From Bacillota bacterium (GTDB taxonomy: Bacteria > Bacillota > Clostridia > Lachnospirales > Lachnospiraceae): a stretch of DNA of 42,546 bases. The stretch is taken from assembly GCA_023663285.1 (NCBI GenBank), contig JAMPHT010000028.1:1-42546 (forward strand), in the 5' to 3' direction. Position numbers and translations under genes: made by a program. Shown one piece after another: positions 1-42,546 of this stretch (the first letter of the stretch is position 1; every line of letters starts with the position of its first letter). Under the pieces are notes generated by a model. The model was given only the letters and a program-made list of their open reading frames with translations. It had not been told where the DNA came from and made no database searches.

Positions 1-71
1 TCATTATAACATGCATTGTTTATTTGCACAAGAAATTCAAGTACATTCTACTAGTCAGGGCAACGCCGGAG

Positions 72-1010
72 TTACTTACCCATCTGGGCGGCAACCTCAG
101 CCGCAAAATCCTCCTGCTTCTTTTCCAGACCCTCGCCGGTCTCAAAGCGCACAAACTTCTTGATACTGATGTTTGCGCCATTCTCCTTTGCAACCTGGGC
201 AAGGTACTGGGCAACGGTCTGCTTTCCGTCCTCCGCCTTCACATATACCTGCTCAAGCAGACATACCTCCTTCAGCTCCTTGTTCAGGCGGCCCATGATA
301 GCGCCCTCGATCACCTTCTCAGGCTTGCCCGCCATCTTGGGATCCTGCTCGATCTGAGCGGCAATGATCTCCTTCTCATGCGCCTTGAACTCCTCGGACA
401 CATCGGAAGTCGCAACATACTTAGGGTAAAGAGCCGCAACCTGCATAGCAATATTTGTCAGGGCTTCCTTCACCCCGGCGTTCACCACGTTGGTCTCAGC
501 GTCCACGATCACGCCGATACGTCCGCCGCCGTGTACATAGGAAACCACGCAGCCCTGGGGCTCCTCAACCTTTTCAAATCTCCTGATACTCAGCTTCTCC
601 CCGATCACTGCGATCTTATCAACCAATGCTTCCTGTACAGTCTTAGCGCCGTCCTCGATCCAGCTCTCAGCCAGGAAAGCATCCAGGTCTGCTGCAGAAG
701 AATTCACTGCCTGCTCTGCAACAGCCTCCACGAACTGCTGGAAGGTCTCATTCTTCGCCACGAAATCCGTCTCGGAATTCACCTCCACCACTGCCGCCGT
801 GGTATCTCCCTTCACGGCAATGCGACAAATACCCTCCGCCGCGATCCTGCCTTCCTTCTTCACTGCCTTAGCCTGTCCGTTCTTTCTTAAGACCTCGACA
901 GCCTCCTCCATATTTCCATTGGTCTCATTCAGAGCCTTCTTACAATCCATCATGCCTGCACCGGTCATCTCGCGCAGCTCCTTTACCATGGATGCGGTAA
1001 CCTCTGCCAT
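72..1010 (-). CDS. tsf: Translation elongation factor Ts
   Basis: EF-Ts is the cytosolic nucleotide exchange factor that regenerates EF-Tu-GTP. The 312-residue product opens with the family signature: MAEVTASMVKELREMTGAGM, then MDCKKAL, an N-terminal UBA-like domain. The core has the conserved TDFVAKN motif and a VHGGGRIGV stretch. The start was set at 1010, not the in-frame ATG at 1037, because GAGGAAA lies 6-8 bases before it and the family begins MAEVT or MAEIT. It follows rpsB by 50 bases, the usual rpsB-tsf pair, and should share the rpsB promoter. No terminator is visible in the 71 bases after the stop, so the transcript may continue outside the window. Confidence 0.97.
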   Translation of the reverse strand: MAEVTASMVKELREMTGAGMMDCKKALNETNGNMEEAVEVLRKNGQAKAVKKEGRIAAEGICRIAVKGDTTAAVVEVNSETDFVAKNETFQQFVEAVAEQAVNSSAADLDAFLAESWIEDGAKTVQEALVDKIAVIGEKLSIRRFEKVEEPQGCVVSYVHGGGRIGVIVDAETNVVNAGVKEALTNIAMQVAALYPKYVATSDVSEEFKAHEKEIIAAQIEQDPKMAGKPEKVIEGAIMGRLNKELKEVCLLEQVYVKAEDGKQTVAQYLAQVAKENGANISIKKFVRFETGEGLEKKQEDFAAEVAAQMGK

Positions 1011-1060
1011 CTTTATTTCCTCGCTTTCTCTATACAAACTTTTATATAAGCATTTTCTTC

Positions 1061-1834
1061 TTACTCTTCTTCACTCTGGGCTATCTCTTCGATATCCTCC
1101 GGCTCTGCCTCTCCCTCTGCTTCCGCAGCCTCAGCCTCGGTGTATACAGCCTCGCCCTGGTTCGCCTCGATCACTGCATCCGCCATCTTTGCCACGATCA
1201 GCTTGACGGCTCTGATTGCGTCGTCGTTGCCGGGAATGATATAATCCAGTTCCTCAGGGTCACAGTTGGTATCGCCGATGCCTATCAGTGTGATTCCAAG
1301 GGAATGAGCTTCCTGTACGCAGATCCTTTCCTTCTTGGGGTCTACCACGAAGATAGCGTCGGGGATCCGGGTCATGCTCTTCATGCCGCCAAGGTTCTTC
1401 TCAAGCTTATCCCATTCTTTCCTCAGCTTCATCACCTCTTTCTTGGGAAGCACGTCAAAGGTTCCGTCCTCAGACATCTTCTCAATAGCGTGAAGCCTTG
1501 CGATACGGGACTGAATGGTCTTAAAGTTGGTGAGCATACCGCCCAGCCATCTCTCGTTTACATAGTACATACCGCAGCGCTCCGCCTCTGTCTTGACCGC
1601 ATCCTGAGCCTGCTTCTTGGTCCCTACGAACAAAATGGTGCCGCCCTGGGCTGCGATCTCGGAAACTGCTCTGTAAGCTTCATCCACCTTCACCACAGAT
1701 TTCTGCAAATCAATGATGTGGATGCCGTTTCTCTCTGTGAAGATATAGGGAGCCATTTTAGGGTTCCATCTTCTGGTCTGGTGTCCGAAATGCACACCTG
1801 CTTCAAGTAACTGTTTCATGGAAATAACGCTCAT
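1061..1834 (-). CDS. rpsB: Small ribosomal subunit protein uS2
   Basis: S2 is a structural protein of the 30S subunit. The 257-residue product has the family hallmarks [20 protein letters not shown], then [12 protein letters not shown] near the N-terminus, [12 protein letters not shown] around residue 90-100, and [12 protein letters not shown] in the middle. The C-terminal 30 residues are very acidic (Glu/Ala rich), as often seen in Firmicutes. The ATG has GGAGGTAGAAAA in front. It lies downstream of the flagellar operon, as in Bacillus, but is separated by a terminator and has its own promoter and a structured leader. It is probably co-transcribed with tsf. Confidence 0.98.
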
Positions 1835-1964
1835 TTTTCTACCTCCGTCTGGTTGATTCCTCCCCGCGATTTTTCTGCCGGGTGGCGTTAATACCCGGTT
1901 AGCTCCGGCTCTGACCCGCTCAGGGCACCATTGCCGAATGGTCGTGGGTGTTTTTTATCACAAC
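1835..1964 (-). promoter_or_regulatory. Structured 5-prime leader of rpsB-tsf
   Basis: About 130 bases separate the predicted rpsB start of transcription from the rpsB ATG. The stretch is GC-rich and folds locally. ACCATT/AATGGT forms a 6-bp stem with a GCCG loop at 1927-1942, and CCGGGT/ACCCGG forms a 6-bp stem at 1878-1898. A weaker CTGA/TCAG stem lies between them, near 1905-1923. Ribosomal protein operons often have autoregulatory leaders, so an S2-binding site is a reasonable inference, but I recognise no described motif. Confidence 0.45.
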
Positions 1965-1970
1965 GTTAAA

Positions 1971-1999
1971 ATCATAACATAAAAAAACCCCTGTTGCAA
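1971..1999 (-). promoter_or_regulatory. Predicted sigma-A promoter of rpsB-tsf
   Basis: On the minus strand TTGCAA (1994-1999) is followed, after exactly 17 bases, by TATGAT (1971-1976). Transcription would start near 1964. The -35 hexamer lies in the loop of the upstream operon terminator, and the spacer contains the terminator stem and T-run, so the two signals share the same DNA. Confidence 0.7.
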
Positions 2000-2008
2000 G
2001 GGGTTTTT
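1981..2008 (-). terminator. Rho-independent terminator of the fla/che operon
   Basis: On the minus strand AAAAACCCC, an 8-base loop, then GGGGTTTTTTT. The stem is 4 G-C pairs extended by A-T pairs, followed by a T-run. It overlaps the stop codon of the MltG-like gene and ends the long transcript before rpsB. Confidence 0.85.
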
Positions 2009-2738
2009 ACCGGCTTTTGCTGATAATTTTTGCAATTTCCTCATCTGACGCCCCGACGGGGATCTCAAAGGTTCCCGCGCTGATCCTCTTTGAATAGCCG
2101 CTGTCTATCAGATACTGGTCAAATGCCGCCGCATCCGCTATCAGCCCCGCATTGGCCAGCTGATTGCACACGGCCCTGGAACCGGTTCCCCTTTGCACTA
2201 CGATCTTAACTGTGTCCTCCTCGGAAGCGTTTTCCGACGCCTGAGCTGTAGGCGCAGGCGCTGCAGAGGCTTCCGGCGTGGAGACCGGATCCGGGGTGGG
2301 CTCCGGCGTTGCGCCTGCTCCCGGTTCGGAGGCCGGATCCGGGGCTGATTCCGGCGTTGTGCCCTCTTCCGGGCCGGAGGCCGGATCCGGGGGTAGTCCT
2401 ATCGCTGTGCCCTCTTCCGGTCCGGAGGCTGGATCCGGGGCCGATTCCGGCGTTGTGCCTGATTCCAATCCGGCGTCTGCGTCAGGAGTTGGCTCCCCGG
2501 CAGATTCCGGCGTGGAATCCGAGGGCGAATCCGCTTCCGGACCAGAATCAGGCTTTGACCCGCTCTGGTTCAGATCCGTCAGCCTCAGCGACTCGCTATC
2601 CACCATGCCCAGCTTTGCCGCAGCCGCCCTGATCTCAGCGTCCGTCAGCGGCCGCCCGTCTTTCGTGGCTATTCCCATAATCAAGGCTGTCACCACAATA
2701 CCGATGCCCAGCCCTCTCATATAACTCTTTAATTTCAC
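2007..2738 (-). CDS. Membrane protein with repeat linker and MltG/YceG-like LysM-type domain
   Basis: 243 residues. Residues 8-24 form one membrane segment. About residues 32-55 contain a conserved-looking stretch (LTDAEIRAAAAKLGMV). Residues 60-170 are a Pro/Glu/Ser/Gly linker built from repeats such as PDPASGPEEGT. Residues 176-243 (VKIVVQRGTGSRAVCNQLAN onward, with AGTFEIPVGASDEEI) match the small LysM-like subdomain at the start of MltG endolytic transglycosylases. The MltG catalytic domain is absent, so a peptidoglycan-binding or scaffolding role is more likely than cutting. The start is GTG at 2738, preceded by AGAGGTG at 6 bases. The gene begins 11 bases after the SwrB-like gene and is the last gene of the operon. 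Role in motility is inferred from position only. Confidence 0.75.
   Translation of the reverse strand: MKLKSYMRGLGIGIVVTALIMGIATKDGRPLTDAEIRAAAAKLGMVDSESLRLTDLNQSGSKPDSGPEADSPSDSTPESAGEPTPDADAGLESGTTPESAPDPASGPEEGTAIGLPPDPASGPEEGTTPESAPDPASEPGAGATPEPTPDPVSTPEASAAPAPTAQASENASEEDTVKIVVQRGTGSRAVCNQLANAGLIADAAAFDQYLIDSGYSKRISAGTFEIPVGASDEEIAKIISKSR
2270..2480 (-). repeat. In-frame degenerate tandem repeats in the MltG-like gene
   Basis: The DNA repeats a unit built on GGATCCGGGGCTGATTCC-like blocks spaced about 48-60 bases apart. It encodes recurring Pro-Asp-Pro-Ala-Ser-Gly-Pro-Glu-Glu-Gly-Thr peptides. All units stay in frame, so copy number changes would lengthen or shorten the extracytoplasmic linker without breaking the gene. 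Confidence 0.75.
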
Positions 2739-2749
2739 TCGTTACACCT

Positions 2750-4000
2750 CTATTGGTTCCTGAACAGGTCGATCACCAACTTCACCTCGCCAACGCCCAG
2801 CCCCAACTCCTTTGCGATAGCTACCTTAGACTTCCCCTGGCGGTGAAGCTCCAGTATCCTCTCATTGTTATTCTGTCCGTCTGCTGCATTCTCCTGTAAG
2901 AAGCTGACCCTTCCCATGGTTCCCATGGAAATATCCTTTTCCATGGAACTACCCCTTTCCATGAAAATATCCCTTTCCATGGAAATATCTCCGGAAGCAG
3001 GCACACGCGGCATGGACGCCGCTGGCACGGACGCCGCTGGCACGGATGCCGCTGGCATGGACGCCGCTGGTACGGGCACCACTGGTGCCATAACCATCCT
3101 GGGGTCTGCGATCTCTGCCGGACTTGTCCCAGAGACTCCGTTCCCTGAGCCTGCCATTCCTGCTCCGCGGTCAGATACAGCCGCCCGCGACATGGAAGTC
3201 TGCGGCATGGAAGTCGCTGGCATGGACGTCGCTGACATAGAAGTCGCTGGCATGGATGCCGCTGGTATGGAAGTCGCTGACATGGAGGTCGCTGACATGG
3301 AGGTCTGCGACAAGGAAGTCGCCGGCATGGAGGTCTGCGACAAGGAAGTCGCCGGCATGGAGGTCTGCGACAAGGAAGTCGCCGACATGGAGGCCGCTGG
3401 CATGGATGCCGCTGACCGCTGCGTCATGCTCTGCAGCCTAGAGATAGCGGTAGGCCCTGTGGAAACCGGCTCCGCAGGATGAAGCTCCTGCAGACGCACC
3501 GGCCGGAACCCGCCGGGTACTTCCGTCCTTCCCTCCGGCATACCCGCCTGATACATCCCTGACATATCTGCCTGAAGCTCCCGGATAGTGCCGAGCTTCT
3601 CTTCCACCTCTTTCACAGTGCGGTTCACTGTGGAAACCGTATTTTTAAGATTGTCATGCTTGCTGTTCAGCATATCATACAGGAACATTGCTTCTTCATG
3701 GTTCTTGTGTATCTCTGCCAGCACTGTATCCGAGTATTCGTTCACCGCCATGATCTTCTCATTGGAAAGACGCTCCAGAGAACGCTCCGTTTTCTCCATG
3801 GCATAGGTCACGGCCTCTTCCACCACGCCGTCCACCTGTCCCCTGACGCTGTCCATCTCGCGGCTTACCATATCCGCGATCTCGTCCTTCACCAGCTCTC
3901 TGGACTGTTCTGATGCTTCTCCCTTTTTATCCGGTAGCAAAAAGCTCAATATGAAAATGATTCCGCCTGCAGCCAGCAGGACAATCTCTGTAATTTCCAT
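2750..4000 (-). CDS. SwrB/YlxL-like membrane-anchored protein (DUF6115-type C-terminus)
   Basis: 416 residues in four parts: an N-terminal membrane anchor (residues 5-22, VLLAAGGIIFILSFLL); a helical coiled-coil region to about 150; a low-complexity tract rich in Ser, Met, Ala and Thr (about 193-336); and a C-terminal helix-turn-helix-like motif (RILELHRQGKSKVAIAKELG, then GVGEVKLVIDLF). This last motif is typical of the SwrB/YlxL family. B. subtilis SwrB, encoded between sigD and rpsB, promotes flagellar assembly and swarming. Here the gene holds nearly the same place, separated from sigD by fapA and a small gene. The repeat tract is far longer than in the Bacillus protein. The family call rests on layout and C-terminal motif; a role in activating flagellar export is inferred. 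Confidence 0.75.
   Translation of the reverse strand: MEITEIVLLAAGGIIFILSFLLPDKKGEASEQSRELVKDEIADMVSREMDSVRGQVDGVVEEAVTYAMEKTERSLERLSNEKIMAVNEYSDTVLAEIHKNHEEAMFLYDMLNSKHDNLKNTVSTVNRTVKEVEEKLGTIRELQADMSGMYQAGMPEGRTEVPGGFRPVRLQELHPAEPVSTGPTAISRLQSMTQRSAASMPAASMSATSLSQTSMPATSLSQTSMPATSLSQTSMSATSMSATSIPAASMPATSMSATSMPATSMPQTSMSRAAVSDRGAGMAGSGNGVSGTSPAEIADPRMVMAPVVPVPAASMPAASVPAASVPAASMPRVPASGDISMERDIFMERGSSMEKDISMGTMGRVSFLQENAADGQNNNERILELHRQGKSKVAIAKELGLGVGEVKLVIDLFRNQ
3004..3420 (-). repeat. 15-base and 30-base in-frame tandem repeats in the SwrB-like gene
   Basis: The tract is made of 15-base units encoding pentapeptides such as SMPAT, SMSAT, SLSQT and SMPAA. The clearest part is three consecutive 30-base copies at 3301-3330, 3331-3360 and 3361-3390, identical except for one base in the last. 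A second cluster at 3004-3080 has GCCGCTGGCACGGAC-like units. Near-identity of adjacent copies suggests recent expansion. Confidence 0.9.
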
Positions 4001-4042
4001 CTTTCATTCCTATACTCCTGCCCGCTTCAGCGGACATTGATT

Positions 4043-4348
4043 TCAAATCTTGATATCAAAGCTTTTCTGCCCCTTCACAACGACCTGCTCTCTGGGCTGC
4101 TGCTTTCTCCGCTTTCCGCCGTCACCGTAATATTCGCCGTTTCCCTTTTCACGGGCGTCCGGCTGTTTTCCGGACCACCGGGCGTCGTCGCCGCTGTGTA
4201 CCTCTTTTGTAAGCCGTTGCTCATTTTTCTGCACCTGAAACTGCCCGTTGCTCTGATCCACAAAAGCTTTATTATCCTCATTCTGCTTGATAGAGGAATA
4301 GTCCTGTGCCCTTGACACAGTCGTCAATTCAATAGCGCCAAATGCCAT
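4043..4348 (-). CDS. Hypothetical protein, 101 residues, in the flagellar operon
   Basis: I do not recognise a family. The start has TAAGGAGACGGAT in front of the ATG, a good ribosome-binding site, and the gene sits 27 bases after fapA. The product is hydrophilic, rich in Gln, Lys, Glu, Gly and Arg, with no membrane segment or signal peptide. It opens MAFGAIELTTVSRAQDYSSI and ends in a basic stretch and FDIKI. It is probably a soluble, partly disordered protein. Conservation between sigD and rpsB in related genomes would support a motility link; nothing in the sequence shows a function. Confidence 0.65.
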   Translation of the reverse strand: MAFGAIELTTVSRAQDYSSIKQNEDNKAFVDQSNGQFQVQKNEQRLTKEVHSGDDARWSGKQPDAREKGNGEYYGDGGKRRKQQPREQVVVKGQKSFDIKI

Positions 4349-4375
4349 ATCCGTCTCCTTATAGCCTTCTCTGAT

Positions 4376-5965
4376 TTACATAGATACCATTTTGACCTCG
4401 CCCTGCTCCCGCACAAACTTGCAGTAATGATAGCTGGTATGGATCGTCTTGGTGGCGTCTCCTATGATGATCGTCGTTCCGGGGAACATCTCGTTATTCA
4501 CTATGATCTCCGCCTGCTTCTGGGTCTCCATCATCCGGCGCATCTTATCCAGCCGGATCTCCAACTCCTTCAACTCGGCGCCCTTTTCCTCCACCAGCCC
4601 CGCCACGGTTTTCATGTACTTCAGCTGGCTCTCGTTGAACTGCACGCCTTTGCTCAGCTTTTCCTTGAAGTTTGTGAGGATCAGTTCCGCATTCTGAACC
4701 GTCTTCATAGTATCCGCCTGACTCTTCTGGAGTCTGGTATACTGGGTCTTGATCAGCGGGTTCACCCCCACCTCCAGAATGGTGGTGGCGCCCATGCTTG
4801 CACCGATGGACTTGGACTCGATCTTCTTAGCCGCCTGCACATACCCGCCTACGATCAGCCCCCGCTTGCCCTCTACGATCACCTCGGTTCCCGCAGACAC
4901 ACGGCTGTGAAGGATCGCTCCGGAATGTACAAAGCCTCCCGCCACCACTCTTGCGTTCTCCAGGAACTTCACCATCACATCTCCGCCGGCCTTCAGCATT
5001 CCGCCTGCTGCGCCGTTCATGCCCTTTCCGATGGTGATACTGCCTCCTGCGATGATCTTTGCGCCCTCTACCAGACCCTCGATGATCACATTCCCGCCGG
5101 CCTTCACCTCAAAATTGGTGGTCACATTTCCGTCTATCTGGATACTCCCCTGATAGTCCAGGTTTCCTGTGGACACATCCACATCCTTCACCACATAAAC
5201 GTCAGATACAAACACCTTATCCTCCAGCAGCGTTACGTGTCCGTCCACCATAGTGTAGATCGTCCGCTTATCCTCCGACAGGCCGATATTCTGCCCAAAC
5301 TTCAGCGTGATCCGCTTGGGTTCCTTGGCTTTTATCCTCTTGCCGAATATATCGCTTCCGTCGATCCCCGGCACCTCCGGAATGATATGAGCCAGCGCGT
5401 CTCCCTTTTTACACTGGTTGATGGTGGTCAGCGTAAAATAGTCCACACTGCCGTCCTCCTGCACCATGGGACGCCTGTGGGTCTCTGTGTTAAAATAATA
5501 TTCGATACCGGCGTCTACGCCGGGCGTAGGCTCCTTGCCCTTCGCAAGGACGATATCCGTACAGTAAAGCCCCTCCGACTGGAAGTGCTGCTGCAGTTCT
5601 CCCATCTGTATGCCATATATGATATTCCGCAGACGCAGATCCCGCAGGAAATCGTCAAAGGTAAGCCGACTCCCCACCTCTGTGGGCGGAATAAACCTCA
5701 CCGTGGCATACATATTATCCTCCGCAATATCCAATATATAGGATTCCGGATATTCCGGACAGGGTTCGCTTCCGAGATAATAGACCGTCTCCCGCTCCTC
5801 CATAACCAGCATTTCCAGTTTATTGCGGTCATATACAATTCCATAGCCGTCCAGATAATCGGTGATCTCACCGACCCGCAGCACCTCGCCTGTATCGTCT
5901 GCGGGATATAGCTTCAAACCATAGCCGTTCTCATAATTTACCAATCGAAAGTAACCGTTTTGCAT
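4376..5965 (-). CDS. fapA: FapA / DUF342 family protein
   Basis: 529 residues with the DUF342 layout: an N-terminal mixed region to about residue 180, a middle with GDALAHIIPEVPGIDG, FGKRIKAKEP and GQNIGLSEDKRTI, then a beta-helix-like repeat region. The repeats include NVTTNFEVKAGGNVIIEGLV, AKIIAGGSITIGKGMNG, LKAGGDVMVKF and ARVVAGGFVHSGAIL. A coiled coil follows at about 410-480 and a short C-terminal domain ends the protein. DUF342 proteins are widespread polymer-forming cytosolic proteins, often near motility genes; the biochemical role is unclear. The ATG has ACAGGAG in front. It follows sigD by 58 bases, so it probably belongs to the same transcript. Confidence 0.85.
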   Translation of the reverse strand: MQNGYFRLVNYENGYGLKLYPADDTGEVLRVGEITDYLDGYGIVYDRNKLEMLVMEERETVYYLGSEPCPEYPESYILDIAEDNMYATVRFIPPTEVGSRLTFDDFLRDLRLRNIIYGIQMGELQQHFQSEGLYCTDIVLAKGKEPTPGVDAGIEYYFNTETHRRPMVQEDGSVDYFTLTTINQCKKGDALAHIIPEVPGIDGSDIFGKRIKAKEPKRITLKFGQNIGLSEDKRTIYTMVDGHVTLLEDKVFVSDVYVVKDVDVSTGNLDYQGSIQIDGNVTTNFEVKAGGNVIIEGLVEGAKIIAGGSITIGKGMNGAAGGMLKAGGDVMVKFLENARVVAGGFVHSGAILHSRVSAGTEVIVEGKRGLIVGGYVQAAKKIESKSIGASMGATTILEVGVNPLIKTQYTRLQKSQADTMKTVQNAELILTNFKEKLSKGVQFNESQLKYMKTVAGLVEEKGAELKELEIRLDKMRRMMETQKQAEIIVNNEMFPGTTIIIGDATKTIHTSYHYCKFVREQGEVKMVSM

Positions 5966-6023
5966 AGCATTCTCCTGTGAATATTGCGTTGGCCCTCCGG
6001 CCCCTTTCTGTTACTGAATAAGG

Positions 6024-6797
6024 CTAATTGTCTGTCAAAATTCCCATGTAGTTTCCCATTTTTGTTTTCATTTTCTGCAGAGCTCTGGTATGCAGCTGAG
6101 ACACTCTGGACTCCGAAACCTCCAGAATATTGCTGATCTCCTTTAATGTCAGTTCCTCGTAATAGTACAGGGTGATCACCTTCCGCTCCTTTTCCGTGAG
6201 CAGCTGCAGCGCCTCCCCCAAAACCTTTGTCAGTTCTTCCTTTTCGATCCGTTCCTCCGGAGCCTCAAACCGGGATGTGGTGTGTCTGCCGTAATCCTGG
6301 GACACGTCGCTTCCCTGCTCCATATACTCGTTCAGGGAGACCACTCCTGTGATCTTCATCTGAGACTGCCACTCCAGATACTCATCCTCCGAGATCCCCA
6401 GCCCGGCGGCGATCTCCTCGTCGGTAGCCGTATGGCCGGTGGTCTGCTCCACCTCCCGCATCACAGTCTCGATCTTCTTCTGCTTCTGCCTGATAGTCCG
6501 GGGGATCCAGTCCATCTTGCGGATCTGGTCCAAGATTGCCCCCCGTATCCGCAGACTGGCATAGGTCTCAAACTTGACCTCTTTGAAGCAGTCAAATTTA
6601 TCAATGGCATCGATCAATCCGAAAATACCGTAGCTTACAAGGTCATCATACTCAACGTTATAGCCCAGATACATACTGAGCCGCCCCGCCACCACCTTCA
6701 CAAGCGAAGCGTATTCCAGAATGAGCTTTTCCCTGGCTTCCGATGATTTTGTCTTTGAATATTCTTCCAGCAGCTTTCTTCTGCCTGTCTCATCCAT
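6024..6797 (-). CDS. sigD: RNA polymerase sigma factor for flagellar and chemotaxis genes (sigma-28/SigD)
   Basis: 257 residues, the normal length of the SigD/FliA/WhiG family. Region 2 contains YNVEYDDLVSYGIFGLIDAI, then KFDCFKEVKFETYASLRIRG. Region 3 includes RQKQKKIETVMREVEQTTG. Region 4 ends with the helix-turn-helix LTLKEISNILEVSESRVSQL. It would direct RNA polymerase to promoters of the TAAA-N15-GCCGATAA type. It lies at the far end of the long operon, as in B. subtilis, so its expression depends on transcription reaching this point. A candidate target promoter is present before fliK in this window. The start has AAAGGAGAGG before the ATG. Confidence 0.96.
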   Translation of the reverse strand: MDETGRRKLLEEYSKTKSSEAREKLILEYASLVKVVAGRLSMYLGYNVEYDDLVSYGIFGLIDAIDKFDCFKEVKFETYASLRIRGAILDQIRKMDWIPRTIRQKQKKIETVMREVEQTTGHTATDEEIAAGLGISEDEYLEWQSQMKITGVVSLNEYMEQGSDVSQDYGRHTTSRFEAPEERIEKEELTKVLGEALQLLTEKERKVITLYYYEELTLKEISNILEVSESRVSQLHTRALQKMKTKMGNYMGILTDN

Positions 6798-6868
6798 GAA
6801 ATATGCCTCTCCTTTCGTTTATTTACGCGAGGGTCGATCCGCCGTTGTCCGCAGCATTGGATCTCTTT

Positions 6869-7180
6869 TTATGATTCCTCCTCGTCGGAAGCTTCATCCT
6901 CTTCCTCTTCCACTTCCGTTTCCTGCCCCTCCCGGTCCTCGTCGGTCCCGTCTGCTTCCTTTTCTATCACTTCACCCTCTTCCTTCCGCTTCTTTTCATT
7001 CTGCATATCGAAATAATCGAGGGTCCACACCAGGATACCGCCAAGCAGATAAAACAGTACCAGTACTCCAAGCAGTATGCCCAGCCTCTCCGCCATAGCG
7101 AAATCGCGTACAAAGGTAATGATACACGTGATTGCTCCGGCCAGAAGCATCAGCACCATGGGTAAATTTTTTCTGTTCAT
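6869..7180 (-). CDS. Small two-helix membrane protein with acidic C-terminal tail
   Basis: 103 residues. Two hydrophobic segments lie at about residues 6-24 and 33-54, followed by a charged tail in which most residues after 59 are Glu, Asp, Lys or Gln. It sits between cheD and sigD, 17 bases after cheD. The start has AAGGA about 10 bases upstream. I recognise no named family. The topology suggests a helical hairpin with a cytoplasmic acidic tail, which could bind a basic partner; that is inference. Comparable short membrane genes occur near sigD in other clostridia, but I cannot confirm orthology here. Confidence 0.7.
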   Translation of the reverse strand: MNRKNLPMVLMLLAGAITCIITFVRDFAMAERLGILLGVLVLFYLLGGILVWTLDYFDMQNEKKRKEEGEVIEKEADGTDEDREGQETEVEEEEDEASDEEES

Positions 7181-7197
7181 TCTCTAAATTCCTTCTG

Positions 7198-7692
7198 TCA
7201 AATCTTGTATTCCGGCTTGCCTACCGCACGGATGATATAGTCCCCCGTCTCCGGATAAAAAATTACGGTCCTCCCAAAATTTGCCCCTGTATCCTGTGCA
7301 AGGATCGGTATTTTCAGTTCCTTCAGTTTCGCCTTGGTGGCCTCCACGTTTCTTTCGCCTACCTGCCCCACGTTTACATTGCTCTGTCCCTGAAAAGGAA
7401 ACATAGTCGCCCCTCCGGCGATCTTTGCCACCATGCGCTTGCGCGGCGCCCCAAGCCTTTCCATCTGCCTGACGAGCTCCTCTATGCCCGTATCGGCAAA
7501 CTTTGCAATATTCATCTGACCATTCCGCATTGCCGTACTGTCCGGCAGCATAATATGGGCCAATCCGCCTATCTTTGTCTGCGGGTCTCTGATTGCAATC
7601 CCCACACAAGAACCAAGTCCCAGAGTCGTCACCCCGTTGGGGGCTACGCAAGTCTTAAGATCCGCCATTCCAACTTTAATTATTTCACTCAT
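7198..7692 (-). CDS. cheD: Chemoreceptor glutamine deamidase CheD
   Basis: 164 residues. CheD deamidates glutamines in chemoreceptors and is stimulated or inhibited through CheC. The cysteine-hydrolase motif GLGSCVGIAI gives catalytic Cys29, AHIMLPDS gives His46, and Thr23 fits the third residue. ARKIAGGA-like and NVGQVGERNVEATKAKL stretches are also typical. The gene follows cheC in the usual Firmicutes order cheW-cheC-cheD. The start is the ATG at 7692 preceded by GGGAATGAATC. Confidence 0.96.
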   Translation of the reverse strand: MSEIIKVGMADLKTCVAPNGVTTLGLGSCVGIAIRDPQTKIGGLAHIMLPDSTAMRNGQMNIAKFADTGIEELVRQMERLGAPRKRMVAKIAGGATMFPFQGQSNVNVGQVGERNVEATKAKLKELKIPILAQDTGANFGRTVIFYPETGDYIIRAVGKPEYKI

Positions 7693-7744
7693 GATTCATT
7701 CCCGCTTCTCGTGTTTCTCTTTTTTCCAAGCTACATCATTTACG

Positions 7745-8368
7745 TCATACAACAGGCAGCCCCAGTGAAGTCAATATCTTCGCGTAAGACTCCATATCCG
7801 GGATCAGGATAAAATATCCGTCCAGCTGTATCTCATCATGGAACTGCGACTGAATCAAAAGGATCTTATCGCCGAAAATGCCAAACTGGATGGCCGGCAC
7901 ACTAAGAATAGCTCCTGCCATATCCACGGTCAGCGCCGGAGGCGTAGGGAATATTTTCAAATTTGTCAGCGTGGACAGGGAATTCAGGTATGCGCCCGTG
8001 ATAATATTGCCCACTTCCTTCATGGCTGACAGCCCCATCTCCTCAAATTCATGTCCTTCCGGCAGCATACCCATGGTGATCTTCTGAATCAGATGCCTTG
8101 CAGTATGCTCCTCCACCATGAACATCATGCTCCCCGTGATGTCTCCCTCCACACCCAGGAACACGCCTACCATGATCAGCTCCTCGCCGCCCATCATCTC
8201 GCCCACCTCAGAAAATTCCAGCAGCCTTACCTGGGGAACCTTCATATCCACCTTGCACTGCAGCATCTGGGACAGCGCCGTCATTGCGTTTCCGGCGCCA
8301 ATGTTGCCCAATTCCTTCAGTACATCATAATATGTTTCCGTAACCTGCTCTAAGCTCATGCCTCCCAT
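7745..8368 (-). CDS. cheC: CheY-P phosphatase CheC
   Basis: 207 residues. CheC dephosphorylates CheY-P and binds CheD. Both phosphatase centres are intact: Glu19 and Asn22 in LKELGNIGAGNA, and Glu118 and Asn121 in MKEVGNIITGAYLNSL. The ATG at 8368 has AAGGAG about 10 bases upstream; a second ATG three codons later is also possible. Together with CheD and FliY it makes up the Bacillus-type adaptation and signal-removal set; no cheZ is expected. Confidence 0.96.
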   Translation of the reverse strand: MGGMSLEQVTETYYDVLKELGNIGAGNAMTALSQMLQCKVDMKVPQVRLLEFSEVGEMMGGEELIMVGVFLGVEGDITGSMMFMVEEHTARHLIQKITMGMLPEGHEFEEMGLSAMKEVGNIITGAYLNSLSTLTNLKIFPTPPALTVDMAGAILSVPAIQFGIFGDKILLIQSQFHDEIQLDGYFILIPDMESYAKILTSLGLPVV

Positions 8369-8412
8369 GCAACTCGTTCTCCTTATCTCTAAATAATACC
8401 GATCAAATAATA

Positions 8413-8901
8413 CTAATTTTCCTCAAGACTGATAGCGCTCAGATCAAACAGGGATATCAGCTCTCCGTTGTGCTTGCCCACCGCGTTGATCAGGCTTGAC
8501 TTTTCTTCCTTTGCATTATATGTGATCTTTTCGATCTCATTGACAGAAAGTGATACGACCTCCTTCACCTCGTCAACCAGAATGCCCACATTGCCCTCCT
8601 GCTCCAGCTTCAAGACAATGATCCTGGTAGCTTTGGTGATCTCATCATCCGCCAGCTCCATCTTCAGCCGCATACTGATGACCGGGATCACCTCGCCCCG
8701 CATATTGATCACGCCCTTGATAAATGCGGGCATCTTGGGGATGCGCGTAATGGACTGCATCCTCACGATATTATCTATGCTGCGGATGTCGATCCCGTAC
8801 TGCTCCTCGCCCAGTCTGATAACAATGTACTGAATGGACGCCCCGGCAGCCTTGCCCTCTTCTAAAAGCAATTCCTGTACCGTACTGTTAGCCACTTCCA
8901 T
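8413..8901 (-). CDS. cheW: Chemotaxis coupling protein CheW
   Basis: 162 residues, a single CheW domain. It links chemoreceptors to CheA in the membrane-associated arrays. Typical stretches are YIVIRLGEEQYGIDIRSIDN, ITRIPKMPAFIKGVINMRGE and VIPVISMRLKM. It has a longer N-terminal lead (about 20 residues) than the shortest family members. The gene follows cheA by 17 bases, with a purine-rich ribosome site (AGAAGGGGGG). Confidence 0.96.
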   Translation of the reverse strand: MEVANSTVQELLLEEGKAAGASIQYIVIRLGEEQYGIDIRSIDNIVRMQSITRIPKMPAFIKGVINMRGEVIPVISMRLKMELADDEITKATRIIVLKLEQEGNVGILVDEVKEVVSLSVNEIEKITYNAKEEKSSLINAVGKHNGELISLFDLSAISLEEN

Positions 8902-8918
8902 ATCCGTCTGCCCCCCTT

Positions 8919-11045
8919 CTAAATCAGCACATTGGCATCCAGGATCAGAGCGATCTCGCCGTCACCTAAGATAGTTGCGCCGCTGATAAATTTACACTGC
9001 TTGATATATTTGCCCAGAGATTTGATAACGATCTCCTGCTGGCCGATCAGTTCGTCGATCACCAGCCCCGCCATCTTGTCCCCTTTCTTTACAATGACTA
9101 CGATCAGGTTCTCGTCCGCCGCTTTTCTGCTTTCAATATCAAGCACCTCGTTCAGGCGGATCAGGGGGATCACCTGTCCCCTCAGATGGATGACCTCTTT
9201 ATTCTGCACCAGCTTCACATCGCTGGGCGCAATATCCTCCAGGGTCTGGATGGTACCCAGGGAAATAGCATACTTTTCATCTCCCACCACCACCATCAGC
9301 GCCTGGATGATCGCCAGTGTCAGGGGCAGCCGGATGGTCCAGGTGCTTCCTTCTCCCAGCTTGGTCTTTACTTCCACCTCGCCGCTTAAGGATTCGATCT
9401 TGGAACGCACCACGTCCAGGCCCACGCCTCTTCCCGAAACATCCGTAACCTTCTTTGCCGTGGAAAAACTGGGCAGGAACAACAGGTTGACGATCTCCTT
9501 GTCCGTCATATTGGCCGCCTGTTCGGGCGTGATGGTGCCCCGTTCAATGGCCTTCTCCTTTACCGCTTCTGTGTCAATGCCGTTTCCGTCATCCCGCACC
9601 TCGATGACAACGTTGTTGCCATCCTGATAAGCATCCAGGAAAATGGAGCCTACCGAGGGCTTACCCCTCTGTGCCCGCAGCTCTGCGGACTCGATTCCAT
9701 GGTCCGCGGAGTTCCGCAGCAGATGCATCAACGGGTCGCCGATCTCGTCCACCACGGTACGATCCAGCTCCGTCTCCTCACCGGTCATATACAGCTCCAG
9801 CTTCTTATCCAGCTTCTTGGAAAGATCCCTGATCATCCTGGGGAACTTGTTCACCACATTCTCAATAGGAACCATTCGCACCTTCATCACGGACTCGTGA
9901 AGGTTAGTGGTGACCTGCTCCAGATATTCGATCTGCTCGTTGAATGCACTGTTGGTATTACTGGTCTGCTCCTGGCTGGACGCGGATACCAGGGAATTCT
10001 TTGCGATGATCAGCTCACTGACCAGATTCATCAGGGAATCCAGCTTTTCAATATCCACACGGACGGTTCGGTTCACCACCGACTTTGCGGCGGCCTTCTT
10101 GGTATCCTGCTTTGCAGGCGCAGCCTGAGCGGGCGCGGGCGCCGCTTCCATATGCTTTTCTCCTGACGCCGCCGTGCTCTCTGCGGGCACCGCCTTCTCC
10201 TCTTCAGCCGGCTGGGACGCTTCCGCCTTTTCCGCCTCCTCCTTCTGATAAGAAGGATTGTTCTCCAGCACAATGGGTGCGCCCATCGCTTTCTCGATCT
10301 CGGACACGCTCTCCGCCGCCGCTATGATCTTGTCAAGCTCTGCATCGGAAAGCAGCATCAGCGTGAAATCCCTGTCAAACTTTTCATCCTCTACATCCTG
10401 GGCGCTGGGCACGGAAATAATGATCTCCGCTATCTCCTCCACCGCCTTGAACACCAGAAATGCTCTCGCAGCCTTCAGAATACAGTTCTCCTGTACCACC
10501 ACGTTCAGCCCGTAGACCTTCTTGCCCTGGTTCTGGGCCTCCTTTATCACGGCGATCTGTGTGTCGTCCAGCGCGATCTCATTCCACTTATCTCCGCCCA
10601 CAGGCTCCGAGGAAGCCGCAGCTTCGGCGGTCTTCTTCTCAGGCGCCGCAGCGGCGCTGTTCCCGCCGTTCAAAATATCGTTCAACTGCCTGATCAGCCC
10701 TTCATTGTCATTGATTCCCTCGTCGGCGTTATTCTGAATATTGTCGGTATACTCCTCCAGCGCGTCGAGGCACTGGAAAAGAACATCGATCAGCTTCGGC
10801 TGCACCTTGATATTGCCGTTGCGCACCTCCGAGAACACGTTTTCCATATCATGGGTCAGATTCTGCATCCTCTTATAGCCCATGGTACCCGCCATACCCT
10901 TAAGCGAATGTGCCGCGCGGAAAATTTCATTGACGGTATCCTCTCCCTCCGGGTCAGATTCCAACTCCAGAATCTGCGTATTCAGATTTTGCAGATGCTC
11001 CTTGGTCTCGTCAAGGAAGATTTCGAGATACTGATTTACGTCCAT
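8919..11045 (-). CDS. cheA: Chemotaxis histidine kinase CheA
   Basis: 708 residues with five domains in order. The HPt domain carries phospho-acceptor His46 in FRAAHSLKGMAGTMGY. A CheY-binding P2-like domain covers about residues 150-255. An Ala/Glu/Lys-rich linker spans 256-320. Next come the dimerisation domain, from about VRVDIEKLDSLMNLVSELII, and the ATPase domain with N-box LLRNSADHGIE and the DVSGRGVGLDVV glycine box. The last part is a CheW-like regulatory domain. It phosphorylates CheY and CheB. The start is ATG with AAAGGGAT upstream. All catalytic motifs are present. Confidence 0.98.
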   Translation of the reverse strand: MDVNQYLEIFLDETKEHLQNLNTQILELESDPEGEDTVNEIFRAAHSLKGMAGTMGYKRMQNLTHDMENVFSEVRNGNIKVQPKLIDVLFQCLDALEEYTDNIQNNADEGINDNEGLIRQLNDILNGGNSAAAAPEKKTAEAAASSEPVGGDKWNEIALDDTQIAVIKEAQNQGKKVYGLNVVVQENCILKAARAFLVFKAVEEIAEIIISVPSAQDVEDEKFDRDFTLMLLSDAELDKIIAAAESVSEIEKAMGAPIVLENNPSYQKEEAEKAEASQPAEEEKAVPAESTAASGEKHMEAAPAPAQAAPAKQDTKKAAAKSVVNRTVRVDIEKLDSLMNLVSELIIAKNSLVSASSQEQTSNTNSAFNEQIEYLEQVTTNLHESVMKVRMVPIENVVNKFPRMIRDLSKKLDKKLELYMTGEETELDRTVVDEIGDPLMHLLRNSADHGIESAELRAQRGKPSVGSIFLDAYQDGNNVVIEVRDDGNGIDTEAVKEKAIERGTITPEQAANMTDKEIVNLLFLPSFSTAKKVTDVSGRGVGLDVVRSKIESLSGEVEVKTKLGEGSTWTIRLPLTLAIIQALMVVVGDEKYAISLGTIQTLEDIAPSDVKLVQNKEVIHLRGQVIPLIRLNEVLDIESRKAADENLIVVIVKKGDKMAGLVIDELIGQQEIVIKSLGKYIKQCKFISGATILGDGEIALILDANVLI

Positions 11046-11074
11046 ACTGCTTTACCCATCCCTTTCTTTTGTGG

Positions 11075-12157
11075 CTATGCCTTCACACCAACATTTAAGA
11101 TGATTTCCTGTGCAATCTGGTCCAGAGGCACCACCTGGTCCGACAGGCCTGCTGTCTCAACCGCCTTTGGCATTCCGTACACCGTACAGGTCGCCTGATT
11201 CTGCGAGATCACATGGATCGGCCTATTTGCTTTCAGATTCCGGATTCCTTCCGTTCCGTCCGCTCCCATTCCCGTCATGACGACGCAGACTATCTTGTCG
11301 TAACGGCTGTCTGCAAGGGATTCGTACATATAATTGGCGCAGGGCTTCACACCTTCCCTGCTGGGCTCGTCCGAGTAGTGGATGACGCACTTGCTGCCCA
11401 TACGCTTGACATTCATGTGCTTCCCGCCCATGGCCACATAGACCCAACCGCACTGCAGCTCGTCTCCCTCCTGCGCCTCCTTCACTCGAATGGGGCTCAG
11501 TTCGTTGAGACGCTCGGCGAGGGACGCCGTAAATCCCTTTGGCATATGCTGCACCAGAAGCACCGGCGCATCCAACTCCGCCGGGAGCCTAGGAATCACC
11601 TCATGCAGCGCCTTGGGCCCGCCCGTAGAGCTTGCAATGGCTACCACCTTCGTACCCGGCGCTTTTGCGGAATACTTTCTGGCAATATCCACCATCTTTG
11701 CAGTGACCTGTCTGCTCTCCTGGATCTTCTCGCGGGACTCGATTTCGGGCGGCTGGCTGTTTACAACCACCTCCAGCACCTCCATGAACTTCTTTCGGAA
11801 GGTATCCACACGGCAGTCCACCGCGCTGTCAGGCTTATGTACGAAATCAAGAGCGCCCAGCTCCAGCGCATCAAGAGTAAGCTTCGCACCCTCTCTGGTA
11901 TCCGTACTTGCCATCATGATCCGGGTGCGGATCTTATTCTCACGCAGCTTCTCCAGCAGCTGAATACCGTTCATCTTCGGCATATTTACGTCCAAAACCA
12001 CTGCATCGTACTCATTTCTGCTGAGCAGATCCAACGCTTCCAGCCCATTTGTCGCCCTGGCAACGACGCGGAATCTTTCGTCTGATTCAATTATATCACA
12101 GAGGACTCTTCTCATAAGTGCAGAATCATCAACAACTAGAATTTTTTTCTGTGTCAT
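11075..12157 (-). CDS. cheB: Protein-glutamate methylesterase / glutamine deamidase CheB
   Basis: 360 residues: an N-terminal receiver domain with phospho-acceptor Asp56 (AVVLDVNMPKMNG), a linker, then the methylesterase domain. Catalytic residues are visible in IASSTGGPKAL (Ser), LVQHMPKGFT (His) and MTGMGADGTEG (Asp). It removes methyl groups from chemoreceptors after phosphorylation by CheA. Its ATG overlaps the PilZ gene stop by four bases (ATGA), which suggests translational coupling. The partner methyltransferase gene cheR is not in this window. Confidence 0.98.
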   Translation of the reverse strand: MTQKKILVVDDSALMRRVLCDIIESDERFRVVARATNGLEALDLLSRNEYDAVVLDVNMPKMNGIQLLEKLRENKIRTRIMMASTDTREGAKLTLDALELGALDFVHKPDSAVDCRVDTFRKKFMEVLEVVVNSQPPEIESREKIQESRQVTAKMVDIARKYSAKAPGTKVVAIASSTGGPKALHEVIPRLPAELDAPVLLVQHMPKGFTASLAERLNELSPIRVKEAQEGDELQCGWVYVAMGGKHMNVKRMGSKCVIHYSDEPSREGVKPCANYMYESLADSRYDKIVCVVMTGMGADGTEGIRNLKANRPIHVISQNQATCTVYGMPKAVETAGLSDQVVPLDQIAQEIILNVGVKA

Positions 12158-12897
12158 GAATCATTTTCCTTTCTACGGCTCTTTCTTTCTTCTTCAAAAA
12201 TATATTTAATGATTTCCTCTCTTGTTTTCTGATCCATATCGTAGTACTGTACCCGGTGTTCCCAGGTCCCCGGACGGTTTTCCAGTTCTTTTGCGCTCAG
12301 GACCTTGCCTACCACCTCGTACTGCTTTTTCTCCCCGTCCTTCAGCAGATGATAGCTGATGTACATAAAGCTGTCCGTCTGATATTTCTGGGCGGAGATA
12401 AACCGCAGTCCCCCGCCGCTGATATCCACGATCACGCTCTGCCGCAGAGGAAGTCCCGGAGTCAGCATATAGTTCTCGCTTTCCTCTATGGCCTGGATCT
12501 CCTCTTCCTCCAGATTCCTTGCGCACATTTCCAGTGCGCAGCTGAACCGATAGTACTCGCGCCTCTGATACTTCCTGAGATTGCTTGTCATCTCCACCAC
12601 CAGAAGATACACATTATTGCTCTTGTAGCGGTCAATGACCCTGGCGAAGCACTGGAACAGGCCGCTGGTGCCGTAAAACACCAGATCGAACTCCGCGTCC
12701 ACCGGAAGCAGGATCAGCTTTGTCTGCTCCACGGGCATTGTGATCTCCAGCGTGTCCTCCGAAAGGAAGTCATGCAGGGTACTGAAAAAGGTCCTCTTCT
12801 TGCCGTCCCGCTGCATCTGCTTATCCCCGGCACGTCCCACTGCCTGTAATTCGATTTTGTCGCCGATCGATACAAATTTTGAAAGCATTGATATCAT
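12154..12897 (-). CDS. PilZ-domain flagellar brake protein (YcgR-like)
   Basis: 247 residues. The N-terminal half resembles the YcgR-type lead domain, and the C-terminal half is a PilZ domain with both cyclic-di-GMP motifs: Arg113-xxx-Arg117 in RREYYRF, and Asp158-x-Ser-xx-Gly163 in DISGGGLRF. YcgR-type proteins bind cyclic-di-GMP and slow the motor. The start was set at ATG 12897, which has AGGTGA at 5 bases; a GTG at 12906 is the alternative. It lies between flhG and cheB and overlaps cheB by four bases, so the brake is made with the motor and chemotaxis proteins. Confidence 0.9.
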   Translation of the reverse strand: MISMLSKFVSIGDKIELQAVGRAGDKQMQRDGKKRTFFSTLHDFLSEDTLEITMPVEQTKLILLPVDAEFDLVFYGTSGLFQCFARVIDRYKSNNVYLLVVEMTSNLRKYQRREYYRFSCALEMCARNLEEEEIQAIEESENYMLTPGLPLRQSVIVDISGGGLRFISAQKYQTDSFMYISYHLLKDGEKKQYEVVGKVLSAKELENRPGTWEHRVQYYDMDQKTREEIIKYIFEEERKSRRKENDS

Positions 12898-12918
12898 CTT
12901 CGTCACCTATCCTGTTCT

Positions 12919-13797
12919 TTACTTTTTTCCTGTTATAAGATGAGAGAAAAATGCCGCCATCCCCCGCTTTGGCTGCCGTTCTTCCTCCTCCCTGCCCAGC
13001 AGCTTCTGAGCCATTCTTTCGTATGCCAGCGCCGATCTGGCGCCCGGATTCTGGATGGAGATCGGCATCTGCTGCATCACTGCCCGCAGCAGCTGTACGT
13101 CCTCCGGGATGCTGCCCAGATACGTCATAGGTATTTTCAGATACCGGGATACCACCGCATTCAGCTTTTCAAAAAGGATCTGCCCCTCGCTTTCCTTCTC
13201 CACCCTGTTTGCGACCATCTTCACCTTGGTGGCTTCCTCGCTGAACCTGGGATGCCGGTACAGCGCCTTCAGCAGAGAATAGGAATCCGTGATGGATGTG
13301 GGCTCCGGCGTAGTCACCAGCAGGATCTCTCCGCTGGCCACCAGAAATTCCAGCACCGCATCCGATATCCCTGCCCCGGTATCTACAATGATAATATCCG
13401 CTATGGTATCCAGCTGCCCCAGGTTCTGTATGATATAGCTCAAGTAATCACGGCTTAAGTTCGACATCCCGGCGATCCCGCTGCCGCCGGAAATAAATCC
13501 CACCTCCATGGGACCCCAGGTAATAATGTCCGTGATGCTTTTCCCCTGATAGATCAAATCGCAGAAGTTGTGCTTCGGAACCGTACCAAACATGATCTCT
13601 ATATTGGCAAGCCCAAAATCTGCGTCCAGTATAATGATCTTCTTTCCCATTTTCTTAAACTGGATCGCCAGATTGATAGACGTGTTGGACTTTCCCACAC
13701 CGCCCTTGCCACTTGTCACGGTGATGACACGAGCCAGCGGTTTCGACTGCTGTTGACTTGCTGCTTTTATGATCCTTAATTGTTCCGCCTGGTCCAT
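12919..13797 (-). CDS. flhG: Flagellar number regulator FlhG (YlxH), MinD-like ATPase
   Basis: 292 residues. The deviant Walker A motif TSGKGGVGKSNTSINLA lies at about residues 28-44. LDADFGLANIEIMFG and IIVDTGAGISDAVLEFL complete the MinD/ParA-type nucleotide site. A DQAEQLR N-terminus, which in FlhG activates FlhF GTPase, is present. The start is ATG 13797 with AAAGGAGAGCGGC in front; upstream in-frame codons to 13860 were rejected because they lack the family N-terminus. FlhG works with FlhF to set flagellar number and position. It follows flhF after a gap that holds a composite hairpin element. Confidence 0.95.
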   Translation of the reverse strand: MDQAEQLRIIKAASQQQSKPLARVITVTSGKGGVGKSNTSINLAIQFKKMGKKIIILDADFGLANIEIMFGTVPKHNFCDLIYQGKSITDIITWGPMEVGFISGGSGIAGMSNLSRDYLSYIIQNLGQLDTIADIIIVDTGAGISDAVLEFLVASGEILLVTTPEPTSITDSYSLLKALYRHPRFSEEATKVKMVANRVEKESEGQILFEKLNAVVSRYLKIPMTYLGSIPEDVQLLRAVMQQMPISIQNPGARSALAYERMAQKLLGREEEERQPKRGMAAFFSHLITGKK

Positions 13798-13868
13798 GCC
13801 GCTCTCCTTTCTTGTATTTCTATTTCTGTACTTGCATTTATTCAAAATGTCTGCCGGCATCCGCCTGT

Positions 13869-13951
13869 GAAAGAATGCGAAGCATTCTTTCGGGCGCAGC
13901 AGAGAAAATCTTAGATAATGTCCTGCATTATCTTAGATTTTCTCTGCGCCC
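13869..13951 (-). repeat. Composite inverted-repeat element, copy B (after flhF)
   Basis: Two abutting inverted repeats. The larger spans 13892-13951: arms 13892-13920 and 13926-13951 pair almost fully around a 5-base loop, with a 3-base insertion and one mismatch. The mismatch sits in CTTAG, present in both arms on the plus strand (13910-13914 and 13932-13936). Directly next to it, GAAAGAATGC/GCATTCTTTC (13869-13891) is a perfect 10-bp stem with a GAA loop. The larger repeat includes the last codons and stop of flhF. The layout matches the element after fliH (33683-33806). I recognise no named repeat family. Confidence 0.85.
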
Positions 13952-15178
13952 TGTGCTAAGCAGACTCTTCACCGTCTTTTGGGGATTAAACAGTTCAATG
14001 TCGTCCGGCACATTCTGCCCGAAGGTCACATAGGCAATAGGCGCTTCCACACTCAGCCTGAGGTTCATCAGGTTCCCCAGGGATGATGTTTCATCCAGCT
14101 TTGTGAAAATCATCTGATAATCGGTTATCTCCTTGTAGCTCTCGGCGATCCGCTGCAGATCCCGATATTTCGTGGTGGCGGAAAGCAGCAGGAAGGTCTG
14201 GCATTCTCCCACCTCCTGCACTGCCGCCAGCAGCTGCTTCATCTTATCCAGCAGCTCTTCATTTTGGTGAGAGTGCCCTGCGGTATCCACAAAGATATAA
14301 TCGTACTCCCGAAAATCCGCTATGGCCGTTTTTATTTCCTCTTCAGAATAGATGACTCTGAAAGGCGCTTCCAGAATATTGGCATAAGTCCGCAGCTGCT
14401 CCGCCGCCGCAATACGATAGGTATCTGCCGTGAGAAGAGCCACCTTTTTCTTCTCCTCCACGGAAAAGTGGCTTGCTATCTTGGCGATAGTGGTAGTCTT
14501 TCCGATTCCCGTAGGCCCCATGAACAGCAGCGTCTTGGGCCCCCTGGCCGCCGGAGTGATGCCCTCCGCCTTGCCGAATTTTAAGATCATCTTCTGGTAC
14601 ACATTAGCCAGAATATAGTCAAAGGGCACATTGGGCTTTCGGTTTTTCTCCACATCATCCACGATCTGATTGGCGTACTTTTCATCCACCTCGTTTTCCA
14701 TCATGGTATTGTAGAGCAGGCGGATAAACTTTTCCTGTTCCCTGCTGCCGTCATCGGGTGCGGCCTCACCCTCCTTTGCCTCTCCGTCAGCCGCCCCGGC
14801 GTCCTCCTGAAGCTCTCCTCTTGCCTCCTCCTGCTGGAATCGGTTTACCAGCATGGTCTGTAAGCTGTCCAGCTTCTTCTCTATGTTCTGGGAGCTTTCA
14901 CTCATGACAGTCACGGCGTTCTGGGCAACGCGCACACCCTCCTCAAGCTTTGCCGCGTCGGGGTCCAGTCTCGCCGCTTCCCTGCGGACAGCCTGCAGCG
15001 AATCGCTTTCCTCCTCCAGCGCAACGGTGACTTCCACCTGTTTGCCGCCAAAGACGCCCGAAAATCCTTTCTTTTTTGCAGTTTTCACATTCATGACCAC
15101 AAGACCGTTCCCCAGCTCCTTCCTGGCAGCTTCCGTGGCCTCTTCTTCTGTCTTACCCACAAATTTCTTGATAATCAT
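13928..15178 (-). CDS. flhF: Flagellar biosynthesis GTPase FlhF
   Basis: 416 residues, an SRP-type GTPase. It has an N-terminal B domain (MIIKKFVGKTEEEATEAARK), a coiled-coil linker with an acidic insert (about 115-145), an N domain, and a G domain. The P-loop is GPTGIGKTTT (221-230), DTAG lies at 298-301 in FVDTAGHSHQNEELL, and TKLDE at 359-363. FlhF helps place the first basal-body components at the membrane. The ATG overlaps the flhA stop by one base (TAATG). The last residues (RRENLR) and stop are encoded in one arm of an inverted-repeat element, so the natural C-terminus may have been changed by it. Confidence 0.96.
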   Translation of the reverse strand: MIIKKFVGKTEEEATEAARKELGNGLVVMNVKTAKKKGFSGVFGGKQVEVTVALEEESDSLQAVRREAARLDPDAAKLEEGVRVAQNAVTVMSESSQNIEKKLDSLQTMLVNRFQQEEARGELQEDAGAADGEAKEGEAAPDDGSREQEKFIRLLYNTMMENEVDEKYANQIVDDVEKNRKPNVPFDYILANVYQKMILKFGKAEGITPAARGPKTLLFMGPTGIGKTTTIAKIASHFSVEEKKKVALLTADTYRIAAAEQLRTYANILEAPFRVIYSEEEIKTAIADFREYDYIFVDTAGHSHQNEELLDKMKQLLAAVQEVGECQTFLLLSATTKYRDLQRIAESYKEITDYQMIFTKLDETSSLGNLMNLRLSVEAPIAYVTFGQNVPDDIELFNPQKTVKSLLSTGRRENLR

Positions 15179-17226
15179 TATGCTGTCACCATCCCAACTG
15201 ACTGTAATTCTACATTAGACTCCACTTCATTATATGACACTACCACAAGTTCCTTGAAGTAATCTTCTGTCAGGCGCTTAAAATACATACGCACAATAGG
15301 CGATGTGATAACAATAGGACTTTTTCCCAGATTTTCCAGCTTTTGGACTTCCTTGCCCACAGAGTCGATGATCGCCCTGGATCTGCTGGGATCCAGATTT
15401 AAGAACGCGCCGGTCTCCGTCTGCTTCACGCTTCCCATGATCTCCTGCTCCACCTTCGGATCCAGGGTCACCACGCTGGTGGTCTCATGGGCGGGGAAAT
15501 ATTTGGTGGAAATAGCCCGCTTCAGGCTCTGGCGGACATATTCCGTGAGGATATCCGTGTCTCTGGTGGTGGGTGCATAGTCCGCAAGGGTCTCCATAAT
15601 GGTAAGCAGGTCTCTGATGGAGATCCCCTCCTTCAACAGATTCTGCAGCACCTTCTGCACCTCGCCCAGGCCCAGCAGCTTGGGCACCAGCTCCTCCACC
15701 AGAGAGGGATTTGTCTCCTTCATGTTGTTCACAAGGTTCTGTACATCCTGACGGGTCAGCAGCTCGTCGATATACATCCTGATGACCTCTGTCAGATGAG
15801 TGGCAATGATGGATGGCGGATCGACGACAGTATACCCCAGGCTCTCCGCTCTCTCCCTCTGGCCTTCGGTGATCCAGATGGCCGGCAGATGGAAGGAAGG
15901 CTCAAAGGTGGGAATACCTGTGATCTCCTCCTCTACATAGCCGGGGTTCATGGCCATATAATGGTCGAACAATATCTCGCCCTCGCTGACCTGGATCCCT
16001 TTTATCTTGATAATGTACTGGTTCGGGTTCAACTGGATATTGTCCCGCAGTCGGATGATGGGCACCACCGTACCAAGCTCCAGTGCGATCTGCCTTCTTA
16101 TCATGACCACGCGGTCCAGAAGGTCTCCGCCCTGGTTCACATCCGCCAGGGGAATGATGCCGTAGCCGAATTCCAGCTCGATGGGGTCTACCTGAAGCAG
16201 GCTGTTCACATTTTCCGGCTGCCTGATCTCCTCCGCCGCAGCCTCTTCCTCATCCACCGCCTGCTCGATGCCTGCGGTCTCCAGATTGCCGGCCATCATC
16301 CTGCCGCCAACCACGAAGAGCAGACCCAATCCCACAAACAGAATGGTATTCAACTCCGTCACCACACCTAAGAAAGCAAGGGTGCCGCCTACCATATACA
16401 TGACCTTGGGCACACCGAAAAGCTGTTTTACGATGGCAGGGCCGAACTCCGCCTCCTTGCTTCCCTTCGTGACCAGAATACCTGTGGACAGGGAGATCAG
16501 CAGAGAGGGGATCTGGCTCACCAGGCCGTCACCGATGGTCAGGATACCGTAGGTCTCCAGGGCAGTGCCCGCGTCAGCCCCCATTCTCAGAACGCCCATG
16601 GCGATACCGCCCACCAGGTTGATGACCGTCAGCAGCAGACCTGCCACAGCGTCTCCCTTTACATACTTCACGGCACCGTCCATGGAACCAAAGAAGCTTG
16701 ACTCCTGCTGTATCTTGTCACGCCTTATCTTGGCTTCCTTATCGTCTATGGCTCCGGTATTTAAATCCGCGTCGATAGCCATCTGTTTACCGGGCATAGC
16801 GTCCAGGGTAAATCTGGCGGTCACCTCAGCCACACGCTCGGAGCCTTTGTTGATGACCAGGAACTGAATCAATATCAGTATGATGAAAATGATCGCGCCT
16901 ATGATCAGATCGCCGCCGCCCACGAACTCTCCGAAGGTCTTTACCACGTTTCCGGAATCGCCGGTCTTTAAGATCAGCCTGGTGGAGGAAACGTTCAGAG
17001 CGATACGGAAGATCGTAGTGAACAGCAGAATGGTGGGATAATAGGATACATCCAGCACCTCTTCGGTAAACATACACACAAAAAGGATGGTAAAGCCCAT
17101 GGCAATGTTGAATGCCATAAGCGCATCTATCAGTCCGGCAGGCAGGGGGACAATGAACATGATAAACGCAATCAGTATATAAAGGGCAACTATGACATCC
17201 GTCTTAGCCATCTTGCCGAAATTCAT
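15178..17226 (-). CDS. flhA: Flagellar export gate protein FlhA
   Basis: 682 residues. FlhA forms the nonameric export gate of the flagellar type III secretion apparatus. About eight membrane segments fill residues 10-320, with the conserved cytoplasmic FHIPEP-type loop (SSFFGSMDGAVKYVKGDAVA, about 155-175). The large cytoplasmic domain follows a variable acidic linker at about 325-345. The start was placed at ATG 17226, 8 bases after AAGGAGG; an ATG two codons earlier lies too close to the ribosome site. The gene begins 25 bases after the flhB stop and overlaps flhF by one base. Confidence 0.97.
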   Translation of the reverse strand: MNFGKMAKTDVIVALYILIAFIMFIVPLPAGLIDALMAFNIAMGFTILFVCMFTEEVLDVSYYPTILLFTTIFRIALNVSSTRLILKTGDSGNVVKTFGEFVGGGDLIIGAIIFIILILIQFLVINKGSERVAEVTARFTLDAMPGKQMAIDADLNTGAIDDKEAKIRRDKIQQESSFFGSMDGAVKYVKGDAVAGLLLTVINLVGGIAMGVLRMGADAGTALETYGILTIGDGLVSQIPSLLISLSTGILVTKGSKEAEFGPAIVKQLFGVPKVMYMVGGTLAFLGVVTELNTILFVGLGLLFVVGGRMMAGNLETAGIEQAVDEEEAAAEEIRQPENVNSLLQVDPIELEFGYGIIPLADVNQGGDLLDRVVMIRRQIALELGTVVPIIRLRDNIQLNPNQYIIKIKGIQVSEGEILFDHYMAMNPGYVEEEITGIPTFEPSFHLPAIWITEGQRERAESLGYTVVDPPSIIATHLTEVIRMYIDELLTRQDVQNLVNNMKETNPSLVEELVPKLLGLGEVQKVLQNLLKEGISIRDLLTIMETLADYAPTTRDTDILTEYVRQSLKRAISTKYFPAHETTSVVTLDPKVEQEIMGSVKQTETGAFLNLDPSRSRAIIDSVGKEVQKLENLGKSPIVITSPIVRMYFKRLTEDYFKELVVVSYNEVESNVELQSVGMVTA

Positions 17227-17251
17227 GCTCATCTCCTCCTTTCCGTTATAT

Positions 17252-18361
17252 TTAAATCTTTCCTTTCAGGTGGTACACAAACGCCAGCACATCCGCCACC
17301 GCCTGGTACAACTCCGGCGGGATCACCTGCCCGATGTCCACATTAGCGTACAGCATACGGGCCAGGGGCTTGTTTTCCACGATCTCTATACTGTTTTCCC
17401 TTGCCACTTCCTTGATGCGGGCCGCCATATGATCCTCACCTTTGGCGATCACCATGGGCGCGTCCGCCACCTCCGGGTCATACTTGATGGCAACGGCGTA
17501 ATGGGTAGGGTTGGTTATGACCACGTCCGCCTGGGGCAGATCCTGCATCATACGGCGTCTGGAAGCCTCCCGCATCTTCTGGCGGATCTGGCCCTTTATC
17601 TGAGGGTCTCCTTCCTGCTGCTTATATTCTTCCTTGATCTCCTGCTTGGTCATCTTCATGTCGTTCTTGAATTTCACCTTCTGATAGGCGAAATCCGCCA
17701 GCGCAATGATCATATATACCGCGGCGATACGGATGCCTAAGTCGATGACGATATCCGCCGCCAGGCTGATGGCCTGCATGAGACCCATATCGTAAAGGTT
17801 CAGCAGCAGCATCTCCTTCCCCTGCAGATAATTATAACAGATAAGTATGATCAAGCCAATCTTTGCAATGGATTTTATCAACTCCACCAGGGAATTGACG
17901 GAAAAGATCTTCTTGACCCCCTTTATGGGACTCAGCTTGCTGAACTTGGGCTGCATGGGCTTAAAGGTGGGGTGCCACTTCACCTGGATGATATCGCTGA
18001 TAAATGCCACTGCAAAGCCAATCACCAGCAGCGGCGCAATGATCGTAAGCGTCCGCAGTATCATCATGGAAAATACCGCTCTTGTGTCCGTCTCCGGCAT
18101 ATGGCCGTTCCAGTAGGTGGCAATATCCGGGATCCTGTCATAGGCATTGGGAAATATTTCCAGCAGCCGGGTACCGATACTCCCTACCATCAGCTTCAGA
18201 CACAGGAACAATGCCATCAGTCCCAGTCCGTTGGCTATCTCCCGGCTCTTGGCCACCTGCCCTTCCTTGCGGGCGTCCTCCAGTTTTTTGGCGGTGGCGG
18301 GCTCTGTTTTCTCGCCACCCATTCCTTCCTTTGCAAAAAATTGCAGATCATATCGAATCAT
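17252..18361 (-). CDS. flhB: Flagellar export switch protein FlhB
   Basis: 369 residues. Four membrane segments (about 45-65, 100-122, 160-180, 205-225) precede the cytoplasmic domain. The autocleavage site NPTH is at residues 284-287 (DVVITNPTHYAVAI), so the switch from rod/hook to filament substrates should work normally. The N-terminus has the typical GEKTEPATAKKLEDARKEGQ. Its ATG overlaps the fliR stop by four bases (ATGA). Confidence 0.98.
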   Translation of the reverse strand: MIRYDLQFFAKEGMGGEKTEPATAKKLEDARKEGQVAKSREIANGLGLMALFLCLKLMVGSIGTRLLEIFPNAYDRIPDIATYWNGHMPETDTRAVFSMMILRTLTIIAPLLVIGFAVAFISDIIQVKWHPTFKPMQPKFSKLSPIKGVKKIFSVNSLVELIKSIAKIGLIILICYNYLQGKEMLLLNLYDMGLMQAISLAADIVIDLGIRIAAVYMIIALADFAYQKVKFKNDMKMTKQEIKEEYKQQEGDPQIKGQIRQKMREASRRRMMQDLPQADVVITNPTHYAVAIKYDPEVADAPMVIAKGEDHMAARIKEVARENSIEIVENKPLARMLYANVDIGQVIPPELYQAVADVLAFVYHLKGKI

Positions 18362-19140
18362 TGTAACGCTCCTACGAAGGAATTCATCACATATTTCATT
18401 TCCTGAAAAACAAAATCCGCGACCCCGGACAACATATTGGCTGTGAGGAAAAGGATGCTCAAGCCCACCAGGATCTTAAGCTGCATACCTACGGCAAACA
18501 TATTCATCTGGGGCGCCACCTTGGCCAGCACGCCCAGGATGGCGTTCAGCAGCAGTATGGTGCAGAATATGGGCAGTATGATCCTGAATCCGATGATCAC
18601 ATAGTCTCCCAGAAACTGAAGCATGGCGTCCACCAGCTTGTCCCCGTGGAATATGGCTCCGTTTACCGGGATCAGGGTAAAAGTATCCGCCAGCGCCGCA
18701 AACAGATAACGGTACATTCCCGTGGCGACCATCAGCAGCATCAGCACATACTGGTAAAACACACCGGTAATGCTGGTGTTCTGCAGGGTGGCGGGATCCA
18801 TCAGGGTCATCATGGACAGGCCGATCTCCATATCCGCTATGGAACCGGCAAAATTCACGATCGAGATACAGATGGAGGCTCCGAAACCGATGAGCAGCCC
18901 TACCACCGCCTCCTTCATGACGATAACGGCATACTCTAACAGCGTACTGTACTCCACGTATTCCGACGGCGTCAGGGCCTGGTATAAAAGCATCGCCGTA
19001 AAAAAACTGATCCCTACCCGAACCCGCACAGGAGTATTCCTGAGACTGAAAAAGGGCGCCGCGTGAACGAAAGCGGTGATCCTGACAAGAATCAGCAGGA
19101 AATATTCCAAATCATAAATGGAAAATGAAAAATTCACCAT
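18358..19140 (-). CDS. fliR: Flagellar export protein FliR
   Basis: 260 residues, mostly membrane-spanning. It is part of the FliPQR export channel. It has the family pattern: an N-terminal FLLILVRITAFVHAAPFFSL, a conserved RVRVGISFFTAMLLYQAL, and GLLIGFGASICISIVNFAGS. It is 16 bases downstream of fliQ and coupled to flhB by a four-base overlap. Confidence 0.97.
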   Translation of the reverse strand: MVNFSFSIYDLEYFLLILVRITAFVHAAPFFSLRNTPVRVRVGISFFTAMLLYQALTPSEYVEYSTLLEYAVIVMKEAVVGLLIGFGASICISIVNFAGSIADMEIGLSMMTLMDPATLQNTSITGVFYQYVLMLLMVATGMYRYLFAALADTFTLIPVNGAIFHGDKLVDAMLQFLGDYVIIGFRIILPIFCTILLLNAILGVLAKVAPQMNMFAVGMQLKILVGLSILFLTANMLSGVADFVFQEMKYVMNSFVGALQ

Positions 19141-19156
19141 ATATGCTCATTCCCGT

Positions 19157-19429
19157 CTATTGATGCACATAAAAGCTAAAGTTGTTCCAGAGCTCCGTCA
19201 TGAAGCTCACCATATTGTTCATCATCCATGGCCCCAGTAAAATGATGGCCACAAACACGCAGATGATCTTCGGCACAAAGGTCAGCGTCTGCTCCTGAAT
19301 GGAGGTCACCGTCTGGAAGATACTGACCACCAGGCCGATGATCAGCGACACCAGCAGAACCGGCAGCGAGGTCTTGATGATCACATACAGCGCGTTCTGC
19401 GCCATATCGGAAATCGCCTCTGTTGTCAT
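19157..19429 (-). CDS. fliQ: Flagellar export protein FliQ
   Basis: 90 residues, the standard length. Two membrane segments lie at about residues 15-38 and 52-74 with a short loop containing FQTVTSIQEQTLTFVPK, the most conserved part of the family. FliQ wraps around the FliP-FliR channel. AAGGAAGGGCGG lies before the ATG. Confidence 0.97.
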   Translation of the reverse strand: MTTEAISDMAQNALYVIIKTSLPVLLVSLIIGLVVSIFQTVTSIQEQTLTFVPKIICVFVAIILLGPWMMNNMVSFMTELWNNFSFYVHQ

Positions 19430-19448
19430 CTATACCGCCCTTCCTTTC

Positions 19449-20306
19449 TCAGTAAAATGTTTTCACCAGGTTGCCTATCACCAGTCCCCAGCCGTCTGCA
19501 AGGACAAAGAGCAGAATCTTGAAAGGCATGGAGATCGTGGTGGGCGGCAGCATCATCATACCCATACTCATCAGCGTGGACGCCACCACCATATCGATCA
19601 CGATAAAGGGTATATAGATCATAAACCCTATCCAGAACGCTATCCTGAGCTCACTGAGCATAAAGCTGGGCAGCAGCACCGACAGGGGGATGGAAGCATT
19701 CTGACCGTCCCATTCCTGTCCGGCAATGTCCATAAACAGCTGCACGTCCTTCACCTGGGTCTGGGGGTACATAAACTCCCTTAAGGGCGCAACACCTGCC
19801 TCAAGGGCCTCCTCCTGGGTAAGCTCTCCCGCTTCATAGGGCTTGATCGCCTGCTCGTTTATCTGAGTTATGGTAGGCTCCATGATAAAGAAGGTGAGGA
19901 TCAGCGCAAGGCCGATCAGGATCTGGTTCGGCGGGGCCGTCTGGGTATTCAGCGCCGCACGGGTGAAATGAAGCACAATGATGATCCTGGTAAAGGAGGT
20001 CATCATCATAATGATAGTGGGCGCCAGTGAGATCAGAGTCAATATCAGAAATATCCTCAGCGCACCGTTCAGTTCCCCGTTTCCCTCATTTAAGGTAAGC
20101 GTAAAGGTATTACCCGTGTTCAGGCTGTTCAGCTCATCAGGCGTCTCAGCCGTACCGGGCTGATTCAGTATGGTGGACTGCTCAGAATCCCCCGTCAGAC
20201 CCGACGCCTGAACAGTTATGGAATTTTGAATACACAATATGCCCACCGTGACCAGCAGGCATATTACTATCGCTATTAGCTTACATTTCGGCTTATTCCC
20301 TGTCAT
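19449..20306 (-). CDS. fliP: Flagellar export channel protein FliP
   Basis: 285 residues. A cleavable signal-like N-terminus (residues 9-30) is followed by an extracytoplasmic stretch and the FliP core: TSFTRIIIVLHFTRAALNTQ, PPNQILIGLALILTFFIMEP, and a C-terminal PFIVIDMVVASTLMSMGMMM. FliP forms the pentameric export pore. The ATG at 20306 was chosen because AGAGGATGA lies 8 bases upstream; it overlaps fliO by 14 bases. A TTG at 20330 and an ATG at 20318 are alternatives. Confidence 0.95.
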   Translation of the reverse strand: MTGNKPKCKLIAIVICLLVTVGILCIQNSITVQASGLTGDSEQSTILNQPGTAETPDELNSLNTGNTFTLTLNEGNGELNGALRIFLILTLISLAPTIIMMMTSFTRIIIVLHFTRAALNTQTAPPNQILIGLALILTFFIMEPTITQINEQAIKPYEAGELTQEEALEAGVAPLREFMYPQTQVKDVQLFMDIAGQEWDGQNASIPLSVLLPSFMLSELRIAFWIGFMIYIPFIVIDMVVASTLMSMGMMMLPPTTISMPFKILLFVLADGWGLVIGNLVKTFY

Positions 20307-20703
20307 CTGACCGATCATCCTCTGCTTCAACCGAATCCATCCTGTCCTTTTTGGCCGCCCGATCCAACAGCTCCTTAAAGCCGACAGAGCGCAGAATGCT
20401 CCCCTGGCCGGGCTTGCCTTTTTTCAGCTGCTCCTCCGGTATCTCACACAGCTGCGTCACCGTGTCCTTACAGACCGCGACAGCCACATAGGTCTCCCCC
20501 AGCCGCAGGATCTGAATGTACTTGTTATTAGCGATCCGTGTGGTCTCAATGACTTCCACGTTCAAATTCACATTCTGCTGCTTCTGGTAATTAGCTGCCC
20601 ATTTGGTGACCAGCGCCGTAACGCCCAGCACCAGCACAAACACCACCAGTACGGTGATGAGCTGGGCATAGCTGTCTGTCCTTCCCGTCAGAAGAATCGT
20701 CAT
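20293..20703 (-). CDS. fliO: Flagellar export assembly protein FliO (FliZ-type)
   Basis: 136 residues with one membrane segment (about 14-36, LITVLVVFVLVLGVTALVTK) and a cytoplasmic beta-rich domain (VEVIETTRIANNKYIQILRL, GETYVAVAVCKDTVTQLCEI). FliO helps FliP assemble. The C-terminal 25 residues are charged. It lies between cheY and fliP as in Bacillus and its start overlaps the cheY stop by one base. Confidence 0.92.
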   Translation of the reverse strand: MTILLTGRTDSYAQLITVLVVFVLVLGVTALVTKWAANYQKQQNVNLNVEVIETTRIANNKYIQILRLGETYVAVAVCKDTVTQLCEIPEEQLKKGKPGQGSILRSVGFKELLDRAAKKDRMDSVEAEDDRSDDRE

Positions 20704-21065
20704 CAGCCTACAACCTTCTTCACAGCCTCAAGAACACGCTCCGCCTGGAACGGCTTTACAATAAAGTCCTTTGCGCCTGCCTGAATGGACTCGATCACCA
20801 TCGCCTGCTGACCCATTGCGGAACACATGATCACCTTGGCGCCGGCGTCGATCTTTTTGATCTCCTTCAGCGCGGCAATGCCGTCCATTTCCGGCATGGT
20901 GATATCCATAAGCACCAGGTCAGGAGTCACTTCCTTGAACTTCTCAACTGCCTTCATGCCGTTTTCGGCCTCACCTGCAACATTGTAGCCGTTCTTGCTT
21001 AAGATGTCCTTTATCATCATCCTCATGAACGCTGCATCATCACAAATTAAAATATTCTTTGCCAT
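20703..21065 (-). CDS. cheY: Chemotaxis response regulator CheY
   Basis: 120 residues, a stand-alone receiver domain. The phospho-acceptor is Asp54 (LVLMDITMPEMDGIAAL), with the acidic pair Asp9/Asp10 (ICDDAAFMR), the switch Ser/Thr in IMCSAMGQQ and Lys in IVKPFQAERV. When phosphorylated by CheA it binds FliM/FliY at the motor. A strong AGGAGG precedes the ATG. The position between fliY and fliO is the Bacillus arrangement. Confidence 0.97.
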   Translation of the reverse strand: MAKNILICDDAAFMRMMIKDILSKNGYNVAGEAENGMKAVEKFKEVTPDLVLMDITMPEMDGIAALKEIKKIDAGAKVIMCSAMGQQAMVIESIQAGAKDFIVKPFQAERVLEAVKKVVG

Positions 21066-21080
21066 TAAAACTTCCTCCTA

Positions 21081-22427
21081 CTATTTGATAATCTCTGTGA
21101 CTCTGACGCTAAAGCTTTCTTCAATCACTACGACTTCGCCTCTGGCAACGAACTTGCCGTTTACCAGCACATCTATGGGTTCTCCGGCAATTCTGTCAAG
21201 TTCAATAATGGTGCCGGGTGCAAAATTAAGGATCTCGGATATGGATCTGGTCGTCCGGCCAAGCTCCACAGTAACCTCCAGGGGCACATCCATGATCAGT
21301 CCGATATTTTCCTGGCCCTGGATCGGCCTTCCGTCGCCGCCAAAGCTCTGGAACTGTGCCGGCTGGACGTTTACGTTCTGCATGACATTGGGGGAGCCCA
21401 TACCCATGGGCGCCATACCCATTGGAGCCATCCCCATCTGGGGCATCATACCCATCTGTGGCATCATGCCCTGGGGATTCATGCCCATGGACGCCATACC
21501 CATTGGATTCATACCCATACCGCTCATGTCCATCTGCGGCATCATGCCCTGGGGATTCATACCCATGGGATTCATACCCATACCGCCCATATCCATCTGC
21601 GGCGCCGCCCCCTGAGGAGCCGTTCCCTGGGGTGCCGCGGCTGCGGGCTGCGGTGCGGGCTGTGAAGCCGGGCCCGCGTCATCTCCCTGATTCCCCATAA
21701 AGGTGGATACGATCTTGCGGGCAAATTCCACAGGATAGAGCTGCATAATGGAACTGTCCACCAAATCATCGATCTGCATCCTGAACGCGATCTTTATAAA
21801 GGTGCCTCCCAGAAAGGGCGATATTTCTTCCCCGCTCTTCACCTGGGTCAGATCCAGCAGGGACGCCTCCGGGGGACTGATGTCAATGACTGTTTTCAGC
21901 ATGGTGGAAAGAGAAGTTGCAGCGGAACCCATCATCTGGTTCATGGCCTCGGATATTGCACTCAGGTGCAGCTCTCCCAGCTCTCCGTCGGTGTTAGTGC
22001 CGTCCCCTCCCATCATCAGATCCGTGATGACCTTTACATCATGCTCCTTCAGCACCAGTATATTGGTGCCGTCCAGACCCACGGTATACTTGATCTGAAT
22101 AAATACACAGGGCTTTTCATAATCTCCCAGCAATGTCTCCCATGTGGCAGGGGTTACAACGGGCGTTGTGATGTTTACTTTCCGATTTACCAGAGAATAC
22201 AATGTGGTCGCCGATGAACCCATACTGATGTTTGCGACTTCTCCGATTGCATCCTTCTCTATGTCTGTCAGGACATCCTCAGGCGTCTGTGGGCCTCCGC
22301 CCGACTCGCTGCTGGGGATCTCCGTCACCTCTTCATTGCTTCCGATGCCCTCCGGTGTTCCGTCTTCAGACAAATCCATGCCGTTTAAGAGGGCTTCTAT
22401 TTCGTCCTGCGACAGCATTCCATCCAT
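21081..22427 (-). CDS. fliY: Flagellar switch protein FliY (CheC-like phosphatase plus FliN domain)
   Basis: 448 residues. It has an N-terminal FliM-like CheY-binding peptide (LSQDEIEALLNGM) and a CheC-like domain with both phosphatase centres (Glu63/Asn66 and Glu160/Asn163). A low-complexity Met/Gly/Pro linker follows at about 276-346, and a C-terminal FliN/SpoA domain (about 370-448: VPLEVTVELGRTTRSISEIL) ends the protein. FliY sits in the C-ring and removes phosphate from CheY-P. The linker is much richer in Met than in Bacillus FliY. The ribosome site lies in the last codons of fliM. Confidence 0.96.
   Translation of the reverse strand: MDGMLSQDEIEALLNGMDLSEDGTPEGIGSNEEVTEIPSSESGGGPQTPEDVLTDIEKDAIGEVANISMGSSATTLYSLVNRKVNITTPVVTPATWETLLGDYEKPCVFIQIKYTVGLDGTNILVLKEHDVKVITDLMMGGDGTNTDGELGELHLSAISEAMNQMMGSAATSLSTMLKTVIDISPPEASLLDLTQVKSGEEISPFLGGTFIKIAFRMQIDDLVDSSIMQLYPVEFARKIVSTFMGNQGDDAGPASQPAPQPAAAAPQGTAPQGAAPQMDMGGMGMNPMGMNPQGMMPQMDMSGMGMNPMGMASMGMNPQGMMPQMGMMPQMGMAPMGMAPMGMGSPNVMQNVNVQPAQFQSFGGDGRPIQGQENIGLIMDVPLEVTVELGRTTRSISEILNFAPGTIIELDRIAGEPIDVLVNGKFVARGEVVVIEESFSVRVTEIIK
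21390..21600 (-). repeat. In-frame Met/Gly/Pro repeats in the fliY linker
   Basis: Repeated 12- to 30-base blocks encode MGMNPMG, NPQGMMPQM and MAPMG peptides. The plus strand shows recurring CCCATGGG, CATACCCAT and ATCATGCCCTGGGGATTCAT blocks. All copies stay in frame, so changes in number would alter only the length of the flexible linker between the CheC-like and FliN domains. Confidence 0.85.
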
Positions 22428-22430
22428 TGT

Positions 22431-23411
22431 CTACTCCTCCTCTTTGATGACTGATGTGATCCTGACTGCATAGGAATCCTTTTCCGTGCCAGGTAATGCG
22501 GTAAACTTCTTGATGTTACCTACATATATATTCATATCCTCATCCACCCTGGAATCAAGGCGGATGCAGTCTCCTACCTGCAGTCCCATAAAATCACTGA
22601 CAGATACAACAGTCTTGCCAAGCACGGCCCTGATGGGAATATCCACCTTGCGGATCAATGCTTCAATGTATTCCTCATAATTTTCATCATGATTCTCCTG
22701 CATGGTGGAGAACCAGTACTTGGTATTCAGCTTATCCATAACGTCTTCCAGCGTAAAGAACGGAAGACATATATTCACAAACCCTTCCACATCCCCGATC
22801 TTCATGTTCAGCGTTACGATCGCTATCATGTCGTTGGGGGCGATGACCTGCGCGAACTGGGGATTCGTCTCCAGTCTTTGCAGCACCGGGCTGACGTCGA
22901 TCACGTTTTTCCACGGATCACGCAGCAGCTGAGTGAACATGATCAGTATCTTCTGAATGATCGTCAACTCGATCTCCGAGAAATCCCTGCTCTTTTCCAG
23001 CGGGGCGCCGCTTCCCCCCAGCATACGGTCAAGCATTGCATATCCTAAGTTGGTCGCCAGGTCTATGATGATCTGGCCGTTCAACGGCGCGAAATTGATG
23101 ATCCCCAAAATAACGGGGTTGGACAGCGCGTTGGTAAATTCATTAAAGGTGACCGTTTCCGAGCTTGCCACGGAAACCTGTACGTTCTTTCTCAGATATA
23201 CCGGAAGATTTGTGGAAATCAGCCGGCTGTAATGCTCAAATATGATCTCAAGGGTCCTCAGATGCTCCTTGGAGAACTTGGTCGGGCGTCTGAAATCATA
23301 ATCCTTGACCTGTTTTTCTTCGCTCTCCGACATCTGGTCAACATCTACTTCACCCGAAGCCATTGCCGACAGCAGAGCATCTATTTCACTTTGGGACAGT
23401 ACCTCGCCCAC
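22431..23411 (-). CDS. fliM: Flagellar motor switch protein FliM
   Basis: 326 residues: an N-terminal CheY-P binding peptide (LSQSEIDALLSAM), a middle CheC-like fold without phosphatase centres (from FRRPTKFSKEHLRTLEIIFE), and a C-terminal SpoA domain (IPIRAVLGKTVVSVSDFMGL). It links CheY-P to rotation of the C-ring. The start is GTG at 23411, preceded by GGAGGTGA at 6 bases. Confidence 0.97.
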   Translation of the reverse strand: MGEVLSQSEIDALLSAMASGEVDVDQMSESEEKQVKDYDFRRPTKFSKEHLRTLEIIFEHYSRLISTNLPVYLRKNVQVSVASSETVTFNEFTNALSNPVILGIINFAPLNGQIIIDLATNLGYAMLDRMLGGSGAPLEKSRDFSEIELTIIQKILIMFTQLLRDPWKNVIDVSPVLQRLETNPQFAQVIAPNDMIAIVTLNMKIGDVEGFVNICLPFFTLEDVMDKLNTKYWFSTMQENHDENYEEYIEALIRKVDIPIRAVLGKTVVSVSDFMGLQVGDCIRLDSRVDEDMNIYVGNIKKFTALPGTEKDSYAVRITSVIKEEE

Positions 23412-23459
23412 CTGTGTTCACCTCCCTCATGATGCCGCAAATACTCTTCTGCGTCAGCA

Positions 23460-24005
23460 TCAGCCGAACTTTATTTTGCTAATGCCGATCTTGAAGATAA
23501 GATTGGAGTCGAACATCTTCTGTATTTCTGTAAGGATTTCATCCTGAATGCTTTCCAGATCGTTCTGGCATTCCTCCAGAGTGTAGGCGCGGACCACATC
23601 CGTGATCACAACCTGGATCTGGCTCTCCAGCTCCGCCATCTTCTCTGCGCCGCCGAAGCTCTTGTAATCCTCATGCTTGGTATTCAGGTAGAGAGTCGGG
23701 GTAAATATAAAGTAGTTCTGCTTTGTACTTGTCTGAGTGCTTCCGTCCTCATTGACCGTAACGGAAAACTTTAAAGGTACCATAATTTCCTCCATGGTGT
23801 AGGTCTCCGTCTCGGAAAGAGGCACATCCGCCAGAGGCACGCCGCCGGGATTGTACAACTCCAGATTCAGGACGGTGGCAATGCTGGTGACCAGCTCTCC
23901 GGTCTTTTTATTTGTCCCCGTCACACTGATCATCATCACCGCCGTCAACGCAATGTTCACAATCAGCAATACAAGAATAAGTATACTCAGTAAATTCTTC
24001 TTCAT
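23460..24005 (-). CDS. fliL: Flagellar basal body-associated protein FliL
   Basis: 181 residues. A single membrane segment (about 5-27) is followed by the periplasmic-side FliL domain, with YNPGG-containing and MVPLKFSVTVN stretches and the C-terminal IQDEILTEIQKMFDSNLIFK typical of the family. FliL surrounds the stator and supports torque. It stands between motB and fliM. Confidence 0.93.
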   Translation of the reverse strand: MKKNLLSILILVLLIVNIALTAVMMISVTGTNKKTGELVTSIATVLNLELYNPGGVPLADVPLSETETYTMEEIMVPLKFSVTVNEDGSTQTSTKQNYFIFTPTLYLNTKHEDYKSFGGAEKMAELESQIQVVITDVVRAYTLEECQNDLESIQDEILTEIQKMFDSNLIFKIGISKIKFG

Positions 24006-24093
24006 AATGTTTACATCCTCTTATTTCTTTTCTTTCTTAATTCCAGAAGACATTCCAGTTCCAGGAAACATTTTCCGGGAATCATTCCGAAAA

Positions 24094-24927
24094 TCAGTTC
24101 TGGTTCGGATTCATGATCCTGATCTCCACCCGGCGGTTCAGGCTTCTGCCCTCCGGCGTGGAATTGTCCGCTATGGGTTCCCGCTCTCCCATTCCCGAAT
24201 GCATCATATCGTTAGGGTTCAGCACGGAATTCTCTACCAGGTAATAAAACACGGACAACGCCCTGGCGTCGCTCAGTTCTTCGTTATCGGCATATTTTGC
24301 GCCGGACTGAGGAACGTTGTCGGTATGGCCTATGATCTCTATGGTCCCGCCGCTGTACCGCTCCAGTATGACGCTCACCTTTGCCAGTATGGACATGGCG
24401 TCCTCCTTCAGATTCGCGCTCCCGGAATCAAAGAGCATCGCGCCGTTCATGGAAAGCTTTACATACTGTGCCGTAAAGCTCACATCCACCTCGTCTCCTA
24501 TGCGGTTCTCCTGAAGGATCTCTTCGATCATTTCCGCATATTCCTCGTTTTCCTGAAGCTGCTGATCTTCCAGGTATTGCTCCAGCGATTCCTGGGCCTC
24601 CGGAGATAACTCGAACTCCTGCAGATCCTCCCCGTCCGTCTCGCTGTCCGCCGTCTTGCCCGTACTGTTGATGTACTGATCCAGCTCGTTCAGCTGGCTG
24701 ACGCCGTTGCTGATCAGAAAACCGTCTCCGATGGCGGTAGCGCCTCCCTCGAAAAAGCTGAAGGAACTGTTCATGGCTGCCACGAACGCTTCCAGCTTTT
24801 CCTGTTCCGGAGTGGACATGGCAAACAGCATAACGAAGAAGCAAAGCAGAAGGTTCATCAAATCACTGAAGGTCGCCATCCACGCCGGTGACCCTGGCGG
24901 CGGCGCATCCTCCTTACGCTTTGCCAT
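24094..24927 (-). CDS. motB: Flagellar stator protein MotB
   Basis: 277 residues. The single membrane helix SPAWMATFSDLMNLLLCFFV carries the ion-binding Asp22. A plug/linker region rich in Glu and Gln follows (about 75-140), then the OmpA-like peptidoglycan-binding domain with IEIIGHTDNVPQSGAKYADN and RSLNRRVEIRI. Its start overlaps the motA stop by one base (TAATG). Whether protons or sodium drive it cannot be decided from sequence reading alone. Confidence 0.97.
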   Translation of the reverse strand: MAKRKEDAPPPGSPAWMATFSDLMNLLLCFFVMLFAMSTPEQEKLEAFVAAMNSSFSFFEGGATAIGDGFLISNGVSQLNELDQYINSTGKTADSETDGEDLQEFELSPEAQESLEQYLEDQQLQENEEYAEMIEEILQENRIGDEVDVSFTAQYVKLSMNGAMLFDSGSANLKEDAMSILAKVSVILERYSGGTIEIIGHTDNVPQSGAKYADNEELSDARALSVFYYLVENSVLNPNDMMHSGMGEREPIADNSTPEGRSLNRRVEIRIMNPNQN

Positions 24928-25727
24928 TACTCCTCACCTCCCGGCGTCTCTTCAGAACTGGTCCTGTCCGCAGGGGCCAGGAACGATTTCAGCTTTTCTT
25001 CTATGACTCTGGGGTTCTCACCTGCCTGAATGGACAAAAGACCCTCGATCATGACTTCTTTCAACATCATCTCGCTGGCGTTATCAGCCGTCAGCTTATT
25101 GGAAACGGGGATACAGATCCAGTTCGCCAACAGGGAACCGTACAGGGTGGTGATCAGCGCCACCGCCATGGAAGGCCCCAGCTTATCCATATCCGACATA
25201 TTGTAAAGCATATTTACCAGTCCTACCAGAGTACCGATCATACCCCAGGCAGGACCCATGGCTCCCAGCTTATCCCAGAAGCCGATACGCGTCTTGTGTC
25301 TCCCCTCGATACTCACCAGCTCCGTCTCCATGATAGCCCGCACCAGATCCGGATCCGTGCCGTCCACGATCAACAGGATACCCTTTTTCAGAAAGGGCTC
25401 ATCCATATCTCCCGCAGCCTCCTCCAGGGAAAGCAAACCTTCCTTCCGGGCTACGTTGGACAAATCTATGATTTTTTGGATCATCTCACTGGTATTGATG
25501 GCCGGTGCCTTGAAAATCAGCGTAAAGCTTTTCAGACCGCCGATAAAGTCCGCCAGGCTGTGGGACAGCAGCGTCGCAGAGAACGCGCCGCCAAAGGTAA
25601 TGATCGCGGAAGGCAGGTCCGCATATTCCTTTACAATCTTCGAGGCATCGTACTCTACGGCAGAAAGTATACCGAACACAAGCATTACCAAACCAAGCAA
25701 AAGTCCTGCTAAAGATGCTATATCCAT
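24927..25727 (-). CDS. motA: Flagellar stator protein MotA
   Basis: 266 residues with four membrane segments and the cytoplasmic loop containing ARKEGLLSLEEAA and charged residues that touch FliG. The conserved GFWDKLGAMGPAWGMIGTLV and PYGSL-like LITTLYGSLLANWICIPVSN segments are present. The start was set at ATG 25727 with AAGGTGA upstream; a GTG at 25736 is an alternative. motA-motB lie inside the fla/che operon between flbD and fliL, a common clostridial order. Confidence 0.96.
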   Translation of the reverse strand: MDIASLAGLLLGLVMLVFGILSAVEYDASKIVKEYADLPSAIITFGGAFSATLLSHSLADFIGGLKSFTLIFKAPAINTSEMIQKIIDLSNVARKEGLLSLEEAAGDMDEPFLKKGILLIVDGTDPDLVRAIMETELVSIEGRHKTRIGFWDKLGAMGPAWGMIGTLVGLVNMLYNMSDMDKLGPSMAVALITTLYGSLLANWICIPVSNKLTADNASEMMLKEVMIEGLLSIQAGENPRVIEEKLKSFLAPADRTSSEETPGGEE

Positions 25728-25760
25728 ACCAATCACCTTTTTATTATGTATATTTTTGAA

Positions 25761-25946
25761 TTATTCCGCAAAAATATCCTTTCTGTACAATTTTACTAGA
25801 TTTTTTATCTCTTGTCTACTTTCTTTTACAATTATTTTTTTTCCTGTGGTCAGAGTCAGTACCGTGTCCGGCGTCTCCTCCACAGTTTCAAGGAGATGCG
25901 GGTTCACCAGTATTTTGATCCCGTTCAGCTTTGTCACCTCGATCAT
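25761..25946 (-). CDS. flbD: FlbD/SwrD-type small flagellar protein
   Basis: 61 residues: MIEVTKLNGIKILVNPHLLE, then TVEETPDTVLTLTTGKKIIV, the FlbD family pattern. The B. subtilis homologue SwrD increases motor torque and is needed for swarming. The ATG at 25946 has GGGGAG 9 bases upstream; the longer reading frame to 25991 runs into the preceding hairpin and lacks the family N-terminus. It is directly upstream of motA, consistent with a stator-related role. Confidence 0.92.
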   Translation of the reverse strand: MIEVTKLNGIKILVNPHLLETVEETPDTVLTLTTGKKIIVKESRQEIKNLVKLYRKDIFAE

Positions 25947-25989
25947 AGGCCATTTCTCCCCAAAAATAAATGTTTTCGTAAAAATGAAC

Positions 25990-26017
25990 ATAGGGACGGA
26001 GAATAATCCGTCCCTAT
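25990..26017 (-). repeat. Perfect 11-bp inverted repeat between flgE and flbD
   Basis: ATAGGGACGGA and TCCGTCCCTAT pair perfectly around a 6-base loop. In a transcript reading through from flgE it would form a strong hairpin, and GTTCATTTTTA follows on the minus strand, so it could act as a partial terminator. The AGGGACGG core resembles the ends of REP-like palindromes seen in clostridial genomes; that link is inference. Confidence 0.75.
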
Positions 26018-26040
26018 TATAACACGCCTTTTCAGATTTG
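26016..26040 (-). promoter_or_regulatory. Possible internal promoter for flbD-motA-motB
   Basis: TATAAT at 26016-26021 is preceded on the minus strand by TGT, giving a perfect extended -10 (TGNTATAAT). No good -35 lies 16-18 bases upstream. It overlaps the edge of the inverted repeat, so a transcript starting here would lack one arm of the hairpin, while read-through from flgE would contain both. Confidence 0.45.
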
Positions 26041-26051
26041 GGTAGAAAAAT

Positions 26052-27908
26052 TTAACGTTTCAGATTAGTTAATTCTTCCAACAGGGTATCGGACACTGTA
26101 ATGATACGGCTGTTCGCCTGGAAACCACGCTGTGTGGTGATCATTTCCGTGAATTCCGAGGACAGATCCACGTTGCTCATCTCCAGCTGGCCGGTGGAGA
26201 AATACCCGCCGCCTGCGGTGATATCCTCGCCGATGCCGTCGAAGTCACCGGAGTTCATGGTTGCGGAATACAGGTTGTCGCCCTGCTTCTCCAGACCGGA
26301 GGCATTGGGAAAGGCAGCCGTGGCGATCTGTCCTAAAAGCCTCGTCATACCGTTGTCATAGCTGGCGTAGATCAGACCTGACTTGTCGATGGACACGCCG
26401 ATCATATCGCCCAGCCTTCGGCCGGCGCCCATACCCAAGGTCTGCTCATCGTTGCTGCCGCTGGTAGCGCCGATGGTGGAGGTTCCCTTGTTGTCGAACA
26501 TGGAGATCTCGGAAAGGTCGATGGTAATGTTGGAGAAATTCCCCATGGGGTTGGTCTCGTCGGTAACCGTAGTGTCTGTCAAGCCTGCACTGTTTAAATT
26601 CAGCCTCACCGTGAAATCAGTGGTCAGGCCGTCCACCGACTGCAGGTAGCCGCTCTTTGCGTCAAAGGTCACGGTATGACCGTAATACACTCTGGCGTCT
26701 GAGGTGAATCCGCCGCCGCCCAGAGAAGCAAAATTCCTCTGCACCGTCAGGTTATCTCCCGTTGCGCCGGTGGTGTAGTTGGCTCCCATCTGGGCGCCCA
26801 GCAGCTGCCTCACGCTCCAGGTCTCCTTTACGGCGGGGGTGGCATTGTTCTCGATGCCCACGCAGAGGTTCAGGAAATCCTCCGTGGAGCCCTCATAGCC
26901 GTAAGCTGCCGCCAAGGCGTCCAGCTCCCTCTGGGCCCGCTCCGCCACCGTCTCTCCGGGGTGATCCGGGTCAGCCGGAGCTACCGCCGTATCTGCACTC
27001 AGAATGTTTCCGGTCGCATCAAAGATATGGGAAAGATCCGCCACCGCTCCCTCTGCATTGGAAAGGATCCTGCTGGTGGCAGTATCCCAGGTATAGCCCT
27101 TCTTCAGGCTCACCTTGGTATTTACCTGCTGAGTAGCCATACCGCCGCTGCTGTCTCCGAACAGAGCCCGCTTTGTCTCCTCATCCAGCTCTATCTCCGC
27201 TCCCGTGGAATCCAGGATCTTATCCAGCTCCATACTGTACTCTTCCTTCACGGAGGACTGTCTGAAGGTGAACTTTGCGGTGTAGCTGTAGCCCAGGGAG
27301 TCAAAGAAGTTCAGGTTCACCACTCTGCCGTTGGCACTGGTCACATCGGTGTCGTGCTTATCGATGATACCGGACAGATACGCCTGTGACGTAGCCTCCG
27401 GAGGATAGGTCATGTTTGCCGCGCTCATGATGCGCAGTGCGGAGACCGTGTCCTTCTTGATATTGCCGGTCTCCTCATCCACCTGCCAGCCCATGACATT
27501 GTAGCCCAGGCTGGTCATAGCCAGATTACCTGCCGCATCTACAAAGAAAGAACCGTCTCTGGTAAAGAAGTTCTCCTGGCCGTTGTTGACCACGAAGAAA
27601 TTATCGCCGTTGATCATGACGTCGAAGGGATTACCTGTGGACTGGGTGGAACCCTGGCCCGTAATGTTGATATTGATAGCGCCGCTCTTAACGCCCAGAC
27701 CGATCTGTCTTGCGTTGACGCCGCCCACTCCCGTGGTGGCGTTGGGGCCGCTGGCTCTCTGGGTGGTCTGGCTCATCAGATCGCTGAATACGATAGAGCT
27801 TGACTTATAGGCAGTGGTGTTTACGTTTGCAATGTTGTTACCGATAACGTCCATCTTGGTCTGGTGGGTCTTAAGTCCTGCCACGCCAGAGTAAAGTGAT
27901 CTCATCAT
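26052..27908 (-). CDS. flgE: Flagellar hook protein FlgE
   Basis: 618 residues. The N-terminal MMRSLYSGVAGLKTHQTKMD and GNNIANVNTTAYKSS, and the C-terminal NVDLSSEFTEMITTQRGFQA, form the axial coiled-coil core. The middle is long, with surface-domain material such as RELDALAAAYGYEGSTEDFL and LGAQMGANYTTGATGDNL, so it is larger than the roughly 260-400 residues of many hook proteins. The start is ATG 27908 with AGGAGG 10 bases upstream. FlgE is exported by the flagellar secretion system and polymerises with FlgD help; flgD is two genes upstream. Confidence 0.94.
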   Translation of the reverse strand: MMRSLYSGVAGLKTHQTKMDVIGNNIANVNTTAYKSSSIVFSDLMSQTTQRASGPNATTGVGGVNARQIGLGVKSGAININITGQGSTQSTGNPFDVMINGDNFFVVNNGQENFFTRDGSFFVDAAGNLAMTSLGYNVMGWQVDEETGNIKKDTVSALRIMSAANMTYPPEATSQAYLSGIIDKHDTDVTSANGRVVNLNFFDSLGYSYTAKFTFRQSSVKEEYSMELDKILDSTGAEIELDEETKRALFGDSSGGMATQQVNTKVSLKKGYTWDTATSRILSNAEGAVADLSHIFDATGNILSADTAVAPADPDHPGETVAERAQRELDALAAAYGYEGSTEDFLNLCVGIENNATPAVKETWSVRQLLGAQMGANYTTGATGDNLTVQRNFASLGGGGFTSDARVYYGHTVTFDAKSGYLQSVDGLTTDFTVRLNLNSAGLTDTTVTDETNPMGNFSNITIDLSEISMFDNKGTSTIGATSGSNDEQTLGMGAGRRLGDMIGVSIDKSGLIYASYDNGMTRLLGQIATAAFPNASGLEKQGDNLYSATMNSGDFDGIGEDITAGGGYFSTGQLEMSNVDLSSEFTEMITTQRGFQANSRIITVSDTLLEELTNLKR

Positions 27909-27990
27909 AGTGCTCAATCCTCCTGTTTGAAACAGGGCGCGCTTCCCTTCCGTCCTCCGGGAAGCCATAACCTCCTTATGAAAGGTCCGG

Positions 27991-28395
27991 CTATGCGATT
28001 ACCGCCCCGTTGATATTTGTGAAAATGTTTTCGTCTGTCGCCGTACTGTCCATGGCAGTGACTACCGTCCGGTTGGGCACGTTCACGATGAATGCCAACT
28101 GGTCTACGATGACCAGAGAATCTCTGATGCCCTTCTCCCCCGCCTTATCGGCTCCCGTTTTCAGCCTTTCCAGCTGTATATCGTCAAGCTCGATATTGCG
28201 GTCGTTCAACCTGGTCAGGGCGTGCTTGGAAAACCGCAAGTCTCCCGGCTCCTTGGTCTCCCGGCTCCTCTGCTGCAGGATCTCCCGGAAGGAGAGGCCG
28301 GCTGCATTCTCCCGGCTCTCCGTTCCGGGCGCCTTGCTCCGGTACTGGTCTGTCAACTGCTCAATGGAGAGATACCCGTTTTTCTGAATATTCAT
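27991..28395 (-). CDS. Flagellar operon protein (Flg_new / TIGR02530 type)
   Basis: 134 residues. The C-terminal part, from RFSKHALTRLNDRNIELDD through SLVIVDQLAFIVNVPNRTVV to ENIFTNINGAVIA, is the conserved core of the small flagellar operon protein family found between flgD and flgE in Firmicutes. The function is unknown; it is presumably cytoplasmic and acts in hook assembly. The start was set at ATG 28395 with AAGGAG 7 bases upstream; a TTG two codons earlier is too close to that site. Confidence 0.88.
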   Translation of the reverse strand: MNIQKNGYLSIEQLTDQYRSKAPGTESRENAAGLSFREILQQRSRETKEPGDLRFSKHALTRLNDRNIELDDIQLERLKTGADKAGEKGIRDSLVIVDQLAFIVNVPNRTVVTAMDSTATDENIFTNINGAVIA

Positions 28396-28434
28396 CCTCA
28401 AGCTCCTTCTTCTTATATAAATGTAAGTTCCCTC

Positions 28435-29328
28435 TTACACCTGGTCTCCGTCTCCGCCTTCGTCCTCTTCCCCGGAGGCCGATCCGTCACTGCCAAGGGC
28501 GTCCGCCTTCTCCACATACTTCTGCAGCCTTTCCGCCACTTCCGCGGCCACCTGGCTCTTTCCGTCCTCGCTTAAGTCGCTGTAGAGCTTAGACAGCTCC
28601 CTGATCTCCTTCACATCTTCAGCTGTCACCTCAGCCAGCTCCGGAAGCGCTACCACACGCTCGGTGATATCGTTTGCCGTAGCCTTTTCCGCCGCTTTGC
28701 GGACCTCTTTCAGCTTCTCGATGTACTTGTTCAGGCTCTTCACGGTATCCTCCGCCACAAAGCCCTTCTCGTAATCGTTCATGCCGTTGTAGATCTCTTC
28801 CAGCTCGTCGATGGCCTTGGCGTCCGTCATATCCACACCGTTCACCGCAGGCAGCTTATTCAGCTTCAGGGTAAAGTCATAAGCCTTGTCGTAAGCGTCC
28901 TTGTAGGTCTTATCCACCACGGTATCCAGATCGTCCAGAGAATACAGGGCTTCGTCGATGGAAAGATAGGCCTTTCCGTTCTCATACACCACGTAATCCA
29001 CCTTACCATAAACATAATCCGTACTTCCCTGTGAGTTGGTGGTCTTGATGTAGACCTGTTCGCCCACCAGGGTGCTGGCTCTTGCCAGATCCGTACTGGC
29101 CGCCATGTTCTGCATCTGCTCAACCTGTGAAAACTGAGCGTACTGAGAGATGTACTCCGTGTTGGAGGTAGGCTCCAGGGGGTCCTGATACTGCATCTGA
29201 GCTACCAGAAGCTGTAAGAACGCATCCTTGTCCATACCGTTATTACTTGTCTTTGATTTATTTTTTAATGAATTCTGAGATGAAGTCTCGACGATCTTGC
29301 CGTCCTCCACCGGCTGCCACAATGCCAT
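28435..29328 (-). CDS. flgD: Flagellar hook capping protein FlgD with C-terminal helical repeats
   Basis: 297 residues. Residues 31-100 are the conserved FlgD N-terminal domain (MDKDAFLQLLVAQMQYQDPL, EPTSNTEYISQYAQFSQVEQ). Residues 100-125 hold a short beta segment. The usual Ig/Fn3-like cap domains are not evident. Instead two related helical repeats follow at about 151-211 and 221-279, each with LP-x3-V, an Asp-x3-I-x-E-L core, Tyr-x2-Met/Leu and K-Y-I/V-E-K. An acidic tail (280-297) closes the protein. FlgD caps the growing hook. The unusual C-terminus resembles repeats of clostridial surface proteins. The stop is 39 bases before the next gene. Confidence 0.93.
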   Translation of the reverse strand: MALWQPVEDGKIVETSSQNSLKNKSKTSNNGMDKDAFLQLLVAQMQYQDPLEPTSNTEYISQYAQFSQVEQMQNMAASTDLARASTLVGEQVYIKTTNSQGSTDYVYGKVDYVVYENGKAYLSIDEALYSLDDLDTVVDKTYKDAYDKAYDFTLKLNKLPAVNGVDMTDAKAIDELEEIYNGMNDYEKGFVAEDTVKSLNKYIEKLKEVRKAAEKATANDITERVVALPELAEVTAEDVKEIRELSKLYSDLSEDGKSQVAAEVAERLQKYVEKADALGSDGSASGEEDEGGDGDQV

Positions 29329-29361
29329 ATGATTTCTCCTTTCGCGATGCGCATCAAAACC

Positions 29362-30720
29362 TTACGCGGTATAATCCACCGTATTTCCGTTGGCTGTCAT
29401 GATCTCCTTCGCCAGAACGTCCTGCTCCTCCATTTCCTCGGAGGGTATGGGATCGTTCAGGTCGATCCTCCGGGTGCGGCCCTTCTTTGCAGGCGCCTGC
29501 TCCTGTCCGCCTCTTCTGCCCTGCTCCAGGTTTTGCTCGAACTGATGAGTCTGAACGGTGACCTCGATAGCCTCCACCTTGACTCCCTGTTCCTCAAACC
29601 GTTCCTGCAGCTGGACCATCTGGCTTTCCAGCGCCGCCTTTACCGCCTCGTTCTGGGTGATAAAGTTTGCCGTCAGCACGCCGCCCTTTGACGCCACCTG
29701 GACTTGCAGGGTCCCTAAGCTTGCGGGATGCAGCTGCATCTCCATGGTAGACATATCAGCTTTCAGATTGACCTTCATGTAGTCCATGATCTGACGCATA
29801 ATGTTCTGGGTATCCGCGTCCCACACGCTTTCCGTGTAGGAAGTCTGCTGAACTTCAGGCTCATACTGCTCCGCCCTCAGGTTCTGGGCAAAGGGCATCA
29901 GGCCCTGATCTCTGCCGGCCTCCTGCCGATGCTCCTTCCGATTCCGGTCGCCGGCTGTGTTCCCGTTCTCTCCGGTCTGCTCCGCCTTCTGCTCTTTTGT
30001 CCCCACAGGCTGTAAGCTTTCCTCCGGCGTTTTCTCTGCAGGCTTTGTCTGTTCCTCCGGTTCTTCAGCCTGCTCCGGTCGAAGGGTCTCTGCCGTCACT
30101 TCCACCACAGGCAGTTTTTCTTCGGGCTTTACCAGCTCCGTCAACTGCTTCGGCTCCACCTCAAGGGTCTCGCTGCACTCCTGCAGCGTCTCCTTCAACC
30201 GGCCCATCAGCTCCTGATAACTGCCGTAAAGAGCCTCGTCAGTAAGCAGCGCCTGGGGATCCTCCGCACCCGACAGGGCAAGGACCAGGCTGCTCAACCC
30301 CTGGGAGGACAAAACATCCGTCTGTTCCAGCCCCAGATCCGCCATGACTGCCTGAACCTCCTCAGGCTCCATTCCGAAGGCATCCGCCACCTCCTGGATC
30401 ATCTGATCTGCTGCTGTCCCCAGGACCTCCGCCGCCTCCTCAAGCTTTTCCTCCGGGATGTCCGTACGCTCTTCCACGTTCCGGCTGGGCTCCCGCTTTT
30501 CCGTCCGAGCCCTGTGTTCATCCCTGGCCTTCAATGAGTCTCCCGGCGCCTTTTTCACCGTCCGGCTGTCCTCTGACTGTCCTGCATCATCCGTCTGCTT
30601 CTCCGCCTGATTGTTCCAAACCGCCTGAAAGCCGCCGTCTGTGGACGCTCTCGCCACATTTCCCACAGGCAACGCCCCACCCGGTCCGAAACTCACGTCT
30701 TTTACAGGTGTACTTGTCAT
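29362..30720 (-). CDS. fliK: Flagellar hook-length control protein FliK
   Basis: 452 residues. A long, low-complexity N-terminal and middle region rich in Glu, Gln, Pro and Thr serves as the ruler. The C-terminal FliK domain (about 320-415) contains MEMQLHPASLGTLQVQVASK and LQERFEEQGVKVEAIEVTV. It measures hook length and triggers FlhB to switch substrates. The start was set at ATG 30720, preceded by AAAGGAGGTCAGAA; the in-frame extension to 30768 lies in a hairpin region. Unlike its neighbours it has a 143-base upstream gap that contains a sigma-28-like promoter. Confidence 0.93.
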   Translation of the reverse strand: MTSTPVKDVSFGPGGALPVGNVARASTDGGFQAVWNNQAEKQTDDAGQSEDSRTVKKAPGDSLKARDEHRARTEKREPSRNVEERTDIPEEKLEEAAEVLGTAADQMIQEVADAFGMEPEEVQAVMADLGLEQTDVLSSQGLSSLVLALSGAEDPQALLTDEALYGSYQELMGRLKETLQECSETLEVEPKQLTELVKPEEKLPVVEVTAETLRPEQAEEPEEQTKPAEKTPEESLQPVGTKEQKAEQTGENGNTAGDRNRKEHRQEAGRDQGLMPFAQNLRAEQYEPEVQQTSYTESVWDADTQNIMRQIMDYMKVNLKADMSTMEMQLHPASLGTLQVQVASKGGVLTANFITQNEAVKAALESQMVQLQERFEEQGVKVEAIEVTVQTHQFEQNLEQGRRGGQEQAPAKKGRTRRIDLNDPIPSEEMEEQDVLAKEIMTANGNTVDYTA

Positions 30721-30754
30721 TTCTGACCTCCTTTCTATTGTTATCAAAGTGCAG

Positions 30755-30837
30755 GTGAAAGCATTCATTTTATGCTTTCACGAAGTCAAGGTGTATTATA
30801 CACCTTGTCAGGTCAGGGTATTTTTATACCCTGACCT
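30755..30837 (-). repeat. Three stacked hairpins in the fliK leader
   Basis: Three inverted repeats in a row: GTGAAAGCAT/ATGCTTTCAC (30755-30781, 10 bp, 7-base loop); CAAGGTGTA/TACACCTTG (30787-30807, 9 bp, TTA loop); and AGGTCAGGGTAT/ATACCCTGACCT (30810-30837, 12 bp, TTTT loop). They share CAAGG/CCTTG pieces, so alternative pairings are possible. The third begins at about the expected 5-prime end of a transcript from the promoter at 30840-30866. Confidence 0.88.
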
Positions 30838-30839
30838 TG

Positions 30840-30866
30840 TTATCGGCATGATCCCCCAAATACTTA
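30840..30866 (-). promoter_or_regulatory. Predicted sigma-28 (SigD) promoter for fliK-flgD-flgE
   Basis: On the minus strand TAAGTATT (30859-30866), an 11-base spacer TGGGGGATCAT, and GCCGATAA (30840-30847). The -10 is a perfect sigma-28 consensus and the -35 core TAAG differs by one base from TAAA, with the ideal 15-base distance from that core. The -35 overlaps the stop codon of the motE-like gene. Transcription would start near 30833. Confidence 0.72.
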
Positions 30867-31742
30867 AGAGTCCGGATCCATAATTTTTGTGAGCCTCGCG
30901 GCCACATCCGTATCCATGGCGGCAAGAATGGCTCCCCTGGACTCGGTGCTCATGGCGTTCAGTATCTTTGCCACCAGATTCAGGTTATCCGTCATGTTGT
31001 TAAAGATCTCGGCTGCCTCCTTGGGCTTCATGGCGGGATCGGAATAAGCGGCTGCATATTCCTGTATCTCCTTGCTCTCCTCAAGCTGAACCACCACCTG
31101 CTTGTAGAGCGCCTCCGCAGTGGCGGGGTCCATCTCCTCATACCATTTCCGGTATTCCTCGGCCCCCGGTCCGTTCTCCGCGTAGACTACCTCCTCGTAA
31201 AACTCCTGCTGGATGCGCTGGAATTCCACGATCCTCTGCTCAAATTCGTCCAGCCTGTCATTCTCGGCTATCAGCTTCTCCATGTCCGCATCCTTGGCAT
31301 TGGACTCTGTGCGCACCCGCTCCAGCTCCAGCTCCAGCTGCCTGATATAAGCCACGGCGTCCTGGAGACTGGAATAGCCCCCGTAGCTGCCGGGATCTGT
31401 GGTCTCTGTCTGGCCGGAATCCGGCAATATCATATTTACCACAGGCACATCCTTTAGGATGGGCGCCAGCACGGAGCTTCCGAAGCCGCCGATGTCCAGC
31501 TTCACGATAACGCACACCACCGCGATCCACAGAGCCACGATCAGCACCGTTGCACCGAAGGTCACAAGCCCGTTGCCCTCGTCCAGCCCCAGATCCTCCT
31601 CCTGCTTCGCGATCTCCTTCGCCCGCCGTTTTGCCTCTTTCTTCTGATCCTTCTGCTGCTTTTTCAGCTGCTTCTTCTCGTCCTGTATCCGCTTCTTTTC
31701 TTCCTCCGGGGAACCGACTCCCTGACTTACTTCTTTTGCCAT
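30864..31742 (-). CDS. MotE/YlxF-like membrane protein with MgtE N-type domain
   Basis: 292 residues. A strongly basic/acidic N-terminal helix (11-50, Lys/Gln/Glu rich) is followed by one membrane segment (about 59-81), a coiled coil (about 130-175), and a C-terminal MgtE intracellular N-type domain (about 200-290: MDPATAEALYKQVVVQLEES, LNLVAKILNAMSTESRGAIL). YlxF/MotE proteins lie between fliJ and fliK and, in rhizobia, chaperone motor protein MotC. A similar motor-linked role is plausible but not shown. The start has AGGAGGCAGT before ATG. Its stop codon is part of the predicted sigma-28 promoter. Confidence 0.85.
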   Translation of the reverse strand: MAKEVSQGVGSPEEEKKRIQDEKKQLKKQQKDQKKEAKRRAKEIAKQEEDLGLDEGNGLVTFGATVLIVALWIAVVCVIVKLDIGGFGSSVLAPILKDVPVVNMILPDSGQTETTDPGSYGGYSSLQDAVAYIRQLELELERVRTESNAKDADMEKLIAENDRLDEFEQRIVEFQRIQQEFYEEVVYAENGPGAEEYRKWYEEMDPATAEALYKQVVVQLEESKEIQEYAAAYSDPAMKPKEAAEIFNNMTDNLNLVAKILNAMSTESRGAILAAMDTDVAARLTKIMDPDS

Positions 31743-31766
31743 ACTGCCTCCTGATCACAGGCGTCC

Positions 31767-32237
31767 CTATGCCGGTACGCCGCTGCCGCCATCCTTTCGT
31801 TTCTGTCCGTAGGTATAGCTGGTAAGCTCATCTATCTCCTTGCCTTCCTGTCTCTTCTCATCCATCAGGAACTGCTGGAATGCCTTTTCCTTCAATGTCT
31901 CATGGGTCTTGCGCTCCATCATCACCTCGGTCAGGCGCTCCCTTGCCTGCTCCAGCTTTCGCTCCGCCTTTGCCACCTGCTGCTGCTGCTCCGCGATATA
32001 ATTCTCCATGCAGACCACCGCCATTTTGTTTTCCTCAATGGCTCTCAGATCCAGGATCCCCGCCAGCAGCTCTTCCGCCTCTTCCTCATATCCCGCCTTC
32101 CGGTCGAACAGCCCCTGCAGGCGTTCCTCCTCTTCATCCAGCGCCGCTCTGGCGGCGGAAAATTCCTGCTTCGCCTGAGTCTCCATCTTCAGTTTTATGT
32201 TCAATATGCTCTGCATGGAATAACGAAAACGCGCCAT
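31767..32237 (-). CDS. fliJ: Flagellar export chaperone/ATPase regulator FliJ
   Basis: 156 residues, almost entirely helical coiled coil, beginning MARFRYSMQSILNIKLKMET as in FliJ. FliJ forms the stalk of the FliH-FliI ATPase complex. The start was set at ATG 32237, after GGAGAGAG; the open frame continues to 32276 without family residues. It follows fliI by 28 bases. Confidence 0.92.
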   Translation of the reverse strand: MARFRYSMQSILNIKLKMETQAKQEFSAARAALDEEEERLQGLFDRKAGYEEEAEELLAGILDLRAIEENKMAVVCMENYIAEQQQQVAKAERKLEQARERLTEVMMERKTHETLKEKAFQQFLMDEKRQEGKEIDELTSYTYGQKRKDGGSGVPA

Positions 32238-32265
32238 ATGCTCTCTCCAAAATCCGCAATATATA

Positions 32266-33585
32266 TCATGAGTCAAAAAGACTGCCCAACAGCTCTACGC
32301 TGGTCTCAAAGTCAAACTTCTCTTCGGTAGCCTGACACAGAAACTCATTGACCGCGTCTATTTTCGCGATGGCGTAGTCAATGCTGGGGTTACTGCCGCT
32401 CTTATATGCGCCGATGTTGATCAGATCCTCCGCCTCGTTATAGGTAGCCAGCACATTTTTCAGCTTACCCGCCATCTGCTTGTGCTCTCTGGTGGCGATC
32501 TGGCTCATACAACGGGAAATGCTCTGCAGCACGTCGATAGCGGGATAATGATTCTTGTGCCCCAGCTTTCTGTCCAGCATGATATGTCCGTCCAGAATAC
32601 TTCGGGCAGTATCCGTGATGGGCTCGTTGAAATCGTCGCCGTCCACCAGCACGGTGTACAGCCCCGTGATGGACCCCTTATCCGACCTGCCCGCCCGCTC
32701 TAAGAGCTTGGGCATCTCCGCGTACACACTGGGAGGATAGCCCCTGCTCACGGGAGGCTCCCCGCTGGCAAGCCCGATCTCCCGCTGCGCCATGGAAAAA
32801 CGGGTCAGGGAATCCATCATCAGCAGTACGTCCCTGCCCTGATCTCTAAAATATTCCGCGATAGCCGTGGCCGTCTTGGCCGCCTTATTTCTCTCCAGGG
32901 CCGGCTTATCCGAGGTGGCTACCACCACCACCGAGCGCCGCATTCCCTCTTCCCCCAGATCCCGCTCTATAAATTCACGCACCTCACGTCCCCGCTCTCC
33001 AATCAGAGCGATCACGTTGATGTCCGCCTTTGTATTCCTTGCAAACATTCCCATCAGCGTGGATTTCCCCACGCCGGAGCCGGCAAAGATGCCGATACGC
33101 TGACCCTTCCCCACTGTGATCAGGCCGTCCACCGCCTTTACCCCCAGGGGCAGGACCTCGTCGATGATCTCCCTGCTCATAGGATCCGGCGGCGGCGCTT
33201 CCACAGGATAGGCTGCTCCGTTCACCACAGTGCCGTCCACCGGCCTTCCCAGACCGTCCAGGGTCTTGCCTAACAAATCGTCGCCGGCAACCACCCTTAA
33301 AGGGCTGCCTGTATTTTCCACCACACAGCCCAGCCCGATGCCGTCCGTGGCGTCATAGGGCATCAGCAGGGTCTTTTTGTCCTTAAAGCCCACTACCTCC
33401 GCCATGATGGGCGGCTGCTCCCCTTCCCCGCCGGGAAAGATCATGCACAGATCCCCCAGCCTTGCATCCGGCCCGGCGGATTCAATGGTCAGCCCCACCA
33501 CATTGACTACCTTGCCCAGCCTCTTAAAAAAAGACTGCTCCATTATTTTGTTGTACTTTCCGAAATCCACCACCGGTGCGTACAC
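32266..33585 (-). CDS. fliI: Flagellum-specific export ATPase FliI
   Basis: 439 residues. The Walker A motif GSGVGKST lies at 169-176, Walker B in VLLMMDSLTRF, and the catalytic Glu in LIGERGREVREF. SGEPPVSRGYPPSVYAEMPK is the F1/V1-type signature. FliI powers delivery of export substrates. The start is GTG at 33585 with GGAGG 5 bases upstream. A 220-base gap holding a structured repeat element separates it from fliH. Confidence 0.97.
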   Translation of the reverse strand: MYAPVVDFGKYNKIMEQSFFKRLGKVVNVVGLTIESAGPDARLGDLCMIFPGGEGEQPPIMAEVVGFKDKKTLLMPYDATDGIGLGCVVENTGSPLRVVAGDDLLGKTLDGLGRPVDGTVVNGAAYPVEAPPPDPMSREIIDEVLPLGVKAVDGLITVGKGQRIGIFAGSGVGKSTLMGMFARNTKADINVIALIGERGREVREFIERDLGEEGMRRSVVVVATSDKPALERNKAAKTATAIAEYFRDQGRDVLLMMDSLTRFSMAQREIGLASGEPPVSRGYPPSVYAEMPKLLERAGRSDKGSITGLYTVLVDGDDFNEPITDTARSILDGHIMLDRKLGHKNHYPAIDVLQSISRCMSQIATREHKQMAGKLKNVLATYNEAEDLINIGAYKSGSNPSIDYAIAKIDAVNEFLCQATEEKFDFETSVELLGSLFDS

Positions 33586-33682
33586 ACTGACCTCCGTGCT
33601 TCAAACCATTTATCACATCATGACCTTATTGCTATATATACACCATATCTTCTATGCGTATGCCGTCTGCTCTCCCGATTCC

Positions 33683-33806
33683 GGAAGAATGCCAAGAGAG
33701 TGCGCAGCACACCTCTTTGGGCATTCTTCCGCGCGAGTAGGCTCGCTTGCGAGCCGTAGGATTTCTTAGCGGGCGTACTTTGACCGCTTAGAAATCCTAC
33801 TCGCGC
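33683..33806 (-). repeat. Composite inverted-repeat element, copy A (after fliH)
   Basis: Two abutting structures. At 33683-33730, GGAAGAATGCC and GGCATTCTTCC form a stem extended by AAGAG/CTCTT. At 33731-33806 an outer stem GCGCGAGTA/TACTCGCGC (9 bp) encloses GGCTCGC/GCGAGCC (33740-33755) and GGATTTCTTAGCGG/CCGCTTAGAAATCC (33759-33772 and 33784-33797), which together can fold as a three-way junction. The longest stem has one mismatch, inside CTTAG, present in both arms on the plus strand. It ends at the fliH stop codon. The same design occurs after flhF. Confidence 0.85.
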
Positions 33807-34639
33807 TATTCGCGCTGCCAGGCCAGCAGCATCAGCTTCCGCTTCAGCGCCTCCAGCTGCGTATCCAGCCCGCAGTCGTAAATGCCGCTGTCCGTCTCGA
33901 TCAGGCACTCATTTTTCGCCAGGGTCATATCCTCCACTACTTCCACATTGCAGTTCGCCGCAACGGCCCCCGCCAGGATCTCCTTTTTCTGCATACTGAC
34001 ATAAGGATAATCCTCCTTGGAGACGTGTACCATAAAGTCGTGACCGCCCTCCAGCTTTCTCAGCGTATCTGAGATCAAATGGCCCAGGATCTCCCGATAA
34101 GACTGAAGCTCTACATGAAAAATATGCTCATAGATCGCCGCGATGGTATCCACCATCTGAGGCTCCAGCTCCTCTATCTGCTGTTTATAATAAAGCTCCA
34201 GCTGTTCTTCCTTTTCCCTGTATTCCTGCCGGATGGCTTCCGCCTCCGCCTGGGCTTTTGCATATCCCTCCGAATAGCCCTGCTGCTGCGCCTGTGTAAG
34301 AATACCGTTCTTCTCCGCCGCTGCCTGGGCTCTCGCCTCCTGAAGAAGGGCTTCCGCCTCCGCCTTTGCCGCCGCCAGAGTAGTCTGGGCCGCCGCCTGG
34401 GCATTCTCCATGATCTGGTCTGCGCTCTCCTGGGATTTGATGATACTGCTCTCTCCCTCGTCCCCTGTAAGCTCCAGCTCCGCCGCCGTAAGACCGGATA
34501 CAAACCCCTCCGCATCGGCTTCCTGCTGCCACCGCAGCAGATCGTCCTGCCGTTTCTGTATCAGCTCGTCAGCGCTGATGACACGTTTCTCCTCGGATTG
34601 GACCACCATAAACATCTGTTTTACCAAACCACTAGACAA
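33806..34639 (-). CDS. fliH: Flagellar export ATPase regulator FliH
   Basis: 277 residues. An N-terminal region is followed by a long Ala/Glu/Gln coiled coil (about 60-165) and a C-terminal FliH/VATPase-E-like domain (about 170-270, with YEHIFHVELQSYREILGHLI). It holds FliI dimers and inhibits them. The start was set at TTG 34639 because GGAGGTGA lies exactly 8 bases upstream; the GTG at 34651 is inside that ribosome site. The start codon overlaps the last codons of fliG. The stop codon borders a composite inverted repeat. Confidence 0.9.
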   Translation of the reverse strand: MSSGLVKQMFMVVQSEEKRVISADELIQKRQDDLLRWQQEADAEGFVSGLTAAELELTGDEGESSIIKSQESADQIMENAQAAAQTTLAAAKAEAEALLQEARAQAAAEKNGILTQAQQQGYSEGYAKAQAEAEAIRQEYREKEEQLELYYKQQIEELEPQMVDTIAAIYEHIFHVELQSYREILGHLISDTLRKLEGGHDFMVHVSKEDYPYVSMQKKEILAGAVAANCNVEVVEDMTLAKNECLIETDSGIYDCGLDTQLEALKRKLMLLAWQRE

Positions 34640-35651
34640 CGATCTCGTCACCTCCGCCTCTGGAAATTACGATCTCACCGGTATCCTCCAGCTTTCTGAT
34701 GATATTTACGATCTTCTGCTGAGCCTCTTCCACATCCTTCATGCGGACAGGGCCCATAAACTCCATATCTTCTTTGATCATGACAGCCAGACGCTTGGAC
34801 AGGTTGTTGAAGATAGCGTTCTGTACCTGCTCGTTGGCGCTCTTCAACGCCATCTCCAGATCGCTGTTGTCCACGTCACGCAGCACACGCTGAATGGCTC
34901 TGTCGTCCAGCAGCAGGATATCCTCGAACACGAACATCTTCTTTCTGATCTCGTCCGCCAGCTCCGGCTCCTCGATCTCCAGCGTCTCCATAATATGGCG
35001 CTCTGTTCCTCTGTCTACCGTGTTCAGTATCTCCACCACGGCGTCCACACCGCCGATAACGGTGTAATCCTGATTTACAAGGCTTGCCAGCTTGGATTCC
35101 AGCACCTTCTCCACCTCCTTGATAACGTCGGGGCTGGTGCGGTCCATCACCGCGATACGCCGCGCCACATCCGCCTGTCTGTCCGGAGCCAGCGCCGAGA
35201 TCACCAGCGCCGCCTGACCGGGGGAAAGATAGGACAGGATCAGGGCAATGGTCTGAGGATGTTCGTCCTGGATAAAGTTGATCAGCTGGGAAGCATCCGT
35301 CTTTCGCACAAATTCGAAAGGCTTCACCTGGAGGGACGCCGTCAGCTTGCCGATAACGTCCATCGCCTTCTCCGTGCCCAGCGCCTTCTCCAGCAGATCC
35401 TTCGCATAGTTGATGCCGCCCTCCGCAATATACTGCTGTGCCAGGCACACCTCATAAAACTCGTTTATAACGCTTTCCTTCACCTGGGGCGTCACGCTCC
35501 TGGTATTGGCGATCTCCAGAGTCAGTTCCTCGATCTCTTCCTCCTTCAGGTGCTTGAAAATACCCGCCGAGCGTTCCGGTCCCAATGCGATCAGCAGGAT
35601 CGCAGCTTTCTGTATTCCTTTGAGTTCGTCTTTTTCCGCCGCCTTTGCCAT
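34632..35651 (-). CDS. fliG: Flagellar motor switch protein FliG
   Basis: 339 residues, the standard length. The N-terminal domain (IQKAAILLIALGPERSAGIF) contacts FliF. The middle ARM domain has the EHPQTIALILSYLSPGQAAL motif. The C-terminal torque helix region, FEDILLLDDRAIQRVLRDVD, carries the charged residues that meet MotA. The ATG has AAAGGAAGAGCTT upstream. It overlaps fliH by 8 bases. Confidence 0.98.
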   Translation of the reverse strand: MAKAAEKDELKGIQKAAILLIALGPERSAGIFKHLKEEEIEELTLEIANTRSVTPQVKESVINEFYEVCLAQQYIAEGGINYAKDLLEKALGTEKAMDVIGKLTASLQVKPFEFVRKTDASQLINFIQDEHPQTIALILSYLSPGQAALVISALAPDRQADVARRIAVMDRTSPDVIKEVEKVLESKLASLVNQDYTVIGGVDAVVEILNTVDRGTERHIMETLEIEEPELADEIRKKMFVFEDILLLDDRAIQRVLRDVDNSDLEMALKSANEQVQNAIFNNLSKRLAVMIKEDMEFMGPVRMKDVEEAQQKIVNIIRKLEDTGEIVISRGGGDEIVV

Positions 35652-35666
35652 AAGCTCTTCCTTTCG

Positions 35667-37268
35667 TCAACCCCAATCTTCGTTCAGCCAGTTCCGCAAC
35701 AGATTTGCCGCCGCTTCGGGATTATCGTCAACAAATTTCTCTATCATCTTTCTGGTATCGGACTTGGTCTCCACATCAATGTCGGTGACCGCATCGTCAG
35801 GCGTAGACTGCAGCATGGATTCCACGGAGAGCTCTTCTTCCGCTTCCTCTCCCTTGCGGCCCCGCATACTCCGCAGCACTACAAAGGCAAGCAATGCCAG
35901 GATCAGCACGATCATCACGATGCTGACGATATCGCTGCCGGTGATGCTGCTCTGCTTATCAACGAAGACAGGAGACTCAAACGCCATGATCGTGATCCGA
36001 TCCTCGCTGATGCCTGTGGCATTCGCCGCCATACTGTAATAATCCGGGTCGATCTCCAGCTTGACATCCTCTCTGTGAGCCTCCTGGAATTCCTCCCAGG
36101 TGATGCCTTCCAGCAGGCCCTGAGCCTTGACGGTGCTCTCGTTGTACGTCCTGTACCGGATCATGGAAATGGCGAGGCCGGAATTTTCATATTTGACAAC
36201 GCCGGGCATCGTGGTGACCTGCTTTGCGTATTCATTGGGCAGATAATCCGTGCTTCTCTCCGTCTGGCTGGACTCGCTAGTGCCGTAGTCCTGCCACATA
36301 TATCCGGTGTAATTCTCGCCGTCGTTTTCCGTCGTGCCGGGAATACCGCCGCCGTCGTTCACATTGCTGGACTCAAATTCATCCTCATGGCTCTTCATCC
36401 CCTCGTCGCGGCCGTCGGGAGCGGAATACTCCTTCCAGGTCTCCTGGTACTGGGAATAATCCACATCCAGATTGGCAGTGACCGCGATCTGGTCGAACTG
36501 CTGGGTGCCGAAAAGCACTGTTTTTAACTGGCTTGCAATAAAGGTCTGAGCCTGGGACCGCAGCTCCTGTATGGACTGCGCCATCCCGACGGCGGAGTTG
36601 GAGTCGTTTCCAACAAACAGAATGTTTGAATTGGTATCTACAATGGTGATCTTATCCATGGCGGCATTTCCCAGCCCGGAGGACACGCACCTTGCCAGTC
36701 CCGCCGCCTGGGATGAGGTAAGATTGCCGTCCAGTTCCAGCGTGATATAAGCCGAGGTCTCCTCATTCTGGGCCGCCAGGGTGCCGTTTTGAGGCGGCAG
36801 CGTCAGAATCACCGTTGCGTCCTTCACATTGCTCTGACATTCCAGGGTCCTGGCCATCTCCTCCTGCAGGTAAAGCTTCCACTGGTGCTCCCTGTCCGTG
36901 GAGGTGGTGGACATACTGCTGTTCACCCATTCGTCATATTTCATGGCAGAGGTAGTGTAACCCGCGGATCCAAGCGCCAGGTTTGCCATATACTGCTGTT
37001 CTGACAGCACCTCGATGGTCAATGCGTCATCCGATACCTTGGGGGTCACGCCCGCAGATTCCAAAATTTCGACTATCTTCGCCGCCTCCGCCGAGGTGGC
37101 GTATGTACCCAGCTTTATATATTGTGGTCTGGAAATCACATAGACGATGATCACCAGCGTAAAGATGACCGCCGCCCCGATGGCAATGATGATCGTCCTC
37201 TGTCTGGCAGTGAATTTGTTCCACCAGTCTTTTACTTTTTCCAGTATCTCTTTCAACTTCTCAGGCAT
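35667..37268 (-). CDS. fliF: Flagellar MS-ring protein FliF
   Basis: 533 residues. Two membrane segments (about 24-45 and 432-455) flank the periplasmic-side ring-building domains, including VLILTLPPQ-like ATVILTLPPQNGTL and QIAVTANLDVDYSQYQETW. The cytoplasmic C-terminal end (VDDNPEAAANLLRNWLNED) is the FliG-binding peptide. It forms the first ring of the basal body. AGGAGACTTACC precedes the ATG. Confidence 0.98.
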   Translation of the reverse strand: MPEKLKEILEKVKDWWNKFTARQRTIIIAIGAAVIFTLVIIVYVISRPQYIKLGTYATSAEAAKIVEILESAGVTPKVSDDALTIEVLSEQQYMANLALGSAGYTTSAMKYDEWVNSSMSTTSTDREHQWKLYLQEEMARTLECQSNVKDATVILTLPPQNGTLAAQNEETSAYITLELDGNLTSSQAAGLARCVSSGLGNAAMDKITIVDTNSNILFVGNDSNSAVGMAQSIQELRSQAQTFIASQLKTVLFGTQQFDQIAVTANLDVDYSQYQETWKEYSAPDGRDEGMKSHEDEFESSNVNDGGGIPGTTENDGENYTGYMWQDYGTSESSQTERSTDYLPNEYAKQVTTMPGVVKYENSGLAISMIRYRTYNESTVKAQGLLEGITWEEFQEAHREDVKLEIDPDYYSMAANATGISEDRITIMAFESPVFVDKQSSITGSDIVSIVMIVLILALLAFVVLRSMRGRKGEEAEEELSVESMLQSTPDDAVTDIDVETKSDTRKMIEKFVDDNPEAAANLLRNWLNEDWG

Positions 37269-37297
37269 GGTAAGTCTCCTAAAGTATTAATTTAAAC

Positions 37298-37633
37298 TCA
37301 GATCTGCATCTGCATGATTTCCTTATAGGCGTCCATCAGTTTATCGCGGATGGCCACGGTATACTGCAGTGCAGTAGACGCCTTCTGCAGGGCGATCATC
37401 AGGTCGTGGGTATTCTCCGTCTCACCCAGCGCAAACTTGATTTCTTCGTCCTCGGCATCGGAAAGATAACTGTTGGTGGTCTTGATATTGTCGATAGCCG
37501 TGTTCAGAAAAGCGTCGAACATGGTTCCCGTGGTTTCTTTCTTCGGTTCGATATCCAGCAGCGTTCCCCGCAGGGACTCCGCCGGAGAGATATTGTTGAT
37601 CTTAGTCACTCCGTTCAATGTATACAGATCCAT
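37298..37633 (-). CDS. fliE: Flagellar hook-basal body protein FliE
   Basis: 111 residues. The C-terminal half, FALGETENTHDLMIALQKAS then LQYTVAIRDKLMDAYKEIMQ, is the FliE signature. It joins the MS ring to the rod. The gene lies between flgC and fliF as in nearly all flagellar operons. Confidence 0.96.
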   Translation of the reverse strand: MDLYTLNGVTKINNISPAESLRGTLLDIEPKKETTGTMFDAFLNTAIDNIKTTNSYLSDAEDEEIKFALGETENTHDLMIALQKASTALQYTVAIRDKLMDAYKEIMQMQI

Positions 37634-37683
37634 GTTATGTATTTCCTTTCCGTATCATTCTCAAGTCTGTCTTAACGCCGCCG

Positions 37684-38133
37684 TCACTGTCCCAGCTGCA
37701 GCCCCTGCTGAGCCATGGACTTGCTGGCGTTGAACGCGGTAGCGTTTGCCTCATAGGCACGGCTGGCGTCTATCATGTCGGTCATCTCCGTGATGATGTT
37801 CACGTTGGGACCGGTCACATAGCCGTTTTCATCCGCGTCGGGATGGGAAGGGTCATACACCATGTTCATCTCTGTCTCATAGTCATGCAGGACCCCTCTG
37901 ACCTTTACGCCCTGGCCGGAATAGCCGTGATTGAAGGAAGCCTCGTTCAAGACCCTGCTGAACTCGGTCTGGCCGCCTTTTTCCTCAAAGTAAACTACCT
38001 TCCTTCGGTAGGGGGTGCCGTTGGCAGTCCTGGTGGTATTGGCATTGGCTATATTCTCCGAAATGACATCCATACGGTAGCGCTGGGCCGTCATTCCTGA
38101 TGCGTTGATGTTAAACCCCGAAAACATACTCAT
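37684..38133 (-). CDS. flgC: Flagellar proximal rod protein FlgC
   Basis: 149 residues: the N-terminal rod signature MFSGFNINASGMTAQRYRMD and ISENIANANTT, and a C-terminal VNIITEMTDMIDASRAYEAN. The length is typical. The ATG follows AAGGAAGAG. It comes 24 bases after flgB. Confidence 0.97.
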   Translation of the reverse strand: MSMFSGFNINASGMTAQRYRMDVISENIANANTTRTANGTPYRRKVVYFEEKGGQTEFSRVLNEASFNHGYSGQGVKVRGVLHDYETEMNMVYDPSHPDADENGYVTGPNVNIITEMTDMIDASRAYEANATAFNASKSMAQQGLQLGQ

Positions 38134-38157
38134 ATTTTTTCTCTTCCTTTCACATTA

Positions 38158-38547
38158 CTACTTCATAACTGTCTTTAGATTATCGAACTCCTGGTTGATA
38201 CCGGCCAGCAGTCCCTGATATTTCAGTTGGTTCTCCGCCAGCATCACATTCTCGTTCTCAATATCCACATTATTACCGTCCAGACGGTAGGAATAGCTCT
38301 CGTAATCCGTGAATGTCCTGACGGAAAGATTTTTTGACTTTGCCGCCGCCACCTTTGAATCGGTAGACTGATACCGGTTATGGCCCAGGGCCTTTTCAAG
38401 GACAGACTCAAAGGCTACGTCCTGCCTCTTGTAGCCCGGCGTGTCCACGTTGGCGATATTATTGCCTATGGCCTCGTTGCGCAGCCAGCTGGCGTCCGCC
38501 GCCTTATCCAAGATCCTCACATAGTCAAACACGTTTGTCTGAATCAT
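38158..38547 (-). CDS. flgB: Flagellar proximal rod protein FlgB
   Basis: 129 residues with EAIGNNIANVDTPGYKRQDV near the N-terminus and a C-terminal VMLAENQLKYQGLLAGINQE. It is the first gene of the fla/che operon, with its own promoter and AAAGGAGACAGCT before the ATG. It follows codY, as in B. subtilis. Confidence 0.97.
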   Translation of the reverse strand: MIQTNVFDYVRILDKAADASWLRNEAIGNNIANVDTPGYKRQDVAFESVLEKALGHNRYQSTDSKVAAAKSKNLSVRTFTDYESYSYRLDGNNVDIENENVMLAENQLKYQGLLAGINQEFDNLKTVMK

Positions 38548-38577
38548 AGCTGTCTCCTTTCATATCCACACCTTTTT

Positions 38578-38605
38578 ATTATAATTATTTTACGCAAAAA
38601 AACAA
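38578..38605 (-). promoter_or_regulatory. Predicted sigma-A promoter of the fla/che operon
   Basis: TTGTTT (38600-38605), 16 bases, then TATAAT (38578-38583) on the minus strand, in an A/T-rich region between the codY terminator and flgB. Transcription would start near 38571, about 20 bases before the flgB ATG, leaving a very short leader. Confidence 0.75.
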
Positions 38606-38626
38606 TAGATTTTGAATGATTTTATC

Positions 38627-38663
38627 AAAAAAGGGACTTATTATTTATGTAATAAATCCCTTT
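38627..38663 (-). terminator. Rho-independent terminator of codY
   Basis: AAAGGGATTTATTA pairs with TAATAAGTCCCTTT (14 positions, one mismatch) around a 6-base loop, followed by a T-run on the minus strand. It separates codY from the flgB promoter. The 38-base stretch between it and the codY stop holds nothing notable. Confidence 0.88.
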
Positions 38664-38700
38664 ATACCACCTTTCAATCCGTTTTTATGTATTAAATTGT

Positions 38701-39489
38701 TTATCTCCTCTGGTTCTGATGTTTCAATTCCTCGATCTCATCAAACACCACGTCGTTCAGCACCTTGATGTAGGTCCCCTTCATGCCGGAGGATCGGGAT
38801 TCAATCACCCCCGCGCTCTCGAACTTCCGCAGGGCGTTGACGATCACGGAACGGGTGATCCCCACTCTGTCGGCGATCTTGCTGGCCACCAGGATGCCTT
38901 CCATACCGTTCAGCTCGTCAAAAATATGGGTGATGGCCTCCATCTCGGAAAAGGACAGGGTACTGATCGCCGAGCGCACCACAGCTATCTTTCGCTTCTC
39001 CTCGGCATTCTCCTCATTCACCGCCCGCAGCATCTCCAGCCCTACCACTGTAGAGCCGTACTCGCACAGAATGATGTCGTCGATCTCATACTGGGTGTTG
39101 CCCTTGTAGACAAACAGGGTTCCCAAACGCTCTCCCGCTATCTCGATGGGGGCTATGGTTGCCTGGACCTTCCGGATCTCGGTGTTTTCAAAGCCCAGCG
39201 TCTCCAGATTCACATTTTCCTTGGTGGAAAGCACTCCCAGCAGACGCTCGTTCAGCATAGGGTCTATAAACCCGCCCACCTCTTCGTTTATCAACTCTGT
39301 GATGGACCGAATGCCTTCGGCTTTTCCCACGCCCAACACCTTGCCCTTGCGGCTGATGACCAAAACATTGGAATTTAAAATATCCCGCAGCACCGTGCAT
39401 ATATCATTGAACACCACTTTGCTGGAGTTATTGTTATGCAACAACTTTCCTATTTTTCTGGTTTTATCTAACAGCTGTACACTGCTCAT
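38701..39489 (-). CDS. codY: GTP- and amino-acid-sensing transcription regulator CodY
   Basis: 262 residues. The N-terminal GAF domain starts MSSVQLLDKTRKIGKLLHNN. The C-terminal winged helix has the near-invariant SKIADRVGITRSVIVNALRK and SGMKGTYIKVLND. CodY represses many nutrient-limitation genes when branched-chain amino acids and GTP are high. ATG 39489 was chosen, preceded by GGAGGAAAATAT; an open frame to 39537 adds a non-family lead. It lies directly before the flagellar operon, as in B. subtilis where CodY represses it. No clear AATTTTCNGAAAATT site was seen before flgB. Confidence 0.97.
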   Translation of the reverse strand: MSSVQLLDKTRKIGKLLHNNNSSKVVFNDICTVLRDILNSNVLVISRKGKVLGVGKAEGIRSITELINEEVGGFIDPMLNERLLGVLSTKENVNLETLGFENTEIRKVQATIAPIEIAGERLGTLFVYKGNTQYEIDDIILCEYGSTVVGLEMLRAVNEENAEEKRKIAVVRSAISTLSFSEMEAITHIFDELNGMEGILVASKIADRVGITRSVIVNALRKFESAGVIESRSSGMKGTYIKVLNDVVFDEIEELKHQNQRR

Positions 39490-39525
39490 ACATATTTTCC
39501 TCCGTCTTGGCGGCCTGCCACGACT

Positions 39526-39554
39526 AGTGTAACACATAAAAAAACAGATTTCAA
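39526..39554 (-). promoter_or_regulatory. Predicted sigma-A promoter of codY
   Basis: TTGAAA (39549-39554), a 17-base spacer with a T-run, then TACACT (39526-39531) on the minus strand. The spacing is optimal and the site lies in the topA-codY gap about 37 bases before the codY ATG. Confidence 0.72.
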
Positions 39555-39632
39555 TGTATAATTCTGGGATTTTAGTGTTTTTTCTATGATTTATGCGACA
39601 ATTCCGACAAAAAAACTTTTGGGTCTCCGCAA

Positions 39633-41717
39633 TCAGAGGCTCGCCTGGGAGAGGACCTCCACCGGAGCGCTATATCCGCACTGCTCATTCGCGCATACCA
39701 GCTTATTGCCCTTTGACAGCAGCACAGAGCCGCACTTCGGGCATTTCTCTCCCGTAGGCTTCTGCCACACCATAAAGCCGCAGTCCGGATTGTCGATACA
39801 GCCGTAATATCTTCTGCCCTTTTTGGTCTTTTTCATCACCACATCCTTGCCGCACAGCGGACAGGCAACGCCGATCTTCTCAAAATAGGGCTTGGTATTA
39901 CGACATTCCGGGAAGCCGGGACAGGCCAGGAACCGTCCGTGGGGCCCGTACTTTATCACCATCTGCCTGCCGCAGAGCTCGCAGACCTGGTCGCTGACCT
40001 CGTCCGCTATGGTGACCTCCTCCAGCTCCTTCTCCGCCTGCCGCACTGCCTCGTCCAGATCGGGATAGAAATTGGAGATGACCGTTTTCCATTTGATCTC
40101 TCCCTCCTCCACACCATCCAGAAGGGCTTCCATATTGGCGGTAAAATTCACATCCACGATGGAGGGAAACGCCTCCTTCATCATATTGTTCACCACCTCG
40201 CCAAGCTCGGTGACATAGAGATTTTTATTCTCCTTTACGATATAGCGCCTCGCCAGAATAGTGGTGATGGTGGGCGCATAGGTGCTTGGGCGTCCTATCC
40301 CCAGCTCCTCCAGCTCCTTGACCAGAGACGCCTCATTGTAATGGGCAGGGGGCTGGGTAAAATGCTGCCTGGCGTCAAATGCCTCAAAGGAAAGCTCGCT
40401 CTTTTTGCTCAGCTCTCCGCTTAAGGTATTTTCCTCTTCCTTCTCCTCCTCTGGGGCATATACGCTCATAAAGCCGTCAAATCTCCGGGCGGAGGCCGCC
40501 ACTGTAAAAACGTGCTCCTTCGCCTTTATCTTTACGGATACCGTCTCGTATTTCGCCCCGCTCATCCTGCTTGCCACAAACCGTTTCCAGATAAGCTGAT
40601 AGAGCCGGAACAGATCCCTGGGCAGCTGCTCTTTCAGTTCTGTGGGGATCCGCTTTAAGTCCGTGGGACGTATGGCCTCATGGGCGTCCTGTATCTTCCG
40701 GTCGTTCTTCTTCCCCGACGTCTCCCCGCCCAGATACTCCTTGCCGTAGCGGGAGCCGATAAATTCCGCCGCAGCCTTCTCCGCGTCCTCAGACACACGG
40801 GTGGAATCCGTACGGAGGTAGGTGATCAGGCCCACCGTTCCCTCTCCCTTGATGTCAACGCCCTCATAGAGCTGCTGGGCCAGGCGCATGGTCTTTTGGG
40901 TGGAGAAATTCAGCGCCTTGCTCGCCTCCTGCTGCAGGGTGGAGGTGGTAAAGGGAAGAGGCGGTTTTTTCAGGCGCTCGCCCTTTTTCACTTCAGCCAC
41001 CTTGTATTCCGCTCCCTTCAGAGAAGCCTGAATAGCCTCTGCCTGCTCTCTGCTCCCAATGGTCTCCCGCTCTGCTCCTGCGCCGTAATATCTGGCGCAG
41101 ACAGGCTTCTTCTCTCCCTTTACATTCAGCTTCACCTCAAGGCTCCAGTACTCCTCCGGCACGAAAGCGTTGATCTCATCCTCTCTGTCGCAGATGATGC
41201 GCAGCGCCACGGACTGTACCCGTCCGGCGCTCAGGCCCCGCTTGATCTTCTTCCATAAAAGAGGTGAGATCCGGTATCCCACCATCCTGTCCAGGGCCCG
41301 GCGGGCCTGCTGGGCGTCCACCAGGCTCATATTGATCTCTCTGGCATTCTTTAAGGACTCCTTCACAGCATTCTTCGTGATCTCGTTAAAGGTGATCCTG
41401 TATACCTTTTTATCCTCCAGCTTCAGGGCGTGATACAGATGCCAGGAGATAGCCTCTCCCTCTCTATCAGGGTCGGTAGCCAGATAGACCTTTTCCGCCT
41501 TCTTCACTTCCTTCCGCAGATTGGCCAGAATATCCCCCTTGCCTCTGATGGTAATGTACTTCGGTTCATAATCATGCTCCACGTCGATTCCAAGCGTGCT
41601 TTTAGGCAGATCGCGGACGTGTCCGTTGCTGGCCGCGACCTCATAATTGGCTCCCAGGAATTTCTTGATGGTTTTCACTTTTGCCGGTGACTCTACGATT
41701 ACCAGATACTTTGCCAT
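39633..41717 (-). CDS. topA: DNA topoisomerase I
   Basis: 694 residues. The Toprim domain has Glu9 (VIVESPAKVKTI) and Asp82/Asp84 (ATDPDREGEAISWHL). The catalytic tyrosine is Tyr300 in GLITYLRTDSTRVSE. SAGRVQSVALRIICDRE is conserved. The C-terminus has three four-cysteine zinc ribbons (CELCGRQ, CPLCGKD, CPKCGSV). It relaxes negative supercoils. It sits upstream of codY as in Bacillus, but without trmFO, xerC/codV and hslVU in between. Only a weak 5-bp stem follows the stop, so its 3-prime end is unclear. Confidence 0.98.
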   Translation of the reverse strand: MAKYLVIVESPAKVKTIKKFLGANYEVAASNGHVRDLPKSTLGIDVEHDYEPKYITIRGKGDILANLRKEVKKAEKVYLATDPDREGEAISWHLYHALKLEDKKVYRITFNEITKNAVKESLKNAREINMSLVDAQQARRALDRMVGYRISPLLWKKIKRGLSAGRVQSVALRIICDREDEINAFVPEEYWSLEVKLNVKGEKKPVCARYYGAGAERETIGSREQAEAIQASLKGAEYKVAEVKKGERLKKPPLPFTTSTLQQEASKALNFSTQKTMRLAQQLYEGVDIKGEGTVGLITYLRTDSTRVSEDAEKAAAEFIGSRYGKEYLGGETSGKKNDRKIQDAHEAIRPTDLKRIPTELKEQLPRDLFRLYQLIWKRFVASRMSGAKYETVSVKIKAKEHVFTVAASARRFDGFMSVYAPEEEKEEENTLSGELSKKSELSFEAFDARQHFTQPPAHYNEASLVKELEELGIGRPSTYAPTITTILARRYIVKENKNLYVTELGEVVNNMMKEAFPSIVDVNFTANMEALLDGVEEGEIKWKTVISNFYPDLDEAVRQAEKELEEVTIADEVSDQVCELCGRQMVIKYGPHGRFLACPGFPECRNTKPYFEKIGVACPLCGKDVVMKKTKKGRRYYGCIDNPDCGFMVWQKPTGEKCPKCGSVLLSKGNKLVCANEQCGYSAPVEVLSQASL

Positions 41718-41784
41718 ACCGTTCTTCCCTTCGTCTTGTTTCTTCTATATCATAAGCATATTTTGTTCGCGTCGATCGTGAATC

Positions 41785-41813
41785 ACTATACACCAAAATT
41801 TTTCAGGACGCAA
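41785..41813 (-). promoter_or_regulatory. Predicted sigma-A promoter of topA
   Basis: TTGCGT (41808-41813), 17 bases, TATAGT (41785-41790) on the minus strand, about 67 bases before the topA ATG. The bases just before the -10 (TTTTGGTG) add a TG step close to an extended -10. Confidence 0.7.
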
Positions 41814-41843
41814 GTTTTTTATTTTTAAGAAAGCCTGAAAGTC

Positions 41844-41880
41844 AGAAATGCCCCCGGCCTGTGTGACCGTGGGCATTCTT
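41844..41880 (-). terminator. Probable terminator of the lipoprotein gene
   Basis: AATGCCC and GGGCATT form a 7-bp stem, with a further CGG/CCG inside it, about 30 bases after the lipoprotein stop. The following T-run is broken. The outer arm (GGGCATTCTT) resembles an arm of the hairpin at 33683-33730. Confidence 0.45.
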
Positions 41881-41912
41881 TGAGCTCCTATTTTGCTATG
41901 TATCTGCAGCGC

Positions 41913-42314
41913 TTACTTGGTCAACTCGTCCCTGTATATCTCGCTGCCGTCTGACGTGACAAACACGCAGCGCACAGCATCCAGCGTAACGCCGTAGCCT
42001 GTCTTAAAAGCTGTCAGGAAATCCGAGCTTTCCAGGGTCCCCAGGAAAGAATCCGACATAACGCCGCAGGTATCGCTGTCCAGTTCACTATACAGGCCGT
42101 CGGCAGGCAGATGCCAAGTGAAAACAAGGGTGTTGCCGTCCGCTTCATTGGTGATGGTGATGCCATAGCCGCTTACGGAATCATTCCATTCCTTAGCCGC
42201 CTCTTTCCAGTCACTGGACGACAATACGCTCTCCAGCGTCTTGCCCCCCCCGCAGGCAGCCAGCGCAAATACCATCACGATTGCTGTGAGCAGAGTCAAA
42301 ATTCTCTTCTTCAT
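41913..42314 (-). CDS. Small secreted lipoprotein, DUF4854-like
   Basis: 133 residues. The N-terminus is a lipoprotein signal: MKKRIL, a hydrophobic core, then the lipobox LAAC with Cys21, so the mature protein would be lipid-anchored outside the membrane. The mature part resembles the small DUF4854 lipoproteins of Lachnospiraceae, with a VFTWHLPADGLY strand and a C-terminal RCVFVTSDGSEIY strand. No enzyme motif is visible. AGAGG lies 8 bases before the ATG. It has its own promoter and probable terminator and no evident link to topA or the tRNA. Confidence 0.8.
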   Translation of the reverse strand: MKKRILTLLTAIVMVFALAACGGGKTLESVLSSSDWKEAAKEWNDSVSGYGITITNEADGNTLVFTWHLPADGLYSELDSDTCGVMSDSFLGTLESSDFLTAFKTGYGVTLDAVRCVFVTSDGSEIYRDELTK

Positions 42315-42382
42315 AATACATACCTCTTTCTTTCATCTTAAATATTCTTCTGCCGGCGACAACGTCGGCGGCAAACAAGCCC

Positions 42383-42410
42383 ATTGTAGCACACCGTTCC
42401 AAATTGTAAA
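42383..42410 (-). promoter_or_regulatory. Predicted sigma-A promoter of the lipoprotein gene
   Basis: TTTACA (42405-42410), 16 bases, TACAAT (42383-42388) on the minus strand, with TGC before the -10 giving an extended -10. It lies just after the tRNA terminator. Confidence 0.65.
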
Positions 42411-42413
42411 GAG

Positions 42414-42456
42414 AAAAAATGCCGAAATCCTTAAAAATATCTGAAAGAATTTCGGC
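42414..42456 (-). terminator. Rho-independent terminator after tRNA-Glu
   Basis: GCCGAAATTCTT pairs with AAGGATTTCGGC (12 bp, one G-T) around a 12-base loop and is followed by a T-run on the minus strand. It lies 38 bases after the tRNA end. Confidence 0.85.
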
Positions 42457-42493
42457 ACTTTTCCGGGTTGGGCTATTCTTTTCAAAATAGTCG

Positions 42494-42546
42494 CAGCTGA
42501 TAGGGGAATCGAACCCCTGTTTCCGCCGTGAGAGGGCGGCGTCTTA
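42494..42546 (-). tRNA. tRNA-Glu (anticodon CTC), 3-prime part
   Basis: The minus strand shows the anticodon stem CCGCC/GGCGG around loop CTCTCAC (anticodon CTC, reading GAG), then the T arm AGGGG-TTCGATT-CCCCT and the acceptor 3-prime strand ATCAGCT with discriminator G. CCA is not encoded. The D arm and 5-prime acceptor strand lie beyond the window edge. Confidence 0.88.

Follow-up and report, generated by a model that had tools for sequence, protein, structure and literature searches.

A family of REP-like palindromic repeats in gene sense at stop codons of Lachnospiraceae, including the ends of fliH and flhF

Two flagellar genes on one contig of a Lachnospiraceae bacterium (assembly GCA_023663285.1, contig JAMPHT010000028.1) end in similar composite hairpins, one after fliH and one after flhF. 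Do these two copies belong to a larger family, and is that family a REP/MITE-like repeat or an RNA element that serves its host, as an earlier note on this DNA had suggested? Positions below refer to the window, i.e., the whole stretch of 42,546 nucleotides that was analysed.

The description of the two copies in the earlier note was largely reproduced. The CTTAG words were found again at all four positions (33765-33769, 33787-33791, 13910-13914 and 13932-13936), and the single mismatch within the CTTAG stem and the smaller AGAATGC/GCATTCT hairpin adjoining the long one were seen again in both copies. Both lie at 3' ends of minus-strand genes: FliH (PF02108) ends at 33806 and FlhF, an SRP54-type GTPase, at 13928. 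The statement that the long inverted repeat reaches the stop codon holds for fliH, whose stop abuts the element; for flhF it needs correction, as the stop lies inside the long hairpin. The features are as follows.

33806..33808, minus strand: fliH stop codon TAG, abutting the composite element (PF02108 match)
33732..33805, minus strand: fliH long hairpin, branched subtype (folds; match to model R1 at 33745-33807, E 2.8e-11)
33796-33805 and 33732-33739, minus strand: outer arms of the fliH long hairpin
33784-33799 and 33757-33772, minus strand: inner arms of the fliH long hairpin
33787-33791 and 33765-33769, minus strand: fliH CTAAG words (gene sense)
33774-33782, minus strand: loop word CAAAGTACG of the fliH long hairpin
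33740..33756, minus strand: extra branch hairpin CGGCTCGCAAGCGAGCC of fliH, which replaces the 3-nt bulge in the branched subtype (like form in L005)
33683..33730, minus strand: fliH second hairpin, arms GGAAGAATGCC (33720-33730) and GGCATTCTTCC (33683-33693); core pattern found 16 times in the genome
13892..13951, minus strand: flhF long hairpin (folds; match to model R1 at 13890-13952, E 1.2e-15)
13926-13951, minus strand: 5' arm of the flhF long hairpin
13892-13920, minus strand: 3' arm of the flhF long hairpin, with the 3-nt bulge
13932-13936 and 13910-13914, minus strand: flhF CTAAG words (gene sense)
13928..13930, minus strand: flhF stop codon, within the long hairpin
13869..13891, minus strand: flhF second hairpin GAAAGAATGCTTCGCATTCTTTC

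As RNA of the gene strand both copies fold much better than their shuffles (z of -7.7 and -7.6; none of 200 shuffles was as good), and the folding is strong for RNA of both strands and also for DNA. In gene sense each long hairpin has CTAAG on each arm with a central A.A mismatch, and the loop of the fliH second hairpin holds a module of the AAAGAGG type. The next genes on the same strand encode a T3SS/ATP-synthase-type ATPase after fliH and a ParA/MinD-type protein after flhF; from family and gene order we read them as probable fliI and flhG. The 5' arm of the flhF long hairpin encodes the last residues of FlhF (...GRRENLR, at 13928-13951), and a comparable end in L093 and L094 (read as GRRESL) has no such hairpin. 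The branch hairpin of the fliH copy is flanked by plus-strand GTAG words (33737-33759), likewise at L005 and L015. These flanks either resemble GTAG REPs by coincidence or are the remnant of such a REP; the pattern is unenriched (10 matches vs 35 in the control), and the small hairpin formed in 4 of the 10.

The observation is real and extends well beyond two copies. A covariance model with a 24-pair structure was built on 16 aligned copies from the same genome, in which 97.6% of the pair cells are paired vs 79.4% after shuffling. In this draft genome, with 150 of 980 candidates scored, the model matches at least 35 places at E<1e-10; at E<=1 there are at least 86 matches, a number that includes echoes on the opposite strand. 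Pattern counts agree with the earlier opinion that such a structure is hard to get by chance: the genome has 15 occurrences of TTTCTTAG...CTTAGAAA and 16 of AGAATGC...GCATTCT, vs none for either pattern read backwards, and a search for the CTAAG/CTAAG stem gave 69 matches in 1.02 Mb of fetched stretches vs none in each of 10 dinucleotide resamplings; as those stretches were picked for holding copies, the 69 matches represent no genome-wide rate.

Among 146 relatives, 65 genomes have matches, all within one of 49 genera, and the remaining genomes belong to other families of the order. The FlhF relatives make this genus Acetatifactor; the nearest of them (95% in FlhF) comes from a bin named A. 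muris. A second scan of 397 Lachnospiraceae genomes, with stricter filters and 13 candidates scored per genome, gave matches at E<=1e-5 in 32 genomes from 26 of 334 genera, and the supposition of a single-genus family was dropped. The distribution is patchy: in this second scan G513 has at least 13 matches, near-identical to one another in the copies read, and its genus-mate G189 has none. Tandem units occur as well, with neighbouring matches 133 bp (G072), 91 bp (G187) and 61 bp (G205) apart. The genomes in these comparisons are mostly drafts or metagenome bins, with gene calls from open frames. The family predicted from two copies is thus found across the genome, the genus and the Lachnospiraceae, with many copies at gene ends, covarying stems and a fixed CTTAG.

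At the gathering score of Rfam the whole window matches a tRNA and no family for the hairpins, and four loci searched at a relaxed threshold gave nothing near a gathering score. One 101-base unit has no match in plasmid and phage records. IMG/VR yielded three pattern matches, too few to name a vehicle; two of them match the model (L264 4750-4795 and L265 2437-2499, E 1.1e-9). Units may be travelling on prophages here; alternatively, the contigs could come from the host.

The conserved shape consists of a long stem with an A.A mismatch between two CTAAG words, a 3-nt bulge, a 7-nt loop and, usually, a second hairpin. In 94 aligned copies from four close genomes 97.4% of the cells are paired vs 74.1% in shuffles, and changes on both sides occur at 21 of the 24 pairs (481 such cells vs a shuffled mean of 127), with the reservation that the copy alignments A3 and A4, the latter with three opposite-strand echoes, were made to the model and favour its structure. 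The mismatch position is A/A in gene sense in 88 of the 94 copies, the bulge has three letters in 86 (AAG in 65), and the commonest loops are AAAGTAC (27), AAAATAC (12) and AAAGGAC (10). Few cells are G-U pairs (20 of 2153, with 56 unpaired), and the same applies to distant genera (10 G-U and 42 unpaired of 1397 cells). The CTAAG words, the loop and the bulge are common to unrelated gene ends and distant genera; among 55 copies read from one set of 61 matches, a frame of at least 60 codons ends within -45..+65 in 38, and several of the others are second tandem units.

By eye, the second hairpin directly follows the long one in most of the copies that were read and sometimes holds an AAAGAGG...CCTCTTT module in its loop. 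The modules (long hairpin, AAGAA hairpin, AAAGAGG loop module, GCCGCC hairpin) are mixed in varying sets, also judged by eye. At L036 and L045 of the same genome a repeated hairpin GACAATAGAATCAGCCTTTTGATTCTATTGT lies downstream of the element and recurs beside several copies.

The position at stop codons was counted for 98 copies within the fetched stretches (32 from the own genome, 22 from G072, 23 from G036 and 21 from G159, drawn from 86 listed matches at E<=1 with echoes included, 35, 40 and 36, respectively). For 84 of them a same-strand frame of at least 150 codons has its stop end within -45..+65 of the element start; the corresponding figures are 15 of 98 for the reverse strand and 208 of 2000 for random places. 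Most of these stops (56) fall within -7..+9, where the reverse strand has none of 98 and random places 33 of 2000; 26 lie further inside and two before. Lowering the cut-off to 60 codons gives 90 of 98 copies vs 67 of 98 on the reverse strand and 692 of 2000 random places, and 61, 1 and 103, respectively, within -7..+9. The stop ends pile up at -1 (18), 0 (15), +2 (10), +9 (6), +20 (14) and +52 (4); those at +20 are the TAA of the first CTAAG and those at +52 belong to the third. As judged from open frames, 78 of the 98 copies are followed by a gene of the same strand and 15 by one of the opposite strand, with no gene called for the other 5.

The CTAAG words and a TGA near the unit start offer stop codons, so that a unit landing at or just inside a gene end still closes the frame. 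At C80 of the own genome the frame continues into the element and stops at +52, and G036 and G159 are empty there, their frames ending GAGAAGTAA; by this comparison the element removed the former stop and supplied another.

Orthologous sites differ between close relatives. At the fliH site of 12 relatives, G036 is full but with a different element, G159 has a remnant and 10 have none; in G072 fliH and fliI are about 10 nt apart. The flhF long hairpin is present in one of 37 related loci (L092); L093 and L095 have the small hairpin alone, and L094, with 92% identical FlhF, is empty. The flhB-flhA gap of about 19 nt in the window (17233-17251) is unit-free, and G072 has two tandem units there. 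In two filled/empty pairs the octamers at the element ends resemble the empty site but are not identical with it: AGTATGA and AGTGTGA in G072 C110 vs AGTGTGA in G036, and AAGTGCGA at both ends of the own C7 element vs AATGTGA in G072. The other pairs compared have no flanking duplication, and some of the differences are internal deletions. Judging from these sites, units are evidently lost and replaced. A further site can be mentioned: at C46 of the own genome two elements (L142 12710-12772 and 13186-13248) flank a small ORF after a gene which we take, from its C-terminus, to be pgk, and L081 (G084) has one element at the end of that pgk-like gene and no small ORF before the next gene. The suggestion of a REP/MITE-like repeat receives direct support from the empty sites, the patchiness and the tandem units.

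In our view the family consists of short modular palindromes without coding function, which act like non-autonomous mobile DNA in Lachnospiraceae and settle in gene sense at stop codons; we give this reading a probability of roughly 60%. The family, its shape, its covariation, its place and orientation, and its presence or absence between close relatives are direct observations. A unit would consist of the long hairpin (stem, 3-nt bulge that is usually AAG, stem, CTAAG/CTAAG with A.A, short stem, 7-nt loop like AAAGTAC), usually followed by the second hairpin (AAGAA...TTCTT) and often by a hairpin of the GCCGCC type. It might be moved by an enzyme that acts in trans on the hairpin, for which the mismatch and the bulge could be the recognition marks. 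Once in place, the hairpin may alter how the message of the preceding gene is translated or degraded. For E. coli REPs that lie no more than 15 nt from a stop, stalled ribosomes and lower expression upstream have been reported (cited in the part of PMC12306157 available to us). These REPs form a hairpin right after the stop, as in the present family, whereas the present units often extend into the coding end; by analogy, a similar effect on the host is likely.

Selection on RNA could be an alternative cause of the strict gene sense, and the units may be host-owned RNA elements: hairpins of the mRNA after the stop that control translation, processing or stability of neighbouring cistrons, with movement secondary or past. 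The gene sense, the stop-codon position and the fixation of loop and mismatch across genera favour this proposal. So does the example of Ruminiclostridium cellulolyticum, a clostridial relative where, in the accessible text of PMC10311766, intercistronic stem-loops between genes of the cip-cel operon set mRNA processing; that text describes the stem-loops of one operon and no dispersed repeat, whereas the present family is dispersed. The patchy distribution and the empty sites at fliH, flhF and flhB-flhA in close relatives are difficult to reconcile with a host-owned element, and the rarity of G-U pairs noted above is unlike most structured RNAs, where such pairs are not rare. We consider this explanation unlikely.

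The nearest known systems are REPs and BIMEs. Like them, the present units are short intergenic palindromes in many copies, dispersed and clustered; like REPs, they lie near the 3' end of the upstream ORF (the 56 of 98 copies above), and like BIMEs they are mosaics of several palindromic modules. GTAG REPs, in the available part of PMC3733652, are palindromes that form clusters, lie near 3' ends of upstream ORFs, sometimes supply the stop codon and are uneven between strains. The present family differs from REPs in its longer bulged stem with the A.A mismatch, in a consensus without the GTAG/CGTC tag and in having no Y1 match in many carriers; that part of PMC3733652 also gives frequent G-T pairing for REP stems, whereas G-U is rare here. 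As with MITEs, the units are non-coding, repeated and polymorphic in presence; a parent transposon did not turn up, and a target duplication is at best doubtful. Bacterial stem-loop families have been clustered in other Firmicutes, e.g., Clostridium perfringens and C. tetani, with no Lachnospiraceae among them in the part of PMC2267715 considered; we set them beside the present family by description. The word "Firmicutes" has no occurrence in the available text of PMC3733652, which names no Firmicutes carrier there, and RepRanger (PMC12306157) predicts REPs in Bacillota, with none in Lachnospiraceae in the available part of its table. Our searches of the open-access literature returned no description of this hairpin family among the matches listed, nor any of a REP-like system in this gut family.

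If a RAYT (Y1 transposase) moved these units as it does ordinary REPs, the 3'-end position, palindromes, clusters and stop-codon supply would be accounted for, and Y1 genes (PF01797) do occur in 38 of 90 genomes and match in 8 of 19 carriers. The other 11 carriers (drafts) have no Y1 match, Y1 was not found in the drafts of the copy-rich G001, G005, G036, G043, G050 and G053, the family hairpin is absent at 11 Y1 loci, and the GTAG/CGTC end tag is neither in the 16-copy consensus nor evident in further copies read. The own genome has a Y1 gene on C23, which is IS200-like and broken; a link to it was rejected, as no family hairpin is found there. That gene is split at about 1734-1756 of L031 by a short perfect-looking hairpin (AGGGGTGTTGTCACACCCTCCT), which may be a tiny palindromic insertion. 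The idea of a RAYT-driven REP is weakened by the Y1 absence in many carriers and the hairpin-free Y1 loci, and we find it very improbable. We do not assign the family to the GTAG class, because it lacks the end tag and, in many carriers, a Y1 match; it works like REP/BIME, and we treat it as a separate REP-like family.

A companion gene was sought by clustering ORFs with 110 or more codons that lie up to 3 kb from any of 98 copies or on 40 further stretches; no transposase-like family stood out, and the largest cluster looks like ABC-type proteins, read from one sequence. Against the interpretation as mobile repeats speak the facts that no mobiliser and no common neighbour gene were found and that clear flanking duplications amount to two pairs at best. 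The internal deletions among the filled/empty differences count against it as well, and so does the reverse-strand figure of 67 of 98 at the 60-codon cut-off, though just one of those stops falls within -7..+9.

How the arms stay matched can be approached from 16 orthologous copy pairs, in which 54 stem pairs changed on both sides vs 17 on one side, three of the latter via G-U; two of the sites contribute three genome pairs apiece. Removing one doubtful pair (G072 C146 with G159 C348:3452, probably non-orthologous) leaves 42 both-sided vs 15 one-sided changes, and the seven pairs that are at least 92% identical have 8 vs 6. Independent change would yield mainly one-sided steps. Because one-sided steps are few and G-U is rare, the coupled changes suggest copying of one arm from the other at replication or selection on a DNA helix. 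Selection probably maintains the mismatch and the bulge, because copying would erase both.

Template switching can create and maintain hairpins (PMC8794818, in the part available), and the palindromes might have been formed by it in place at gene ends, with no transposition. The coupled arm changes fit this view, as does the 5' arm at flhF, which is coding sequence comparable with the hairpin-free end in relatives. However, CTAAG words, loop and bulge are shared at unrelated gene ends and in distant genera, and template switching is not the whole story because local copying cannot give a core shared by non-homologous sites; as the full explanation it is hardly credible. Intrinsic terminators, suggested by stem-loops just 3' of stop codons, deserve next to no credence, since the scan of the fliH region (33400-34000) found none on the gene strand and one weak match on the other (0.3 expected), and the copies lie between co-directional genes, e.g., fliH-fliI and flhF-flhG.

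Returning to mobile repeats, one may venture a more specific and tentative proposal, which we regard as possible rather than probable: the units might be a separate class of gene-sense palindromes that seek stop codons and bring stops of their own, moved by a non-Y1 enzyme of a kind that is not known to act on such repeats and that reads the mismatch and bulge, with the arms kept matched by copying and host coding ends becoming part of the hairpin.

The finding suggests that a major family of gut bacteria carries a REP-like system which does without the enzyme credited with driving GTAG REPs. Should this be confirmed, two questions can be put to the test: what moves the repeats without a RAYT, and why they are in gene sense at stop codons. 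The family also provides ample natural material for studying how the two arms of a palindrome remain complementary, by coupled changes or by G-U steps. In these Lachnospiraceae the C-termini and the operon spacing, including those of flagellar genes, are reshaped by the repeats.
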